NCBI GenBank assembly: GCA_036924855.1
Contig: JBAGRP010000001.1
Coordinates: forward strand, 5,692,001-5,756,000
DNA from: Nitrobacteraceae bacterium AZCC 2146
GTDB taxonomy: Bacteria > Pseudomonadota > Alphaproteobacteria > Rhizobiales > Xanthobacteraceae
Direction of reading: 5' to 3'
DNA: 64,000 bases
Shown: positions 1 to 64,000 of the stretch, piece by piece
Numbering within the stretch: the first letter of the stretch is position 1
Layout of the letters: each line of letters opens with the position of its first letter
Translations under genes and position numbers: made by a program
The notes under the pieces: model-generated
Databases searched by the model: none
Told to the model about the DNA's origin: nothing
The model's input: the letters and a program-made list of their open reading frames with translations, nothing else

Positions 1-7
1 GCTCTGA

Positions 8-424
8 CTAGTTCACCGGAGCACGCGGTTTGTAGTCGGGAAACCGGCTGAGCAGCGCGGCCTTCAGGAATTTGAAATGCGTGATGCTGATCGTGAGCTC
101 GCGCAGCCGGCGCTGGCCGTTGGAGATTTCTTTCTCAAACAGATCGAGATGGTCGCTGTCGAGCTTTTCCCGGCTCAGATATTCGTCGTTGCCATTGCCG
201 AAGGTGACGGCCGCGCGCGACAGCACGTCATCGACCCGCCGGGTGAGACCGGTCTGCTCGGCTTCGGCTCCGTTCAGCGCATCTTCAAGAGAGCGAATGA
301 TGGCCTCAACCCGCAAGCGGTCGGTCTCGGCATCGCGTTCCGCAGAGCGCGCCTTGAATTCGCGCTCGCCGGTGAAGCCCCTCAAATAGTTGTGCGCGCG
401 AGCCCGCAAGAACAGCTGGAACAT
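8..424 (-). CDS. Conserved hypothetical helical protein
   Basis: A 138-residue protein I do not recognise. It has no signal peptide or membrane segment. Residues from about 20 to 70 are rich in Glu, Arg and Ala and could form a coiled coil. I chose the ATG at 424 because GGACGGGA lies just upstream on the minus strand; an ATG at 481 would add 19 residues without a better ribosome site. It stands alone, divergent from the solute-binding protein that follows. Reading frame and codon use look genuine, but no function can be assigned. Confidence 0.55.
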   Translation of the reverse strand: MFQLFLRARAHNYLRGFTGEREFKARSAERDAETDRLRVEAIIRSLEDALNGAEAEQTGLTRRVDDVLSRAAVTFGNGNDEYLSREKLDSDHLDLFEKEISNGQRRLRELTISITHFKFLKAALLSRFPDYKPRAPVN

Positions 425-673
425 GTCGCATCCCGTCCAAAGGCGTGGAACAATATGCCGCCGGACTATCTGATCGCCCATCACGATTACTAATAGGTTA
501 AAACAGGCCGTGGCGCGCTTGATGAGCAGGCAACGGGCAGGGGGCGTCATCGGCGCCTGTGCCGATTGCAGAGGCGATCATCCATGAAGGACGTCATGGC
601 CATCCTGCCCCGATGCGCCTATGCAGACCCGCCGGACGGGTGATAGGTAGCAAAGAACCGGGGAGTGAAACGT

Positions 674-1483
674 ATGGCAAGCATGTGCCGGAGATCTTTC
701 GCGTTGCTGGCGATGACCGGGCTGCTTGTCGTGCCTTTCGTGGGCGCCGCGGTCGCCGGCGATCCGGAGCCGCGCGACATTCTGGCGCCGACCGGCAAGT
801 TCAGGGTCGGGCTTTACACGGGAACACCGACGTCGATCCTGCCGGATCCGCAGTCGGGCGGCCCAAAGGGTGTCGGTTACGACCTGGGCAGGGCCCTCGC
901 GCAACGGCTCGGCGTGCCCTACGAGCCCGTGGTGTTTTCCAAGAACGCCGAGGTGCTCGAGGCCGTGAAGACCGGGAAGGTCGATGCCGCCTTCACCAAT
1001 GCCTCGGCGTCACGCGCCAGGGAAATGGATTTCGGTCCGCCCTATCTGGAAAGCGAACTCGGCTATCTCGTCCCGCAAGGGTCCCCGGCCGTCACGCTCG
1101 CCGATATCGAAAGGCCCGGATTTCGTGTCGGTGTCACCGAGGGAAGCTCCTCCGATGCCGTATTGTCGCGCGACCTCAAGCAGGCGCAGGTCGTTCGCGT
1201 CGCTGCCATTACGCTGGTGGCCGAGATGATGGTGGCCGGCAAGCTCGACGCCTTCGCCACCAACAAGGCGACCTTGTTCGAGATGGCGGAAAAGCTGCCG
1301 GGATCGAAGGTCCTCGATGGCAGATGGGGAGTCGAACGGCACGCCATCGCGATTCCGAAGGGGCGCGATCAGGGGATGGCATTTGTTAAAAAGTTCACGG
1401 AAGAGGCGAAGGCAGAAGGCTTGGTGAGCGCCGCGATTGCCCGTTCCGGGCTGCGGGCTGCCACGACGGCCGGGCCGCAATAG
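674..1483 (+). CDS. Family 3 (polar amino acid type) ABC solute-binding protein
   Basis: 269 residues with an N-terminal signal peptide (Arg-Arg, then a hydrophobic stretch ending near AVAG). The mature part has the layout of SBP_bac_3 proteins: a FRVGLYTG beta strand near the start, GYDLGRALAQRLG, KVDAAFTNASASR in the first lobe and FRVGVTEGSSSD opening the second. It should be a periplasmic receptor for an amino acid or similar small solute. GGGAG lies 8 to 9 bases before the ATG at 674; a GTG at 665 is in frame but sits on that ribosome site. No permease or ATPase gene is adjacent, so its partner is elsewhere or it acts as an orphan sensor. Confidence 0.8.
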   Translation: MASMCRRSFALLAMTGLLVVPFVGAAVAGDPEPRDILAPTGKFRVGLYTGTPTSILPDPQSGGPKGVGYDLGRALAQRLGVPYEPVVFSKNAEVLEAVKTGKVDAAFTNASASRAREMDFGPPYLESELGYLVPQGSPAVTLADIERPGFRVGVTEGSSSDAVLSRDLKQAQVVRVAAITLVAEMMVAGKLDAFATNKATLFEMAEKLPGSKVLDGRWGVERHAIAIPKGRDQGMAFVKKFTEEAKAEGLVSAAIARSGLRAATTAGPQ

Positions 1484-1616
1484 CAATTGCTAACCGTCAC
1501 TTCTGAAAGAGGTATCCATCAACCGACGATTCTGGTCTACAGCGCATTCAATTTCAATAGAGTCACCGCGTCATCTACGCGAGTCGACTGGCTTATCCAT
1601 CGGGAGGACACACGCC

Positions 1617-2591
1617 GTGGCAACTCTGACGAAATTCATCGGTATCGGCATGGCCGCCGCCGTTTCCCTGGCTGGCTTCAGCGCGCACGCCCAGTCGTTC
1701 CCTAAAAAGCAGGTGACGTTCTTCGTGCCCTATGCCGCCGGCGGCGCCGTCGATGTGATTGCGCGCACCATTGGCCAGTCGCTGTCGAAGACCTGGGGGC
1801 AGACGCCGATCATCGAGAATCGTCCGGGCGCCGGTGGGACCATTGCCTCGAAGGCGCTGACCCAGGCTGCCCCGGACGGCTACACACTGATCCTGGTCGC
1901 CAGCGGCCATCCGCTCAACCAGTTTTTCTATCCCAGCCTGCCCTACGATACGTTCAAGGATTTTACGGCGATCAGCGAGGTGGCCTATTCGCCGCTCGCC
2001 ATCATGGTGTCGAAGGACAATCCGGCCAAGAATCTGGCGGAGTTGTTGGCGATCGCCAAGCAGAAGCCTGACTCCCTGTCCTACGGCATGTCCGGCAACG
2101 GCACCTCGGCGCATCTCGCCGGCGAATTGCTCAACCATATGGCCGGCGTGAAGATCGTGTCGATTCCCTACAAGGGCGGTGCGCCTGCGCTGACCTCGGT
2201 GATGGCCGGCGATATCCCGATGAGCATCAATCCACTGCCCGAGGTGATAGGCCAGCTCGACGGCGGCGCGGTGCGCGCGATTGCGGTGACCACGGCCACG
2301 CGTTCGAAGATGCTGCCCAATGTGCCGACGGTGGCGGAGGCCGGCGTGGCCGGCTACGACACCGCGGTGTGGTGGGGCTTCCTCGGACCCGCCGGCATGG
2401 CGCCGGAACTGGTGGCGAAAATCCACGACGATCTGGCGACGGCCCTGAAAGACCCGGTGGTCCTGACTGCGCTGGAGAAGATCGGCGCCACGCCGCTCGG
2501 CAGTTCGCCGCAGGAGTTCGATGCCTATATGCGCGCGGAAGCCGCCAAATGGGGGCCGGTGCTCAAAGAAGCCAATATCAAGATCCAATAA
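1617..2591 (+). CDS. Tripartite tricarboxylate transporter solute-binding protein (TctC/Bug family)
   Basis: 324 residues. A signal peptide ends at SAHAQ, followed by the family landmarks FFVPYAAGGAVDVIAR, IIENRPGAGGTIAS, an APDGYT turn and a C-terminal region ending in EANIKIQ. Bug proteins are periplasmic receptors for carboxylates, feeding TctA/TctB permeases or acting alone. The start is GTG, with GGGAGGA seven bases upstream. It is 29 bases from the next gene, a DUF1932-type dehydrogenase, so the two probably share a transcript and a substrate. No tctA or tctB follows directly; a complete system lies about 3 kb downstream. Confidence 0.88.
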   Translation: MATLTKFIGIGMAAAVSLAGFSAHAQSFPKKQVTFFVPYAAGGAVDVIARTIGQSLSKTWGQTPIIENRPGAGGTIASKALTQAAPDGYTLILVASGHPLNQFFYPSLPYDTFKDFTAISEVAYSPLAIMVSKDNPAKNLAELLAIAKQKPDSLSYGMSGNGTSAHLAGELLNHMAGVKIVSIPYKGGAPALTSVMAGDIPMSINPLPEVIGQLDGGAVRAIAVTTATRSKMLPNVPTVAEAGVAGYDTAVWWGFLGPAGMAPELVAKIHDDLATALKDPVVLTALEKIGATPLGSSPQEFDAYMRAEAAKWGPVLKEANIKIQ

Positions 2592-2620
2592 CAATCCCGG
2601 CTCGAAAACAGAAGGTTGTC

Positions 2621-3544
2621 ATGCCCGCCGCATCTAATCAGTGGCACGTCGGTATCGTCGGTTACGGCGAAGTCGGCCGCATCCTCGCGGAAGACCTGCG
2701 CGAGCAAGGCGTGCGTATCAGCGCCTATGATATCAAGCTCGGCGGCGATCAAGCCGCTGCCTTGCGCGACCACGCAGCGGCGCACGGCGTCGCGCTGGCG
2801 GCGTCGCATGCCGATCTCGCTGCGCATGCCGATTTCATCATCTCGGCGGTGACGGCGAGCCAGGCCGTGCCGGTGGCGCAGGCCTGCGCGCCCACGGTGA
2901 AGAAGGACGCCTGGTTTCTCGACTTCAACTCAGCCTCGCCTGGTGCCAAGCAGCGCGCCGCGGCGCTGATCGATGGCGCCGGCGGCCGCTATGTCGAGGG
3001 CGCGGTGATGACGTCGATTCCGCCCTATCGCATCAAAGTGCCCCTGCTGCTGGGCGGCGCTGGCGCCCCCGAACTGGCGCCGCTGCTGGTGGCGCTTGGC
3101 TTCGACGCCAAGGTGGCGAGCGAGCAGCTTGGTGTCGCCTCCGCCGTCAAGATGTGCCGCAGCGTGATGATCAAGGGCCTGGAAGCCATGGTCATCGAAA
3201 GCTTCACGACCGCGCGGGCCTACGGTGTAGAGGATGCGCTGCTGGCGTCGCTGACCGAGACGTTTCCCAGCATCGATTGGGAGAAGCAGGGCGCTTACTT
3301 CTTCCAGCGGGTGATCGAGCACGGCCGCCGCCGCAGCGAAGAGGTTCGCGAGGTTGCCGAGACCGTGCGCGACATTGGCCTCTCGCCATGGTCGGCCGAA
3401 GGCACCGCCGAGCGCCAAGGCTGGGTGGCCGACCTCGCCGATGAAGGCCTGTTCGGCGCCAAGGCCGCGCCCGGCTTCGCGCGCAGTTCCAACTGGCGCA
3501 CCGAAGCCGATCGCATTCTGGCGATGCTGAAGCAGAAAGACTGA
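2621..3544 (+). CDS. NAD(P)-binding beta-hydroxyacid dehydrogenase-like protein (DUF1932 C-terminal domain)
   Basis: 307 residues. The N-terminal Rossmann fold begins with VGIVGYGEVGRILAEDL (the GxGxxG nucleotide-binding motif), and the following acidic residue region (AYDIK) suggests NAD specificity. The motif LDFNSASPGAK corresponds to the substrate-binding loop of 6-phosphogluconate/3-hydroxyisobutyrate dehydrogenases. The C-terminal half is all-helical and matches what I know of DUF1932. The frame runs far upstream, but the ATG at 2621 follows the tctC stop and gives the expected N-terminus. It probably oxidises a hydroxyacid imported through the preceding TctC receptor; the substrate is unknown. 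Confidence 0.8.
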   Translation: MPAASNQWHVGIVGYGEVGRILAEDLREQGVRISAYDIKLGGDQAAALRDHAAAHGVALAASHADLAAHADFIISAVTASQAVPVAQACAPTVKKDAWFLDFNSASPGAKQRAAALIDGAGGRYVEGAVMTSIPPYRIKVPLLLGGAGAPELAPLLVALGFDAKVASEQLGVASAVKMCRSVMIKGLEAMVIESFTTARAYGVEDALLASLTETFPSIDWEKQGAYFFQRVIEHGRRRSEEVREVAETVRDIGLSPWSAEGTAERQGWVADLADEGLFGAKAAPGFARSSNWRTEADRILAMLKQKD

Positions 3545-3651
3545 GCGCGCGGGCTGGCGGGCGACCTTGTCGACAAGCGCCCCGCGTCGGAGGCCATCCG
3601 GCACGTCTTAGCCTGCGGCATCGGTTAATTATTTGAAATCATTATAAGATT

Positions 3652-3728
3652 TGGTAGCGAGGAGTGGACTCGAACCACCGACCCCAGGATTATGATTCCC
3701 GTGCTCTAACCAACTGAGCTACCCCGCC
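3652..3728 (-). tRNA. tRNA with CAT anticodon, probably elongator tRNA-Met
   Basis: The 77-nt minus-strand sequence folds as a full cloverleaf: a 7-bp acceptor stem (GGCGGGG with wobble pairs), D arm GCTC/GAGC, anticodon stem CGGGA/TCCTG around loop ATCATAA (anticodon CAT), T arm with TTCGAGT loop, discriminator A and an encoded CCA. CAT is read as Met or, if the C is modified to lysidine, as Ile. The acceptor and arms resemble alphaproteobacterial elongator tRNA-Met more than tRNA-Ile2. Confidence 0.93.
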
Positions 3729-3770
3729 ACAGCATTTGCGGGGGCCAAACCACCCTCGCGAACGCGCGGC

Positions 3771-3799
3771 ATATAAGAAGTCGCGTGACTCGATGTCAA
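3771..3799 (-). promoter_or_regulatory. Sigma-70 type promoter of the tRNA gene
   Basis: On the minus strand TTGACA is followed after 17 bases by TTATAT, 42 bases upstream of the mature tRNA 5' end. This is a near-consensus housekeeping promoter in the right place and orientation. Confidence 0.7.
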
Positions 3800-3826
3800 G
3801 CAAAGCTCCGGCCGTAATCCGGCGAT

Positions 3827-4303
3827 TTATTTGCCGGCATAGGCCCTCTTGAGTCCGGCGATGTCGAATTTGACCATCTGCATCATGGCCATCATCGCCC
3901 GCTGCGCACCGGCCGGATCCGGGCCGCCGAGCAGTTCCGGCAGCACGCGCGGCACGATCTGCCAGGACACGCCGTAGCGGTCCTTGAGCCAGCCGCATTG
4001 CTCGGGCGCCCCGCCGTCGGTCAGCGCATTCCAAAGCCGGTCGATTTCGGCCTGGTCGTCACAATTGATCAGGAACGAGACGGCATGGGTGAAATCGAAC
4101 GGCTTGCCGCCATTCAGCGCCATGAAACTCTGGCCGGCGAGGGTGAATTGCACCACCAGCACCGAGTCTGCCTTGCCGGCAGGGCTGTCGACCACGTTCT
4201 TCTGCACTTTTTCGATCCGCGAATTCGGCAGCAGCGAGACATAGAAATTCGCGGCCTCTTCGGCCTCGCTGGCGAACCACAAAAACGGTGAGATCTTCGA
4301 CAT
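3827..4303 (-). CDS. VOC/PhnB-like family protein
   Basis: 158 residues. It opens with ISPFLWFASEAEEAANFY and contains GQSFMALNGG and LKDRYGVSWQIVP, the signature of the PhnB-like (3-demethylubiquinone-9 methyltransferase-like) branch of the vicinal oxygen chelate fold. These are small soluble proteins, mostly of unknown substrate. AGGAG precedes the ATG at 4303 by seven bases. The next gene upstream on the same strand is a second VOC protein 23 bases away, so they form a two-gene operon. The methyltransferase label given to many homologues is historical and not supported by the fold. Confidence 0.8.
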   Translation of the reverse strand: MSKISPFLWFASEAEEAANFYVSLLPNSRIEKVQKNVVDSPAGKADSVLVVQFTLAGQSFMALNGGKPFDFTHAVSFLINCDDQAEIDRLWNALTDGGAPEQCGWLKDRYGVSWQIVPRVLPELLGGPDPAGAQRAMMAMMQMVKFDIAGLKRAYAGK

Positions 4304-4326
4304 CGGCGTTCTCCTGCGACCGGATT

Positions 4327-4758
4327 TCAGGCTTGCGCGGCGGCGGGCTGCGCGGCCATTGCTGCTGCGACGTCCATCCACATCACTTCCCAGATGTGGC
4401 CATCCGGATCCTCGAAACTGCGGCCATACATGAAGCCGTAATCCTGCTTCGGGCACGGATCGACACCACCGCCCGCGGTGTCCGCCTTGCGCACCATATC
4501 ATCGACGGCGTCGCGGCTCTCGGCGGAAATGCAGATCAGCACTTCGCTGGAGGTTTTGGCATCGGCAATCTTTTTCGGCGTGAACTGACGAAATTTGTCG
4601 TGGGTCAGCAGCATCACATGGATGGTGTCGGAGAACACCATGCAGGAGGCGGTGCTGTCGCAGAACCGTTCGTTCTTGCTGGCGCCGATCGCCTCGTAGA
4701 AGGCAGTCGCGCGGGGCAGGTCGGTGACGGGCAGGTTGATGAAGATCAGTTTGGTCAT
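4327..4758 (-). CDS. VOC family (glyoxalase/bleomycin-resistance-like) protein
   Basis: 143 residues. The first beta-alpha unit is KLIFINLPVTDLPRATAFYEAIG; the second half contains YGFMYGRSFEDPDGHIWEVMWMD, typical of the glyoxalase-like VOC fold with a C-terminal Glu that can bind metal. GAGGAG lies eight bases before the ATG at 4758; an upstream ATG at 4863 has no ribosome site. First gene of the two-gene VOC operon. Substrate unknown. Confidence 0.8.
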   Translation of the reverse strand: MTKLIFINLPVTDLPRATAFYEAIGASKNERFCDSTASCMVFSDTIHVMLLTHDKFRQFTPKKIADAKTSSEVLICISAESRDAVDDMVRKADTAGGGVDPCPKQDYGFMYGRSFEDPDGHIWEVMWMDVAAAMAAQPAAAQA

Positions 4759-5005
4759 CGGCGTCTCCTCTCGAATGGGTGTCGGCCCAAAGGACGAATG
4801 ACGAACGTGCAATCCGACATCGTCGGCCAATATTTTTGGTGACGGAATTTTCCGAGGCGCCAAGATGCGGATGGACCTAATGTCGCACGCGCAATCTTGA
4901 AAGCGAATTGCGATGAGGTGAGAATAGTCGTTGATAGCGACAGAGCCAAAACAAAAAGAGCAACGCAGGTCCGGACGTGATCATGGACCGCACAGGGAGG
5001 ATGAT

Positions 5006-5977
5006 ATGTTGCAACGCAATCGCTTTGTGATGGCAGTCGCCGCGGCTGTCCTGCTATTCGGCGGTGCCGCCATGGCGCAAGACTATCCGACCAAGCCGAT
5101 CACGCTGATCGTGCCATGGCCCGCGGGCGGCTCGACCGACATCTCGATGCGCGCGATTGCCGATGCCGCGTCAAAGCATCTCGGTCAGCCGATCGCCGTC
5201 GACAACAAAGGCGGTGGCGGGGGCACGGTCGGCCCGGCGACGATGGCCGCAGCGGCGAAGCCCGACGGTTACACCATTTCGCAAATTCCGATCACCGTGT
5301 TCCGTCTGCCGCTGATGCAGGAAGTGTCGTGGAATCCCGAAAAGGATTTCAGCTACATCATTCATCTCACCGGCTACACCTTCGGCGTCACGACCAATTC
5401 GGAATCCCAGTTCAAGACCTGGAAGGATGTCGTCGATTTCGCCAAGGCCAATCCCGGCAAGATCACCTATGCGACGCCCGGCACCGGCACCTCGCTGCAT
5501 GTCGGAATGGAGCAGATTGCAGCACTCGCCGGCATCAAGCTGACGCAGGTGCCGTTCAAGGGTGGCGCCGAGACCAATGCCGCCGTGCTCGGCAATCACA
5601 CCATGCTGCAGGCGGATTCCACGGGCTGGCGGCCGCTGGTCGATGCCGGAAAGCTGCGGCTGCTGATGGTGTGGACCTCGGTGCGTTCGCCGAACTTCCC
5701 GGATGTGCCGACGCTGAAGGAGCTCGGCTATCCCATGGTGTACGATTCGCCGTTCGGCATCGCCGGCCCCAAGGGCATGGATCCGAAGATTGTCGCCAAG
5801 CTGCACGACGCCTTCAAGAAGGCGATTGAGGATCCCGCGGTCATCGCCACGCTTGCCAAATACGACATGGTGCCGAACTACAAGAACACGGCGGACTATC
5901 GCAAGTTCGTTACCGAGGTAACGGAGTCCGAACGCAAGGTGATTGACGGCATCGGGCTGAGCAAGAAGACGAACTGA
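5006..5977 (+). CDS. tctC: Tripartite tricarboxylate transporter solute-binding protein (TctC)
   Basis: 323 residues with a clear signal peptide (hydrophobic core ending AAMAQ) and TctC landmarks: ITLIVPWPAGGSTDIS, a Gly-rich turn after VDNKGGGG, KPDGYTI and GIAGPKGMDPKIV. AGGGAGG lies five bases before the ATG at 5006. The gene is followed, after a dispersed repeat, by tctB and tctA, giving a complete secondary transporter in which this protein captures the carboxylate in the periplasm. The substrate cannot be read from sequence. Only about 30 percent of residues seem shared with the other TctC in this window. Confidence 0.9.
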   Translation: MLQRNRFVMAVAAAVLLFGGAAMAQDYPTKPITLIVPWPAGGSTDISMRAIADAASKHLGQPIAVDNKGGGGGTVGPATMAAAAKPDGYTISQIPITVFRLPLMQEVSWNPEKDFSYIIHLTGYTFGVTTNSESQFKTWKDVVDFAKANPGKITYATPGTGTSLHVGMEQIAALAGIKLTQVPFKGGAETNAAVLGNHTMLQADSTGWRPLVDAGKLRLLMVWTSVRSPNFPDVPTLKELGYPMVYDSPFGIAGPKGMDPKIVAKLHDAFKKAIEDPAVIATLAKYDMVPNYKNTADYRKFVTEVTESERKVIDGIGLSKKTN

Positions 5978-6002
5978 GTGTGTGAGCCCCGCACGGGTGA
6001 AG

Positions 6003-6144
6003 CTCGTGTCCCGGACGCGGTGCAGCGTTATTCACGCTGCTCCGCAGATCCGGGACCCACTCTTCCTTCGCAATAGGATGGGCCCCGGATCTGCAGCGCA
6101 CCACGCCGCAAGTGCGACGCGTTGCACTGCATCCGGGGCACAAG
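6003..6144. repeat. Dispersed palindromic repeat, family B, copy 1
   Basis: A 142-bp non-coding block between tctC and tctB. It opens with CGTGTCCCGGACGCGGTGCAG, has an inner pair around CCGCAGATCCGGGACCC and GGGCCCCGGATCTGCAG, and closes with CTGCATCCGGGGCAC, so the outer and inner arms are inverted copies. A second copy lies at 26891-27031. Confidence 0.75.
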
Positions 6145-6172
6145 TCTCCGATGTTGATTGAAAGTTGTGCCC

Positions 6173-6658
6173 ATGACCGATCAAACCCGCCTTCCATTCC
6201 GCCTCAACAACTCCGAACTCTGGGGCGGCGTGCTTGGCGTCGCTCTTGGTATCTTCGTGATCTGGTCGGGCCTCAAGCTGAAGCTCGGCACCATCAACGA
6301 TCCCGGCTCCGGCTATGTGCTGTTCTATACGGGAATCCTGATGTGCCTGTTCGCGGCGTCGATCATCGTCGCGGCGGTCACCGAGGGCGGGCCGACCTTC
6401 GGCTCGCGCTGGATTGGTACGCGCTGGACCAAGCCGGTGGTGATCATCGCGTGTCTGATCGCCTATTCCGTGGCACTCGATCAGCTCGGTTTTCTGATCT
6501 CAACCATTCCACTGCTGCTGCTGTTGTTACGCGTCATCGATCCCGTGCGCTGGACGCTAGCCCTTCCACTCGCGGTGCTGGCGCCACTCGGCGTCTGGTG
6601 GGTGCTCAAGCATGCTCTGCTCATCCAGTTGCCTTCGGGCATTTTTGAAATCGGCTGA
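6173..6658 (+). CDS. tctB: Tripartite tricarboxylate transporter small membrane subunit (TctB)
   Basis: 161 residues with four hydrophobic segments (about residues 15-35, 50-70, 90-110 and 115-145), the size and topology of TctB/DUF1468 proteins. It is the small inner-membrane subunit that pairs with the large permease TctA encoded 11 bases downstream. I use the ATG at 6173; a TTG at 6158 is in frame with no better ribosome site. The repeat lying between tctC and tctB may reduce or modulate read-through. Confidence 0.85.
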   Translation: MTDQTRLPFRLNNSELWGGVLGVALGIFVIWSGLKLKLGTINDPGSGYVLFYTGILMCLFAASIIVAAVTEGGPTFGSRWIGTRWTKPVVIIACLIAYSVALDQLGFLISTIPLLLLLLRVIDPVRWTLALPLAVLAPLGVWWVLKHALLIQLPSGIFEIG

Positions 6659-6669
6659 CGGATCTCATC

Positions 6670-8178
6670 ATGGACGTACTTTTCAATGTCATGCAGGGGT
6701 TCGGCGTCGCGCTGCAGCCGGTCAATGTCCTGTATTGTTTCATCGGCGTGTTCATCGGCACGTTGGTCGGCGTGCTGCCCGGCATTGGCCCGATCTCGGC
6801 GATGTCGTTGCTGCTGCCGATCACCCTGTCCGGGACGCCGGAATCCGGCATCATCATGATGGCCGGCATCTATTACGGCTCGATGTATGGCGGCTCCACC
6901 ACCTCGATCCTGGTCAACATTCCCGGCGAGGCCGCCTCGGTCGTCACCTGCATCGACGGCCACCAGATGGCGAAGCAGGGCCGCGCCGGGCCGGCGCTGG
7001 GCATCTCCGCGCTCGGCTCGTTCATCGCCGGCACGTTCTCGCTGGTCGCCCTGATGCTGGTGGCGCCATCGCTGGCCAGCGTCGCCATCGCCTTCGGCCC
7101 CGCCGAATATGCCAGCCTGATGGTGCTCGGCCTCGTCGTGCTGACCTTCCTCACCCAGGGCTCGATGGCCAAGGCGTTGCTGATGGCCTGCATCGGCATC
7201 GTGCTCGGCCTGATCGGGCTCGACGGCATCACCGCACAGCCACGGCTCACCTTCGGCCGCATCGAGCTGATCGACGGCATCGGCCTCGTGCCCGTGGTGA
7301 TGGGCCTGTTCGGCCTCGCCGAAGTGCTGCTCAACACCGAGCAGGTCATCAAGCGCGACATCATCAACGCCAAAATCACGCAGCTGCTGCCGAACAAGGA
7401 AGATTGGAAGGCCAGCACGGGACCGATCACGCGCGGCACCATTCTGGGGTTCTTCCTCGGCATCCTGCCGGGCGGCGGCGCGGTGGTGGCGTCGTTCGCG
7501 TCCTATGCGCTGGAGAAGCGGATGTCGAAATCGCCGGAGCGTTTCGGCAAGGGCGCCATCGAAGGCGTCGCCGGTCCCGAAGCTGCCAACAACGCCGCCG
7601 CCGGTGGCGCGTTCATCCCGCTGATGACATTGGGCATCCCGCCGAATGTGGTGATGGCGCTGCTGCTCGGCGCCTTCGTCATCCACGGCCTGCAGCCGGG
7701 GCCTTTGCTGATCACGCAGAACCCCGGTCTGTTCTGGGGCATCGTCGCCAGCATGTATATCGGCAACGTGATGCTGCTGGTGCTGAACCTGCCGCTGATC
7801 GGGATGTGGGTGCGGCTTTTGAAACTGCCCTACAACGTGCTGTTCCCGATGATCATCCTGTTCACCATCATCGGCGTCTATTGCAGCAGCAACAATGTGT
7901 TCGACGTCTACGTCATGGTCGGCTTCGGCGTGATCGGCTATTTCATGCGCAAATTCGGCTATGAGCCGGCGCCGCTGGTGCTCGCCTTCGTGCTCGGGCC
8001 GCTGCTGGAGAACAACCTGCGCAAGTCGCTGATCCTGTCGCAGGGCAATCTGATGACCTTCGTCGAACGCCCCATCTCTGCCGCGTGTCTGCTATTGGCG
8101 CTGGTGCTGCTGGTCGGTCCGCTGCTGCCCTCGTTCCGCAGGAAGCGCGAACTGGTCGCGTTGGACGAGGGCGCTTGA
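6670..8178 (+). CDS. tctA: Tripartite tricarboxylate transporter permease (TctA)
   Basis: 502 residues with about twelve hydrophobic segments. The diagnostic TctA stretches are present: GVLPGIGPISAMSLLLPI near residue 40, YYGSMYGGSTTSILVNIPGE near 75, and the second repeat GILPGGGAVVASFASYALE near 270 followed by GVAGPEAANNAAAGG. TctA is the large inner-membrane permease, driven by an ion gradient. The ribosome site is weak (GGAT), so translation may be coupled to tctB. Last gene of the transporter unit, convergent with the minus-strand gene at 8194. Confidence 0.93.
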   Translation: MDVLFNVMQGFGVALQPVNVLYCFIGVFIGTLVGVLPGIGPISAMSLLLPITLSGTPESGIIMMAGIYYGSMYGGSTTSILVNIPGEAASVVTCIDGHQMAKQGRAGPALGISALGSFIAGTFSLVALMLVAPSLASVAIAFGPAEYASLMVLGLVVLTFLTQGSMAKALLMACIGIVLGLIGLDGITAQPRLTFGRIELIDGIGLVPVVMGLFGLAEVLLNTEQVIKRDIINAKITQLLPNKEDWKASTGPITRGTILGFFLGILPGGGAVVASFASYALEKRMSKSPERFGKGAIEGVAGPEAANNAAAGGAFIPLMTLGIPPNVVMALLLGAFVIHGLQPGPLLITQNPGLFWGIVASMYIGNVMLLVLNLPLIGMWVRLLKLPYNVLFPMIILFTIIGVYCSSNNVFDVYVMVGFGVIGYFMRKFGYEPAPLVLAFVLGPLLENNLRKSLILSQGNLMTFVERPISAACLLLALVLLVGPLLPSFRRKRELVALDEGA

Positions 8179-8193
8179 TGTTGGCCGCGAGCC

Positions 8194-8643
8194 TTAGTGC
8201 TGGCGGGTGCTGATAGAAGGTTGCGGCTGGCTTCGCGGCAATTCCGCCGTCGGACATTTCGGCACGAAACCGAGCAACGGCTGAAACGGCTGCTCGATGC
8301 TGATGGTCTGGCAGCCCAGGGACGCCGCGACCTGGCCTGTACTGGCGACCACGGCGTGGTCGATCTGCGATCCCGGCAGATGCGCCACGATCAGATTGGC
8401 GATGCACAGCCGCTTTCGGGTCCGCAGATCAAGATCGACCCTGTAGCTGAACAGCGCGTGGACGATGCCGCGGCAGTCGCGGATCGCCATCAGCCCTGAT
8501 CGGCCGGAAGTGGCGCGGCAGCGCCGGCGCACGAAATGCAGCCATTTCTCCAGGGTGACACTGGCGTCGTGCAGATAGACCAGGGGATAGGCTGCCCGTG
8601 CGCTCGCCCAGGTCATCGGAAGTGCCTGGAACTGCTCGTTCAT
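8194..8643 (-). CDS. Uncharacterised protein, possibly GNAT-like, divergent from the FNR-type regulator
   Basis: 149 residues that I do not recognise. The middle contains LFSYRVDLDLRTRKRLCIAN and an ID-H-VVASTGQVAASLGC run, a beta-alpha pattern resembling the core of acetyltransferase folds, but no acetyl-CoA loop is evident. I prefer the ATG at 8643: GGGGA lies upstream, and an FNR box centred at 8702.5 would place a class II transcription start near 8661. Longer in-frame starts (8706, 8730) would run through both FNR boxes. The open frame continues antisense through the regulator, which I regard as a shadow. Confidence 0.6.
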   Translation of the reverse strand: MNEQFQALPMTWASARAAYPLVYLHDASVTLEKWLHFVRRRCRATSGRSGLMAIRDCRGIVHALFSYRVDLDLRTRKRLCIANLIVAHLPGSQIDHAVVASTGQVAASLGCQTISIEQPFQPLLGFVPKCPTAELPRSQPQPSISTRQH

Positions 8644-8695
8644 CGCCGAATCCCCGCATGGCCCATGAAATTGGCGCGGGGCAGCCATTCCGGCA

Positions 8696-8709
8696 TTGAT
8701 CTGCATCAA
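8696..8709. promoter_or_regulatory. FNR/FixK box (perfect TTGAT-N4-ATCAA)
   Basis: TTGATCTGCATCAA is an exact match to the FNR/FixK consensus. It lies between the minus-strand gene (ATG 8643) and the FNR-type regulator (ATG 8755). Spacing of 41.5 bp would give start sites near 8661 (minus) or 8744 (plus, with TCAAAT at 8732-8737 as a possible -10). Confidence 0.75.
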
Positions 8710-8721
8710 CGACGCCGGTGA

Positions 8722-8735
8722 TTGATCCATGTCAA
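8722..8735. promoter_or_regulatory. Second FNR/FixK box (TTGA-N6-TCAA)
   Basis: TTGATCCATGTCAA lies 26 bp (centre to centre) from the perfect box and ends 19 bp before the regulator ATG. It is too close to the start codon for class II activation of that gene, so autorepression is the simplest reading. Confidence 0.6.
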
Positions 8736-8754
8736 ATGGTGTAGGGTAACCGCC

Positions 8755-9534
8755 ATGACCGAACCGAAGACGGACAATGCCATGACCTTCGCCGAGCCAA
8801 TCGCCGAAACCTGCGCCGGGTCGGGCAAAAGCGACTGCAAGCATGGCCGTAGCGAGAACGGCTGCGACGACTGCAAGGTCCGTCTGTTCAGCGTCTGCGG
8901 TGCGCTGGAGGCGTCGGAACTCGACGAACTCGACCGCATCAGCCTGGTCAAGAATTTTCCAGCGAAGACCATGCTGTTCGACCAGGGCGCTCTGGCCGGC
9001 AGCGTCTTCAACGTCACCGAGGGCATCGTCCGGCTCTACAAGTCGCTGCCCGACGGCCGCCGCCAAATCGTCGGCTTTGCGTTGCCCGGCGATTTCCTCG
9101 GTCTTGCGCTGATGGATCGCTACGGCGTCGCCGCCGAGGCGGTGACCAACGTCAAGGTCTGCCGCTTTGCTCGCTCGGCATTTCTCAATTACGTCGATGG
9201 CAAGCCGCATCTGCTGCGGCGGCTGCATGAATTCGCCGGCCATGAACTCAGCCTGGCGCAGGACCAGATGCTGCTGCTCGGCCGCCGCACCGCCGAGGAG
9301 AAGGTTGCCGCCTTCCTGCTCAACCTGCAGACCCGCTATGGCCGGATCGGCGCGATGTCGGTGAACGTGCCGCTGCCGATGAGCCGGCAGGATATCGCCG
9401 ACTATCTCGGCCTCACCATCGAGACGGTGAGCCGCACGCTGACAAAACTCGCCAAGGAAAAGGTCGTGGTCGTGGTGCCCGATGGCGTTCGCCTGCTCAG
9501 CACCGACCGGCTGGATCAACTCGCCGCGGCGTGA
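8755..9534 (+). CDS. Crp/Fnr-family oxygen-responsive regulator with Cys cluster (FnrN/AadR/FixK1 type)
   Basis: 259 residues. Cys37, Cys40 and Cys48 form the CX2CX7C cluster typical of rhizobial FnrN and AadR; with Cys136 they could hold an oxygen-labile 4Fe-4S centre. A cyclic-nucleotide-like beta barrel follows (about 55-170), then a C-terminal helix-turn-helix with MSRQDIADYLGL and recognition helix TIETVSRTL. The E--SR pattern there matches FNR residues that read TTGAT. The ATG at 8755 has AGGGTAA upstream. Two TTGAT-type boxes in its own promoter suggest autoregulation. Distinct from FixK2-like proteins, which lack the cluster. The exact ortholog name (fixK1, fnrN, aadR) cannot be settled by eye. 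Confidence 0.9.
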   Translation: MTEPKTDNAMTFAEPIAETCAGSGKSDCKHGRSENGCDDCKVRLFSVCGALEASELDELDRISLVKNFPAKTMLFDQGALAGSVFNVTEGIVRLYKSLPDGRRQIVGFALPGDFLGLALMDRYGVAAEAVTNVKVCRFARSAFLNYVDGKPHLLRRLHEFAGHELSLAQDQMLLLGRRTAEEKVAAFLLNLQTRYGRIGAMSVNVPLPMSRQDIADYLGLTIETVSRTLTKLAKEKVVVVVPDGVRLLSTDRLDQLAAA

Positions 9535-9550
9535 TCGCACGCTGCGTATT

Positions 9551-9592
9551 TTGATGCAGCTCAAAGCACTTCCAAACCACCCGAACTAGAAT
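9551..9592 (+). promoter_or_regulatory. FNR/FixK-dependent class II promoter: box plus -10
   Basis: The box TTGATGCAGCTCAA (9551-9564) is centred at 9557.5. TAGAAT at 9587-9592 is a good -10, predicting a start near 9599, which places the box at exactly -41.5. The micro-ORF at 9619 begins 20 bases later. The spacing is the canonical one for FNR-activated promoters. Confidence 0.65.
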
Positions 9593-9618
9593 CTTCTCCA
9601 CCAAACATGGAGAAGAAA

Positions 9619-9723
9619 ATGCCCCTCGATAGCATGCTGGTCGCTGCAGCCGTCGTGTTAATGTTCGTGTGTTTCGCCGTGCCGGTGGCGTGGGCGATCA
9701 ACCGGACATCGCGCAAGGCCTGA
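9619..9723 (+). CDS. Putative 34-residue single-pass membrane microprotein
   Basis: A short ORF with GGAGAAG six bases before the ATG at 9619. The product has a short polar N-terminus, one hydrophobic segment of about 20 residues (from LVAAAVVLMF to VPVAWA) and a basic tail ending NRTSRKA, so the tail would sit in the cytoplasm. An in-frame ATG at 9607 would add four residues but overlaps the ribosome site. It follows an FNR/FixK-type promoter. Small single-pass proteins of this kind often associate with respiratory oxidases; that role is an inference only. I know of no named family. Confidence 0.5.
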   Translation: MPLDSMLVAAAVVLMFVCFAVPVAWAINRTSRKA

Positions 9724-9728
9724 GTTTC

Positions 9729-9802
9729 GTCATTGCGAAGAACCCTTGCGACGAAGCAATCCAGTCTTCGCTGCACTTGAGCTCTGGGTTGCTCGCAATG
9801 AC
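9729..9802. repeat. Dispersed palindromic repeat, family A, copy 1
   Basis: Starts GTCATTGCGA, contains GACGAAGCAATCCAG and ends CTCGCAATGAC, the inverted complement of the start. Non-coding, between the micro-ORF and pgm. Other copies are at 11611-11691, 55723-55786 (partial) and 59109-59197. Confidence 0.75.
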
Positions 9803-9931
9803 CGCGCGGTTCCATCCCCTCTGGACCCCGCGCCAATTAGCTGATTATTGCTCCGAAACATGCCATGAGAGACTGGGCCCGCGCGATCATTGTGCTGCGG
9901 GCCGGACTTTTGGTTTGCGAAGGAGAATCAT

Positions 9932-11590
9932 GTGGCTGCTCATATAAGCCCGCTGGCCGGCAAGACGATCGATCCATCCCTGCTGGTCAACGTGCCGCGC
10001 CTGGTCACGGCCTATTTCGCTGGCCGACCGGATCCCAAGATCCCCGCGCAGCGCGTCGCCTTCGGTACCTCCGGGCATCGCGGCTCGGCCTTCAATAATT
10101 CGTTCAACGAAAACCACATCCTCGCCATCAGCCAGGCGATCTGCGATTACCGCGTTGGCGCGGGTATCGACGGCCCACTGTTCATCGGCATCGACACCCA
10201 CGCGCTCGCGGAGCCCGCGCTGGTCAGCGCGCTGGAAGTGTTCGCCGCCAACGGCGTCAATGTGATGATCGACCAGCACGATGGCTACACGCCGACGCCG
10301 GTGATTTCCCACGCCATCCTGACCTATAACAAGGGTCGCACCGGCGGCTTCGCCGACGGTGTCGTGGTCACGCCGTCGCACAATCCGCCGGAGGACGGCG
10401 GCTTCAAATACAATCCGCCGAATGGCGGTCCGGCTGACACCGATATCACTGGCGGGATGGAGCGCGCCGCCAACGGCTTTCTTGAGAACGATCTCAAGGG
10501 CATCAAGCGGATGTCCTATGAGCGCGCTCGCACATCGGCCTTCGTGCATCGCTATGATTACATCAGCCCTTACGTCGCGGACCTCGCCAATGTGGTCGAT
10601 ATGGAGGCGATCCGCGCCGCTGGCGTCAAGATCGGCATCGATCCGCTCGGCGGTGCCGGCGTGCACTATTGGCAGCCGATCATCGAACGCTACAAGCTGG
10701 ATGCCACCATCGTCAGCGACACCGTCGATCCGACCTTCCGCTTCATGACCGTGGATTGGGACGGCAAGATCCGGATGGATTGCTCGTCGCCCTACGCGAT
10801 GGCGCGGCTGATCGGCATGCGCGAAAAATTTGACGTCGCCTTTGCCAACGACACCGACGCCGATCGCCACGGCGTCGTCACGCGCTCCAATGGGCTGATG
10901 AATCCGAACCACTATCTCGCCGCCGCGATTTCCTATCTGTTTGAAAACCGTCCGCAGTGGCGCGCCGACAGCGCGGTGGGCAAGACCATCGTCTCCAGCG
11001 CCATCATCGACCGCGTGGTGAAGAAACTCGGCCGCAAGCTGGTCGAGACCCCGGTCGGCTTCAAATGGTTTGTCGACGGCCTCAGCGACGGTTCGTTCGG
11101 TTTCGGCGGCGAGGAAAGCGCCGGCGCCTCGTTCCTGCGCAGCGACGGCTCGGTCTGGACCACCGACAAGGACGGCCTGATCCTCGGCCTGCTCGCCGCA
11201 GAAATCACCGCGCGCACGAAGCAGGATCCGAGTCAGCGCTTCGACAAGCTCACCGAGGAATTCGGCGTGCCCTATTACGAACGCATCGACGCGCCGGCGA
11301 GCGTGCAGCAGAAAGACCTGCTGAAGAAACTCTCGCCCGAGCAGATCGCGGTGAAGGATCTGGCCGGCGATCCCGTGGTATCCACGCTCAGCGCCGCGCC
11401 GGGCAACAACGTCGCCTTCGGCGGCATCAAGGTGAGCTCAGACAACGGCTGGTTCGCCGCGCGCCCGTCGGGCACCGAGGATGTCTACAAGATCTACGCC
11501 GAAAGCTTCCGCAGCCAGGAGCATCTGCGACAGATCCAGAGCGACGCGCAGAGCGCGATCGCCAAGGTGTTTGCAGGGGCGGGGAAGTAG
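9932..11590 (+). CDS. pgm: Phosphoglucomutase, alpha-D-glucose specific
   Basis: 552 residues, close to the usual 546 of bacterial Pgm. It interconverts glucose 1-phosphate and glucose 6-phosphate in the cytoplasm, linking glycogen and exopolysaccharide metabolism to central carbon flow. Visible motifs: AFGTSGHRG near residue 43, the phospho-serine loop [12 protein letters not shown] (Ser about 149), the metal loop NDTDADRHG near 310, GFGGEESAG near 390 and the phosphate-binding [10 protein letters not shown] near the C-terminus. The start is GTG at 9932 with AAGGAGA five bases upstream. Flanked on both sides by family A repeats. Confidence 0.95.
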
Positions 11591-11610
11591 CGGGCAAACA
11601 GCGGAGCGTC

Positions 11611-11691
11611 GTCATTGCGATCGCAGCGAAGCAATCCAACACCCGCAAGCAAGGTCTGGATTGCTTCGTTGCAAGTGCTCCTCGCAATGAC
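11611..11691. repeat. Dispersed palindromic repeat, family A, copy 2
   Basis: Begins GTCATTGCGA, contains GCGAAGCAATCCA and its complement TGGATTGCTTCG, and ends CTCGCAATGAC. It sits between the convergent pgm and thiolase genes. Confidence 0.75.
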
Positions 11692-11711
11692 GAAGGGAGC
11701 CGATCCAATAA

Positions 11712-12893
<1,182 letters not shown>

Positions 12894-13037
12894 GGCGTTT
12901 CCTCTATTTTTGTTGGCGATGCTGGCGCGCCATTCGAGGCGCTGCACAGCAATTCCGCGGGGCGAGATTTGCGTGGTCCGGCTTTAACCGCTAGCTTTTT
13001 GGCCACAGAATTAATTCGAGAACAAGGGGAAGCGCTG

Positions 13038-14024
13038 GTGAAACTCGCGACATTTCGGGCCGGCGGCCAGGACAGGATTGCTCTGGTTCATGGCGGCGAC
13101 ACCAAGCTGTTCGATCTTGCTGCGGCTGCTGCGCGCAATGGTGGTAATCCCGCCTTCGCCTCGATGCTGGCTCTGATCGACGCCGGTGATGCGGCGCTCG
13201 ATGCGGCGCGCGCTTTGTTCGACAAGCACGGCAGCGATGCATCGCTGTCGGTAAATGTTGACGGCGCCGAAATTCTCGCGCCGCTGCCGGAACCGCGGCA
13301 GATGCGCGACGGCATGTCGTTTCCGCTGCACATCCGGCAGGCGCCGCGCGGCCAGCTCAAGCTCGCCGCACGGGCGAAGAACGACATGGCCGAACTGGCG
13401 CGGCTCGAGGCCGAGCCGCTCGGTGATCTGCCCGAGGTCTATCGCAAGCAGCCGATCTACTACATCACCAACCGGTTTAGCGTGCGCGGCACCAACACCA
13501 CGGTGAAGTGGCCGCGCTACAGCAAGGTGATGGATTACGAACTTGAATTCGGCATCGTCACCAAGAACAAGGGCGCCAACATTTCCGCGGCGAAGGCCAG
13601 GGATCACATTTTCGGCTATACCATCTTCAATGATTTCTCCGCGCGCGACGCGCAGCGCATCGAGATGGAAGGCCGGCTCGGCCCCGCCAAGGGCAAGAGT
13701 TTTGATGGCGGCAACGTGCTGGGGCCGTGGATCGTCACCCCCGACGAGATCGGCGATCCCTACAAATTGAAGATGGAATGCCGCATCAACGGCAAGATGC
13801 GCTCGCAGGGTACAACGGAAGGCATGCTGTTCTCCTTCGAGGAAATCATCGCCCATGTGACGCAAGACGAAACCCTGATGCCCGGCGAATTCATCGGCTC
13901 CGGCACCGTCGGCAACGGCTGCGGCCTCGAACTCGGCTGGTACCTCGAGGACAATGACGAGATCGAACTGGAGGTCGAGAAGATCGGCATTCTGAAGAAC
14001 AAGGTGGTGCGGCAGGGCGCCTGA
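13038..14024 (+). CDS. Fumarylacetoacetate hydrolase family protein
   Basis: 328 residues. The FAH C-terminal fold is clear from about residue 130 on: PIYYITNRFSVRG, MDYELEFGIVTKNKG (acidic metal ligands), GYTIFNDFSARDAQ, KSFDGGNVLGPW, and PGEFIGSGTVGNGCGLELG. These enzymes hydrolyse or decarboxylate acylpyruvates and related diketo acids in aromatic and sugar-acid catabolism. The open frame runs far upstream across the thiolase gene antisense; I chose GTG 13038 because AAGGGGAA precedes it and the N-terminus KLATFRAGGQDR fits the family. The cyclase gene follows 40 bases later, likely the same operon. Confidence 0.85.
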   Translation: MKLATFRAGGQDRIALVHGGDTKLFDLAAAAARNGGNPAFASMLALIDAGDAALDAARALFDKHGSDASLSVNVDGAEILAPLPEPRQMRDGMSFPLHIRQAPRGQLKLAARAKNDMAELARLEAEPLGDLPEVYRKQPIYYITNRFSVRGTNTTVKWPRYSKVMDYELEFGIVTKNKGANISAAKARDHIFGYTIFNDFSARDAQRIEMEGRLGPAKGKSFDGGNVLGPWIVTPDEIGDPYKLKMECRINGKMRSQGTTEGMLFSFEEIIAHVTQDETLMPGEFIGSGTVGNGCGLELGWYLEDNDEIELEVEKIGILKNKVVRQGA

Positions 14025-14064
14025 CGCCGAAACTCGATCCAACAACAGATATCGAGGAAATCCC

Positions 14065-14841
14065 ATGGCCCGACGGCTGATCGACATTTCCGTGCCGCTG
14101 CAGAACGACGTTCCCGCCGACCCGCCGGGCGGACATCCGACCATCCAGTACATCGATCACCAGCAGGGCTTGCCGCGGATGCTGCAGTTCTTCGATGGCC
14201 TGAAGGCCGAGGATTTGCCGGACGGGCAGGGCTGGGCGGTCGAGCAAGTGCAGCTCTCGACCCACAACGGCACCCATCTCGACGCGCCCTGGCATTTTCA
14301 TCCCACCATGAATCGCGGCGAGCGCTCCTGGACCATCGACGAGGTGCCGCTCGAATGGTGCCTGCAGCCCGGCGTCAAGCTCGACTTCCGGCACTTTCCG
14401 GACGGCTATGTCGCCACTGCCGCCGACGTCGAAGCCGAGTTGAAGCGTATCGGCCATACGCTGAAGCCGCTGGAAATCGTGGTGGTCAACACGTCAGCCG
14501 GCGCCAGATATGGCCGGCAGGACTACGTCACCTCCGGCTGCGGCATGGGTTACGAGGCGACGATGTATCTGCTCGAGCGCGGCGTGCGCCTCACCGGGAT
14601 CGACGGCTGGAGCTGGGACGCGCCGTTCGTCTACACCGCGAAGAAATATGCGGAGACGAAGGACGCCAGCCTGATCTGGGAAGGCCACAAGGCCGGCCGT
14701 CACATCGGCTATTGTCACATCGAGAAGCTGCACAATCTCGAGGAACTGCCCTCGGCCGGTTTTACGGTGTCCTGTTTCCCGGTGAAGATCGAACGTGCCT
14801 CCGCCGGCTGGACCCGTGCGGTCGCGATCATCGATAGTTGA
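14065..14841 (+). CDS. Cyclase family protein (kynurenine formamidase-like fold)
   Basis: 258 residues. It begins RRLIDISVPLQNDVPADPPG and carries the metal-binding motif STHNGTHLDAPWHF near residue 70, the hallmark of the PF04199 cyclase/formamidase fold. Later VVVNTSAG and LTGIDGWSWDAPF fit the same family. Members hydrolyse amide or lactone-like bonds, for example N-formylkynurenine. GAGGAAA precedes the ATG. The upstream hydrolase in the same operon suggests successive steps in degrading a ring-derived or carboxylic substrate. Which substrate cannot be told. Confidence 0.85.
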   Translation: MARRLIDISVPLQNDVPADPPGGHPTIQYIDHQQGLPRMLQFFDGLKAEDLPDGQGWAVEQVQLSTHNGTHLDAPWHFHPTMNRGERSWTIDEVPLEWCLQPGVKLDFRHFPDGYVATAADVEAELKRIGHTLKPLEIVVVNTSAGARYGRQDYVTSGCGMGYEATMYLLERGVRLTGIDGWSWDAPFVYTAKKYAETKDASLIWEGHKAGRHIGYCHIEKLHNLEELPSAGFTVSCFPVKIERASAGWTRAVAIIDS

Positions 14842-14865
14842 GGATCATCCGGCCAAAGGACAGGC

Positions 14866-15777
14866 TCAATTCCTGATCGCATAGAGTGGCGTGCGCAGCG
14901 TGAGCTGATAAGCCGGCTTCGGCGTCCATGAAATCTCGGCGGTGACTCCAAAAAGCCGGTTGTCGTTGTCATCCATCTGATCCAGATCGAGTCTGACGAT
15001 CGGCTGGGTGAATGGCTTGAACGGGGTCAGGTTCGCGATTTGAGCGCCGCCGAAGGATTGAACGCCGAGGCGGCCGGACAGTTTCCAGTTGCTGGGCCAC
15101 TGATAATAGCCGCCGACATAGCCGATGATCGCCGGGTTCACCTTGGCAAGATCGGAATCGACGGACACGCTGACATATCTTGTGCCGGCGAGAAGACCCC
15201 TGGTTTCATCTTCATTGAGGGCGTAGTTCAGTTCGACAATGCTCGTGATCGTCGTCGTGGGGAGAATGCTCCCGACCGATCTCGATAGAGTGGACTGAAC
15301 CGTCACCGTTGGAATGGCCCCGCCTTTTTGTTCGTAGACGTCGGCCTGAAATCCAACATTCCAGTTATCGACGATCAGTGACGTCCAGGAATAGATGTCG
15401 GTGCGCGTCGTGCTGGCACCGATGCCGGCATAGACCGAGACCCGGTCGTTGAGGTCGACCGTCAGCGGCGCGTTGAAGGCCACGTTTTGGCTTGCCGGAG
15501 AAGAAAGTGTCGGGAGCGATGTGACGTTCCTGAAACCGATCGCGAGCGTATTGGCCGGCACGCTGGTATAGATGGTGGTCAAATCCAGATAAATATTCGG
15601 GAGTGTCGACTTCTTTTTTGTCGAAGCCTCGTCGCTGTCGTCGTCATCCTTGCCAAGGGCGAGACCGGGAAGGCAACAAAAGACAAGGACGCCAAGAGCC
15701 AAGCAGGACGCCCGCGCCCGCCAGGCGTTGCCTCTTTGCCGCCCGGAGGAAATATGGCTGCTGCGACAAACCTCCAC
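14866..15777 (-). CDS. Putative outer-membrane beta-barrel protein, unknown function
   Basis: 303 residues starting at a GTG (AGGTG upstream). A basic N-terminus and hydrophobic run ending GLALG look like a signal peptide, followed by an acidic linker (KDDDDSDEAS) and a Lys cluster. The rest alternates hydrophobic and polar residues in strands ending in aromatic residues, the pattern of an outer-membrane barrel, with repeated YVSVSVDSD-like and RLDLDQMDDNDNR-like segments. The last residues are LYAIRN, not the classical terminal Phe. Convergent with the cyclase gene. I do not recognise the family. Confidence 0.6.
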   Translation of the reverse strand: MEVCRSSHISSGRQRGNAWRARASCLALGVLVFCCLPGLALGKDDDDSDEASTKKKSTLPNIYLDLTTIYTSVPANTLAIGFRNVTSLPTLSSPASQNVAFNAPLTVDLNDRVSVYAGIGASTTRTDIYSWTSLIVDNWNVGFQADVYEQKGGAIPTVTVQSTLSRSVGSILPTTTITSIVELNYALNEDETRGLLAGTRYVSVSVDSDLAKVNPAIIGYVGGYYQWPSNWKLSGRLGVQSFGGAQIANLTPFKPFTQPIVRLDLDQMDDNDNRLFGVTAEISWTPKPAYQLTLRTPLYAIRN

Positions 15778-15870
15778 AGAAACACCTGCTGCCCGCGATC
15801 CTGAACTGAAGCTACGCCTGTTCGATCAGATGTCACAGCTCAGAAATGCCTGGATCACGACAACACCAAC

Positions 15871-16617
15871 CTAAGCGCTGGCGATATCGAGATGATGCCC
15901 GAAATACGCCCGCTCCAGCCGCTGTGGCAGGTTGGGCTCATCGGTCGAAGCTTCCAGCACGATATGTCCCTGCGCCAGCGCATAGACGCGATCGGCGGCG
16001 GCGAGGGATTTTTCCACCAGTTGCTCGACCAGCAGTACTGCCGTGCCCTGCTTGCGCAGTTGCGCGATGACGTTGAGCACGCGGTCCACCAGCACCGGCG
16101 AGAGGCCGGCGGAGGGTTCGTCGAGCATCAGGAGGCGCGGCCGCCGCACCAGGCCTTGCGCGACCGTCAGCATCTGCTGCTGCCCACCTGACAATGCGCC
16201 GCCGCGTTCGTGGCGCTTTTCGGCGATCTCGGGAAAGAACGACAGCGCCTCGTCGACCCGTGCGGCTCGTTCGCCGTGCGGCAGGTCGTAGGCCGCGAGC
16301 AGCAGGTTGTCGGTGACGGTCTGCTGCGTGAATACGCGGTGGCCTTCGATGACATGCACGAGCCCGGCGCGTACGGCATCGCGCGGCGTGATGTTGACCA
16401 TGTCGCGGCCGCCGAAGCGCACGGTGCCGGAGGTCACCGGCAACAGGCCGGAAATCGCGCGTAGCAACGTGGATTTGCCGGCGCCGTTGGGGCCGAGCAG
16501 CGTGACGATCTCGCCCTGACCGATATGCAGATCGACGCCATGCAGCACGCGGATTTTTCCGTAGCCGGATTCAAGTGATGAGACTTGAAGCAGTGGTTCA
16601 GCCCCCGAGGTAAGCAC
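15871..16617 (-). CDS. livF: Liv-type ABC transporter ATPase (LivF)
   Basis: 248 residues with Walker A GPNGAGKST, Q-loop region VIEGHRVF, signature LSGGQQQM, Walker B LLMLDEPSAGL and the switch His region. VIEGHRVFTQQTVTDNLLL is the LivF-type Q loop. It is one of two ATPases energising import of a branched-chain amino acid or similar amide/carboxylate. Starts at a GTG that overlaps the 3' end of the upstream fusion gene by 20 bases, indicating translational coupling. Last gene of the livK-H-MG-F operon. Confidence 0.9.
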   Translation of the reverse strand: MLTSGAEPLLQVSSLESGYGKIRVLHGVDLHIGQGEIVTLLGPNGAGKSTLLRAISGLLPVTSGTVRFGGRDMVNITPRDAVRAGLVHVIEGHRVFTQQTVTDNLLLAAYDLPHGERAARVDEALSFFPEIAEKRHERGGALSGGQQQMLTVAQGLVRRPRLLMLDEPSAGLSPVLVDRVLNVIAQLRKQGTAVLLVEQLVEKSLAAADRVYALAQGHIVLEASTDEPNLPQRLERAYFGHHLDIASA

Positions 16618-18397
16618 TGACGACCTCCTTGTGGACGCGGATTTCGGCTGACGTGCCGGCGGCGAGGATGCGGCCGAGATTGAGTACGGTGACCTGGTCG
16701 CAGATCTCGAAGATCAGGTCGGCATGGTGCTCGACCAGCAGCACGCCGGTGCCGCGGCGGCTGATCGCCCTGATCAGCGCGCCAAGTCTGGTGATCTCGT
16801 CATTGGACAGTCCCGCGGCGGGCTCGTCGAGCAGCAGGAAGTCCGGCTGCAGCATCAGGGCGCGGGCGATCTCGATGAAGCGCAGCTCGCTGTGCTGCAG
16901 CCGGTCGGCGCGGACATCGGCAAGTGGCTCCAGTCCGACCACCCCGAGCAGCGCGCGGGCCTGCGCCGCGAGGGCGCGCTCGTCGCGATGATGCCGCGGC
17001 AACGATAGCAGCGCCTCGACGAACGTCGCTTGGCCCTCGATGGTGCCGCCGACCATGACATTCTGCAGCACCGAGGCTTCGCCGATCACCCGCGGGGTCT
17101 GGAAGGTGCGGGCGATGCCGCGCGCGGCGCGCAAGGCCGGCTGGCCCGGCGGCAGCGCTTCGTCGCCGAGCATGAGCGTGCCGCCCTTGGAGGCGTAATA
17201 ACCGGAGATCACGTTCAGCGTCGTGGTCTTGCCGGATCCATTGGGACCGATCAGGCCGTGGATCTTGCCGGGTAGCACGTCGAGATCGAGCCCGTCGATG
17301 GCGCGGACATTGCCGAAGGTCAGCACGATGTCGCGCAGACTCAGCATCTTGCCGCCGGCGGTTTTGTGCAGCACGTCGGCGAGCGCCGCCGGCCGCGGCA
17401 CGATGGCACGGTTGCTGGCGAGCGGGCGGCGGTTGCGGAAATCCAGCAGGGCTGCGATGCCGCCGGGCATCACCAATACGATGAGCAACAGCAGCACGGC
17501 GTAAAGGAACGTCGACCACGCCGCCAAGGGGGCCGCGATCTCCGGCAATATCGTCAGGATGATGGTGCCGAGCATCGGGCCCAGGATCGAGCCGCGGCCG
17601 CCGATCAGGATAGCAATGAAGAACAGCACCGAGAGGTCGAAGGTGAAGGCGTCCGGCGTGATGTAGGTCTGCAGCGACGCGAACAACCCGCCGGCAAAGG
17701 CCGCCAGCGCGCCGGCGAACAGGAAGATGGCGATCAGCAGCTTCGATTTGGAAATGCCGGTGGCTTCCGCCGCCACTTCAGCGTCGCGGATCGCGATCAG
17801 TGCGCGGCCGAACCGGCTGTGCGCGACATTGGCGCTCATCCAGGTGCTGACGGCGGCGAAGCCGATGCACAGATAATAGAACCCCCACGGCGTATTGAAA
17901 GGCGCCGGAAATTCCGGGCCGACGATGCCGATGCCGCCGCCGGTGACGCTCTGCCAGGCCAGCGCGATCTGCGTCACGATGGTGGCGAAGCCGAGCGTGC
18001 TCATGGCGAAGTAGAAGGTGCGCAGCCGTAGCGCCGGCAGGCCAACGATGACGCCGAATACCGCGCCGACGCCGCCCGCCGCAACCAGCGCGACAAACAC
18101 CGGCACCGGCGGCATCACATTGCCGGCCACCAGCACGCTGGTGGTGTAGGCGCCGAGGGTCAACAGCGCGACGTAGCCGATGGCGAGATGACCGGCGAAA
18201 CCGACAACCAGGTTGAGCCCGGCGACCAGCACCCAGTAGATCGCGGCGCGGGTCCCGATCAGCGCCCAGTAGTCGTTGCTGACGAACGGCAAAATCATTG
18301 CCAGCGCAAAGATGCCAAGGAACGGCAGCAGCGCCGGCAACTTGCTGTGGCGGACGGTGGCTTCGCTTGCGGCTGGTGCGGTGGAGATCGCGGTCAT
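16598..18397 (-). CDS. Fused Liv-type permease and ATPase (LivM-LivG)
   Basis: 599 residues. Residues 1 to about 325 are a LivM permease with about ten membrane segments and the loop AIRDAEVAAEATGIS. After a linker, residues from about 350 form a LivG ATPase with Walker A GPNGSGKTT, a loop AARGIARTFQTPRV, Walker B FLLLDEPAAGLS and a less usual signature LQHSELR in place of LSGGQ-like sequence. Such fusions are common in Rhizobiales. The ATG at 18397 sits immediately after the livH stop. Confidence 0.92.
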   Translation of the reverse strand: MTAISTAPAASEATVRHSKLPALLPFLGIFALAMILPFVSNDYWALIGTRAAIYWVLVAGLNLVVGFAGHLAIGYVALLTLGAYTTSVLVAGNVMPPVPVFVALVAAGGVGAVFGVIVGLPALRLRTFYFAMSTLGFATIVTQIALAWQSVTGGGIGIVGPEFPAPFNTPWGFYYLCIGFAAVSTWMSANVAHSRFGRALIAIRDAEVAAEATGISKSKLLIAIFLFAGALAAFAGGLFASLQTYITPDAFTFDLSVLFFIAILIGGRGSILGPMLGTIILTILPEIAAPLAAWSTFLYAVLLLLIVLVMPGGIAALLDFRNRRPLASNRAIVPRPAALADVLHKTAGGKMLSLRDIVLTFGNVRAIDGLDLDVLPGKIHGLIGPNGSGKTTTLNVISGYYASKGGTLMLGDEALPPGQPALRAARGIARTFQTPRVIGEASVLQNVMVGGTIEGQATFVEALLSLPRHHRDERALAAQARALLGVVGLEPLADVRADRLQHSELRFIEIARALMLQPDFLLLDEPAAGLSNDEITRLGALIRAISRRGTGVLLVEHHADLIFEICDQVTVLNLGRILAAGTSAEIRVHKEVVSAYLGG

Positions 18398-18398
18398 C

Positions 18399-19256
18399 TC
18401 ACACCCTCCGTGCGGTGGCCGAGCCAAACAGGCCCTGCGGCGCCGCCAGCAGCACCACGATGAACAGCGCGAACACGGCCACTGACGAGAAAATGCCGCC
18501 GACCAGGAAATTCGCCGCCTGCTGGAACAGGCCCAGCGCCAGCCCGCCGATGATGGCGCCGCGGTTGTTGCCGAGCCCGCCCAGCGCCACCGGCACGAAG
18601 CCGTAGAAATTCAGCAGCGCGCCGTTGGCGAAGAACGCCAGCAGCAACTCGCCGCCGGAAAATCCGGCGACGCCACCGATCATGCCGGCCAGCGCATAGC
18701 TCGCGACCCGCAGGTTGCGCTCCGGCAGGCCGAGCGCGCGGGCGGCAAAGTTGTCTTCGGCGATGGCGAGGAAGGCATGGCCGATCAGGGTGCGTCGGTA
18801 GAGATATTCAAGGCCGATGATGGTGACGGCGCACGCCACCACCGGCAGCCAGAATTTCTCGTCCCAGACGCCGCTGCCAAGTCCGACCAGCTTAGGAAAC
18901 GGCTGCGGCTCGGTGCCCCATTTGATCGCGGCGACCTGCTGGATCATCAGCGCCAGCGCCAATGTCGAGAGCACGTAGAGATGCTGGTCGAGGCTCTTCA
19001 GCACCGGGCGCACCGCGACGAATTCGGTGATCACGCCGATGATCGCACAGGCCACCAGCGTCAGCAGGAAACCGACGATCAGCGGCATGCCTAGTTTCAA
19101 TATGAACCACGAGCCGAACACCCCGCCGAGCATGGCGAGTTGTCCGGCCGTGAAGCTCATCACCCGCGAGGTGGAGAACATGGTGTTGTAGGTGACGCCG
19201 ACGAGCGCGTAGATCGCGCCTGCCGCCAATCCAGAAGCGATGATCGAACCGAGCAT
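18399..19256 (-). CDS. livH: Liv-type ABC transporter permease (LivH)
   Basis: 285 residues with about eight membrane segments. Motifs typical of LivH are GAIYALVGVTYNTMFSTSR near the N-terminus, the cytoplasmic loop AIAEDNFAARALGLPE near residue 165 and GAIIGGLALGLFQ near 235. It pairs with the LivM half of the next gene to form the inner-membrane channel. One base separates its stop from the downstream start. Confidence 0.92.
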   Translation of the reverse strand: MLGSIIASGLAAGAIYALVGVTYNTMFSTSRVMSFTAGQLAMLGGVFGSWFILKLGMPLIVGFLLTLVACAIIGVITEFVAVRPVLKSLDQHLYVLSTLALALMIQQVAAIKWGTEPQPFPKLVGLGSGVWDEKFWLPVVACAVTIIGLEYLYRRTLIGHAFLAIAEDNFAARALGLPERNLRVASYALAGMIGGVAGFSGGELLLAFFANGALLNFYGFVPVALGGLGNNRGAIIGGLALGLFQQAANFLVGGIFSSVAVFALFIVVLLAAPQGLFGSATARRV

Positions 19257-19277
19257 GAGAGGCGCTCCGGCCCGGCG

Positions 19278-20474
19278 CTATGAGTAGCCCGGGGCCAGCG
19301 CAAACGTGCCGTTCTTGGCCGAACGTGCCTCCGACATCACGATCTCTTCGGTGGGATAGCCATTGTGCTGGGTCGGCGAGAAACTGTAGTTGCCGAAAAA
19401 GCCGGGATATTTCGACAGCGTGTTCCAGTATTTGATGATGCCTTCGCTGGCGGTCGATCCGCTTTCTTCGACGCCCTTGGCGATCAATTCGACGGCGTCG
19501 ATGCCGCCGGCGATCCACCACAGCAGCGTGTCGTTGAGCGGGACGTTGGCCTTGGTGAGGCGATCGACCAGCTCCTGGCTCTTCGCCGGCAGCTTGCCCG
19601 CGGAATCATAGCTGCAGCTCTTGTAGCCGACGGCGTAGACCTTGGCCCAGTTCGCGGGCTTCTCGATCAGGCCGGCGAGTTCGCCGGACGCGAGCGAGGG
19701 ATGGCCGACGAAGGAAACGTCCCAGTTCATCGCGGCGCGGGTGTTGAACATCCGAGCTTCCATGCCGGTGGAGACGCTCCACACCACGATCACTTCGGCA
19801 CCGGCGTTCTTGGCGCGCAGCATGTCCGGGGTCATGTCGGGCTGGGTGGCATCGATATTGGCCTGATAGACCACATCGGCGCCGTCCTTCTTGAACGCCG
19901 CGACGGACGCGCCCACGGCCGTCACGCCATAGCCGGTGGTGTCGCCGATCACGGCGACCTTCTTCACCTTCAGCACGTTGAGGCAGTAGTTGCGGACGGC
20001 GTCGTCCCACTGGCTGTTCGACGGCGCGATACGAAAGGCATTGGGGAATTTCGTGGGATCGATCAGGGTCTCGACCACGCAGGGATGCAGGTCGGGGATT
20101 TTTGCGCGCGCCATGATCGGCGTGGTGGCCAAGGCTTCGCCGGAATTCACGGGCCCCCAGATCGCATTGACCTTGGCCTGGCTGATCAGCTCCTGGGTGG
20201 CGTTGACCGCCTTGGTCGGGTCGCCCTGGGTGTCCCGGGTGATGATCTCGATCTTGCGGCCCTTGACGCCGCCGGCGGCGTTGATGGCGTCGGTGGCGAA
20301 CACCACGCCGCGGTTGAAACCGATGGTCGGCGCAGAGCTCGGGCCGGTCATGGCGGCGAGCCAGCCGATCTTCAGCGGTTCGGATTGCGCGATGGCGGGT
20401 CTGGCGAACGGAAATGACGCGGCGCCGAGAGCGCCGGCGCCGCCCAACAGAATTCCACGACGAGAAATGCTCAT
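19278..20474 (-). CDS. Liv-type ABC solute-binding protein with Tat-like signal
   Basis: 398 residues. The N-terminus SISRRGILLGGAGALG contains a twin-arginine motif followed by a moderately hydrophobic stretch ending PAIAQ, so export may go through Tat. The mature part has the periplasmic-binding-protein type 1 layout: LKIGWLAAMTGPSSA, GVVFATDAINAAGGVKG, IWGPVNSGEA and VVWSVSTGMEA. GGAGAGACAAG precedes the ATG at 20474. It is the receptor of the Liv operon and lies downstream of the gntR gene on the same strand. Ligand unknown. Confidence 0.88.
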   Translation of the reverse strand: MSISRRGILLGGAGALGAASFPFARPAIAQSEPLKIGWLAAMTGPSSAPTIGFNRGVVFATDAINAAGGVKGRKIEIITRDTQGDPTKAVNATQELISQAKVNAIWGPVNSGEALATTPIMARAKIPDLHPCVVETLIDPTKFPNAFRIAPSNSQWDDAVRNYCLNVLKVKKVAVIGDTTGYGVTAVGASVAAFKKDGADVVYQANIDATQPDMTPDMLRAKNAGAEVIVVWSVSTGMEARMFNTRAAMNWDVSFVGHPSLASGELAGLIEKPANWAKVYAVGYKSCSYDSAGKLPAKSQELVDRLTKANVPLNDTLLWWIAGGIDAVELIAKGVEESGSTASEGIIKYWNTLSKYPGFFGNYSFSPTQHNGYPTEEIVMSEARSAKNGTFALAPGYS

Positions 20475-20569
20475 CTTGTCTCTCCCTGTGTTTCCCTTTG
20501 CGGTGCCTGTCATTGATGCAGGCATCCGTTCGTCTGGTCCCGGTCGATGCCGGATATTCTTCGTTGTCG

Positions 20570-21289
20570 TCAGTCGCTTAGGTACTCTGGATAGCGCGCG
20601 CGGATCTTGTCGAGATCCCGGAGCGTGCCGGACAGATGGGTGCGCAAGTGCTTTTGTGCCTCGTCAGGTTCGCCCGTCGCGATGGCTTTGGCAATCAGCT
20701 TGTGATCCCTCACGATCGCCTGCGCCTTGCCGAGCGTCGGCAGGTGCAGCCGGCGCAGCCGGTCGATATGGCCGCTGCGGCTGCGCACCAGCGCCCACAG
20801 CCCGGGCTTGTCGGCAGCGTCGTACAATTTCTGGTGAAACTCCGTATCCGCCGCCATGAATTTTGCAAAGTCGCCGGCCTTGGCGAATTGCTGTTGCAGC
20901 GCAATGATCCGGTTCAATTCGACGATGAGCGCTTCGTCATGGCTCAACGCCAGCAACCGCACAATCTCCAGCTCCAGCGCCTGGCGCAGAAAATGCGCCT
21001 GCTGGGCCAGGCCCACGTCTACCTTGCTTACCACCGTTGCATATTGCGGAAAGACTTCGACAAGTCCCTCTTTGTCGAGCCGCATCAGCGCATCGCGGAT
21101 CGGCGTCGAACTGACGCCGAACTGTTCGGCCAATGCCGCGCGCGACAGCGGCGATCCCGGCGGCAATGCCAGTGAAATGATCAGGTCGCGCAGCCGCTCG
21201 AACACCTGCGGCGCCGCCTGCCGATCGCGGTCGAGCCGCTCGACGGCGCGTGAAGGGGGGCGGCGGGATACGGCTGGCGCGGACATCAT
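20570..21289 (-). CDS. GntR-family regulator, FCD (FadR-like) subgroup
   Basis: 239 residues from the ATG at 21289. The winged helix is at about 25-85 (VFERLRDLIISLALPPGSPL, AALAEQFGVSSTPIRDAL). The C-terminal helical FCD ligand domain has metal-site residues in FMAADTEFHQKLYDAAD and a His further on in HKLIAKAI. A TTG start at 21310 is possible. It is divergent from an ABC transporter/dehydratase operon, and a perfect 18-bp palindrome lies between them. It also precedes the liv operon on its own strand. A repressor relieved by a carboxylate ligand is the usual mode for this subgroup. Confidence 0.9.
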   Translation of the reverse strand: MMSAPAVSRRPPSRAVERLDRDRQAAPQVFERLRDLIISLALPPGSPLSRAALAEQFGVSSTPIRDALMRLDKEGLVEVFPQYATVVSKVDVGLAQQAHFLRQALELEIVRLLALSHDEALIVELNRIIALQQQFAKAGDFAKFMAADTEFHQKLYDAADKPGLWALVRSRSGHIDRLRRLHLPTLGKAQAIVRDHKLIAKAIATGEPDEAQKHLRTHLSGTLRDLDKIRARYPEYLSD

Positions 21290-21332
21290 CGTGAAGCCAG
21301 TTGTGGTCAAAACGAGGCTGCTTGCCTTCGAT

Positions 21333-21350
21333 GCACTAATGTATTAGTGC
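21333..21350. promoter_or_regulatory. 18-bp perfect palindrome, likely GntR operator
   Basis: GCACTAATGTATTAGTGC is fully self-complementary (8-bp arms, 2-bp centre) and sits in the 107-bp gap between gntR and the divergent transporter operon. Size and symmetry fit FCD-type GntR operators. Confidence 0.65.
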
Positions 21351-21396
21351 CTTGCGGCAAGACGGTCAACAAGATCGTTACGACGGAGGTTGCGTG

Positions 21397-22416
21397 ATGA
21401 ACAAGACGATGTGGCGTGCCGGCGCGGGCGCAATCGCGGCATTCGGCATGATGCTGACGGGATCGCTGGCGCAGGCGCAGCAGAAGACCGAAATCTCGCT
21501 GTCGCGGCAGCCCGGCATTTTCTACATGCCGACCCATATCATCGAAAAGCAGAAGCTGATCGAGAAGCACGCGGCGGCTTTGGGCCTGCCGGGCATCACC
21601 ACCAAATGGGTGACCTTCAGCGGCGGCGGCGCGCAGACCGATGCGCTGCTCGCCGGCGGTGTCGATATCCTCAACACCGGCACCGGCAATCTGTTGCTGC
21701 TGTGGGACCGCACCCGCGGCGGCGTCAAGGGCATCGTCGCCACCTCGGCGCAGCCGATGACGCTGATCAGCCGTGACGCGCATATCAAGTCGATCAAGGA
21801 TTTCGGGCCGAACGACAAGATCGCGGTGCCCACCGTGAAAATTTCCACCCAGGCGATCGTGCTGCAGATCGCAGCCTCCGAGGCCTTCGGCGCCGACCAG
21901 TGGTCGAAGCTGGATGCCAACACCGTGCAGCTCGGCCATCCCGACGCCTATGCGGCGCTGTCGAATTCGCAGCACGAGGTGCGTAGCCACTTTTCGATCC
22001 CGCCGTTCACCTTTCTGGAAATGAAGAACGTGCCCGGCGCGCATGTGGTGCTGTCATCGCCCGACGTGATGGGCGGTCCATTGAGCCAGGCGCAGTTCTT
22101 CACCACCACCAAATTCGCCGACGCCAATCCGAAGGTCATCCAGGCGGTGCGCGATGCTGCCAAGGAAGCGCAGGACCTGATCCGCACGGACACCAAGACT
22201 GCCGTGGAGATCTACAAGGAAGTCACCGGCGACAAGACCAGCACCGACGAAATTCTCGGCTGGCTCAAGGAGCCCGGCATGATGGAATACAATCTGGAGC
22301 CGCAGGGCACGATGAAGTTCGCCAACCATCTGTTCAAGACCGGTACGCTGAAGACCCAGCCGAAGGCGTGGACCGATTACTACCTGCCGACGTCGAGCGA
22401 CCTGAAGGGCAACTGA
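21397..22416 (+). CDS. NitT/TauT-type (NMT1-like) ABC solute-binding protein
   Basis: 339 residues with a signal peptide ending SLAQAQ. The mature protein begins ISLSRQPGIFYMPTHIIEKQ and contains FSGGGAQTDALLAGGVDILN, the ligand-cleft segment of NMT1/SsuA-like receptors. GGAGGT lies six bases before the ATG at 21397. ATPase and permease genes follow immediately, so this is a complete importer. The protein is visibly paralogous to the orphan receptor at 40244. Dehydratase and RraA-like genes downstream point to a sugar acid or related organic acid as ligand, which is an inference. Confidence 0.87.
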   Translation: MNKTMWRAGAGAIAAFGMMLTGSLAQAQQKTEISLSRQPGIFYMPTHIIEKQKLIEKHAAALGLPGITTKWVTFSGGGAQTDALLAGGVDILNTGTGNLLLLWDRTRGGVKGIVATSAQPMTLISRDAHIKSIKDFGPNDKIAVPTVKISTQAIVLQIAASEAFGADQWSKLDANTVQLGHPDAYAALSNSQHEVRSHFSIPPFTFLEMKNVPGAHVVLSSPDVMGGPLSQAQFFTTTKFADANPKVIQAVRDAAKEAQDLIRTDTKTAVEIYKEVTGDKTSTDEILGWLKEPGMMEYNLEPQGTMKFANHLFKTGTLKTQPKAWTDYYLPTSSDLKGN

Positions 22417-22420
22417 GCCG

Positions 22421-23185
22421 ATGTCCGCACTTCTCGACGTCAGCGGCGTGACGCTGCGCTACAAGACCTCCAGCGTTGTCGTCACCGCAACAGAAAAAGT
22501 CAGCTTCAGCGTCGATCGCTCCGACCGCTTCGTGCTGCTGGGGCCGTCCGGCTGCGGCAAGTCCACGCTGCTGAAGGCGGTTGGCGGCTACATGAAGCCG
22601 AGCGAAGGCAAGATGCGGATCAACGGCCGCGAGATCGTCGAGCCCGGTGCCGACCGGATGATGATCTTCCAGGAATTCGACCAGCTGCTGCCATGGAAGA
22701 CGGTGCTGGAAAACGTGATGTTTCCGCTGCTGATGACACGGAAGCTGGCAAAGAAGGAAGCCGAGCAGCGCGCCCGGGCCTATATCGAAAAGGTCAGTCT
22801 CACTCGTGTGGTCGACAGCTATCCGCACACGCTGTCTGGCGGCATGAAGCAGCGCGTTGCCATCGCGCGGGGCATGGCGATGGAGCCGGACATCCTCTTG
22901 ATGGACGAGCCCTTCGCCGCGCTGGATGCACTGACGCGGCGCACCTGCCAGGATGAATTGCTGCAGCTGTGGGAAGAGACCAAGTTCACCGTGCTGTTCG
23001 TGACCCATTCGATCGCCGAAGCGATCAAGATCGGCAACCGCATCCTGCTGCTGTCGCCGCACCCGGGCCGCGTGAAGGCCGAGATCATCGACGTCGATCA
23101 GGTCTCCAGCGCAGATGGCAGCGCCGCCAAGCTGGAAAAGCAGATCCACGACCTGCTGTTCGCCGACACCGCAACCGCACACTAG
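22421..23185 (+). CDS. NitT/TauT-type ABC transporter ATPase
   Basis: 254 residues. Walker A GPSGCGKST near residue 44, Q loop MIFQEFDQLLPWKTVLENV, signature LSGGMKQR, Walker B ILLMDEPFAALD and switch FVTHSIAEA, the typical SsuB/TauB pattern. It starts four bases after the receptor gene stop and powers the permease encoded next. Cytoplasmic face of the inner membrane. Confidence 0.92.
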   Translation: MSALLDVSGVTLRYKTSSVVVTATEKVSFSVDRSDRFVLLGPSGCGKSTLLKAVGGYMKPSEGKMRINGREIVEPGADRMMIFQEFDQLLPWKTVLENVMFPLLMTRKLAKKEAEQRARAYIEKVSLTRVVDSYPHTLSGGMKQRVAIARGMAMEPDILLMDEPFAALDALTRRTCQDELLQLWEETKFTVLFVTHSIAEAIKIGNRILLLSPHPGRVKAEIIDVDQVSSADGSAAKLEKQIHDLLFADTATAH

Positions 23186-23196
23186 GGACGCGCACC

Positions 23197-24060
23197 ATGG
23201 GCGAAGCCAAGATCCTGATGCGCAGCGACGCGGTCGCCGTCGCCACCGATCCCTCCGAGGTCGAGCGCAAGCTCAGCGTGCCCGAACTGCTGTGGAATGA
23301 CGGCTTCGTGCGCAAGACCGCGATCATCATCTTCCTTGCGGTCGTGTGGGAGGCCTATGGCACCTTCCTCGACAACCCGCTGCTGTTTCCGACCTTCCAC
23401 GACACCGTCGTCACGATGTTCGCCAAGATCAAGGATGGTACCATCCCGCTGCGGGCCTGGGCGTCGCTGAAGGTGCTGTTCATGGGCTACGGTACCGGCA
23501 TCGTGCTCGCCGCGGTGTTCACCATCCTGGCCATCAGCACCCGCATTGGCACCGACTTCCTCGAGACGATGACCGCGATGTTCAATCCGCTGCCGGCGAT
23601 CGCGCTGCTGCCGCTGGCGCTGATCTGGTTCGGGCTTGGCAATGGCAGTCTGGTGTTCGTGCTGGTGCATTCCGTGCTGTGGCCGGTGGCGCTGAACACC
23701 CATTCCGGCTTCAAGAGCGTGTCGAACACACTGCGCATGGTCGGCCGCAATTACGGCCTGCGTGGGCTGCCTTACGTCGCACGCATCCTGATCCCCGCCG
23801 CGTTCGGTTCGATCCTCACCGGGTTGAAGATCGGCTGGGCCTTTGCCTGGCGCACGCTGATCGCCGCGGAACTGGTGTTCGGGGTGTCGTCGGGGCAGGG
23901 CGGGCTCGGCTGGTTCATCTTCGAGAACCGCAACTTGCTCGACATTCCCGCTGTCTTCGCCGGCCTGCTGACGGTGATCGTCATTGGCTTGATCGTGGAA
24001 AACCTGATCTTCCGCACCATCGAGCGCAACACCGTGCAAAAATGGGGCCTGCAGTCGTGA
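23197..24060 (+). CDS. NitT/TauT-type ABC transporter permease
   Basis: 287 residues, about six membrane segments after a 50-residue cytoplasmic N-terminus. The EAA-like coupling loop is FKSVSNTLRMVGRNYG followed by RILIPAAFGSILTGLKIGWAFAW, characteristic of SsuC/TauC permeases. The ATG at 23197 lies 11 bases after the ATPase gene; an open frame upstream is the shadow of the ATPase. Probably forms a homodimeric channel. Confidence 0.9.
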   Translation: MGEAKILMRSDAVAVATDPSEVERKLSVPELLWNDGFVRKTAIIIFLAVVWEAYGTFLDNPLLFPTFHDTVVTMFAKIKDGTIPLRAWASLKVLFMGYGTGIVLAAVFTILAISTRIGTDFLETMTAMFNPLPAIALLPLALIWFGLGNGSLVFVLVHSVLWPVALNTHSGFKSVSNTLRMVGRNYGLRGLPYVARILIPAAFGSILTGLKIGWAFAWRTLIAAELVFGVSSGQGGLGWFIFENRNLLDIPAVFAGLLTVIVIGLIVENLIFRTIERNTVQKWGLQS

Positions 24061-24079
24061 TCGCAGACAAGGGTGGCAA

Positions 24080-25819
24080 ATGACCAATCATAAAAAGACT
24101 CCCGACCAGCTTCGCAGCGCGCGCTGGTTCGCGCCCGACGATCTGCGCGCCTTCGGCCATCGCTCGCGGGCGATGCAGCAGGGCTACGCGCCGGAAGAGT
24201 GGAAGGGCCGCCCGGTGATCGCGATCCTCAACACCTGGTCGGATGCGCAGCCCTGCCACATGCACTTCAAGACCCGCGTCGATGACGTCAAGCGCGGCAT
24301 CCTGATGGCCGGCGGTTTTCCGATGGAGCTGCCGGCGCTGTCGCTGTCGGAATCCTTTCTGAAGCCGACCACGATGCTGTATCGCAACATGCTGGCGATG
24401 GACGCCGAGGAATTGCTGCGCGGCCATCCGGTCGATGGCGTGGTGCTGATGGGCGGCTGCGACAAGACCACGCCGGGGCTCTTGCTTGGCGCCACCAGCG
24501 CCGGCTACCCCGCGATCTACCTGCCGGCCGGTCCGATGCTGCGCGGCAACTGGAAGGGCAAGACTCTCGGCTCCGGCTCCGACGCCTGGAAGTACTGGGA
24601 CGAGCGCCGCGCCGGCAAGATCTCCGACAAGGACTGGGTCGAGGTCGAAGGCGGCATCGCCCGCAGCTACGGCACCTGCATGACCATGGGCACCGCGAGC
24701 ACCATGACCGCGATCGCGGAATCCATCGGCATGACGCTGCCCGGCGCGTCGTCGATCCCGGCCGCCGATGCCGGACACATCCGTATGGCCAGTGAATGCG
24801 GCCGTCGTATCGTCGAGATGGTGTGGGAAGATCTCACGCCGAACAAGATCCAGACTCGCAAGGCGTTCGAGAATGCCATCGTGGTGGCGATGGCGATGGG
24901 CTGCTCGACCAATGCGATCATCCACCTGATCGCGCAGGCGCGCCGCGCCGGGCAGGATATCGGCCTCGATGATTTCGAGATCGCCAGCCGCAAGGTGCCT
25001 GTGATCGCCAATGTGCGTCCGTCCGGCGACACCTATCTGATGGAAGACTTCTTCTATGCCGGCGGGCTTCCTGGCCTGATGAGCCGGATCAAGGAGCATC
25101 TGCATCTCGATGTCATGACCGTCACCGGCAAGACGCTCGGCGAGAATATCGCCCGCGCCGAAATCTACAATGACGACGTCATCCGCACCGTCGCCAACCC
25201 GATCTATGCCGAGGGCGCGCTCGCCGTGCTGAAGGGCAACCTTGCGCCGGATGGCTGCGTGATCAAGCCGTCCGCTTGCGAGCCGCGCTTCCTCAAGCAT
25301 ACCGGCCCGGCCATGGTGTTCGACGACTATCCGTCGATGAAGAAGGCGATCGATGACGAGAGCTTGGACGTGACAGCCGATCACGTGCTGATCCTGCGCA
25401 ATGCGGGTCCGCAGGGCGGGCCGGGCATGCCGGAATGGGGAATGCTGCCGATCCCGAAAAAACTGGTGAAGCAGGGCGTTCGCGACATGGTGCGATTGTC
25501 AGATGCGCGGATGAGCGGCACCAGCTACGGCGCCTGCATCCTGCATGTGGCGCCGGAATCCTACATCGGCGGCCCGCTCGCCTTCGTGCAGAATGGCGAC
25601 ATGATCACCCTCGACGTCGACGCCCGCACCATCAATCTCGACATTTCTGATGAGGAGATGGCGAAGCGCCGTGCCGCGTGGAAAGCGCCGGAGCGCAATT
25701 ACGAGCGCGGCTATGGCTGGATGTTCACCAAGCATATCCAGCAGGCCAACGAAGGCTGCGATTTCGATTTCCTGCGCACCGATTTCGGCGCGCCGGTGAA
25801 AGAACCGGTGATTTACTAG
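24080..25819 (+). CDS. IlvD/Edd-family dehydratase (sugar-acid dehydratase-like)
   Basis: 579 residues. The three cysteines expected to bind the Fe-S cluster are in NTWSDAQPCHMH (about 54), MGGCDKTTPG (about 122) and SYGTCMTMGTAST (about 195). VRLSDARMSGTSYG near the C-terminus carries the catalytic serine motif. The subgroup differs from true dihydroxy-acid dehydratase, whose motif is usually NNIPACHG-like, and resembles aldonate (for example arabinonate) dehydratases. It removes water from a sugar acid to give a 2-keto-3-deoxy acid. It lies 20 bases downstream of the permease and likely in the same operon. Confidence 0.85.
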   Translation: MTNHKKTPDQLRSARWFAPDDLRAFGHRSRAMQQGYAPEEWKGRPVIAILNTWSDAQPCHMHFKTRVDDVKRGILMAGGFPMELPALSLSESFLKPTTMLYRNMLAMDAEELLRGHPVDGVVLMGGCDKTTPGLLLGATSAGYPAIYLPAGPMLRGNWKGKTLGSGSDAWKYWDERRAGKISDKDWVEVEGGIARSYGTCMTMGTASTMTAIAESIGMTLPGASSIPAADAGHIRMASECGRRIVEMVWEDLTPNKIQTRKAFENAIVVAMAMGCSTNAIIHLIAQARRAGQDIGLDDFEIASRKVPVIANVRPSGDTYLMEDFFYAGGLPGLMSRIKEHLHLDVMTVTGKTLGENIARAEIYNDDVIRTVANPIYAEGALAVLKGNLAPDGCVIKPSACEPRFLKHTGPAMVFDDYPSMKKAIDDESLDVTADHVLILRNAGPQGGPGMPEWGMLPIPKKLVKQGVRDMVRLSDARMSGTSYGACILHVAPESYIGGPLAFVQNGDMITLDVDARTINLDISDEEMAKRRAAWKAPERNYERGYGWMFTKHIQQANEGCDFDFLRTDFGAPVKEPVIY

Positions 25820-25831
25820 CCAACTAAGTGG

Positions 25832-25949
25832 CTGTCATTCCGGGGCGTAACACGGCGCCCTTGGGCGACGTGTTGCGAACCCGGAATCCAGGGCTGCTTG
25901 AACACCTCGGGATTCCGGGTCCGCGCAAGAGCGCGTCCCGGAATGACAG
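25832..25949. repeat. Dispersed palindromic repeat, family C
   Basis: Outer arms CTGTCATTCCGGGGCG and CGCGTCCCGGAATGACAG and inner arms AACCCGGAATCC and GGGATTCCGGGT are inverted copies of each other. Non-coding, between the dehydratase and RraA-like genes. Only one copy seen in this window. Confidence 0.65.
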
Positions 25950-25989
25950 ATATGAAATTCGTGAATTCGGAAACGGAGTGTTGATCCCC

Positions 25990-26709
25990 ATGACCAAACT
26001 CAGCGACGCGACCCGCGCCAAACTGAAGACCATCTCCACCGCCACCGTGGCGACCGCGCTGTACAAGCGCGGCTTCCGCACCCAGTGCATCCAGGATGTC
26101 CATCCGCTCGGCCCGGACCAGCCGACCCTGGTCGGCGAGGCCTTCACATTGCGCTACATGCCGGCGCGGGAGGATCTCAACAAGCTCGAGGTGTTTCGCG
26201 ACCGCGCCCATCCGCAGCGCAAGGCGGTGGAGGATTGCCCGCCCGGCGCAGTGCTGGTGATGGACAGCCGCAAGGATGCCCGCGCCGCCTCCGCCGGCGC
26301 CATCCTGGTCACGCGGCTGATGAAGCGCGGCGTCGCCGGCGTCATCACTGACGGCGGTTTTCGCGATTCCGCGGAGATCGCCAAACTCGGCTTTCCCGCC
26401 TATCACCATCGCCCGAGTGCGCCGACCAATCTGACGCTGCATCAGGCCATCGAGATCAACGGTCCGATCGGTTGCGGCGACGCCCCGGTGTTTCCCGGTG
26501 ACGTGATCCTGGGCGATAGCGACGGCGTCATCGTGATTCCCGCTCATCTGGCCGATGAGATCGCCAACGAAGCATTCGAAATGACCGCCTTCGAGGATTT
26601 CGTCACCGAGCAGGTCAACGCCGGCCGCTCGATTCTCGGCCTCTATCCGGCGACGGACGAACAGACCCTGGTCGATTTCGCGGCGTGGCGGAAGGCGACC
26701 GGACGATAG
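25990..26709 (+). CDS. RraA-like family protein (HMG/CHA aldolase-like)
   Basis: 239 residues. The motif AGVITDGGFRDS (about 115-127) contains the Arg-Asp pair that, in 4-hydroxy-4-methyl-2-oxoglutarate/4-carboxy-4-hydroxy-2-oxoadipate aldolases, contacts substrate and metal. DVILGDSDGVIVIPA is the second conserved block. RraA itself regulates RNase E, but the length and the neighbouring sugar-acid dehydratase favour a metabolic aldolase or decarboxylase. The ATG at 25990 follows a short leader after repeat C; an open frame from 25828 crosses the repeat. Its stop is followed in frame by an L,D-transpeptidase remnant. Confidence 0.82.
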   Translation: MTKLSDATRAKLKTISTATVATALYKRGFRTQCIQDVHPLGPDQPTLVGEAFTLRYMPAREDLNKLEVFRDRAHPQRKAVEDCPPGAVLVMDSRKDARAASAGAILVTRLMKRGVAGVITDGGFRDSAEIAKLGFPAYHHRPSAPTNLTLHQAIEINGPIGCGDAPVFPGDVILGDSDGVIVIPAHLADEIANEAFEMTAFEDFVTEQVNAGRSILGLYPATDEQTLVDFAAWRKATGR

Positions 26710-26886
26710 TTCGGGCGCACCGACGGCCGCTACGGCATCTACGGCACGTCAGATCCCTCTCGCGTCAGCAAGACCGACTCCCATGGCTGCGTCGGGCTGA
26801 CCAGCTGGGATGTCACGCGCTTGGGCGAGTCGGTGAAGAAAGGCGTCGAGGTGACCTTCGTCGATGGCAAGCAGGCGGCGAAGTGA
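26710..26886 (+). pseudogene. L,D-transpeptidase (YkuD) C-terminal remnant
   Basis: The 58 codons directly after the RraA-like stop, in the same frame and ending in TGA, read like the end of a YkuD domain: RYGIYGTSDP, then TDSHGCVGLTSWDVTRL and KKGVEVTFVDG. Functional enzymes have GIHGT and SHGC(I/V)RL; here the His is Tyr and the Arg is Gly, while the catalytic Cys region SHGC remains. There is no start codon or upstream domain. It is a truncated, degenerate relic of a cell-wall cross-linking enzyme. Confidence 0.7.
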
Positions 26887-26890
26887 AGCG

Positions 26891-27031
26891 CCCGTGTCCC
26901 GCACGCGGTGCGGCACTCTTGTGCCGCTCCGCAGATGCGGGACCCATAGCAACACATGCGAGGGATGGGCCCCGGATCAGCAGTGCACCACACCGCTGGC
27001 GCGGCGTAGCGCACTGCATCCGGGGCACGAG
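26891..27031. repeat. Dispersed palindromic repeat, family B, copy 2
   Basis: Starts CCCGTGTCCCGCACGCGGTGC, contains GCTCCGCAGATGCGGGACCCA and GATGGGCCCCGGATCAGCAG, and ends GCACTGCATCCGGGGCACGAG. The order, spacing and outer arms match the copy at 6003-6144. Lies between the pseudogene and hemE. Confidence 0.75.
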
Positions 27032-27050
27032 ACCGTAAGTTCGGGCTCAA

Positions 27051-28130
27051 TTATCCCCGATAATCCCGCACCCGCTTCACCATCTGCTCCACATGGGCGA
27101 TCGGCGTTTCCGGCTGGATGCCGTGGCCGAGGTTGAAGATCAGCCGGCCCGACGCGTAGTTCGCCAGCACGTCGTCGATCGAGCGATCCAGCGCAGCGCC
27201 GCCGGCGATCAGCGCCAGCGGATCGAGATTGCCCTGCACTGCGACGCGGCTCTGCACGCGCTCGCGGATGAACGCGGGTTCCGCGGCCCAGTCGATGCTG
27301 ACGGCGTCGACGCCGGTGGCTTCCACATAGGCCGGAAGCAGCGCACCGGCGCCCCGCGGAAAGCCGATGATCTTTGCATCCGGCACTTTGGCACGCACGC
27401 CCTCGACGATGCGCTTGGTCGGCTCCACCGACCAGCGCTGGAATTCGCGCGGCGGCAGAATGCCGGCCCAGGTGTCGAAGATCTGCAGCACGTCGGCGCC
27501 GGCCTTCAGCTGGCCGAGCAGGTACACAATGGAATTCTCGACGATGGCGTCGATGATTTTGGCAAACGCTTCCGGATGCCGGTAGGCCATCATCCGTGCC
27601 GGAGCCTGGTCCGGCGTGCCCTGGCCCGCCACCATGTAGGTCGCCACCGTCCACGGCGCGCCGCAGAATCCGATCAGAGCGATCTTCGGATCGAGCTGCG
27701 CGCGGACCCGGCGCAATGCCTCGAACACCGGTTCGAGTTTCGTGAAGTCCGCCTGCGACGCCAGCGTCGCGACTTTCTCTGGACTGTCCAGGGGATCGAG
27801 CCGCGGGCCCTCGCCGACCTCGAAGCGTACCGAGCGGCCCAGCGCATAGGGGATCACCAGAATATCGGAGAAGATGATCGCGGCGTCGAAATTGAAACGC
27901 CGGATTGGTTGCAGCGTCACCTCGGCGGCGAAATCCGGATTGAAGCAGAGATCGAGGAAGCCACCGGCTTGCGCCCGCACCTCGCGATACTCCGGCAGGT
28001 AGCGGCCTGCCTGCCGCATCATCCACAGCGGCGGCACCGCCTGGCGGTGGCCGGCGAGAACATCGAGGAACGGTTTGGCGATCGGGGGCTGGGTCAAGCG
28101 GTGTTTCCGTGGTTGGTCGACAGGCGTCAT
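27051..28130 (-). CDS. hemE: Uroporphyrinogen decarboxylase
   Basis: 359 residues, normal length. Converts uroporphyrinogen III to coproporphyrinogen III in the cytosol. Signatures: [17 protein letters not shown] near the N-terminus (substrate-binding Arg residues), [12 protein letters not shown] in the middle, and the C-terminal [16 protein letters not shown]. Start ATG 28130. Divergent from hemF, whose product catalyses the next step, so the 171-bp gap probably holds promoters for both. Confidence 0.96.
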
Positions 28131-28262
28131 TGCGGTTTCTGATACACTGCTGTCCGGCGCTTGGCGAGGTATGAACAGCCCGACATGCAGGCCGGGAGAA
28201 GGCCGCGGGCTTCAACGTGCGGGGCTGAAATTCGAGGAGTTGACCGAGCGGAGCGTGTGCTA

Positions 28263-28276
28263 TTGATGCAGCTCAA
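28263..28276 (+). promoter_or_regulatory. FNR/FixK-type box before hemF
   Basis: TTGATGCAGCTCAA is identical over 14 bases to the box before the micro-ORF at 9619. It ends 25 bases before the hemF ATG, too close for class II activation from that ATG, which favours repression of hemF or a role on divergent hemE. Confidence 0.6.
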
Positions 28277-28301
28277 TGTGCCGCAGAACTGAAAATCTAA
28301 A

Positions 28302-29201
28302 ATGACTGACATGAACATCATCGCCACATCGACCGGCCTCGCCGAACAGCACCGCGCGCAGGCAAAAGTCTGGTTTGAATCGCTGCGCGATCGCATCTGC
28401 GCTGAAGTCGAAGCGCTGGAGCGCGAGGCGCCCGCCGATCTTTTCCCCGGGGAACCAACCACTTTCACCTTCAAACCCTGGACCCGCGCCACCGGTAGCG
28501 GTGGCGGCACCGGCGGTTTCCTCAGTGGCGGCCGGCTGTTCGAAAAGATCGGAATCCATACGTCGTCGGCGAACGGAAAATTGTCGTCGGAAATGGCGAA
28601 GACGCTGCCGGGCGATGGCGTGCAGCTGGACTACGTTTCCACCAGCATCAGCCTGATCATGCATCCGCGCAGCCCGCGGGTGCCGACGGTGCATATGAAC
28701 ACCCGTTTTCTCTCGACAGCGCAGGGGTGGTTCGGCGGCGGCGCGGACCTGACGCCGATGCTGCCGGAGCAGCGCAGGGCAGATGCGCCGGATACGCTGA
28801 CCTTCCACGCCGCGATGCGCCGTGCCTGCGACGCCCACGATCCCGCTTACTACGAAAAATTCAAGGCCTGGGCCGACACCTATTTCTTCCTGCCGCATCG
28901 CGGCCAGGCCCGTGGCGTTGGCGGCATTTTTTACGATCATCTGAACAGCGGCGATTTCGACAAGGATTTCGCCTTTACCCGCGATGTCGGCTCCGCCTTT
29001 CTCGAGGTCTATCCGAAGATCGTCCGCGCGCGCATGCTGGAGCCTTGGACCGAAGCCGAACGCGCGCAACAACTCGCCTGCCGCGGACTTTATGTCGAAT
29101 TCAATCTGCTCTACGACAAAGGCACCATGTTCGGCCTGCAGACCGGCGGTAACATCGAAACCATTTTGAGCTCGATGCCGCCATTGGTGAGCTGGAGCTG
29201 A
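28302..29201 (+). CDS. hemF: Oxygen-dependent coproporphyrinogen III oxidase
   Basis: 299 residues. Oxidatively decarboxylates coproporphyrinogen III to protoporphyrinogen IX using O2. Motifs: GSGGGTGGFLSGG, SLIMHPRSPRVPTVHMNTR (substrate-binding His), WFGGGADLTP, LPHRGQARGVGGIFYDHL and the final GLQTGGNIETILSSMPPLVSW. The C-terminus stops soon after MPPL, which matches what I recall for rhizobial HemF, so the nearby insertion element has not truncated it. ATG 28302 preferred; ATG 28311 is a possible alternative. The FNR-type box upstream suggests oxygen-linked control. Confidence 0.94.
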   Translation: MTDMNIIATSTGLAEQHRAQAKVWFESLRDRICAEVEALEREAPADLFPGEPTTFTFKPWTRATGSGGGTGGFLSGGRLFEKIGIHTSSANGKLSSEMAKTLPGDGVQLDYVSTSISLIMHPRSPRVPTVHMNTRFLSTAQGWFGGGADLTPMLPEQRRADAPDTLTFHAAMRRACDAHDPAYYEKFKAWADTYFFLPHRGQARGVGGIFYDHLNSGDFDKDFAFTRDVGSAFLEVYPKIVRARMLEPWTEAERAQQLACRGLYVEFNLLYDKGTMFGLQTGGNIETILSSMPPLVSWS

Positions 29202-29238
29202 CGGACGACAATTTCCCCGGTCCCGGTATTGACAAAAA

Positions 29239-29263
29239 TCGCACTTATATACTTGACAAAAGT
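29239..29263 (+). repeat. Left terminal inverted repeat
   Basis: Starts TCGCACTTATATACTTG and ends ACAAAAGT; all 25 bases are the reverse complement of 32078-32102. Confidence 0.85.
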
Positions 29264-29302
29264 AAGATGAGCTTCTAAAACGTGGTCATTGGAGCAAAAG
29301 CC

Positions 29303-30238
29303 ATGACCGCCGTTTTCCAAGACCCCATGTTTCAGGACGAAGATAAGGCCCGCGAAGCCCTTGAGGCTGTTCGCTGGCCCGATGGCGCGATCTGCCCTCA
29401 TTGCGGCTCCAGCGACCCCGACAAGCTCGCCAAGATCGGCGGCACCAAGAAATCCCATCGTCCCGGCCTGTACTATTGCAACGACTGCAAAGGCCAGTTC
29501 ACCGTGACCGTTGGTACTGTGTTCGAACGCTCCAAGGTGCCTTTGACCAAGTGGTGGATGGCTGCGCACATGATGAACTCAGGCAAGAACGGCGTTTCTG
29601 CCCATGAGATCCATCGTGCCCTTGGCGTCACCTACAAGACCGCGTGGTTCATGATGCACCGCTTGCGCGAAGCTATGATCGTCTCCAATCCCGGCCCCAT
29701 GGGCGAGAATGGCGGCAACGTGCAAGCCGACGAAACCTATCACCTCAATACGTCCAAGCGCGCCAAGGGCTACAAGAAGGGCCATTCGAACAAGGCCAGT
29801 ATAGTTGCCCTCATTGACGAGAACACCGGCACTGTCCGCACCTTTCACGTCAAGAAGGGCGCAACCGCCGATAAGGTACGCGATATCCTTTTCACCAACG
29901 TGAAGCGCAAGGCCACCCTCGTTACCGACGAGAGCGCGCTTTACACCTATACCGGCAAGGCGTTTGGCGACCACCAGACGATGAACCACACAGGCCGCGA
30001 GTACGTGAACAAGGAAGGCTTCACGACCAACAACGTCGAGAACTTCTTTGGCGTATTCAAGCGCGGTATGCGCGGCACCTATACGTTCTGCGGTGAACAG
30101 CACCTTCACCGCTACCTGACGGAATTCGAATTCCGCTATAACAATCGCTCCGGACTTGGGTTCACCGATGGGGAACGGACGGCGAAGGCTCTCAAGGGTA
30201 TCGAGGGCAAGCGCCTGACGTACCGGCCGACTAACTAA
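29303..30238 (+). CDS. ISXO2-like transposase (IS1595 family)
   Basis: 311 residues. An N-terminal zinc ribbon uses Cys31, Cys34, Cys59 and Cys62 (CPHC and CNDC). A helix-turn-helix-like part follows (VSAHEIHRALGVTYKTAWFMMHRLREA). The DDE catalytic residues are in QADETYH (Asp143), VTDESALY (Asp209) and TNNVENFFGVFKRG (Glu246). GGAG lies seven bases before ATG 29303; a GTG at 29282 is also in frame. The enzyme appears full length and intact, so the element may still move. Confidence 0.92.
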   Translation: MTAVFQDPMFQDEDKAREALEAVRWPDGAICPHCGSSDPDKLAKIGGTKKSHRPGLYYCNDCKGQFTVTVGTVFERSKVPLTKWWMAAHMMNSGKNGVSAHEIHRALGVTYKTAWFMMHRLREAMIVSNPGPMGENGGNVQADETYHLNTSKRAKGYKKGHSNKASIVALIDENTGTVRTFHVKKGATADKVRDILFTNVKRKATLVTDESALYTYTGKAFGDHQTMNHTGREYVNKEGFTTNNVENFFGVFKRGMRGTYTFCGEQHLHRYLTEFEFRYNNRSGLGFTDGERTAKALKGIEGKRLTYRPTN

Positions 30239-30391
30239 AATCACCCATAAGAAACAGGCCGCTAAGCGATTCCGGGCTTGGCACAAAACGAAAGGTTAAC
30301 ATCCGGTAATACAAATAATTTGGAATACCGGTTGAACAAACCCGTAAAATACGTATTATCCGTAAATGCCATTCGCTAGGAGGCATTGTAA

Positions 30392-30655
30392 ATGCGCGTA
30401 ACTGCAACCGAATTTGCCAAAAATTTTGGGCGTTACCAAGATGAGGCTCGCGAAGAGCCTATTGAAGTCACGACTCATGACCGCACCACCGGCTATTTTG
30501 TTTCTCCTCGCGCGTATGAAGAGTTCCAAGAGCTACGTGCAAAATCTCGCCAAAATCTACAGGTCGGTGCGCTGAGCCCTGAGACCGTAGAACTGATCCG
30601 TTCTAGTAAGATGTCTGATCGTCATGATGCGCTCAACGCGCTTCTTGACAACTAG
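30392..30655 (+). CDS. Antitoxin, Phd/YefM-like
   Basis: 87 residues. RVTATEFAKNFGRYQDEA is the Phd/YefM DNA-binding N-terminus, followed by EPIEVTTHDRTTGYFVSPRAYEEF. The C-terminal 35 residues would wrap the toxin. AGGAGG lies eight bases before the ATG. A small palindrome AATACGTATT at 30348-30357 could be its operator. Ten bases separate it from the toxin gene. Passenger of the transposable element; stabilisation of the element is the likely benefit. Confidence 0.82.
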   Translation: MRVTATEFAKNFGRYQDEAREEPIEVTTHDRTTGYFVSPRAYEEFQELRAKSRQNLQVGALSPETVELIRSSKMSDRHDALNALLDN

Positions 30656-30665
30656 ACAACACTGA

Positions 30666-31103
30666 ATGCCCCTTCCTACTCCAGAAGCGGGCTTGGTAAT
30701 TCGCTACGAGTTTTTGTGGCACAACGAACATGAAGCGGGCGAAGAAGACGGCAAAAAGAAGCGCCCTTGCGCTATCATTGTCGCCTCGAAAATTGATCAA
30801 GGCCGAACGTCTGTAATCGTAGCTCCCATTACTCATACCAAGCCGGATGATGGACGAGGCGTCGAATTGCCGATGCGCGTTCGCCAAAGCCTTGGCCTCG
30901 ATGATCTGCCATCGTGGGTGATTATTGATGAGCTAAATCAGTTCATGTGGCCCGGTTACCACATCCATCCAATCGATAATTCTCTACCGGCAAAGTTTGA
31001 GTTTGGATTTTTGCCTCCGAAATTATTCGAAGAAGTTCGCGACAAGATCGCAAACTTGGACAAAGAAAAGAAAAAGACCGTCAATCGGGACGAAGTAGCT
31101 TAG
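30666..31103 (+). CDS. Putative toxin, PemK/MazF-like
   Basis: 145 residues. GLVIRYEFLWHNEHEAGEE at the start, KRPCAIIVASKI, VIVAPITHTKP and SWVIIDELNQFMWPG follow the barrel pattern of PemK/MazF-like endoribonucleases (R/KPR-hydrophobic strand, then P-I-T-H). The C-terminal half is longer than in classic MazF. Its place directly after a Phd/YefM-type antitoxin supports a toxin role. The 3' end overlaps the minus-strand small ORF by 23 bases. Confidence 0.7.
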   Translation: MPLPTPEAGLVIRYEFLWHNEHEAGEEDGKKKRPCAIIVASKIDQGRTSVIVAPITHTKPDDGRGVELPMRVRQSLGLDDLPSWVIIDELNQFMWPGYHIHPIDNSLPAKFEFGFLPPKLFEEVRDKIANLDKEKKKTVNRDEVA

Positions 31104-31239
31104 TACGCTTTGGCGCCTTCGCCTTCTTCGCTGGTTTTTCCTTCTTCCCGACCTTCATAGCCTCGTGCGGCTTTGGCTTCATGCGCACGAGAGCGCCCAT
31201 CAATTTTCTAGTGCCAACGAGATTGGATTCTTTAGCCAT
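31081..31239 (-). CDS. Small Lys/Pro-rich protein, unknown
   Basis: 52 residues starting MAKESNLVGTRKLMGALVRM, then a Pro-His-Glu-Met segment and a Lys/Ala-rich basic tail. AAGGGA lies upstream of ATG 31239. I recall similar small rhizobial ORFs near insertion elements but cannot verify that here. The basic tail could bind nucleic acid. Its ATG overlaps the ATG of the divergent gene on the plus strand by two bases. Confidence 0.5.
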   Translation of the reverse strand: MAKESNLVGTRKLMGALVRMKPKPHEAMKVGKKEKPAKKAKAPKRTKLLRPD

Positions 31240-32038
31240 GATAGATCCCTTTAATGGACCCAAATTAGTGCTTAACGAAGGGGCGAAAAAACACATCGAT
31301 GAGTTTAACACCAGTGAGGCCGAGTTCTTCAACGCAAAGCCATATACTTCGGTCGCCGAGATAGATGGCAAAACGGGGGACCTGGTCCACAAGGTCAAAC
31401 TCACGACCATGCCCTCGGATCGACTTCGCTATATCACCTACTCGGCTTTTAACGACCTCAAAAACGCCCTTGATCAAGCCGTCTGTGCCGCCTGCCTCGT
31501 ATTGGATGGGCCAAAGGTCATCAAGAATGCCTATTTCCCCTTCGCCGAAAATCCTAACGATTTGGCTGGGATGCTTAAAAGCGACAGGTACAGCGACATC
31601 CCAGCCTCGCTCCACCCCTTCTTGAATGGATTGGAGCCTTACCCGACTAGTGACAGTTACGGCGGGGGAGACGACATTCTCCGAAGCTTCGGCAAAGTCG
31701 CCAACCCGAACAAACACCAAATCCCTTTGTCTATCGGGATTCAACAACTCAGCGGAGCCTACTCCGTCAAATCCCTTCAGCTGACCCACGTCACGCACTT
31801 CCAAGACCCCTTCTGGGACAGCGCGAAAAATGAGATTGTAATCGCCCGCACAAAGCCCACCGGAACATGCCAATACGATCTCGCCATGCCCTTCTACATA
31901 AGCCTCGCTGAAGCTGGTCCTTTGACTAGCCAACCAGTCTCGGGAGTTTTGGGCCAAATGGCGAGCAAAGTAGACCGCATCATCGGCGGTTTTGAAGCGG
32001 AGACCACTCGCATCCTGCGCGAACGCGGAGCCTCCTGA
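31238..32038 (+). CDS. Transposon passenger protein of unknown function
   Basis: 266 residues from ATG 31238. No signal peptide or membrane segment. The sequence contains LRYITYSAFNDLKNALDQAV, then YFPFAENPNDL, HPFLNGLEPYP and ILRSFGKVANPNKHQIPLS. The N-x-N-K-H pattern recurs in several uncharacterised bacterial families with a helical core, but I cannot name one. An in-frame ATG at 31181 would extend it back into the antisense small gene. Part of the IS1595-type element, just inside its right end. Confidence 0.6.
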   Translation: MIDPFNGPKLVLNEGAKKHIDEFNTSEAEFFNAKPYTSVAEIDGKTGDLVHKVKLTTMPSDRLRYITYSAFNDLKNALDQAVCAACLVLDGPKVIKNAYFPFAENPNDLAGMLKSDRYSDIPASLHPFLNGLEPYPTSDSYGGGDDILRSFGKVANPNKHQIPLSIGIQQLSGAYSVKSLQLTHVTHFQDPFWDSAKNEIVIARTKPTGTCQYDLAMPFYISLAEAGPLTSQPVSGVLGQMASKVDRIIGGFEAETTRILRERGAS

Positions 32039-32077
32039 AGCGCTGCCCTGTCGCCCGACAGTCATAGGACTAAACTC

Positions 32078-32102
32078 ACTTTTGTCAAGTATATAAGTGC
32101 GA
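32078..32102 (-). repeat. Right terminal inverted repeat
   Basis: ACTTTTGTCAAGTATATAAG then TGCGA, the perfect reverse complement of the left repeat at 29239-29263. Confidence 0.85.
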
Positions 32103-32229
32103 CAAAAATCCTAGTATGATTATAGTCCCTTCGTCCTGTCCGTGAGGGGCGCTTCTAGAGGCGATCCTGAAGTGGGACAGAGTGTCGGGGCGGGGTAACC
32201 CAATCCGGCCGGAGTGCGGCGCCTGCGGT

Positions 32230-32491
32230 CGTGCCTCGCAAGCACGGACTCGGGAGGCCTTGGGTAGCCGTCCGACCCCACTACGGGGGTCTGCTCTTCG
32301 TGAGCTGGACGGGTGCGGGTGAAGGCGGGCGAAAGCCGGCTGGATAGATGCCCAGTACCCGGAAGCACGGCCCCGAAGCCCAAAATCGCCGCTGGCGGCG
32401 CGCCGCAAGGCGTTGCGCGGTCTGCAAAGACCGCGACGAATACCACCACCCGCGCCGACCGGCGCGCTGCCACCCCTCACATTTTGAGGGG
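32230..32491. other. Dense hairpin array, candidate structured RNA or repeat
   Basis: The 465-bp gap between the transposable element and cbbR has no convincing gene. It holds at least six perfect hairpins: CGTGC/GCACG (32230-32246), GACCCC/GGGGTC (32274-32291), CGCCG-CTGG-CGGCG (32387-32400), CGCC-GCAA-GGCG (32401-32412), CGCGGTCT-GCAA-AGACCGCG (32416-32435), CGCGCC-GACC-GGCGCG (32451-32466) and CCCCTCA/TGAGGGG (32473-32491). GGC-GAAA-GCC is at 32328-32337. Three loops are GNRA tetraloops, which point to folding as RNA. Short open frames on both strands look spurious. Strand undetermined. Confidence 0.45.
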
Positions 32492-32575
32492 AAGTGCTCA
32501 CACCTCGGACGCATCACGCGCCGCGAGAATGCGAGAGCTTGGCTGTTTGAAATTCAAAGCGCGCGACGCCGCCGG

Positions 32576-33535
32576 TCAATCCCGCTTGGAGGGGCGCGTC
32601 AATCGGAGGCGTCCCTGCATGCGCGGCAGGAACTGCGCGCCCTGCGCGCCCAGGAACTGCCGCATCGCCTGCGCGGGCGGCAGCAGCACCTTGTCCTTCC
32701 TGTTGACGACAAACCATTGCCGGACGATCGGCAGGCCCACGACATCCAGCATCGTCAGCCGGCGCTCGTCGAGTTCGGTTGCCACCGTGTGCGCGGAAAT
32801 AAATGCGATGCCGAGGCCGGCGATGACGGCCTGCTTGATGGTTTCGTTGCTGCTCATCTCCATGCCGATCACCGGCCGAACGCCTGCGGTTTCGAACAGC
32901 TGTTCCATCAGGCCGCGTGTTCCCGAACCGGGCTCGCGCGTCAAGAATGTTTCCCCCGCGAGATCGGTCAGGGCCAGCCCCGGCTTTCGCGCCAGACGAT
33001 GCCCGGTCGGCGCGATGATGACATGGGGGTGATCGCCGATCAGATGCACATCCATCTCGATATCCACCGGCGGCCGGCCCATGATCGCGATATCGAGATC
33101 GTAGCCGCGCAGTGCCGCGCCGATTTCCTGGCGGTTGCCGATCGTCAACTTGATCTCGATCTCCGGGTGCAATCTGGAAAATCCCGAGATCGCGAACGGG
33201 ACGAAGTATTTTGCGGTGCTGACGGCACCGATCGAAATCCGCCCCCCGGTTTTCCCCGCCATCATCTCCAGCGATGTCGCGCACGCCGCCAGTGCCGCCT
33301 CGATCCGCTCCGACAGCGCCAGCACCTCGCGGCCCGCATCGGTCAGCAGCATGCCGTCGCCGGTGCGCTGGATCAGCGGTAATCCGGCGAGCGCTTGCAG
33401 GTTGCGCAGCTGCAGGGTGACCGCTGGCTGGGTGAGGTGCAGCTTCGCCGCCGCCGCCGTGATGCTGCCATTGGCGGAGAGGGCTGCGAGCGCCCGCAGC
33501 TGCCGGATCGAGACGTCGCGAAACCGCTTCGACAT
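32576..33535 (-). CDS. cbbR: LysR-type regulator of the Calvin cycle operon (CbbR)
   Basis: 319 residues. The N-terminal helix-turn-helix ([40 protein letters not shown]) and effector domain ([42 protein letters not shown]) match CbbR. It lies divergent from cbbF with a 156-bp intergenic region. CbbR activates cbb transcription in response to metabolites such as RuBP or NADPH; the effector here is unknown. Confidence 0.93.
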
Positions 33536-33541
33536 ATAAGA

Positions 33542-33567
33542 ATAACTTTCGTTCCAGCGAAGATAAT
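33542..33567. promoter_or_regulatory. Imperfect dyad, candidate CbbR site
   Basis: ATAACTTTCG and GCGAAGATAAT form an imperfect inverted repeat around TTCCA, starting seven bases before the cbbR ATG and about 125 bp upstream of cbbF. Position and TNA-type symmetry fit a LysR operator. The match is 7 of 11 positions only. Confidence 0.35.
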
Positions 33568-33691
33568 GAAATTTCCTTTATTTAGCGGCGTGCGTCAATA
33601 TCTGTGGGCAACAGGAGCGGCCGTCTTCGGGCGGATCAATGCAGCCAACGCCTCATGCAAGAAGGGGCGGTGCATTTCCTGGGAGGCGACG

Positions 33692-34726
33692 ATGACCAAC
33701 GACCTGACACTGTTTCGGCATACCAATCTGTTCGCAGGGCAGGACCCCGTGCGGAGCGCGGTCGCGGCCGCGGTGGATGCCTTTGCCCGCGCGTCGATCG
33801 AGATTTCCGAACTGGTCGGCCACGGCGCGCTGGCTGGAATCACCGGGCAGGCGCAGGGCGGCCAGAACGCCGATGGCGACGTGCAGAAGGATCTCGACGT
33901 CCGCGCCGACCAGCTTATTCGCGAGGCCCTGAAGGAGGTGCCTTACGCGGCACTGGCCTCGGAAGAAGCCGAGACGCACGAAGTCGGCAACGCCTCAGGG
34001 CCGATCGCGATCGCCTACGACCCGCTCGACGGATCGTCGAACATCGAGACCAACATGACGGTGGGCACGATCTTCTCCATCATGCCAGCCACGGCAGGTG
34101 AAACGCCCTTCACCGGCAAAGGCAGCGCGCAGATCGCCGCCGGCTTTGTCGTCTACGGTCCGCAGACCTCACTGGTGCTGACGCTCGGCGACGGCGTCGA
34201 TATCTTCACGCTGGACCGCGCCGAGCGCTCCTACAAGTTGATCCGGCAGCGCGTGCAGATTCCGGTCGAGAGCGCCGAATACGCCATCAACGCCTCGAAC
34301 CATCGCCACTGGGAGCAGCCGGTGCGCGATTTCGTCGAGGAATGCCTCGCCGGCGAGGAAGGTCCGCGCAGCAAGAATTTCAACATGCGCTGGATTGCCT
34401 CGCTGGTCGCCGAGGCCTATCGCATCCTGATCCGCGGCGGCGTCTTCCTCTATCCGTCAGACGCCCGAGAAGGCTATGCCGATGGCCGTCTGCGGCTGCT
34501 CTATGAAGCGCACCCGATGGCCTTCATCGTCGAGCAGGCCGGCGGCAGCGCAACGACCGGCCGCGAGCGCATTCTCGATCTCGCACCATCCGCCATTCAC
34601 CAGCGCGTTCCGCTGATCATGGGTTCGATCAGCAAGGTTCGGCGCATCGAACTCCTGCATCTTGATCCCGCCGCCGCGACCAAAGCAGCTCCGCTATTCG
34701 CGCGACGGGGCCTTTTCCGTGTCTAG
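33692..34726 (+). CDS. cbbF: Fructose-1,6-bisphosphatase class I
   Basis: 344 residues. Hydrolyses fructose 1,6-bisphosphate (and probably sedoheptulose bisphosphate) in the Calvin cycle. The metal-binding signature [14 protein letters not shown] is at about 110-123, with ASEEAET before it, and [12 protein letters not shown] further on. GGGAGG lies five bases before ATG 33692. First gene of the cbbFPALSX operon; eight bases separate it from cbbP. Confidence 0.94.
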
Positions 34727-34734
34727 GGGCGCCC

Positions 34735-35610
34735 ATGTCGCGAAAGCATCCGATCATTTCGATCACCGGCTCGTCAGGCGCGGGCACCACCTCGGTGAAG
34801 CGAACATTCGAGCAGATCTTTCGCCGCGAGAAGGTTGAAGCGGCCTATATCGAAGGCGATGCGTTTCATCGCTACGACCGCCAGGATATGCGCAGCCGAA
34901 TGGCAGAAGAGGCGCAGCTCGGCAACAAGCACTTCAGCCATTTCAGCCCCGACACCAACCTGTTCGAGGAATTGGAGACCACGTTTCGCGACTACAGCAC
35001 GACCGGCTCCGGCAAGACCCGCTACTACATTCACAACGACGTCGAGGCCGAACTGCACGGCGGTTCGCCCGGCACTTTCACCGATTGGCAGAGGCTGCCG
35101 GACAACTCCGATCTGCTGTTCTATGAGGGCCTGCACGGCGCGGTGGTGACCGAGACGGTCAATGTCGCGCAATATGCCGACCTCAAGATCGGCGTCGTGC
35201 CGGTGATCAACCTGGAATGGATTCAGAAGCTGCATCGCGATCGCAGCGACCGCGGCTATTCCACCGAGGCCGTCACTGACACGATCTTGCGGCGAATGCC
35301 GGACTATATCCACTATATTTGCCCGCAGTTCACCGAAACCGACATCAATTTCCAGCGTGTGCCGACGGTCGATACCTCGAATCCCTTCATCGCGCGCTGG
35401 ATACCGACGCCGGATGAATCGATGGTGGTGATTCGCTTCAAGACGCCGCGCGGCATCGATTTTCCCTATCTGCTGTCGATGATCCCCAACAGCTTCATGT
35501 CGCGCGCGAACTCGATCGTCATTCACGGATCGAAGCTCGATCTGGCGATGCAGTTGATCCTGACGCCGCTGATCATGCAGTTGATCGAGCGCAAACGGGG
35601 CGCGAAATAA
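34735..35610 (+). CDS. cbbP: Phosphoribulokinase
   Basis: 291 residues, the normal size of the octameric proteobacterial enzyme. It phosphorylates ribulose 5-phosphate to RuBP. The P-loop is [16 protein letters not shown] near the N-terminus; [22 protein letters not shown] and the C-terminal [20 protein letters not shown] are conserved. It regenerates the RubisCO substrate and is one of two enzymes unique to the cycle. Confidence 0.96.
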
Positions 35611-35641
35611 CGATTGTCGAAAAAACCAGATCGGAGGACCC

Positions 35642-38240
<2,599 letters not shown>

Positions 38241-38251
38241 GGAGCACAACG

Positions 38252-38677
38252 ATGCGCGTGACCCAAGGTTGCTTTTCGTTCCTGCCCGATCTCACGGATG
38301 AGCAGATCACGAAACAAGTACAATACTGCCTGGAGAAGGGCTGGGCGGTGAATATCGAGTTCACCGATGATCCGCACCCCCGCAATAACTTCTGGGAGAT
38401 GTGGGGCCTGCCGATGTTCGACCTGCGCGACGCCGCCGGTGTGCTCATGGAGCTCAACGAATGCCGCAAGGTCTATGGCGACCGCTATATCCGGCTCTCG
38501 GCGTTCGATTCCAGCCATGGCTGGGAGTCGGTGAGGATCTCCTTCATCGTCAACCGGCCGAAGCAGGAGCCCGGCTTCCGCCTCGAACGCCATGAGGTCA
38601 ACGGCCGCAACATCCGCTATACCACCAAATCCTACGCCGTCGATCGTCCCGAGGGCCAGCGCTACGGTGGATCATGA
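38252..38677 (+). CDS. cbbS: RubisCO small subunit, red-type
   Basis: 141 residues starting [19 protein letters not shown], the red-type N-terminus, followed by [20 protein letters not shown] and [13 protein letters not shown]. The long C-terminal extension (from about residue 110, [18 protein letters not shown]) forms the beta-hairpins lining the central channel in red-type enzymes. Overlaps cbbX by four bases (ATGA), so the two are translationally coupled. Confidence 0.97.
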
Positions 38678-39591
38678 ATGCGCTGGCTACCGCCGATGGC
38701 GGCGGCGCGCCGGTCGAGCAGATCGATCTGCGCCGTGAGTTCAACGAGGTTGGCATCGGCGAAGTGCTGGATCAGCTCGATCGCGAATTGATCGGGCTGA
38801 AGCCGGTGAAGACGCGAATTCGCGAGATCGCGTCGCTGTTAATGATCGAGCGAATCCGCAAGCGCATGGGGCTGACCTCAGAAGTCCCGACGCTGCACAT
38901 GTCCTTCACCGGCAATCCTGGCACCGGCAAGACCACGGTGGCGCTGCGGATCGCCAGCATCCTGCACAAGCTTGGCTTCGTCCGACGTGGCCAGGTGGTG
39001 TCCGTGACGCGTGACGAACTGGTGGGCCAGTACATCGGCCATACCGCGCCGAAGACCAAGGAGATCCTGAAGAAGGCGATGGGCGGCGTGCTGTTCATCG
39101 ACGAGGCCTATTATCTGCACCGGCCCGATAACGAGCGCGACTACGGCCAGGAGGCGATCGAGATCCTGCTGCAGGTAATGGAATCGCAGCGCGAGGATCT
39201 CGTGGTGATCCTCGCCGGCTATGGCGACCGGATGGACAAGTTCTTCGCCAGCAATCCCGGCTTCCGCTCCCGTATCGCGCATCACATCGATTTTCCGGAC
39301 TATGCCGATGAGGAACTGTTTGCCATTGCCGATCTGATGTTGCACGAGATGAACTACAAGTTCACGCCCGAATCCCGCGACGCCTTCGTGCGCTATATTG
39401 CCTTGCGCAAGACGCAACCGCTGTTCTCCAATGCACGTTCGATCCGCAATGCGCTCGATCGCATCCGGCTGCGCCAGGCCAACCGCCTGGTGGCGGATCT
39501 GGACCGCGTGCTGACCGCCGACGACATCATGTCGATCGAACCGTCGGATGTGCTGGCGAGCCGTGTGTTTGGAGCGATTCAAAATCCATGA
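38674..39591 (+). CDS. cbbX: RubisCO activase CbbX (AAA+)
   Basis: 305 residues. Walker [11 protein letters not shown] near residue 81, Walker [15 protein letters not shown] near 145, sensor region and [21 protein letters not shown] follow. Red-type Rca/CbbX forms hexameric rings, is stimulated by RuBP, and removes inhibitory sugar phosphates by pulling on the RubisCO large-subunit C-terminus. Co-translated with cbbS. Ends the cbb operon as seen here. Confidence 0.96.
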
Positions 39592-39684
39592 GGCTTGAGG
39601 CCTTCTAAAGCGCTTGGCCGGAAATCGGTTGAGCGGGGCGCGGCCGCGTCCTAGAAATTCGCGGGGTCGCAAAGGACACGCCAC

Positions 39685-40008
39685 ATGCTCGTGCAACAGG
39701 TCAAGGTCTCGGATATCACCGACGAAAACTCGGCGCAGACCTATCTCGATCAGGCAATCATGACGACGTTCTGCCGCGTGCTCGACACATCCCGGCTGTC
39801 GCCCGCCGTGGTGATGCGGCTACTGGCGACCGCGCTCGGCGCCACCTACCGCGAAGTCGCCGCCGCGCATCAGGATGGGCAATGCCCCTGCGGCTGGTGC
39901 CCGTTGCCGGCGATCGATATCGAGACGCTGCGGTCCTCGCTGGAAGATGCAGCTGCGCCGAAGCGCGCCGACGATCTCCACGCCATGCCGGTGGCCGGCC
40001 GGGCGTAA
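39685..40008 (+). CDS. Small uncharacterised protein with CPCGWCP motif
   Basis: 107 residues, ATG 39685 with AAAGGAC upstream, 93 bases after cbbX and on the same strand. Residues 1-60 look helical (SPAVVMRLLATALGATYREVAAAH), followed by DGQCPCGWCPLPAID. The C-x-C-G-x-C arrangement could bind metal or take part in redox chemistry. No signal peptide. I do not recognise the family; the location after cbbX suggests, but does not prove, a link to the Calvin cycle or redox control. Confidence 0.6.
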   Translation: MLVQQVKVSDITDENSAQTYLDQAIMTTFCRVLDTSRLSPAVVMRLLATALGATYREVAAAHQDGQCPCGWCPLPAIDIETLRSSLEDAAAPKRADDLHAMPVAGRA

Positions 40009-40243
40009 GCCCTGCACGGCACACGACTCGGCCCTGCTCTCGTTCAGCGCGATCGGAAGTTGCTGCAGGAAGCGGCGCGTGAATTTCGTCTTGCGGCATT
40101 GCGTAGCTATGCAAACGCGCGACACGCCATTGCCAATCGCATCATTAAAATCAAACGGTTGCCAGGTACGGATTATCCGTGCTGCAATGTTTGAAAGGAC
40201 ACGCATCAATGCGCGCCTAATAATGATATGGGAGACGACGTTC

Positions 40244-41245
40244 ATGCCGAAGCGGATCGCTGTCCGGATTCTGTTCTCGATCGTTTGTGCCTTTGCTTCA
40301 TTCGGCGCCTCAGCCGCCGAAGTCGCCAAAGTCCGCATCGGCCTGCAATACGGTCTCACTTATTTGCCTGTGGTGGTTGCGCAGAGCGCGGGGCTGTTCG
40401 ACAAGAGCGCCAAAGCTCAGGGCCTGCCCGGGCTGGAGGTCGAACTCAACCGCTTCAGCGGCTCGACCGCCATGAACGAGGCTCTGCTGTCCAACAGCAT
40501 CGATTTCGGAACGCTGGGCACCGCCGGCGCGCTGATTGCCTGGGACAAGACGCGCGGCCGGCAGCAGATCAAGAGCATCGGCGCGCTGACATCGATCACC
40601 TATGCGCTCTATACCAACCGCGCCAATATCAAGTCGCTGGCCGATTTCACGCCGAACGAAAAGATAGCGGTACCGGCCTTCAATTCGCCGCAAGCGATTC
40701 TGTTGCGCGTGGCCGCGGCGAAAGCGTTTGGCGATGCGGCGAAAGCCGATGCCTTGATGATCAGCCTGCCGCATCCCGATGCGACGGCAGCGCTGCTGAG
40801 CGGGCAGGTGATCGGCGGCTATTTCGCCACGCCGCCGTTCATCCAGGTTCTGGAAAAGGACAAGCGCGTGCACGAGGTGCTGAAATCCAGTTCGCTGACC
40901 AGCGGCAGCAACATCACCGGTGCAACACTGGCGGGGATGCAGAATTTTGTCGATGCCAATCCCAGGGTTGCGCAGGCGATGCTGACAGGATTGGAAGATG
41001 CCGCCAAACTCATTCGCGATGACCCCAAACGGGCGGCCGAAATCTATCTGGCCTCGGAAAAGGTTCAACTCGGCGTGGAAGAGGTCCAGCGCATCCTGTC
41101 CGATGGTTCCATGACCTTTTCGGCGTCGCCGGAAGGGATCGAGGCCTTCGCCAAATTCATGCTGGATCAGGGCATGCTGACCAAGCTGCCTGGCAGCTGG
41201 AAGGACGTGTTCTTCCCGATGATCGGCGACCGCAAGGGCAGCTAG
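40244..41245 (+). CDS. NitT/TauT-type (NMT1-like) solute-binding protein, orphan
   Basis: 333 residues with a signal peptide ending FGASAAE. The mature part, VRIGLQYGLTYLPVVVAQSAGLF and FSGSTAMNEALLSNSIDFG, is clearly paralogous to the receptor at 21397 (shared LTP/FTPNEKIAVP and WDKTRG elements). No ATPase or permease is adjacent. The open frame extends upstream over the previous gene, but ATG 40244 has GGGAGAC before it and gives a normal signal peptide. A 235-bp gap without a gene precedes it and probably contains its promoter. Confidence 0.85.
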   Translation: MPKRIAVRILFSIVCAFASFGASAAEVAKVRIGLQYGLTYLPVVVAQSAGLFDKSAKAQGLPGLEVELNRFSGSTAMNEALLSNSIDFGTLGTAGALIAWDKTRGRQQIKSIGALTSITYALYTNRANIKSLADFTPNEKIAVPAFNSPQAILLRVAAAKAFGDAAKADALMISLPHPDATAALLSGQVIGGYFATPPFIQVLEKDKRVHEVLKSSSLTSGSNITGATLAGMQNFVDANPRVAQAMLTGLEDAAKLIRDDPKRAAEIYLASEKVQLGVEEVQRILSDGSMTFSASPEGIEAFAKFMLDQGMLTKLPGSWKDVFFPMIGDRKGS

Positions 41246-41344
41246 GCCTGCGCCGCACAGCGATGAATCAATATGCAGGGCGCTTATATTCGCGTCTTGC
41301 CTATATCGGGGCATGCATTAAATACAGCGGTGTCCGATCAGACG

Positions 41345-41535
41345 ATGTGGGAGAGATCGGCACGGGCTTAGGCCTTGTGCCGGCGCCGAAGGAGCAACCC
41401 CCCGGGAAACTCTCAGGCACCAGGGACTGCATCGTTGGACAATCTGGAGAGAGACGCTTCGAGCGTCCACCGAAGGGGAAATCTGGCGCTTTAAGCGTTG
41501 GATCACGCTCTCAGGTACCGTGACAGATGGGGATA
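41345..41535 (+). promoter_or_regulatory. Tandem glycine riboswitch (gcvT motif)
   Basis: Aptamer 1 runs from GTGGGAGAGATCGG through CGCCGAAGGAGCAACC, GGGAAACTCTCAGGCACC and a short linker TTGGACAATC. Aptamer 2 starts CTGGAGAGAGACGC, includes CCACCGAAGGGGAAATC and closes ATCACGCTCTCAGGTACCG then TGACAGATGGGG. The repeated GGAGAG...CCGAAGG...CTCTCAGG pattern and linker are diagnostic of the cooperative glycine riboswitch. The downstream GTG start is about 57 bases past aptamer 2; no clear terminator is visible, so the expression platform is not defined. Confidence 0.9.
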
Positions 41536-41591
41536 GCCGGCTCGGACGACGTCCAGGCCATGTCTTCAATTCTGTGCGAAAGAGAACTTCC

Positions 41592-42821
41592 GTGTCCCAT
41601 ATTGCCGTGATCGGCGCCGGTATCACCGGCGTGACGACAGCCTATGCTCTGCTCGAAAAAGGCCACAGCGTCACCGTGTTCGACCGCCATCGCTACGCCG
41701 CGATGGAAACCTCCTATGCCAATGGCGGCCAGCTCTCCGCCAGCAATGCCGAAGTCTGGAATCACTGGTCGACGGTGCTGAAGGGCCTCGGCTGGCTGTT
41801 CCGCCGCGATGCGCCGCTGTCGTTGAACCTGACGCCGAGCTGGCACAAATATTCCTGGCTTGCCGAATTCGTCGGCAACATCCCACACTATCGCGCCAAC
41901 ACCATTGCGACCACGCGGCTTGCGATCGAGGCGCGTCAGCATCTGCTGGCCATGGCGGAGAAGGCCGGCATTAATTTCGATGTCGAGCAGCGCGGTATTC
42001 TGCACATCTACCATGACGAAAAGGACTTTGAGACCGCCTCGAAGTCCAATGCGCTGCTACTGGAAGGTGGTCTGGCGCGTACGGCTGTTTCTGCCGACGA
42101 AATCCGCAGCATCGAGCCCGCGCTGAAAGGCAAGTACTTTGGCGGCTTCTTCACGCCGTCGGATTTCACCGGCGACATCCACAAATTCACCCGCGGGTTG
42201 ATGGCCTACTGCGAGCGCATGGGCGTGACATTCGTCAATGACGCCGACGTATCGAATATCGCTACATCGAATGACGGCATCGATATCGGCTGGTCAAACA
42301 CAGGCGAAACCCAAATTCACACAGCGCATGTCGATGGCGTCGTGATCTGCGCCGGCGTCGCCAGCCGCCGCCTCGCGGCGATGCTGGGCGATCGCGTCAA
42401 CGTCTATCCGGTGAAGGGCTATTCCATCACCGTTGAACTCGACGACGAGGACAATCGCCGGGCCGCGCCATGGGTCAGCCTGCTCGATGACAAGGCCAAG
42501 ATCGTTACCAGCCGTCTCGGCGCCAACCGGTTTCGGGTTGCCGGCACCGCCGAATTCAACGGCGCCAATCGCGACATCCGCGCCGACCGCGTGCAGCCGT
42601 TGGTCGACTGGACCCGAAAACTGTTTCCGGGGATCAACACCAGCCGCGTCATTCCCTGGACCGGGCTGCGGCCGATGATGCCGGATATGATGCCGCGCGT
42701 CGGGCCCGGCAGGAAGCCGCGGGTGTTTTATAACACCGGCCACGGCCATCTCGGCTGGACGCTGTCGGCGGCCACCGCGCAGATCGTCGCCGATCAGGTC
42801 TCGGTCGGCATGCCCGCATAG
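41592..42821 (+). CDS. FAD-dependent D-amino acid dehydrogenase/glycine oxidase-like protein (DadA-like)
   Basis: 409 residues. FAD-binding Rossmann motif IAVIGAGITGVTTAYALLEKG at the N-terminus, then ANGGQLSASNAEVW and a C-terminal PWTGLRPMMPDMMPRVG plus YNTGHGHLGWTLSAATAQI, the DAO/DadA pattern. Starts at GTG 41592 with AAGAGA upstream. DadA deaminates D-amino acids at the inner face of the membrane. The glycine riboswitch in its leader suggests that glycine or a close relative is a substrate or signal, so a glycine oxidase-like role is an alternative. Confidence 0.85.
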   Translation: MSHIAVIGAGITGVTTAYALLEKGHSVTVFDRHRYAAMETSYANGGQLSASNAEVWNHWSTVLKGLGWLFRRDAPLSLNLTPSWHKYSWLAEFVGNIPHYRANTIATTRLAIEARQHLLAMAEKAGINFDVEQRGILHIYHDEKDFETASKSNALLLEGGLARTAVSADEIRSIEPALKGKYFGGFFTPSDFTGDIHKFTRGLMAYCERMGVTFVNDADVSNIATSNDGIDIGWSNTGETQIHTAHVDGVVICAGVASRRLAAMLGDRVNVYPVKGYSITVELDDEDNRRAAPWVSLLDDKAKIVTSRLGANRFRVAGTAEFNGANRDIRADRVQPLVDWTRKLFPGINTSRVIPWTGLRPMMPDMMPRVGPGRKPRVFYNTGHGHLGWTLSAATAQIVADQVSVGMPA

Positions 42822-42831
42822 GCCCAAAGCG

Positions 42832-42894
42832 ACCTCCGGAGGCGTGCGAAATTCTTGCGGCGAACCCGTGACGAAATTTGACGCCTCCGGAGGT
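42832..42894. repeat. 14-bp inverted repeat with palindromic arms
   Basis: ACCTCCGGAGGCGT (42832-42845) and ACGCCTCCGGAGGT (42881-42894) are perfect reverse complements 35 bp apart. Each arm also contains the 10-bp palindrome CCTCCGGAGG. It lies between the DadA-like and ThDP-enzyme genes. It could be a double operator or a long stem-loop. No T tract follows. Confidence 0.55.
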
Positions 42895-42972
42895 AGAAAA
42901 TCCTTTAAACCTAAAGTATCTTGGCCCGATCCTTGAATGGCGAGGAGATCGCGATCGGTGCAAAGTGACCTC

Positions 42973-44661
42973 ATGACCTCCTCCTCTTCTGACGACGATT
43001 CGACAACCACCCCGGTCTGGCGCGAGGTGGCCCGAGCCCTGGCCGACATCGGCGCCAAACGCTGCTTCGGCCTCGTCGGCGGCGCCAACTTCAAGGTGAC
43101 GCTGGGACTGACCGACCTCGGCGTCGAGTTCATCGCCGCGCGCCACGAAGGCGGCGCGGTGTCCATGGCGGATGTCGCCGCGAGGCTGACGCGCGATCTC
43201 ACCATCGTCAGTGTCACCGCGGGACCGGGTCTGACCAACGCGATCACCGGGATCGGCGAAGCCGCCAAGAGCGATACGCCACTGCTGGTGCTGGCCGGCG
43301 ATGTCGTGCGCGGCGACAAGCAGTCCGCTTTTGCCTTCAATCAAGCCGAACTGGTGCATGCCGTTGGCGGCGCGTGGCGGCAGATTGCGGATCCGCAAAC
43401 CGCTTACGTCGACACGTGGCAGGCGGCGTCACTGGCGCTGCGCGAGCGCAAACCGGTAGTGCTCAGCCTGCCGGTCGATGTGCAGGAGATGAAGGTGATC
43501 GCGATGCTGGGAAAAAGGCACGCGCCGATCACTGCAAAGCCTCCGCTCAATACCGCAAAACTCGATGAACTTGTCGCGACGATCAAGGCATCGCAGAGGC
43601 CACTGCTCCTCGCCGGTCATGGCGCCGTCGTTGCCGATGCCGAGCCGCTGCTGATCGCGCTGGCCGACAAGCTCGGCGCGCTGCTCGCAACGTCGGTACA
43701 GGCCCATGGCATGTTTTCCGGGCATCCCTGGAATCTCGGCATCGCCGGCGGATTTTCGTCGCCGGCAGCGGCTGAATTGATCTCGCAAAGCGACATGATC
43801 CTGGCGTTCGGCATGTCGCTCAACATGTGGACCACCAAGAAGGGCAAGCTAATCTCCGAATACGCCCAGCTGGTGCAGATCGACGTCGAGAAAGGCCGCA
43901 TCGGCCTGCACCGCCCGGTCGATCTTGAACTGGAAGGCGACGCCGCTGGCGTGGCGACGGCAGTGCTGCGCGCCCTCGAAAGCGACAAGACGCTTCACCC
44001 GGGCTGGCGCACGCCCGAGGTCGCCGCGGTTATGGACGCCAAGAGCAACCGCCGGCTGCCCTATGACGACACCAGCGACGCCGACCATATCGACCCGCGC
44101 ACACTCAGCAAGGCAATGGACGATGTCCTGCCGAAGGACCGTACCGTGGTCGTTGATGGCGGACATTTCGTCGGCTGGGTGGCGCGCTATCTCTCGGTGC
44201 CGGACTGTCGCGGCTGGTGCATTCCGATTGCGTTCCAGTCAATCGGGCTTGGCCTCGCCGGCGCCATCGGTGCCGCGGTAACGCAGCCGGAGCGGCTTAC
44301 CGTGCTCGCCGTCGGCGACGGCGGCTTTCTGATGGGAATCGCCGAGTTGGAGACCGCGGTGCGTTTGAAAAAACGTATCTGCATCTTTATCTACAACGAT
44401 AGCGCCTACAGCGCCGAGGTGCACCACTTCGCGCCGGAAGGTTATTCGGCTGCCATGGCGCAATTCCCGGTGACGGATTTCGCCGCCATCGCCCGCGGTT
44501 ATGGCGCCGCCGGCGTCGTGGTGCGGACGCTGTCTGATCTCGAACCGGTGAATCGCTGGGTCGCCGATGGCGCGCAGGGCGTATTCGTTGTGGATGGCCG
44601 CATCAATCCGGCGCTGATTGCGGACTGGTACCGTGAGATCTTTGGCGCGGCGAATTTGTAG
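42973..44661 (+). CDS. Thiamine-diphosphate-dependent enzyme (acetolactate synthase-like)
   Basis: 562 residues from ATG 42973 (GTG 42958 with GAGGAG upstream is an alternative). The N-terminal pyrimidine domain has GLVGGANF and the catalytic Glu in AARHEGGAVSMADVAAR. The central domain follows, and the C-terminal ThDP-binding motif begins GDGGFLMGIAELETAVR and ends in the ND pair of IYNDSAYS. The Glu argues against glyoxylate carboligase, which lacks it. Specific substrate unknown; a 2-oxoacid decarboxylase or carboligase. It lies 150 bases downstream of the DadA-like gene, on the same strand. Confidence 0.85.
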   Translation: MTSSSSDDDSTTTPVWREVARALADIGAKRCFGLVGGANFKVTLGLTDLGVEFIAARHEGGAVSMADVAARLTRDLTIVSVTAGPGLTNAITGIGEAAKSDTPLLVLAGDVVRGDKQSAFAFNQAELVHAVGGAWRQIADPQTAYVDTWQAASLALRERKPVVLSLPVDVQEMKVIAMLGKRHAPITAKPPLNTAKLDELVATIKASQRPLLLAGHGAVVADAEPLLIALADKLGALLATSVQAHGMFSGHPWNLGIAGGFSSPAAAELISQSDMILAFGMSLNMWTTKKGKLISEYAQLVQIDVEKGRIGLHRPVDLELEGDAAGVATAVLRALESDKTLHPGWRTPEVAAVMDAKSNRRLPYDDTSDADHIDPRTLSKAMDDVLPKDRTVVVDGGHFVGWVARYLSVPDCRGWCIPIAFQSIGLGLAGAIGAAVTQPERLTVLAVGDGGFLMGIAELETAVRLKKRICIFIYNDSAYSAEVHHFAPEGYSAAMAQFPVTDFAAIARGYGAAGVVVRTLSDLEPVNRWVADGAQGVFVVDGRINPALIADWYREIFGAANL

Positions 44662-44690
44662 TTCGCCGTAAGTCGTGCGCACGGCGCGAG

Positions 44691-44714
44691 TCCCCGCATT
44701 CGCGGGGATGACAG
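44691..44714. repeat. Short copy of repeat family D
   Basis: CCCCGCATTCGCGGGG followed by ATGACAG, the same as the right end of the longer block at 45868-45969. Non-coding. Confidence 0.5.
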
Positions 44715-44820
44715 CCGTGCGTGTTGCGCAGCCCTGCCTTCCCTCCCAGGCCGACGCATAGGAAAGGCTCTTGCGCCGTTAATTTTCTACCACCATCTGA
44801 TATTGCGAAGGACAATTGCC

Positions 44821-45843
44821 ATGTTGGATTCTACCAAACTACCATTCGACGACAGCCAGCCGTCACCCGCACCGGAAACCCCGGTCAACGACGCGGAGTT
44901 GATCGACGCCTATTCAAACGCTGTGATATCGGTCACCGAGCACGTTGGTCCTGCCGTGGTCCGCGTCGAGACCGGCTCGCGCGATCCGAAGATTCGCGAG
45001 CGCGGCGGCCTCGGCTCCGGTATCGTGATCTCGCCGGACGGGCTGCTGCTGACCAACAGCCATGTGGTCGGCACCTCCAAACAGATCAGGCTGCGCGACA
45101 ACGAGGGCATCGTTACCGATGCCCGCGTGCTCGGCGTCGATCCCGATACCGACCTCGCATTGCTGCGTGCCGATGGCGCGCGCGATCTGCACTATGCCTC
45201 GCTCGGCAATTCCAAGAGCCTGCGCCGCGGCCAGTTGGTGGTGGCGATCGGTAATCCGCTCGGCTTCGAATCGACCGTCACCGCCGGCGTGGTCTCGGCG
45301 CTGGGCCGTTCGATCCGCTCGGTCAGCGGCCGCACCATCGAGGACGTGATCCAGACCGACGCCGCGCTCAATCCGGGCAATTCCGGCGGGCCGCTGGTGT
45401 CGTCGGCGGGCGAGGTGATCGGCATCAACACCGCGATCATCCAGGGCGCGCAGGGCATCTGCTTTGCGGTCGCCAGCAACACCGCGCAATTCGTGCTGTC
45501 GGAGATCATCCGCCACGGCTATGTCCGCCGCGCCCATATCGGCGTCTCCGGACAGACCGCGCCGATCCCGCGGCGGCATGCGGTGGTCGCTGGCATCGAG
45601 AACAAGATGGGCGCGCTGCTGGCGCAGATCGAGCCGGGCAGTCCGGCGTCGCAGGCCGGCTTGCTGCCCGGCGATGTCGTGATCCGGCTCGACGGGGTCG
45701 ACGTCAACGGCGTCGACGACTTGATCCGCATCCTCGATCGCGACCGGATTGATCGCAAGCTGGAGATGGATGTGCTGCGTATGGGCCGCCTGCGCGGTAT
45801 CGACATCCATCCGGTGGAGCGGAAGCCGGCGGCACGGCAATGA
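44821..45843 (+). CDS. HtrA/Deg-like trypsin-fold serine protease with one PDZ domain
   Basis: 340 residues. Catalytic triad in TNSHVV (His81), DPDTDLALL (Asp111) and NPGNSGGPL (Ser188). One C-terminal PDZ domain at about 245-330 (VVAGIENKMGALLAQIEPGSPASQAGLLPGDVV). It lacks a signal peptide or anchor: the N-terminus LDSTKLPFDDSQPSPAPE is polar, so unlike DegP/DegS it may be cytoplasmic. AAGGA precedes ATG 44821. It stands alone, flanked by two family D repeats. Target unknown. Confidence 0.88.
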   Translation: MLDSTKLPFDDSQPSPAPETPVNDAELIDAYSNAVISVTEHVGPAVVRVETGSRDPKIRERGGLGSGIVISPDGLLLTNSHVVGTSKQIRLRDNEGIVTDARVLGVDPDTDLALLRADGARDLHYASLGNSKSLRRGQLVVAIGNPLGFESTVTAGVVSALGRSIRSVSGRTIEDVIQTDAALNPGNSGGPLVSSAGEVIGINTAIIQGAQGICFAVASNTAQFVLSEIIRHGYVRRAHIGVSGQTAPIPRRHAVVAGIENKMGALLAQIEPGSPASQAGLLPGDVVIRLDGVDVNGVDDLIRILDRDRIDRKLEMDVLRMGRLRGIDIHPVERKPAARQ

Positions 45844-45867
45844 GGCAGTGAGTTGCCGCATATTCAG

Positions 45868-45969
45868 CTGTCACCACCCGCGATAGCGGGTGGCCCAGTA
45901 TTGTAGAGTGCCTGTGTTCAAGCGTAGGCGGCAGTGATTACTGGGTCCCCGCTTTCGCGGGGATGACAG
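45868..45969. repeat. Dispersed palindromic repeat, family D
   Basis: Left end CTGTCACCACCCGCGATAGC with hairpin CACCCGC/GCGGGTG, then CCCAGTA; right end TACTGGG, then CCCCGCTTTCGCGGGG and ATGACAG. CCCAGTA and TACTGGG, and CTGTCA and TGACAG, are inverted. Sits between the HtrA-like and esterase genes. Confidence 0.65.
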
Positions 45970-45970
45970 T

Positions 45971-46612
45971 TTAGTGTGCGGCAAGCTCAGTGCTTTCCCC
46001 AACACCCTCTAGCCATTCCTTCGCCACCGTCAGATCCGCCTGCGACAGCTGATGTCCGACCGGCAACGTCCGATGCCGAACATCGGCGCCGGCGCTCGCC
46101 AGCATCGCCGCAAGCCGCTGCGAATTGCTCGGCGGAATGATCGGATCGGATTGCCCCGATACGATCAGCACTGGCTTGCCGGCAAGATCCACTTTCGGCA
46201 CGTCCCGCAATGGCACCATTGCCCGCAGCAGTACCGCGCCGGCCAGCGCCTCCGGCCGCAGCAACAGCATTGCCGCGGCGATGTTGGCGCCATTGGAGTA
46301 GCCGAGCGCGATCGGCGCCGCGAGGTCATAGTGCTGGCGGGCTTCGACCACGAAGTCCGCCAACTCGTTGGCGCGGCGGCGCACGTCGTCCTCGTCGAAC
46401 ACGCCTTCCGCCAGTCTCCTGAAGAAGCGCGGCATGCCGTGCTCCAGCACCTTGCCACGCGGCGAGAGAAGCGCCGCCCCCGGCGCAATGGCTTCACCGA
46501 GCGGCAGCAGATCGCTCTCGTCGCCGCCGGTGCCATGCAGTAGCAGCAGGGGCGCTGCTTCGCGCCGGTTGCCCGGCGCGAAGCGATGAATGAAGGATAA
46601 CTCGTTGGTCAT
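45971..46612 (-). CDS. Alpha/beta hydrolase, phospholipase/carboxylesterase type (MhqD-like)
   Basis: 213 residues. Oxyanion region LLLLHGTGGDESDL, nucleophile elbow GYSNGAN (Ser about 107), Asp in VSGQSDPIIPP and His in LPVGHQLS, the full triad of a cytosolic carboxylesterase. The gene overlaps the upstream ring-cleaving dioxygenase by four bases (ATGA), so they are co-translated. This pairing resembles MhqD with MhqO, which in Bacillus respond to quinones and catechols. Confidence 0.88.
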   Translation of the reverse strand: MTNELSFIHRFAPGNRREAAPLLLLHGTGGDESDLLPLGEAIAPGAALLSPRGKVLEHGMPRFFRRLAEGVFDEDDVRRRANELADFVVEARQHYDLAAPIALGYSNGANIAAAMLLLRPEALAGAVLLRAMVPLRDVPKVDLAGKPVLIVSGQSDPIIPPSNSQRLAAMLASAGADVRHRTLPVGHQLSQADLTVAKEWLEGVGESTELAAH

Positions 46613-47550
46613 GACGCAACCCTTTCGGTTTCGAGCGACGGCAGTACCCGCTCGATCTCGCTGCGATGCTGCTCGAGGAACGTCGGCAGCTTCAGGTCCT
46701 CGCCGAGGGATTCGACGGGCTCATCCACGGCGAAGCCGGGGACGTCGGTGGCGATCTCGAACAGGATGCCGCCGGGCTCGCGAAAATAGACCGATCGGAA
46801 GTAGTTACGGTCCTTCTGCTCGGTCGGGTGCTGACCGTGCGTTTCCACCAGCTTGCGCGCCATCTCGGCCTGGTCGGCGTCATCGATGGCGCGGAAGGCG
46901 ACGTGATGTACCGAGCCGCGACCCTGCCGGCCCGGCAGGAAGCCGCCGGCCTCGTAGATATCGACAATGCCGCCATTCGCGCTGTCCGCTTTGAGCCGGA
47001 TGATCGAGCCTTCACGCGCGGTTTCCTGGAAGCCGAACACGTCGGTGAGGATCGCGCTCGTCTTCTCCGCCTTCTCCAATAGCAGCGTCACGCCATGGAA
47101 GCCGCGGATCGCATGCTCCGCCGGCACATCGCCATTGCTCCAGCCGGCTTCATTCTCCGCGCCGGGGATGCCGACCAGGGCGAGGCTCATGCCATCCGGA
47201 TCGGTGAACGGCAGCACGGATTCGCCAAAGCGCTTTTCCAGCGCCTCATAGGCGATGCCCTTTTCGATGAAGCGATGGGTCCAGTAGCCGAGCGAACGCG
47301 CCGGCACCCGGAACGAGGTCTGCTGGGTCTGGCCGACGCCGCCGCGGCCGGGGGCGGCATGCTCCCACGGGAAGAAGGTGAGGATCGTGCCGGGGTGGCC
47401 GGCCTCATCGCCGTAATAGAAGTGGTAGGTGCCCGGGTCGTCAAAATTCACGGTCTTCTTGACGAAGCGGAGGCCGAGCGAGCGGGTGTAAAAGTCGAAG
47501 TTACGCAAGGCGTTACCGGCGATGGCGGTGACGTGATGGATGCCTGACAT
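46609..47550 (-). CDS. Ring-cleaving dioxygenase, two-VOC-domain (MhqO/MhqA-like)
   Basis: 313 residues made of two vicinal oxygen chelate modules: SGIHHVTAIAGNALRNFDFY with HFYYGDEAGHPGTILTFFPW, then GFHGVTLLLEKAEKTSAIL with VHHVAFRAIDD and FREPGGILFEIATDVPGF. His and Glu metal ligands are present in both. AGGAGAAAG precedes ATG 47550. Proteins of this type cleave hydroquinones or catechols or detoxify quinones. A LysR-type gene is divergent. A GGAGGC-GCTTT-GCCTCC hairpin lies in its leader at 47569-47585. Confidence 0.88.
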   Translation of the reverse strand: MSGIHHVTAIAGNALRNFDFYTRSLGLRFVKKTVNFDDPGTYHFYYGDEAGHPGTILTFFPWEHAAPGRGGVGQTQQTSFRVPARSLGYWTHRFIEKGIAYEALEKRFGESVLPFTDPDGMSLALVGIPGAENEAGWSNGDVPAEHAIRGFHGVTLLLEKAEKTSAILTDVFGFQETAREGSIIRLKADSANGGIVDIYEAGGFLPGRQGRGSVHHVAFRAIDDADQAEMARKLVETHGQHPTEQKDRNYFRSVYFREPGGILFEIATDVPGFAVDEPVESLGEDLKLPTFLEQHRSEIERVLPSLETERVAS

Positions 47551-47667
47551 GGTCTTTCTCCTGGGTTTGGAGGCGCTTTGCCTCCCGTTGCAGGGATAAT
47601 TGGGCGAGCAGGGATTAAAGACAATCAGGCCTTTCATGACATCACTGTCTATGATTTGATGACAATC

Positions 47668-48576
47668 ATGGACAAGCTCACCAGCCTGCGCGCCTTCGTC
47701 AAAGTGGTCGAACTCGGCAGCTTTTCCGAAGCCGGGCGGCAACTGCGGCTGTCGCGCTCGGCGATCTCGAAATATGTCAGCGAGCTCGAGCAGAGCCTTG
47801 GCGTGCAGCTACTGAACCGCACCACGCGGCACGCCAGCCCGAACGAAAACGGCCAGGCCTATTTCGAACGCGCGCTCGCGGTGCTGGCCGATCTCGACGC
47901 CGCCGATCAGGCGGTGGCGCAGGCGCAGGCGACGCCGCGCGGATTGCTGCGCGTCAACGCGCCGATGTCGTTCGGCACGCTGCAGCTCGGGCCGGCGATC
48001 GCTGACTTCATGGCGCAGTGCCCGGAGTTGCAAATTCAACTGGTGTTATCAGACGATCAGGTCGATCCAACGCAAGGCGGCTTCGATGTCACGCTTCGGA
48101 TCGCCGACCTGGAATCGTCGAGTCTGATCGCGCGAAAGATCGTGGCGATCGAACGCGTGATCTGCGCGTCGCCGGATTATCTGCAACAACACGGCGTCCC
48201 GAAGGCACCGGCCGATCTGCGTAGCCACGCGCTGCTGACCTATGGCTTCCTGCTCACCGGCAATCAGTGGAAGCTCACCGGCAAGGATGGCGATCACTGG
48301 ATTCAGCCGAGTTGGACGCTGTGCGCCAACAATGCCGAAGTGCTGCGCGATGCCGCTATCAAGGGCAGGGGCGTGGCGTTGCTGCCGACCTTCATCGCCG
48401 GCGATGCTCTGCGCGAGGGATTGCTGCAAAGTTTTCTGGCGACCTACAAGGCGCCGCCGTTGACGCTGTATGCGATCTACCCGCCGACGCGACACCTCGC
48501 AGTTAAGGTGCGGCTGCTCATCGATTTCCTGGTCGCGCGTTTCAGCGGCGTGCCGGCATGGGATGCGGACTTGTAG
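47668..48576 (+). CDS. LysR-family regulator next to the MhqOD-like pair
   Basis: 302 residues. The N-terminal HTH MDKLTSLRAFVKVVELGSF, AGRQLRLSRSAISKYVSELE and LLNRTTRHASPNENG is the CrgA/DmlR-type LysR pattern, followed by an effector domain (GLLRVNAPMSFGTLQLGP). ATG 47659 is an alternative. The 117-bp gap to the dioxygenase contains two GACAATCA direct repeats (47620 and 47661) and a loose TCATGACATCA/TGATGACAATCATG dyad, which are possible operators. It probably controls the divergent operon and may sense a quinone or phenol. Confidence 0.88.
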   Translation: MDKLTSLRAFVKVVELGSFSEAGRQLRLSRSAISKYVSELEQSLGVQLLNRTTRHASPNENGQAYFERALAVLADLDAADQAVAQAQATPRGLLRVNAPMSFGTLQLGPAIADFMAQCPELQIQLVLSDDQVDPTQGGFDVTLRIADLESSSLIARKIVAIERVICASPDYLQQHGVPKAPADLRSHALLTYGFLLTGNQWKLTGKDGDHWIQPSWTLCANNAEVLRDAAIKGRGVALLPTFIAGDALREGLLQSFLATYKAPPLTLYAIYPPTRHLAVKVRLLIDFLVARFSGVPAWDADL

Positions 48577-48653
48577 AACTACAAAAACTTGTTGGGGATT
48601 ATTCAGTCGTCATTAGTCCGTGATCGCGAACTGACGCTCCGGAATGACAACCA

Positions 48654-50615
48654 TCAAGCCGCTCGGACTTCGCGCAGGAAGGCATCGACCTGGGTCCGGA
48701 GGTCTTCGCCATTACGCGACAGATCGGCTGCGGATTCCACCACGCGGCTTGCAGCGAGGCCGGTTTCACGCGCGGCGTCGTTGACGCCAGAGATATTCTC
48801 CGAGACTTCGCCGGTGCCGCGGGCGGCGTCGGCGACGTTGCGGGCAATCTCCAGCGTGGCCGCGCCCTGTTCCTCGACGGCGGCCGCAATCGCGCTGGCG
48901 ATTTCGCTGACCTTGCCGATGGTGGAGGTGATGCCCTGGATCGAATCCACGGAGGCCTTGGTGGCGTTTTGAATAGCGCCGACCTGCGCCGAAATCTCGT
49001 CGGTGGCCTTTGACGTTTGCGTCGCCAAGGCCTTCACCTCGGATGCGACCACGGCAAAGCCGCGGCCGGCTTCGCCTGCGCGGGCGGCTTCGATCGTCGC
49101 ATTGAGTGCCAGAAGATTGGTTTGCGCCGCGATCTCGCTGATCAGCTTGACGACATCGCCGATCTTTTGCGCGGCTTCGGCGAGGCTCTGCACTTCGGAG
49201 TTGGTGGTATTGGCCTGGTCGACGGCTTCGCCAGCAACGCGGGCGGATTCGTTGACCTGCTGGGCGATCTCGCTGATCGAGGCGTTGAGTTCCTCGATCG
49301 CCGCGGCGACCGCCTGCGCGCTCTGCGTGGCTTCCTCCGAGGCGGCGGCAACGGCCGCGGTCTGGCGCGTGGCTTCCTCGGCGGTGACAGCCATCGACTG
49401 CGCGGTGGTCCGCAATTCGCCGGCTGCGGATCCAACGGCGCCGACGACGCTGCCGACGCCGGTCTCGAAGCGGTTCGCCAATGCGTGCATGGTGTCGCGG
49501 CGCTCGATCTGGGTCTGCTCGCGTTGCTGCTCCTGTGCGGCGCGCAACTGATCGGTCTCGATCAGGCCATTCTTGAAAATCTCGACGGCGCCCGCCATCG
49601 AGCCGATCTCGTCCTTGCGGCCGGCGCCCGGCACCGCAATGGTGCGATTGCCGGCGGCGATGTCACGCATCGCGGACTCCAGCGCGCGAATCGGCTTTGC
49701 CATGCTGCGGCCCATCCAGACCGCGATCGCGCCCGCGACCAGCAAGACGCAGGCCGAGATGATGAGGAGCCAATTCAGCGAGGTCCGCGTCAGGTTGCGA
49801 TAAGCACTGGTGTCGCGAACGATCTCGAATACCGCGACGTTGTCGCCGGAGAAATTCTTGATCGCGCCGAAGGTGGTCGCGGATGGCTTGTTGTTGAGTT
49901 CGCCATACTGAGTGACGATTTCGCCAGCATATGCGCGACGGAGTACCGCCGGATCGGGCGAACCGCCGGTTAGCGTCGATGCCAGCGTCTTGGCGGCCTG
50001 GCCTTCCAGTTGGTGAATCGCGACATCCACACCGAACCGCGCCTTCATGGTCTCGGCGAAGGTTTTGCCGAACGGCGCGCCGATATCCATCGTGCCCAGC
50101 AGCGTGTCCCCATCAGTGATCGCTGCGACGCCGAAAACGTTGAGTGCGTCGCGGCCTGCCTCGATGCCGCCGACCGACTTGCGTGTCGACATTGACTGCA
50201 CGACCATCTTGCGGCGGCTTGAGAGATCGTCTCCGAAAGTTCCGACATTATGGGAGCGGGCAAATGCTGTCGCCGGTGGAATCTGAATGGTAATCAGCTC
50301 AAGGCCACGCGGCATGATTTTCTGGTGCGCTTCCTTGAGCAGTGCAATCGTCTTGTCGCGATCCCTGGCGCGAATCGCGTCCTTGACGCTCTGCATCGAG
50401 GCCATCGCCTCGGCGACGGCAAGCGTGGTCCGCGTCTCGGCGTTCAACGCCGCTGTAAGGTTGGCGTAATCGTCGTGCGCTTCGCGCTCCAGCGCGGTGT
50501 CGATGATGCTCTGCTGCTGCCACATGCTGAAGACAGCGAGCACTGCGCACGAGCCCGCCGTGACCAGCGTGATCGCCACAATCATGCGTGCTGAAATGGA
50601 TTTGAGTGCGTGCAT
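48654..50615 (-). CDS. Methyl-accepting chemotaxis protein with Cache-type sensor
   Basis: 653 residues. Membrane segment at about 12-30, periplasmic sensor about 35-275 with Cache-like elements ([38 protein letters not shown]), second membrane segment about 285-305, then HAMP ([19 protein letters not shown]) and a long coiled coil ending in the signalling hairpin ([34 protein letters not shown]). It relays ligand or redox cues to CheA/CheW. No CheR-docking pentapeptide at the C-terminus (ends FLREVRAA). Alone, no che genes nearby. Ligand unknown. Confidence 0.94.
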
Positions 50616-51040
50616 GGTCGTGCCCCTTCGTCCACGGCAAGCAATTTTGCCGCGGCACTATCCCCAGATTCAGAAATAGGGAATTCCAGTGAAGGAGCTG
50701 TTAAGCAGGTGAATATTGCTGACCTTACAACCGTACCGGCGTCCGGGAAAGGCCTGGCGGATCGCATCGAACTAGCGCGAATAAGGCGCCGGATGTGGCA
50801 TCGTCGTTCCCCCCAACGAGTCCGGACCGCGCTACGTAGTGCCAGCGCAATCAATTGAATTCTTACTATTTCGATCAGCCTGCTGCAGCACGTCTCTGAT
50901 TCGCTGCTCAAAAATGCTCAGGAGAAAGTGCCGGTGCCGTCGTCTCATCAGCGGAATTGAACTTCTTCCGCAGGAACAAGCGGGGACGCGCGCGGCCTGG
51001 GCGGCGTTACCGTCGCGTTCCAATCAAGAGGTACCCGACG
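50616..51040. other. 425-bp gap without a recognised gene
   Basis: Between the divergent-facing MCP start and the Crp-family gene stop. Short open frames exist on both strands (for example 50832-51023 minus) but lack ribosome sites and codon character. It should include the MCP promoter. I see no tRNA, terminator or repeat family. Confidence 0.4.
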
Positions 51041-51715
51041 CTATTCATTACGTTCGAGCTGCTTGTCGCTCAATACCGCGTTGAGCAACGAGTTATGGAC
51101 CTCGATTTTACCATTGTAGTCGATGAAGCCCAGCTTGCGGAACTTGTTCATGAAGAAGCTGACGCGTGATCGGGTAGTACCGATCATCTCCGCCAGGGTC
51201 TCTTGGCTGAGTTCGACGGGAATTGGTTTCAAGGTGCCTTCCTTGCCGAAATTGGCGAGGATCAGCAGCAGGCGCGCCAGCCGTTTTTCGCTTGAGTTGA
51301 AAAGCTGGTCGATCAGGTCTTCCTCGACCCGGCTGTTGCGAGTCAGCAGATATCCCATGAACAGTTCGGAAAACGCCGGCTCGTCATGCAGCGTGGCAAT
51401 CATGGAAGCCTTGCTGATCGAGGTGATGACGCAATCATCCAGCGCAGTAGTCGTTGCGATGCGAAGAGGATGGCCGTTCAGGCAGCCTTCGCCAAAGAAC
51501 TGTCCGGCTTCCAGGATTCCGACGACCGCTTCCTTGCCCTGCTCGGACAGGACAGTGAGCTTGACCCTGCCTTTCTGGATGTAAAATACCGTTTCCGCTA
51601 TCTCGCCCTGGCAGAAAATATTCTGGTTCTTTTTATAGTCCGTAATCGCCTTGCCTTGGCTCACACAGGCGAGAAAGGCCTTGGGATCGAACTCGTCTTT
51701 GGCTGCGTTGCCCAA
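51041..51715 (-). CDS. Crp/Fnr-family regulator without Fe-S cysteines
   Basis: 224 residues. A cNMP-binding-like barrel (YKKNQNIFCQGEIAETVFYIQKGRVKL, GILEAGQFFGEGCLNG) and a C-terminal HTH (ELSQETLAEMIGTTRSRVSFFMNKF). There is no Cys cluster, and the recognition helix TTRSRVSFF lacks the E--SR pattern needed for TTGAT boxes, so it reads a different site. The start appears to be TTG 51715, with GAGGT upstream; no ATG fits. Long AT-rich DNA precedes it. Confidence 0.87.
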   Translation of the reverse strand: MGNAAKDEFDPKAFLACVSQGKAITDYKKNQNIFCQGEIAETVFYIQKGRVKLTVLSEQGKEAVVGILEAGQFFGEGCLNGHPLRIATTTALDDCVITSISKASMIATLHDEPAFSELFMGYLLTRNSRVEEDLIDQLFNSSEKRLARLLLILANFGKEGTLKPIPVELSQETLAEMIGTTRSRVSFFMNKFRKLGFIDYNGKIEVHNSLLNAVLSDKQLERNE

Positions 51716-52064
51716 GATGGCTGACCTCGTGGTGATATGCTGAAATAATTTAGATGCTATGTCCGCTAGATTACAAAAACTATCATGAGTTGCAAAGCTC
51801 CATTTATACCTGAACGGTGAGCGGCTGTTTTTTTGCGGGGATAAGTAAGTTCAGTGGGGCAATGCAGCCGCCTGCGACGCCGTTTGCTCAGTCTAATTTT
51901 GATGAACCGATAAGAATTTATAGGCGTCCTGTTCCAACGAATGGCTCGATCGATTTGGAACTTGAAAGCGGCGTGTTTGGCGGTATTTGCATCGGCGCGT
52001 TCACCGCGCCGAAACAACTTCCGTTCATCTTGCGTGCGATGCAACGCGTGGATTGTTCGACGCC
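51716..52064. other. 349-bp AT-richer gap, promoter region
   Basis: Divergent intergenic region between the Crp-type regulator and the ABC exporter. It is AT-rich near 51740-51790. An open frame from 51817 (GTG) overlaps the exporter start but has poor codon use and no homology I recognise. No box of the TTGAT-N4-ATCAA type is present. Confidence 0.4.
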
Positions 52065-52823
52065 ATGAGCCAGCCGCAAGTGTACTCCGCCCTCGAGCTG
52101 CGAGGGTTAACGAAACGTTTTGACCGGCCCGCGGTCGATGGCCTCGATCTGACCGTGCGCGCCGGTGAATTCTATGCGCTGCTCGGCGCCAACGGCGCCG
52201 GCAAGACCACCACGCTGCGCATGGTGGCCGGCCTGTTGCAGCCGGATTCCGGATCGGTGTCGGTGCTCGGCATCGATGCGCTCGCCGATCCCGTTGCCGC
52301 CAAGCAGGTCACCGCGTGGGTGTCCGATGAGCCGATGATCTACGACAAGCTGACGCCGCTGGAGTATCTCGAATTCGTCGCCGGCTTGTGGGGCTGCGAT
52401 GCCGCGACCGCCGAACGGTCGGCGCGCGAACTACTGGCTTCACTCGGTCTGGCGCCGCATCTGCACGAACGTTGCGAGGGATTTTCCAAGGGCATGCGCC
52501 AGAAGGTCGCATTGGCCGGCGCATTGGTGCACGATCCCCGTTTGATTATTCTCGACGAGCCGCTCACGGGGCTCGATGCTGTCTCCGCGCGCCACGTCAA
52601 GGGCCTGCTGCAGGCGCGCGTCCGCGCCGGCTGCACCGTCATCATGACCACGCACATTCTGGAAGTGGCCGAGCGGATGGCCGACAGGATCGGCGTGATC
52701 TCGGCGGGCCGGCTGATCGCGGAAGGCACGCTGGCCGAATTGCAGCTGCAGAATGGACAAGGCGACACCAGTCTCGAGGATATGTTCGTGGCACTGGTGG
52801 AAAGCGCGCCGGTCGCGGCATGA
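52065..52823 (+). CDS. ABC exporter ATPase
   Basis: 252 residues. Walker A GANGAGKTT near residue 45, Q loop region AWVSDEPMIYDKLTPLEYLEF, signature FSKGMRQK, Walker B LIILDEPLTGLD, switch MTTHILEVAE. The pattern is that of ABC-2-like exporters of the CcmA/NatA group. The permease gene overlaps its stop by four bases (ATGA). Substrate unknown. Confidence 0.9.
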   Translation: MSQPQVYSALELRGLTKRFDRPAVDGLDLTVRAGEFYALLGANGAGKTTTLRMVAGLLQPDSGSVSVLGIDALADPVAAKQVTAWVSDEPMIYDKLTPLEYLEFVAGLWGCDAATAERSARELLASLGLAPHLHERCEGFSKGMRQKVALAGALVHDPRLIILDEPLTGLDAVSARHVKGLLQARVRAGCTVIMTTHILEVAERMADRIGVISAGRLIAEGTLAELQLQNGQGDTSLEDMFVALVESAPVAA

Positions 52824-54343
52824 CGAGAGCCGCCACCGTGACGTGGTTTGCCGGCCACGAAATCCGACTGGCGTGGCGCGAGTTGCTGGGCATGCTGACC
52901 GCGGGCCGGCGCTGGCGCACCCGTAGTGCGTCGATCATGCTGGTGGCCTTCGTGATCTTCCTGCATCTGCCAGCCTATGCCGTGGTCGGCCGCTTCGCCG
53001 ATGTGCAGATGCCGCTGGACCAAGCCACGTTGATCGTGATCACGGCGAGTATCTTCCTGGCCTGGGCGCTGATGCTGTCGCAGGCGATCGAATCCGTCAC
53101 CCGCGTGTTCTATGCGCGGGCCGATCTCGACCTCATCATGTCGTCGCCGGTGGCGCTGACCAATGTGTTCTCGGTGCGCATCGCCGCGATTGCGCTGACG
53201 GTGACGCTCATGGCGATGCTGCTGGCGACGCCGTTCATCGATGTGCTGGTGATCGGCGGCGGCGCGCGCTGGTTCGCCGCCTATGCCGTGGTGGTCGCGA
53301 TCGGCCTGTCGTCGGCTGCTGTGGCGATCGCGATCACCGTCGGGCTGTTTCAGCTCTGCGGCCCGGCTAAGACCCGCGCGATAGCGCAGATTATTTCCGC
53401 CGTCACCGGCGCCGGCTTTGTGATCGCGCTGCAGATTGCCGCGATCCTGTCCTACGGCACGCTATCGCGTTTCGCCGTGCTCACCTCCGATGCGGCAGCC
53501 GCCTTCGCCCCGGAGGCCGGCAGCATGGTGTGGTGGCCGGCTCGTGCAATGCTCGGCGATGGCGCGGCGCTATTGCCGCTGCTTGGTGGCAGCCTGATGC
53601 TGCTCGGTGCGGCCATGGCAGCGTTCTCGCCGCGCTTCAGCGGCTATGTCGCCAGCGTCTCTCCCAGGATCGAAACGTACAAGTCCGAGAGGTCGCGGCC
53701 CTTCCGCCTGGGATCGCGGCAGAACGCGCTGCGGCGCAAGGAATTGCAACTGCTGTGGCGCGACCCCTGGCTGATGTCGCAGACGCTGATGCAGCTCCTG
53801 TATCTGCTGCCGCCGGCGCTGATGCTGTGGCGCAGTTTTGGCGACGGCGCCGGAGCCTTCATCGTGCTGGCACCCGTTATCGTGATGGCCGCGGGGCAAC
53901 TCGCCGGCGGGCTGGCGTGGCTGACAATTTCTGGTGAAGACGCCGCAGACCTCGTTGCCACCGCACCGTTGCCGGCGGCGTCGGTGACCCGGGCCAAGAT
54001 CGAGGTGGTGCTGATCCTGATCGCCACGGTGTTTGTGCCGCTGATCCTCGCGCTGGCGTTTGTCTCTGCGGAGCTTGCCGTGATCACGGCGCTGGCCACT
54101 ATCGTTGCCGCGGCGTCCGCGACCTCTATACAGCTCTGGTTTCGCGTGCAGGCGCGGCGCAGCCAGTTTCGCCGTCGCCAGACCTCGTCGCGCATTGCTA
54201 CATTTGCCGAAGCGTTTTCGTCGATCGGCTGGGCCGCGACCGCGGCACTGGCGCTCGTCGTGCCGGTAGTTGCTGCGATCACGGCGCTGATCACGGCGGG
54301 CATCATGGCACTGACGTGGAAGATAAGCCCGGCACGGGTATGA
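52820..54343 (+). CDS. ABC exporter permease (ABC-2-like)
   Basis: 507 residues with about ten to twelve membrane segments (for example 37-57, 72-90, 110-135, 150-180, 185-210, then 340-480). A central cytoplasmic loop, SPRIETYKSERSRPFRLGSRQNALRRKELQLLWRDPW, separates two membrane halves, reminiscent of one-chain ABC-2 exporters. ATG 52820 overlaps the ATPase stop. The frame open upstream is antisense to nothing but is the ATPase shadow. Terminated by the hairpin at 54351. Confidence 0.85.
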   Translation: MTRAATVTWFAGHEIRLAWRELLGMLTAGRRWRTRSASIMLVAFVIFLHLPAYAVVGRFADVQMPLDQATLIVITASIFLAWALMLSQAIESVTRVFYARADLDLIMSSPVALTNVFSVRIAAIALTVTLMAMLLATPFIDVLVIGGGARWFAAYAVVVAIGLSSAAVAIAITVGLFQLCGPAKTRAIAQIISAVTGAGFVIALQIAAILSYGTLSRFAVLTSDAAAAFAPEAGSMVWWPARAMLGDGAALLPLLGGSLMLLGAAMAAFSPRFSGYVASVSPRIETYKSERSRPFRLGSRQNALRRKELQLLWRDPWLMSQTLMQLLYLLPPALMLWRSFGDGAGAFIVLAPVIVMAAGQLAGGLAWLTISGEDAADLVATAPLPAASVTRAKIEVVLILIATVFVPLILALAFVSAELAVITALATIVAAASATSIQLWFRVQARRSQFRRRQTSSRIATFAEAFSSIGWAATAALALVVPVVAAITALITAGIMALTWKISPARV

Positions 54344-54350
54344 CAACGAC

Positions 54351-54380
54351 AAAGCCGCCCGGCTCGCGCCGGGCGGCTTT
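54351..54380. terminator. Intrinsic terminator hairpin between convergent genes
   Basis: A 13-bp perfect stem (AAAGCCGCCCGGC and its complement) with loop TCGC; the A-rich left and T-rich right flank allow use from both directions. It sits between the exporter permease and the DUF2171 gene. Confidence 0.85.
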
Positions 54381-54399
54381 GCTTCAATGGTGAAAGCGC

Positions 54400-54642
54400 T
54401 TACGCAGCCTTCTCGTGTTCCCAGTGCGAAGTCACTTCAGCACCGGTCTTGTTGAGATGGACGTGCTGATCGACATGATCGATCCAGTCGGTTGGAATGA
54501 AGTGATGGTGCCGGCCATCCGGCGAGCTCTGCTTGGTGAGCTTGATCTTGTCAGCGCCTTCGAGATGGTCAACTTTGCCGACCGTCTTGCGGTCCGACGA
54601 GATGACATCCATGTGCTCCCTGATCTTCGATGTATCGGCCAT
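54400..54642 (-). CDS. DUF2171 family protein
   Basis: 80 residues. ADTSKIREHMDVISSDRKTVGKVDHLEG and the C-terminal HHHFIPTDWIDHVDQHVHLNK match the small DUF2171/PRC-barrel-like family with its His-rich C-terminal part. GGAGAGAAAA precedes ATG 54642. These are soluble proteins of unknown function, frequent in rhizobia and often stress-linked by context. It ends at the terminator hairpin. Confidence 0.82.
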   Translation of the reverse strand: MADTSKIREHMDVISSDRKTVGKVDHLEGADKIKLTKQSSPDGRHHHFIPTDWIDHVDQHVHLNKTGAEVTSHWEHEKAA

Positions 54643-54701
54643 TTTTCTCTCCACGTTTACACCGACTATTCAACGCGCAGTCCACGAATAGGTTGCTGGA
54701 A

Positions 54702-55547
54702 CTAGGCCACCATCGACATTGGGGTGGCGGCGGTGGCATCGCTAAAAACCTCCTCGGTGATCACCTGAAATTTCGCCAGCGGCGCGGGGCCGAAGGCCAT
54801 GGAAATCGCCACATCGGCGGCGTCGCGGCCTCTGGCCATCACAATGCGGCCGATCCGTGGGTGGTTGTGGCGAGCGTCGAAGGTGTACCACTGGCCGTCG
54901 AGATAGACCTCTAACCAGGCGCTGAAATCCATAGGCGCGGGATCGATGGGCACGCCGATGTCGCCGAGATAGCCGGTGCAGTAGCGCGCCGGGATGTTCA
55001 TGCAGCGGCATAAAGCGACCGCGAGATGGGCGAAGTCGCGACAGACGCCGACGCGTTCATTGTGGCTTTCCGAAGCAGTACGGTCGTTGCGGGCATGGTG
55101 ATAGCCGAACGAAATGCGGCTGTTGGCATAGTCGCAGATCGCCTGTACCTGTTGCCAGCCGCCAACGATACCGCCAAACATCGACCATGCGAGGTCGGAT
55201 AGCTTTTGCGTGTCGCAATAGCGGCTGCCGAGCAGATAGACCAGGACGTCATCGGGTAACTGACCGATCGGCGTTTGCTGCGCGTCGGGCACGACGGCAT
55301 CGGGTAGGCCGCTGTCAGCGATCAAAAAATCATTCTTGATCTCGATGATGCCCGGGCGGGCGATAATCCGGGTGCAGGTATTGCCGAACATGTCGAGGAA
55401 ATCGTGGGCCTGGACGTCCTGTGAGAACTGGACGTTATGCGGGGTAAGCAGGTCCTTCGCCCGCGACGGGTGAATGCTCAGCATCAGAATCATGGGCGTT
55501 TCCTGAATACACTGAAACGCGATTTCGTAGCCTGCGCGGATCTGCAC
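54702..55547 (-). CDS. Transglutaminase-like cysteine peptidase family protein
   Basis: 281 residues from GTG 55547, with GGAG seven bases upstream. The N-terminal beta domain (VQIRAGYEIAFQ, HNVQFSQDVQAHDFLDMFGN) is followed by the transglutaminase core: Cys in ERVGVCRDFAHLAVALCR (about residue 185), then DFSAWLEVYLDGQWYTFDARHN. Where classical members have His in HAWvE, this one has Ser (DFSAW), so the catalytic His may be the one in DARHN, as I recall for a related subgroup. No signal peptide. Probably cleaves or modifies peptides. Confidence 0.82.
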   Translation of the reverse strand: MQIRAGYEIAFQCIQETPMILMLSIHPSRAKDLLTPHNVQFSQDVQAHDFLDMFGNTCTRIIARPGIIEIKNDFLIADSGLPDAVVPDAQQTPIGQLPDDVLVYLLGSRYCDTQKLSDLAWSMFGGIVGGWQQVQAICDYANSRISFGYHHARNDRTASESHNERVGVCRDFAHLAVALCRCMNIPARYCTGYLGDIGVPIDPAPMDFSAWLEVYLDGQWYTFDARHNHPRIGRIVMARGRDAADVAISMAFGPAPLAKFQVITEEVFSDATAATPMSMVA

Positions 55548-55722
55548 TGCGGGTCTCCATTTGTTCGAAAAATCGAATAAATCGTTGTCAAACAAGTGTA
55601 GTCGCGGGAGTTCGTTCCGAGGTTCAATGACGAAATGTGCAGAAATTGTGGGCAGGCAAGTTCCGAGGGAACTCACCCGAATTCTTCGTCGGCGCGAAGC
55701 GCGGCCCGATGACAGGCTCCGC

Positions 55723-55786
55723 GAAGCGATCCATAAGCCACGAGCGCAGGCTGGATTGCTTCGCCGTAAGTGCTGCTCGCAATGAT
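55723..55786. repeat. Degenerate copy of repeat family A
   Basis: GCGAAGCGATCC on the left and CTGGATTGCTTCG with CTCGCAATGA on the right correspond to the family A arms, but the left outer arm is missing. Between the transglutaminase-like gene and glgX. Confidence 0.6.
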
Positions 55787-55808
55787 GAAAGGAGCTGTCT
55801 GCTCACTG

Positions 55809-57914
55809 CTACTTCTTCAACGACAGCAGCAGCAGCGACCGCCCCGTCACCTGATACATATGCCCGAACGGAAAATCCTCGCCGCCGGGCGCATCCGGGA
55901 TGTTGGTGTCCACCAGCAACTCCCACGCCGATCCGGCCGCAGCTTCCGGCATGGTGAAGTCCACCAGTCCTTCAAAGCCGTTGAGGATGATCAGCATGGT
56001 CTGATCCTGCGCCTGCTTGCGGATGCCGGTTTTCTGGGACCGGCCGTCGAGCAGCATCCCGAAACATTTCATGTTGGTATCGCGCCAGTGCTCGTCCTGC
56101 ATCGGGCCGCCATTGGCGTTGATCCAGGTCACGTCGCGGACGCCGAGCTTTTCGTCGTGCTCGCCGGTGAGGAAGCGGCTGCGGCGAAGCACCGAGCATT
56201 CGCCGAGCAACCTGATGACTCGCTTGGTGAAGACGAGCAGATCCTTGCCGTCGGTGCCGAGCTCCCAGTTGAACCAGGAGATCTCGCTGTCCTGGCAATA
56301 GGCGTTGTTGTTGCCGTGCTGGGTGCGGCCGAATTCGTCGCCGCCGAGCAACATCGGCGTGCCCTGCGCTAACAGCAACGTCGCCAGCATGTTGCGCTTC
56401 TGGCGGTTGCGCAGAGCGAGGACAGCCTTGTCGTCGGTCGGGCCTTCGACGCCGCAATTCCACGAACGGTTGCTGGAGCTGCCATCCCCGTTGTTCTCGC
56501 CGTTGGCCTCGTTGTGCTTGTCGTTGTAGCTGGCCCAGTCGTTCAGCGTGAAGCCATCATGGGCGGTGACGAAGTTGACGCTGGCCCAGGCGCGGCGGCC
56601 CTGATGGTTGAACATGTCAGCCGAGGCCGACAGCCGCGGCGCCAGTGCCGCGACCGGTGCCTTGCCGCGCCAGAAATCGCGGGTGACGTCGCGAAACTTG
56701 TCGTTCCACTCCGCCCAGCCCGGCGGGAAGCCGCCGACCTGATAACCGCCGGGGCCGATGTCCCAGGGCTCGGCAATCAGCTTCACCGTGGTCAGCAGCG
56801 GATCCTGATCGACGGCCTTGAGGAAGCCGCTCTGTTCGTCGAAGCCGTACACCTCGCGCGCCAAAATGGTGCCGAGATCGAAGCGGAAGCCGTCGATGTG
56901 CATTTCCCGCACCCAGTAGCGCAGGCTGTCATTGACCATCTGGATGACGCGGGCATGGGACAGATTAACGGTGTTGCCGGTGCCGGTGTCATTGATGTAA
57001 TAGCGTTTTGTCTTCGGCAGCAGCCGGTAATAACTGGCGTTGTCGATGCCCTTGAAGGACAGCGTCGGGCCGAGTTCGTTGCCCTCTGCCGTGTGGTTGT
57101 AGACCACATCGAGGATCACCTCGAGCCCGCCGGCATGCAGCGCCGCCACCATCTCCTTGAACTCACGGAGCGAATTCGGCACGTCGGAAGCGTAGCGCGG
57201 ATCCGGCGCGAAGAAGCCGATCGAATTGTAGCCCCAGTAATTGGTCAGCTTCTTGTTGAGCAGATAGTCGTCATTGATGAAGGTGTGGATCGGCAGCAGT
57301 TCGACCGAGGTGATGCCAAGGCCACAGAGATAATCCACCACCGGTCTTGTGCCAAAGCCGGCATAGGTGCCGCGAAGCTTCTCGGGCACGTCGGGATTCA
57401 GCTTGGTAAAACCCTTGACGTGGGTTTCGTAGATGATGGTCTGGTCCCATGGCACGTTCTGACGGCCGGCTTCTCCGGTCCAGTCGAAGCCACTGTCGAC
57501 GATCACGCATTTGGGCATGAACGGTGCGCTGTCGCGCTCGTCGAAGGTAGTGTCGTCGCCGGTCTCCATCTTGTAGCCGAACACAGCCGGATTCCATTCC
57601 AGCTGCCCGGCATGGGCGCGGGCATAGGGATCGAGCAGCAGCTTGTTCGGATTGAAGCGGTGGCCGTTTTCCGGTTCATAAGGGCCGTGGACACGGTAGC
57701 CATAGAAGGTGCCAGGGCCGACATCCGGAATATAGCCGTGAAACACCTCATCGGTGTATTCCGGCAGCTCGATCCGGGCTTCGATGTCGCCCTCGAACAG
57801 GCAGACCTCGACCTTGGTGGCATTGGCCGAGAACAATGCGAAGTTGGTGCCTTTGCCGTCCCAGTGTGCGCCCAAGGGATAGGGCAAGCCTTCTTCGACT
57901 GTTCTGTTGCTCAC
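55809..57914 (-). CDS. glgX: Glycogen debranching enzyme (GlgX)
   Basis: 701 residues, GH13 with an N-terminal carbohydrate-binding module (about 1-110: YPLGAHWDGKGTNFALFSANA). Active-site residues are in DGFRFDLGT (nucleophile Asp about 344), AEPWDIGPGGYQVG (acid Glu about 380) and VTAHDGFT (third Asp). It removes short side chains left by glycogen phosphorylase. Start GTG 57914. With pgm and the GH13 gene at 61154 it belongs to storage-polysaccharide metabolism. Divergent from the arginase gene. Confidence 0.95.
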   Translation of the reverse strand: MSNRTVEEGLPYPLGAHWDGKGTNFALFSANATKVEVCLFEGDIEARIELPEYTDEVFHGYIPDVGPGTFYGYRVHGPYEPENGHRFNPNKLLLDPYARAHAGQLEWNPAVFGYKMETGDDTTFDERDSAPFMPKCVIVDSGFDWTGEAGRQNVPWDQTIIYETHVKGFTKLNPDVPEKLRGTYAGFGTRPVVDYLCGLGITSVELLPIHTFINDDYLLNKKLTNYWGYNSIGFFAPDPRYASDVPNSLREFKEMVAALHAGGLEVILDVVYNHTAEGNELGPTLSFKGIDNASYYRLLPKTKRYYINDTGTGNTVNLSHARVIQMVNDSLRYWVREMHIDGFRFDLGTILAREVYGFDEQSGFLKAVDQDPLLTTVKLIAEPWDIGPGGYQVGGFPPGWAEWNDKFRDVTRDFWRGKAPVAALAPRLSASADMFNHQGRRAWASVNFVTAHDGFTLNDWASYNDKHNEANGENNGDGSSSNRSWNCGVEGPTDDKAVLALRNRQKRNMLATLLLAQGTPMLLGGDEFGRTQHGNNNAYCQDSEISWFNWELGTDGKDLLVFTKRVIRLLGECSVLRRSRFLTGEHDEKLGVRDVTWINANGGPMQDEHWRDTNMKCFGMLLDGRSQKTGIRKQAQDQTMLIILNGFEGLVDFTMPEAAAGSAWELLVDTNIPDAPGGEDFPFGHMYQVTGRSLLLLSLKK

Positions 57915-58132
57915 GATCGCCCCGCCTGTTCAAGATCTGAAATGAAACGCGCTCTACAACCGCTCAGCTGCCATTGCGTTGCAGTGCAGTTTGGAGCTTT
58001 GGCGAAATACCTTCATACTTTCATCGCATCGGCCGAATTTCAATGCCGGCGGCCGGTCGCAGGTGGAGCAAAGCCGTTGAGCCCGTTGCCGATCCGGCCT
58101 AAGAGCCTCGCATCGATCCCGGAGCCTTGCCG

Positions 58133-59089
58133 ATGACCGACATTTCCCATCACAAACGTATCGCATTGCTCGGCGCCCCGGTCGAAGTCGGCGCCTCGCA
58201 GCGGGGCACCCTGATGGGCCCGGCGGCGCTGCGCACCGCGGGCCTCGGCTCGTTGCTGGAAGAACTCGGTTTTGCGGTGGAAGACCACGGCGACCTCGCG
58301 TTGCCCGCCGATCTCCCGGTGGTGGATACCCCGCCGGAGAATGCAAAACATTATCGCGACATCCAGAAATGGATTCAGGCGCTGAGCGTGCGGGCCTATG
58401 CGCTAGCACAGTCGGGCGTGTTGCCGATTTTCCTCGGCGGTGACCACAGCCTGTCGATGGGCTCGGTCAACGGCATGGCGCGGCACTGGCACGAACAGGG
58501 CCGCGAGCTGTTCGTGTTGTGGCTGGATGCGCATGCCGATTACAATACGCCGGCCACGACGATCACGGGCAATATGCATGGCATGTCGGCGGCGTTTCTG
58601 TGCGGCGAGCCGGGGCTCGATGGTTTGCTCGGCGCGGAGCCGCGTGCGTCGATCAAGCCGGACAATCTCGATCTGTTCGGGATACGCTCGATCGACAAGC
58701 TCGAAAGGGAGTTGGTCCGCGAGCGCAGGATCGCGGTGGCCGACATGCGGCAGATCGACGAATTCGGCGTCGGCGTGCTGATCCGCCGCGTCATCGAGCG
58801 GGTCAAGGCGCGCAACGGTGTGCTGCATGTCTCGTTCGATGTCGATTTCCTCGATCCCGCCACCGCACCCGGCGTCGGCACCATGGTGCCCGGCGGCGCC
58901 ACCTATCGCGAGGCGCATCTGATCATGGAGCTGCTGCATGATTCCGGAGTGATGTGCTCGCTCGACGTGGTCGAATTGAACCCCTTCCTCGACGAACGAG
59001 GTCGCACCGCCCGCGTCATGGTCGAACTGGTCGGCAGCCTGTTCGGCCAGCAGATCACTGACCGCCCGACGCCCAGCAATGCGATTTGA
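58133..59089 (+). CDS. rocF: Arginase
   Basis: 318 residues. Mn ligands in FLGGDHSLSMGS (His), WLDAHADYNTP (two Asp and His) and SFDVDFLDP (two Asp). GASQRGTLMGPAALR near the N-terminus fits arginase rather than agmatinase. Hydrolyses arginine to ornithine and urea in the cytosol. GGAGCC precedes ATG 58133. No ornithine cyclodeaminase or ornithine aminotransferase gene lies beside it. Confidence 0.94.
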   Translation: MTDISHHKRIALLGAPVEVGASQRGTLMGPAALRTAGLGSLLEELGFAVEDHGDLALPADLPVVDTPPENAKHYRDIQKWIQALSVRAYALAQSGVLPIFLGGDHSLSMGSVNGMARHWHEQGRELFVLWLDAHADYNTPATTITGNMHGMSAAFLCGEPGLDGLLGAEPRASIKPDNLDLFGIRSIDKLERELVRERRIAVADMRQIDEFGVGVLIRRVIERVKARNGVLHVSFDVDFLDPATAPGVGTMVPGGATYREAHLIMELLHDSGVMCSLDVVELNPFLDERGRTARVMVELVGSLFGQQITDRPTPSNAI

Positions 59090-59108
59090 CGCGCTCCGAA
59101 CCATCAGC

Positions 59109-59197
59109 CGTCATTGCGAGGAGCCCTTGCGACGAAGCAATCCAGTTCTTTCCGCGTTCGCTGTTTCTGGATTGCTTCGCTTCGCTCGCAATGACGG
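59109..59197. repeat. Dispersed palindromic repeat, family A, copy 3
   Basis: CGTCATTGCGAGGAGCCC at the left and GCTCGCAATGACG at the right are inverted; inner arms GAAGCAATCCAG and CTGGATTGCTTC as well. Most complete copy in the window. Between arginase and dihydropyrimidinase genes. Confidence 0.8.
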
Positions 59198-59248
59198 CGA
59201 GAAGCGGTAAACTACTGGTGTTGAAGATGATGTGACCGAGGAGACACC

Positions 59249-60703
59249 ATGGCCCTTTTGATCCGCGGCGGCACTGTTGTGAACCACGATCATTCCCGCC
59301 GCACCGATGTGCTGGTCGATGACGGCACGATCGTTGCTGTCGGCGCCAAACTGGCTGCGCCCGCGGACGCGGAAGTCATCGACGCCGGTGGCTGCTATGT
59401 CATGCCGGGCGGCATCGACCCGCACACCCATCTCGAACTGCCCTTCATGGGCAGCGTTTCCGCCGATGATTTCGAGTGGGGCACCAAGGCCGCGCTGTCG
59501 GGTGGCACCACCATGGTGGTGGATTTCTGCATCCCTGATCCCGGCCAGTCGATGCTGGCGGCCTATCAGGACTGGCGGCACCGTTCCGAGAAAGCGGCGT
59601 CCGACTACGGTTTCCACATGGCAGTGACATCGTGGTCGAAGCAGGTGTTCGACGAGATGGAGATCGTCGTCAAGACCTATGGGATCAACACCTTCAAGCA
59701 CTTCCTCGCCTACAAGGGCGCGCTGATGGTGAATGACGACGAGCTTTATAATTCCTTCGCGCGCTGCGCCCATCTCGGGGCACTGCCGCTGGTCCATGCC
59801 GAGAATGGCGACGTGGTGGCGCGGATGCAGGAGGCGCTGCTGGAACGCGGCATCGATGGGCCGGAAGGTCACGCTTATTCGCGGCCGCCGGAAGTCGAGG
59901 GCGAAGCCACCAACCGCGCCATCATGATCGCCGACATGACCGGCGCGCCGCTGTATGTGGTGCACACCAGTTGCCGCGAGTCCCATGAGGCGATTGCGCG
60001 CGCCCGCGCCGCCGGCAAGCGCGTCTATGGCGAACCGCTGATCCAGCATCTCACCCTCGATGACAGCGAGTACGCCCATCGCGATTGGGATCACGCAGCG
60101 CGGCGGGTGATGTCGCCGCCGTTTCGCGCGAAAGCGCATCAGGACAGCCTGTGGGCCGGGTTGCAATCCGGCTCGCTGCAGGTGGTCGCCACCGATCACT
60201 GCGCCTTCACGACGCAGCAGAAGCGGCTCGGCGCTGGTGACTTCCGCAAAATCCCCAATGGCACCGGCGGGCTGGAAGACCGCATGCCGGTGCTGTGGAC
60301 CGCAGGCGTCAACACAGGGCGGCTGACAAAAGAAGAATTCGTTGCGGTGACGTCGGCGAACATAGCCCGCATCCTCAACATCTATCCGCGCAAGGGCACT
60401 GTCGCGGTGGGTTCTGATGCGGACCTGGTGGTGTGGGATCCCGCCGCGACCAAGACCATCACCGCGAAAGCGCAACTCAGCCGGATCGACTACAATGTGT
60501 TTGAAGGCTATCGCTGCATCGGCGCGCCGGTGGCGACGCTGTCGCGCGGCAAGGTCGCCTGGATCAATGGCGACCTACGGGCGGAGAAGGGCGATGGCCA
60601 ATATATCGAGCGGCCGGCGTTCTCGCCGGTGCATGTCGCCAACGCGACCTGGAAGCAGCAAGTAGCGCCACAAGGCGTCAGGCGTGCCGACATTACGCCA
60701 TAG
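59249..60703 (+). CDS. hydA: Dihydropyrimidinase/D-hydantoinase
   Basis: 484 residues. Binuclear metal site: His59 and His61 in GGIDPHTHLELP, carboxylated Lys150 in INTFKHFLAYKG, then His in LVHAENGD and VVHTSC, and Asp in ATDHCAF. Opens the ring of dihydropyrimidines (uracil/thymine catabolism) or 5-substituted hydantoins. GAGGAGA precedes ATG 59249. No dihydropyrimidine dehydrogenase or beta-ureidopropionase gene is adjacent. Confidence 0.93.
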   Translation: MALLIRGGTVVNHDHSRRTDVLVDDGTIVAVGAKLAAPADAEVIDAGGCYVMPGGIDPHTHLELPFMGSVSADDFEWGTKAALSGGTTMVVDFCIPDPGQSMLAAYQDWRHRSEKAASDYGFHMAVTSWSKQVFDEMEIVVKTYGINTFKHFLAYKGALMVNDDELYNSFARCAHLGALPLVHAENGDVVARMQEALLERGIDGPEGHAYSRPPEVEGEATNRAIMIADMTGAPLYVVHTSCRESHEAIARARAAGKRVYGEPLIQHLTLDDSEYAHRDWDHAARRVMSPPFRAKAHQDSLWAGLQSGSLQVVATDHCAFTTQQKRLGAGDFRKIPNGTGGLEDRMPVLWTAGVNTGRLTKEEFVAVTSANIARILNIYPRKGTVAVGSDADLVVWDPAATKTITAKAQLSRIDYNVFEGYRCIGAPVATLSRGKVAWINGDLRAEKGDGQYIERPAFSPVHVANATWKQQVAPQGVRRADITP

Positions 60704-60786
60704 TTCCAGGAACTGACGAAGGCGCCCGGAACTATCTCCGGCATCGGGGATTGCTATCCCATTGTTCACAACAACAGGAGCACGCG

Positions 60787-61062
60787 ATGATTAGGCATAT
60801 TGCAATCATAGCTGTTGCTGCAGCTGGCTTTTACAGTGCGGCGCCCGTGAGCGCCGAGGAAATCGGCGTTGGCATTGGTCCGAATGGCGTTACGGTCGGT
60901 ACCGTGCGCGGTGACAGGTACCGCGATCCGGATCGCGACTATTACCGGGATCGCTATCGCCGGGACCGCAACGAGACCGTGATCATCAGGCGGGACCGCG
61001 ACCGGGATCGGGATTGGGATTATGACCGCGACCGTCGTCCAGTCGTCATCGATCGATACTAA
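60787..61062 (+). CDS. Small secreted Arg/Asp/Tyr-rich protein
   Basis: 91 residues. Signal peptide (IAIIAVAAAGFYSAAPVSA), a short EEIGVGIGPNGVTVGTVRGD segment, then a low-complexity tail of RDRD, DRDYYRD and RRDR units ending VVIDRY. AGGAG lies six bases before ATG 60787. The charge-alternating tail suggests a periplasmic binding or structural role. I recall similar short periplasmic proteins in rhizobia but no function. Followed by a strong terminator, so probably monocistronic. Confidence 0.75.
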   Translation: MIRHIAIIAVAAAGFYSAAPVSAEEIGVGIGPNGVTVGTVRGDRYRDPDRDYYRDRYRRDRNETVIIRRDRDRDRDWDYDRDRRPVVIDRY

Positions 61063-61079
61063 TCGTTATCCATCGGAGA

Positions 61080-61110
61080 GGCGGCCTTCCTGCGGGAGGG
61101 CCGCCTTTTT
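61080..61110 (+). terminator. Intrinsic terminator
   Basis: GGCGGCCTTCC and GGAGGGCCGCC pair with one wobble around loop TGCG, followed by TTTTT at 61106-61110. Ends the small secreted-protein transcript. Confidence 0.88.
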
Positions 61111-61153
61111 GTGTGGCTTTTGTTCTTTTGGTTTGTTGGTTTAATATCCGAAC

Positions 61154-62740
61154 ATGAACTCTGCAGCGACTGTCTGGTGGCAAGCCGGCACCATCTATCA
61201 AATCTATCCGCGGTCGTTTCAGGATTCCGATGGCGACGGAATCGGCGATCTCAGCGGCATCATCGGCCGGCTGCCCTATCTGTGCCGGCTCGGCGTTGAT
61301 GCGATCTGGCTGTCGCCGATCTTTCCGTCGCCGATGGCCGATTTCGGCTACGACATTTCCGACTATATCGGCATCGACCCGATCTTCGGCACGTCGGCGG
61401 ATTTCGACGCGCTGGTCGCTGCGGCGCATGGTCATGGCCTGAAGATCATTCTCGATCTGGTGCCGAACCACACGTCCGATCAACATCCGTGGTTCATCGA
61501 GAGCCGCAGTTCGCGCGTCAATCCGAAGCGCGATTGGTATATCTGGCGCGATCCAAAGCCGGACGGCTCGGCGCCGACCAACTGGATGTCGGAATTCGGC
61601 GGCAGCGCGTGGGCTTATGACGAAGCCACCCAGCAGTATTACTATCACGCCTTCCTTGACAAACAGCCGGATCTGAATTGGCGAAATCCGGATGTACGGC
61701 AAGCCATCTACGATGTGATACGGTTCTGGCTGCGTCGCGGCGTCGATGGCTTTCGCGTCGATGTGATCTGGCATCTGATCAAGGATGACGAATTTCGCGA
61801 CAATCCAGTCAATCCGAATTATAGCGCCGGCCGGCCGCTGCACGAATCGGTGCTGCCGCTGTATTCGACAGACCGGCCGGAGACGATGGAGGTCGTCGCC
61901 GAGATGCGCCGCGTGATCGACGAGTTCGACGACCGCGTGCTGATCGGCGAGGTCTATCTGCCGATTGAACGCCTGGTCGCCTACTACGGCAAGGACCTCA
62001 CCGGTGCGCATCTGCCGTTCAATTTCGCGCTGCTATCGTCGCCGTGGAATGCGCATGCGATCGGTGAGCTGATCGCGCGATATGAAGCCGCGTTGCCGTT
62101 CGGCGCCTGGCCAAACTGGGTGCTGGGCAACCACGATCGTCCGCGCATCGCCAGCCGCGTCGGCGCTGCGCAGGCGCGCGTCGCCGCAATGCTACTACTG
62201 ACGCTGAGGGGCACGCCGACGCTGTATTACGGCGACGAGATCGGCATGAAGCAGCTGCCGATCCCGCGGGAACTCGTGCAGGATCCGTTCGAGAAAAACG
62301 TGCCGGGCCTCGGCGTTGGTCGCGACGGCTGCCGCACCCCGATGCAATGGGGCGCGACGGAGAATGCCGGCTTTACATCGGGCGAGCCGTGGCTGCCGCT
62401 GGCAGAGGATTTTGTCACCGACAATGCTGCCGCGCTCGCCGCCGATCCGCACTCTATCCTCAGCCTGTATGTAAAACTGATCGACCTGCGGAAGCAGACG
62501 CCTGAACTGATTTTCGGCAACTACAGCCCGGCGGAAGCCTCCGGAGATATGCTGGCTTACCGACGGTCGTATGACGATCAGACGTTACTGGTCGCGCTGA
62601 ATCTCGGCGCCGAACCGACCTCAATGCATCTGGAAGCCGGTGAAGTCCTGCTCTCGACGCAGCTGGATCGCAAAGGCGAAAATGTCTCCGGCGCACTGGA
62701 GCTGCGCGGCAATGAAGGCGTGATCGTAAGGCTTCGCTAA
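61154..62740 (+). CDS. GH13 alpha-glucosidase (oligo-1,6-glucosidase-like)
   Basis: 528 residues. WWQAGTIYQIYPRSFQDSDGDGIGDL opens the barrel; active-site residues are in GVDGFRVDVIWH (nucleophile Asp), LIGEVYLP (acid Glu) and LGNHDRPR (Asp). The Ca-binding DSDGDG is present. It hydrolyses alpha-glucosidic links in maltose-, isomaltose- or sucrose-type sugars in the cytosol; trehalose metabolism is an alternative for this subgroup. ATG 61154 has no obvious ribosome site. Stands alone. Confidence 0.9.
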   Translation: MNSAATVWWQAGTIYQIYPRSFQDSDGDGIGDLSGIIGRLPYLCRLGVDAIWLSPIFPSPMADFGYDISDYIGIDPIFGTSADFDALVAAAHGHGLKIILDLVPNHTSDQHPWFIESRSSRVNPKRDWYIWRDPKPDGSAPTNWMSEFGGSAWAYDEATQQYYYHAFLDKQPDLNWRNPDVRQAIYDVIRFWLRRGVDGFRVDVIWHLIKDDEFRDNPVNPNYSAGRPLHESVLPLYSTDRPETMEVVAEMRRVIDEFDDRVLIGEVYLPIERLVAYYGKDLTGAHLPFNFALLSSPWNAHAIGELIARYEAALPFGAWPNWVLGNHDRPRIASRVGAAQARVAAMLLLTLRGTPTLYYGDEIGMKQLPIPRELVQDPFEKNVPGLGVGRDGCRTPMQWGATENAGFTSGEPWLPLAEDFVTDNAAALAADPHSILSLYVKLIDLRKQTPELIFGNYSPAEASGDMLAYRRSYDDQTLLVALNLGAEPTSMHLEAGEVLLSTQLDRKGENVSGALELRGNEGVIVRLR

Positions 62741-62761
62741 AATTCTTTCGTCATTCCGGAA

Positions 62762-62789
62762 AGGCGCCGCCGATGAATCGGCGACGCCT
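62762..62789. terminator. Hairpin between convergent genes, possible terminator
   Basis: AGGCGCCGCCGA and TCGGCGACGCCT pair with one mismatch around TGAA. No T tract follows, so its role is uncertain, but it sits between the convergent GH13 and binding-protein genes. Confidence 0.4.
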
Positions 62790-62824
62790 GATGGTGTCAG
62801 CAACTCGTCAAGCGACGACGCAGC

Positions 62825-64000
62825 TCAGTCCATGCTGATGGTGGTCAGGTCCTGAAACCAGTGCTGGGCCTGCACGAACTTCTTCACCTTTGGTGACAGC
62901 GCGTGCGGGTTGGTGTCGTGCACGACCCAGACCAGTACCGCGTCATCGACGATCAGCGAATGCGCCTGCGCCAGCAATTCGTCCTGCTTCACGGGATCAA
63001 AATTGTTCTTGGCTTCATCGATCAGAGCATCGACCTTCGGGTTCTTGTAGCCGCCCCAGTTCACGCCGACCGGTGCGATCTGCCCGGAGTGGAAGAAGCG
63101 GACGATGGCGTAGAGCGGGTCCGAGGTCACATAGGCGATGTTGTTGGCGGTGATACCGGCCATGCTTTCGTCGGCAGCGCCCTTGCGCCATGCGGTGTAG
63201 AGGACTTCGAGTTCGACGACCTTGAACTCGATGTTGATGCCGATTTCCTTGAAGCTCTGCTGCAGGAATTCGTTCATCGGCAGCGACAGCATCTGGCCGG
63301 TGCCGCCGTTCGCGATGATGAAGGTCGCCTTCAACGGCTTCTCTGGCGAATAGCCGGCTTCCTTCACCAGTTTCTTGGCTTCGGCGAGATCGTATTTGAT
63401 CTTGAAGGTCGGCTTGCCGAACCACGGGTTCGACGGATCGACCTGGCCAATGGCAGGCTTGGCGAGGCCATTCATCAGGCCGACGACGGCGTCGCGGTCG
63501 ATGGCGAGGTTGAGTGCCTTGCGCAGGCGCACGTCGGTCCAGGGCGAACCCGGCAGCACGCTGAGATGATAATTCCAGACGTGTGGCGTGACGTTGTCGA
63601 CGATCTTCATGCCCGCCGACTTCAACTGCGGCACGGCGTCCGGCGCCGGCGTTTCGATCAGGTCGACCTGTCCGGCCAGCAGCGCGTTGGTGCGCGTCAG
63701 GGCTTCCGGCATCGGCACCAGAACGAGCTTGTCGACTTTCGGAATCCGCTTCTTATCCCAGTAATCGGCGTTCTTGCTGAGCTCGGCGAGTTCGCGCGGC
63801 ACGAGCTTTGTCAGTTTGAATGGGCCGGTGCCGGAGGGCTGTGCCGCGAACTTGTCCCAGTCCTTGCCGAGCTTTTCATATTGCGCGGGGCTGGAGACCA
63901 GGAACCAGAGCATCTGATAGGGGAAAAACGAATCGACGGCTTTGGTCGTGATTTCGACGGTGGAATCATCAATCTTGGCGTAGCTGGCGACCGAGGGCAG
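62825..64000 (-). CDS. Peptide/nickel-type ABC solute-binding protein (SBP family 5), 5' end beyond window
   Basis: The last 391 residues of a periplasmic receptor. GTGPFKLTKLVPRELAELSKNADYWDKK, LRKALNLAIDRDAVV and NWGGYKNPKVDALIDEAKNNFDP are characteristic of SBP_bac_5 (DppA/OppA-like) proteins. The reading frame is open to position 64000; the signal peptide and first part of the gene lie outside. No partner genes visible. Ligand probably an oligopeptide or similar. Confidence 0.88.
   Translation of the reverse strand: MPSVASYAKIDDSTVEITTKAVDSFFPYQMLWFLVSSPAQYEKLGKDWDKFAAQPSGTGPFKLTKLVPRELAELSKNADYWDKKRIPKVDKLVLVPMPEALTRTNALLAGQVDLIETPAPDAVPQLKSAGMKIVDNVTPHVWNYHLSVLPGSPWTDVRLRKALNLAIDRDAVVGLMNGLAKPAIGQVDPSNPWFGKPTFKIKYDLAEAKKLVKEAGYSPEKPLKATFIIANGGTGQMLSLPMNEFLQQSFKEIGINIEFKVVELEVLYTAWRKGAADESMAGITANNIAYVTSDPLYAIVRFFHSGQIAPVGVNWGGYKNPKVDALIDEAKNNFDPVKQDELLAQAHSLIVDDAVLVWVVHDTNPHALSPKVKKFVQAQHWFQDLTTISMD

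Follow-up and report, generated by a model that had tools for sequence, protein, structure and literature searches.

A Phd/YefM-PemK toxin-antitoxin pair as probable exchangeable cargo of an IS1595-family transporter insertion sequence

Small elements with a single transposase are usually thought to carry little besides that transposase. In the 64,000-nucleotide stretch of a Nitrobacteraceae bacterium AZCC 2146 contig analyzed here (the window), one such element also holds a type II toxin-antitoxin (TA) pair and two further genes, P52 and P266. A first-pass annotation read the TA pair as a sign that the host is addicted to the element and suggested that the other two genes belong to the same module. 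Is the TA pair part of the transposition machinery, or is it cargo? We consider it likely that the element has two exchangeable cargo slots around P52 and that the TA pair is among the cargoes it has captured. The features are collected in Table 1.

Table 1. Features of the element and its insertion site (window coordinates)
Feature	Position	Strand	Basis
Left target-site duplication (TSD), ACAAAAAT	29232..29239	.	Paralogous empty sites
Left terminal inverted repeat (TIR), 24 bp perfect; 26/27 if extended	29240..29263	.	
IS1595-family transposase	29303..30238	+	NF033547, PF12762, PF12760 profiles
Conserved basic tail in +1 frame past transposase stop, KITHKKQAAKRFRAWHKTKG then TAA	30237..30299	+	Translation inferred
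Promoter-like TTGAAC-16-TATTAT (30332-30359) and two palindromes (30300-30334, 30343-30362)	30300..30362	+	Consensus matches only
Phd/YefM-type antitoxin, 87 aa, cargo slot 1	30392..30655	+	PF02604
PemK/MazF-type toxin, 145 aa, cargo slot 1	30666..31103	+	PF02452
P52, constant small basic gene, 52 aa, motif GALVRMKPKPHExMKVGKK	31081..31239	-	Profile search
CATG, overlapping divergent starts of P52 and slot-2 gene	31237..31240	.	Start-codon comparison
P266, slot-2 cargo protein, 266 aa	31238..32038	+	Relatives' alignment
Right subterminal motif, GCCCTGTC	32045..32052	+	GSCCTGTC in 22/39 elements
Right terminal inverted repeat, 24 bp	32078..32101	.	
Right target-site duplication, ACAAAAAT	32102..32109	.	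Paralogous empty sites

The unit at 29240-32101 is an IS1595-family transporter IS (tIS), its passenger genes being enclosed by a single pair of ends. Members of the IS1595 family have terminal inverted repeats and make a short, 8-bp target duplication, and this element has both. The first-pass annotation had proposed an IS1595-family element of about 2.86 kb with passengers and an intact transposase, and profiles, ends, duplication and empty sites bear this out; the span is 2862 bp in a parse symmetric for ends and duplication, and the transposase ORF is open. Its finer description of the borders needed adjustment. The 25-bp perfect ends do exist, with TCGCACTTATATACTTGACAAAAGT at 29239-29263 matching the exact complement at 32078-32102 at 25/25 bases, but the symmetric parse leaves 24 bp; likewise the 10-bp direct repeat GACAAAAATC is present, but it consists of the true 8-bp duplication ACAAAAAT plus the first and last base of the element, and it extends to 10 bp because those terminal bases equal the flanking bases by chance, one on each side. 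Applied to 205 scrambled loci, the criterion used for automatic delimitation (an exact 8-bp TSD and a net end score of at least 11) gave 0 hits. The right subterminal motif appears to be a weaker signal, defined post hoc. Among the ORFs and family profiles of the element, there was neither a resolvase nor an integrase gene.

The element is present as a single copy in its own genome, where its transposase has four weaker matches, and its insertion site is a copy of a dispersed repeat that lies between hemF and a cbbR-like gene. In a search of 40 loci, the flanks joined with one ACAAAAAT gave 24 rows aligned over the junction; with two rows from the window itself and four that repeat a place already represented by another locus set aside, 18 places remain, 10 of them in the same genome as the element. 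In 15 of the 18, just 1 to 5 bases match to the left of the duplication, because the dispersed repeat begins near the insertion point; the other three (L119, L135, and L138) match further leftward. By these alignments, copies of the dispersed repeat fit as putative empty sites, and the 18 places agree with the proposed borders, which an empty site of another shape would have contradicted. In the comparison with a related genome that the first-pass annotation had called for, the closest genus member, G012 (95% identity), gives no exact orthologous empty site, since not only the element but also some 0.5 kb of its flank, the flanking repeat included, is missing there.

The transposase is of the IS1595 DDE type with an N-terminal zinc ribbon, matching NF033547 (E 2.8e-54; 184.3 bits, cut-off 75), PF12762 (E 1.2e-26; 94 bits, cut-off 27) and PF12760 (E 9.6e-12; 45.1 bits, cut-off 25.4). 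The longest version of its ORF begins at GTG 29282, and the start is probably ATG 29303, because the alignments of most close relatives begin at about residue 7 of that ORF. In 34/39 elements, on which the tail pattern was itself defined, the +1 frame past the stop reads as a basic tail; at the level of the order, a somewhat broader pattern matched 9/29 loci (the window locus, L238, and the out-of-register L253 left out). This weaker, post hoc signal suggests recoding at the transposase stop. According to a 2016 review, no IS using +1 ribosomal frameshifting had been identified, and +1 transcriptional slippage was already known in IS (PMC5009743).

The TA pair is the first gene pair 3′ of the transposase, and the earlier assignment to Phd/YefM and PemK holds: by Pfam the two genes adjoin, antitoxin first, each above cut-off (antitoxin, PF02604, 33.4 bits against 29.8; toxin, PF02452, 28.5 bits against 23.1). 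In NCBIfam, the antitoxin falls below cut-off (TIGR01552, 16.5 versus 20.8), and there was no match for the toxin, a member of a family of RNase-type toxins. The palindromes and promoter-like site ahead of the pair are only suggestive of a candidate TA operator. Relatives of this PemK at an E of ≤1e-5 occur in 434 of 72,556 plasmid records (best identity, 59%); peptide patterns found none in genome contigs. The gene order is shared with stand-alone alphaproteobacterial modules of the same families, Phd lying beside PemK in 28 of the 29 other loci that carry this toxin. Unlike the window pair, which sits inside an IS1595 element, these 29 genome loci all lack an IS1595 transposase within 1.5 kb.

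How stable, then, is this cargo? Examination of 51 loci delimited 39 elements, and their comparison shows that the transposase and P52 change far more slowly than the cargo of either slot. The closest relative (L056), with a transposase of 95% identity, has a different slot-1 gene and shares three co-linear blocks with the window element: one comprising the left end and the transposase, a second forming a 60-bp island within P52, and a third of 64 bp at the right end. Among pairs with at least 70% transposase identity, 7/65 share one of five scored cargo families. Given this turnover, the TA pair would be one captured cargo among many, and because cargo is exchanged among elements, we infer that the passengers are dispensable for transposition.

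Toxin- or defense-type cargo could be recognized in 6/39 elements, the window element included; the bulk scan covered ORFs of 90 aa or more, and most cargo had no family match. Outside the window element, such cargoes are HigB with an HTH protein (L078), AAA_15 with DUF3226 (L061), a HATPase and a C5 methylase (L093, to which a Vsr match among the 120 scanned ORFs was assigned by its sequence), DUF4145 (L068), which we presume by association to be of this type, and HEPN in L081, with a score just below cut-off (21.9 versus 22 bits). PIN-domain genes were seen in IS1595 elements that have imperfect ends and a TSD, from a Methylobacterium and a Roseomonas plasmid.

P52 behaves differently from the cargo. 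Lying between the two slots, it was found in 30/39 elements whatever they carry (29 at an E of <0.02 in the profile search) and was undetectable in nine, and in every one of the 30 it runs opposite to the transposase. Its pN/pS is 0.27 in its own frame (23 codons, 10 elements); with substitutions mostly synonymous in that frame, the P52 island was ruled out as a DNA site. P52 identity follows transposase identity in the larger type (rho 0.43, 21 elements; 2/2,000 permutations as high), with a nonsignificant rho of 0.5 in the smaller type (8 elements; 205/2,000 permutations). A genome search with 15 members returned 30 loci, half of them the queries; among the 15 others, eight have a transposase within 1.5 kb and seven do not, two of the latter (L193 and L194) lying near contig ends. 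Since it is kept regardless of cargo, P52 appears to be a core gene of the element, outside the TA module.

There are two overlapping 266-aa ORFs, one on each strand; relatives align with that of the plus strand, P266. It had no family match in Pfam or NCBIfam and nothing convincing in a PDB profile search (best E, 0.34); a single-sequence structure model was set aside (mean pLDDT, 32.3). Peptide patterns found no relatives in genome or viral contigs, nor did tblastn in plasmids; the slot-2 protein of L023 likewise had none in viral contigs. The other elements that hold a P266 relative lack Phd/PemK, and in a decayed copy (L017) it lies beside a DUF2158 gene. Because its relatives recur in this way, P266 is best read as separate cargo. 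Five of 10 places with P266 relatives are outside detectable elements, and no TIRs were found around the five P266 genes lacking a transposase. Thus, the 52- and 266-residue ORFs of the first-pass annotation are present, on the minus and plus strands, respectively, but their proposed membership in the TA module is not supported. Relatives with all four genes and no transposase or ends, which would have told against a mobile unit, were not seen; the loci examined contained no four-gene relative.

In a rival reading, the TA pair is integral to the transposition module, in the way suggested for Tn3-family transposons, and both unknown genes belong to that module. The place of the pair directly after the transposase would suit this, and there is precedent: according to PMC7157771, type II TA pairs inside Tn3-family transposons are proposed as stabilizers, sit next to the resolution site, and persist while other passengers change. 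The window element resembles these in bearing such a pair; it differs in having no resolvase gene and in that the TA pair itself changes, being present in one of the 39 elements and replaced in the closest of them, and the PemK relatives elsewhere keep no IS1595 transposase nearby. The integral-module reading is thus disfavored, and we regard it as very improbable. The opposite extreme, in which cargo is neutral hitchhiking DNA, captured by chance, decaying, and of no benefit to the element, would fit the rapid turnover, the decayed copy, and a base composition that differs from that of the transposase (GC of 49.0% for the TA pair, 52.9% for P266, 57.6% for the transposase, and 62.1% for the window). 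Against it, the same cargo families recur in the same slot, and the slot-2 gene begins at the CATG of P52 in 19/30 elements, compared to 25/673 other CAT sites, with several ATGs allowed per P52 gene and a start rule set after a first count (L060 was dropped for an internal methionine; L066 was kept, its upstream start being also a CATG). We think this explanation unlikely.

That shared start, with the two genes divergent, also bears on a further possibility, that P52 and the slot-2 gene form a small conflict system, such as a toxin of RNase type paired with a basic regulator, making slot 2 the selected cargo and the TA pair incidental. An R-x4-6-H motif in an alpha-helical domain is typical of HEPN RNases, and in eight aligned slot-2 proteins the R and H of R-x4-H are invariant (8/8); single matches to DUF4145 and HEPN (L068 and L081, above) and a weak one to HEPN_RiboL-PSP (L060, E 0.0084) point the same way. 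However, Pfam, PDB profiles, and profile comparison gave no HEPN support for the eight, and P266, which reads NDLKNALDQ at the aligned place, has neither R nor H there and so lacks the HEPN motif. A constant P52 beside varied slot-2 families is also a poor fit to a partner-specific regulator, and we judge this reading, too, to be rather improbable.

The favored reading, a tIS with exchangeable cargo, places the element among known relatives. Integron cassette arrays likewise set interchangeable cargo beside constant element genes; they differ from the window element, which has no integrase gene. According to PMC5704250 and PMC11891212, tIS of the IS1595 family include MTnSag1/tISSag10, tISCpe8, and ISNha5, which share with the window element an IS1595-family transposase, a single-transposase organization, and passenger genes. 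The passenger of tISCpe8 is, from a reference title, a lincomycin-resistance element, and those named for ISNha5 are transcription regulators, whereas the window element carries a type II TA pair and has P52 between two exchanged slots. In the literature searched on IS1595 with TA pairs, passenger genes, or frameshifting, which covered few subscription papers, no report of the present combination appeared.

We imagine that the transposase would cleave at the 24-bp ends and, on insertion, duplicate 8 bp of target, in this case in the repeat copy between hemF and the cbbR-like gene. P52 divides the region from transposase to right end into two cargo slots: slot 1 with the Phd/YefM-PemK pair and its own promoter-like region, and slot 2 with P266. 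Captured cargoes include some of toxin or defense type. The TA pair most likely guards the element against loss; were the element deleted, the labile antitoxin would vanish first and PemK would stop growth, which makes a putative addiction of the host plausible. More tentatively, and with considerable doubt on our part, this IS1595 clade may be a cargo-exchange platform, in which unrelated cargo is joined precisely at the CATG of P52, up to the right subterminal motif, and the transposase gains a basic C-terminal tail by +1 recoding at its stop. If so, the platform would be a cassette-like system that works without an integrase, and the element would be an IS using +1 ribosomal frameshifting.

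If the clade does regularly swap the two cargo genes on either side of a fixed small gene, sometimes with toxin- or defense-type genes among them, it would offer a simple route for the spread of such genes in chromosomes. P52, the shared start codon, and the out-of-frame tail pose testable questions about how such elements may gain cargo and control their transposition.

The stretch from 28500 to 32800, read with its ORFs and repeats listed, resolves into the features collected in the table. The first-pass annotation had recognized an IS1595-family element with a toxin-antitoxin (TA) pair, and this observation is real, given the ends, the target-site duplication (TSD), transposase scores well over the cut-offs of IS1595 models, and the paralogous empty sites described below. 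The 25-bp ends and 10-bp direct repeat it listed also exist, but at other lengths, since chance bases common to both features had been included. The host genome, a single contig of 7.64 Mb, contains the element once, and the transposase has four weaker matches at other sites. Within both inverted ends (29240-29263 and 32078-32101) there is an inward-oriented TTGACA, and thus the left end may provide a -35 box for the transposase gene; a promoter scan listed none there.

Features of the IS1595-family element and its surroundings (window coordinates)
Feature	Position	Description
Element	29240-32101	2862 bp; delimited by inverted ends and flanking duplication
Inverted ends	29240-29263 and 32078-32101	24 bp, perfect; CGCAC at start, GTGCG at end
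Flanking duplication (TSD)		ACAAAAAT; one copy on each side of the element
Basic tail, +1 frame	30237-30299	KITHKKQAAKRFRAWHKTKG; directly after the transposase stop
P52 gene	31081-31239	minus strand; basic, 52 residues
P266 gene	31238-32038	plus strand; 266 residues
Dispersed repeat copy	about 29226-29239 and 32102-32575 (end approximate)	GC-rich; TTGACA at start
Neighboring gene, one side		coproporphyrinogen oxidase gene (NF003727, over cut-off)
Neighboring gene, other side		LysR gene

For the LysR gene, CbbR was the best NCBIfam match, at 337 bits and under the cut-off of 450. For the dispersed repeat interrupted by the element, this genome yields 32 matched stretches, including that of the window, and 50 of 119 family genomes also have matches; no Rfam family matched it at the gathering threshold. 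Elsewhere in the window, a glycine riboswitch (RF00504, 61.6 bits) lies on the plus strand at 41338-41439. The empty-site comparison suggested in the first pass was run on paralogous copies of the repeat. When the flanks were joined with one ACAAAAAT and 40 loci were searched, the alignment spanned the junction at 18 distinct places besides the window (24 rows less two self rows and four repeated places), which supports the borders. The left side of these sites is thin, with one to five matching bases left of the duplication in 15 of the 18, because the repeat starts near the insertion point. The closest member of the genus has neither the element nor the repeat at the orthologous position.

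At E ≤ 1e-60, relatives of the transposase are present in 85 of the 391 family genomes. We examined 51 regions: 40 mostly from the top of the transposase list, 10 with relatives of P266, and the window. Ends with an exact 8-bp TSD were found in 37, two of which hold two elements, giving 39 elements; the other 14 had no element so delimited, and neither did any of 205 scrambled regions. The elements measure 1.6 to 4.6 kb, and every one has DNA past the transposase. L093, at 4.6 kb, encodes a HATPase-domain protein together with a C5 DNA methylase and, as judged by sequence, a Vsr-type endonuclease. One transposase match (G081:C1:801584-802498) lies inside an unusually long open frame of 1986 residues. 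Close to its right end, L056 has a small ORF on the minus strand (element coordinates 2327-2512) with an EITPEMIEAGL-like motif, which forms a BLAST cluster of six with ORFs of L060, L069, L082, L090 and L095.

The P52 gene most likely belongs to the core of the element. A profile built from 17 elements, whose seeds match by construction, finds it in 30 of the 39, always on the strand opposite the transposase (the L074 match is weak, E 0.15); all-against-all BLAST had already revealed the families before the profile was built. Its substitutions are mostly synonymous (pN/pS 0.27, versus 0.49 in one of the five other frames and 1.44-2.11 in the remaining four). Of 382 genomes searched with 15 members, 32 had matches, at 33 places in total; of 30 loci examined, 15 were the query members, and the other 15 had a transposase within 1.5 kb in eight cases and none in seven. 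Both matches on viral contigs lie inside elements with transposase and end motifs. In 19 of the 30 elements, the P52 start overlaps, as CATG, the start of an ORF of at least 120 residues in slot 2 (the cargo position beyond P52), across differing slot-2 families, against 25 of 673 other CAT sites in cargo parts. This overlap may mark a precise cargo junction or selection to keep the shared start.

Around P52, the cargo changes. L056, the closest relative (same genus, 95% transposase identity), matches the window element over 1043 bp from the left end, over a 60-bp island, and over the last 64 bp on the right. The pairs L086a-L088 and L081-L082 likewise have the left part, island and right end in common, and L075a-L077, both without P52, only the two end parts. 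Scored on five families only, a cargo family is common to 7 of 65 pairs at ≥70% transposase identity, 20 of 346 at 55-70% and 21 of 330 below 55%. Where elements match one another internally (E ≤ 1e-6), the matching DNA is for the most part the P52 island; L059-L086a (509 bp, 64%, a gene of slot 1, between transposase and P52) and L062-L075a (141 bp, 74%) depart from this most clearly. One slot-1 family occurs in L056, L059 and L086a, and Clp-protease-like slot-1 genes occur in L071 and L082, in both cases with differing slot-2 genes.

P266 relatives are found in 9 of 391 genomes, the window's own counted; of 10 other places, five have an IS1595 transposase and five do not. In a nine-sequence alignment, some members have an HNLRSALDH-like stretch, which is missing from the window protein. 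An alignment of eight slot-2 proteins has three invariant residues, an E and an R-x4-H pair. Profile tools gave no confirmation of a HEPN identity for these eight, and so this reading stays a motif-level hint.

Two further patterns, both defined post hoc from data already viewed, concern the element's right end and the transposase stop. Of the 39 elements, 22 have GSCCTGTC on the plus strand, at a distance of 51-61 bp from their right end. A second end-type group (L079, L084, L085, L086a and L088) has a right subterminal GGGCGCGCC instead, followed in several by short hairpin-like sequences. After the transposase stop, F/LxxW[RKHT] occurs within 20 codons in the +1 frame of 34 of 39 elements and in the +2 and zero frames of none (0.43 expected); the tail is never in frame with the transposase (0/39). 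Over 10 codons, pN/pS is 0.44 in the +1 frame versus 1.07 and 1.24 in the other forward frames, and 1.23, 0.56 and 1.17 in the reverse frames. In 22 of the 34, no ATG, GTG or TTG precedes the tail since the last stop in that frame. We regard the tail as marking a candidate recoding site. Among 22 further loci, five have the pattern (L064, L067, L073, L087 and viral L155); it is absent from L091, L092, L094, eight viral and six plasmid loci, several with broken or distant transposases, although L094 and L237 have tail-like basic stretches. At order level, the tail is in the +1 frame in 9 of 29 loci (11 of 30 less the window and one out-of-register match) and in other frames in none; a similar zero-frame stretch after the stop in L244 and L254 argues against a strict +1 mechanism. 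No slippery sequence was recognized. According to a 2016 review, no IS using +1 ribosomal frameshifting had been identified, while +1 transcriptional slippage was known (PMC5009743).

The Pfam cut-offs are exceeded by both TA genes, those of NCBIfam by neither. Upstream of the pair there are two palindromes and a promoter-like site, the scanned stretch having four such sites versus 1.8 expected. Relatives of PemK are present in 55 of the 382 family genomes, that of the window counted, and in 434 of 72,556 plasmid records. Phd adjoins PemK in 28 of 29 other loci, and none of the 29 has an IS1595 transposase within 1.5 kb; therefore, the pair belongs to a common TA type and was captured by this element. 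Toxin genes in other IS1595 elements include HigB with an HTH gene in L078, and PIN genes in elements of Methylobacterium oryzae and Roseomonas marmotae plasmids, both with imperfect ends and a TSD. The plasmid IS1595 elements L232 and L233, from different genera, share the order hypothetical gene, PIN gene, small ORF.

Transporter ISs with passengers, IS1595 members among them, are established (PMC5704250, PMC7986276, PMC11891212), as are TA pairs in Tn3 transposons (PMC7157771); our search of a literature library found no report of TA in IS1595 elements. The first-pass annotation had suggested that the TA pair and the two unknown genes may form one module, a view that needs revision, being at odds with the spread of P52 among the elements and with P266 relatives that recur without Phd/PemK. 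These comparisons identify the TA pair as interchangeable cargo carried by an IS1595 transporter IS with two slots, and the P266 gene as other cargo.
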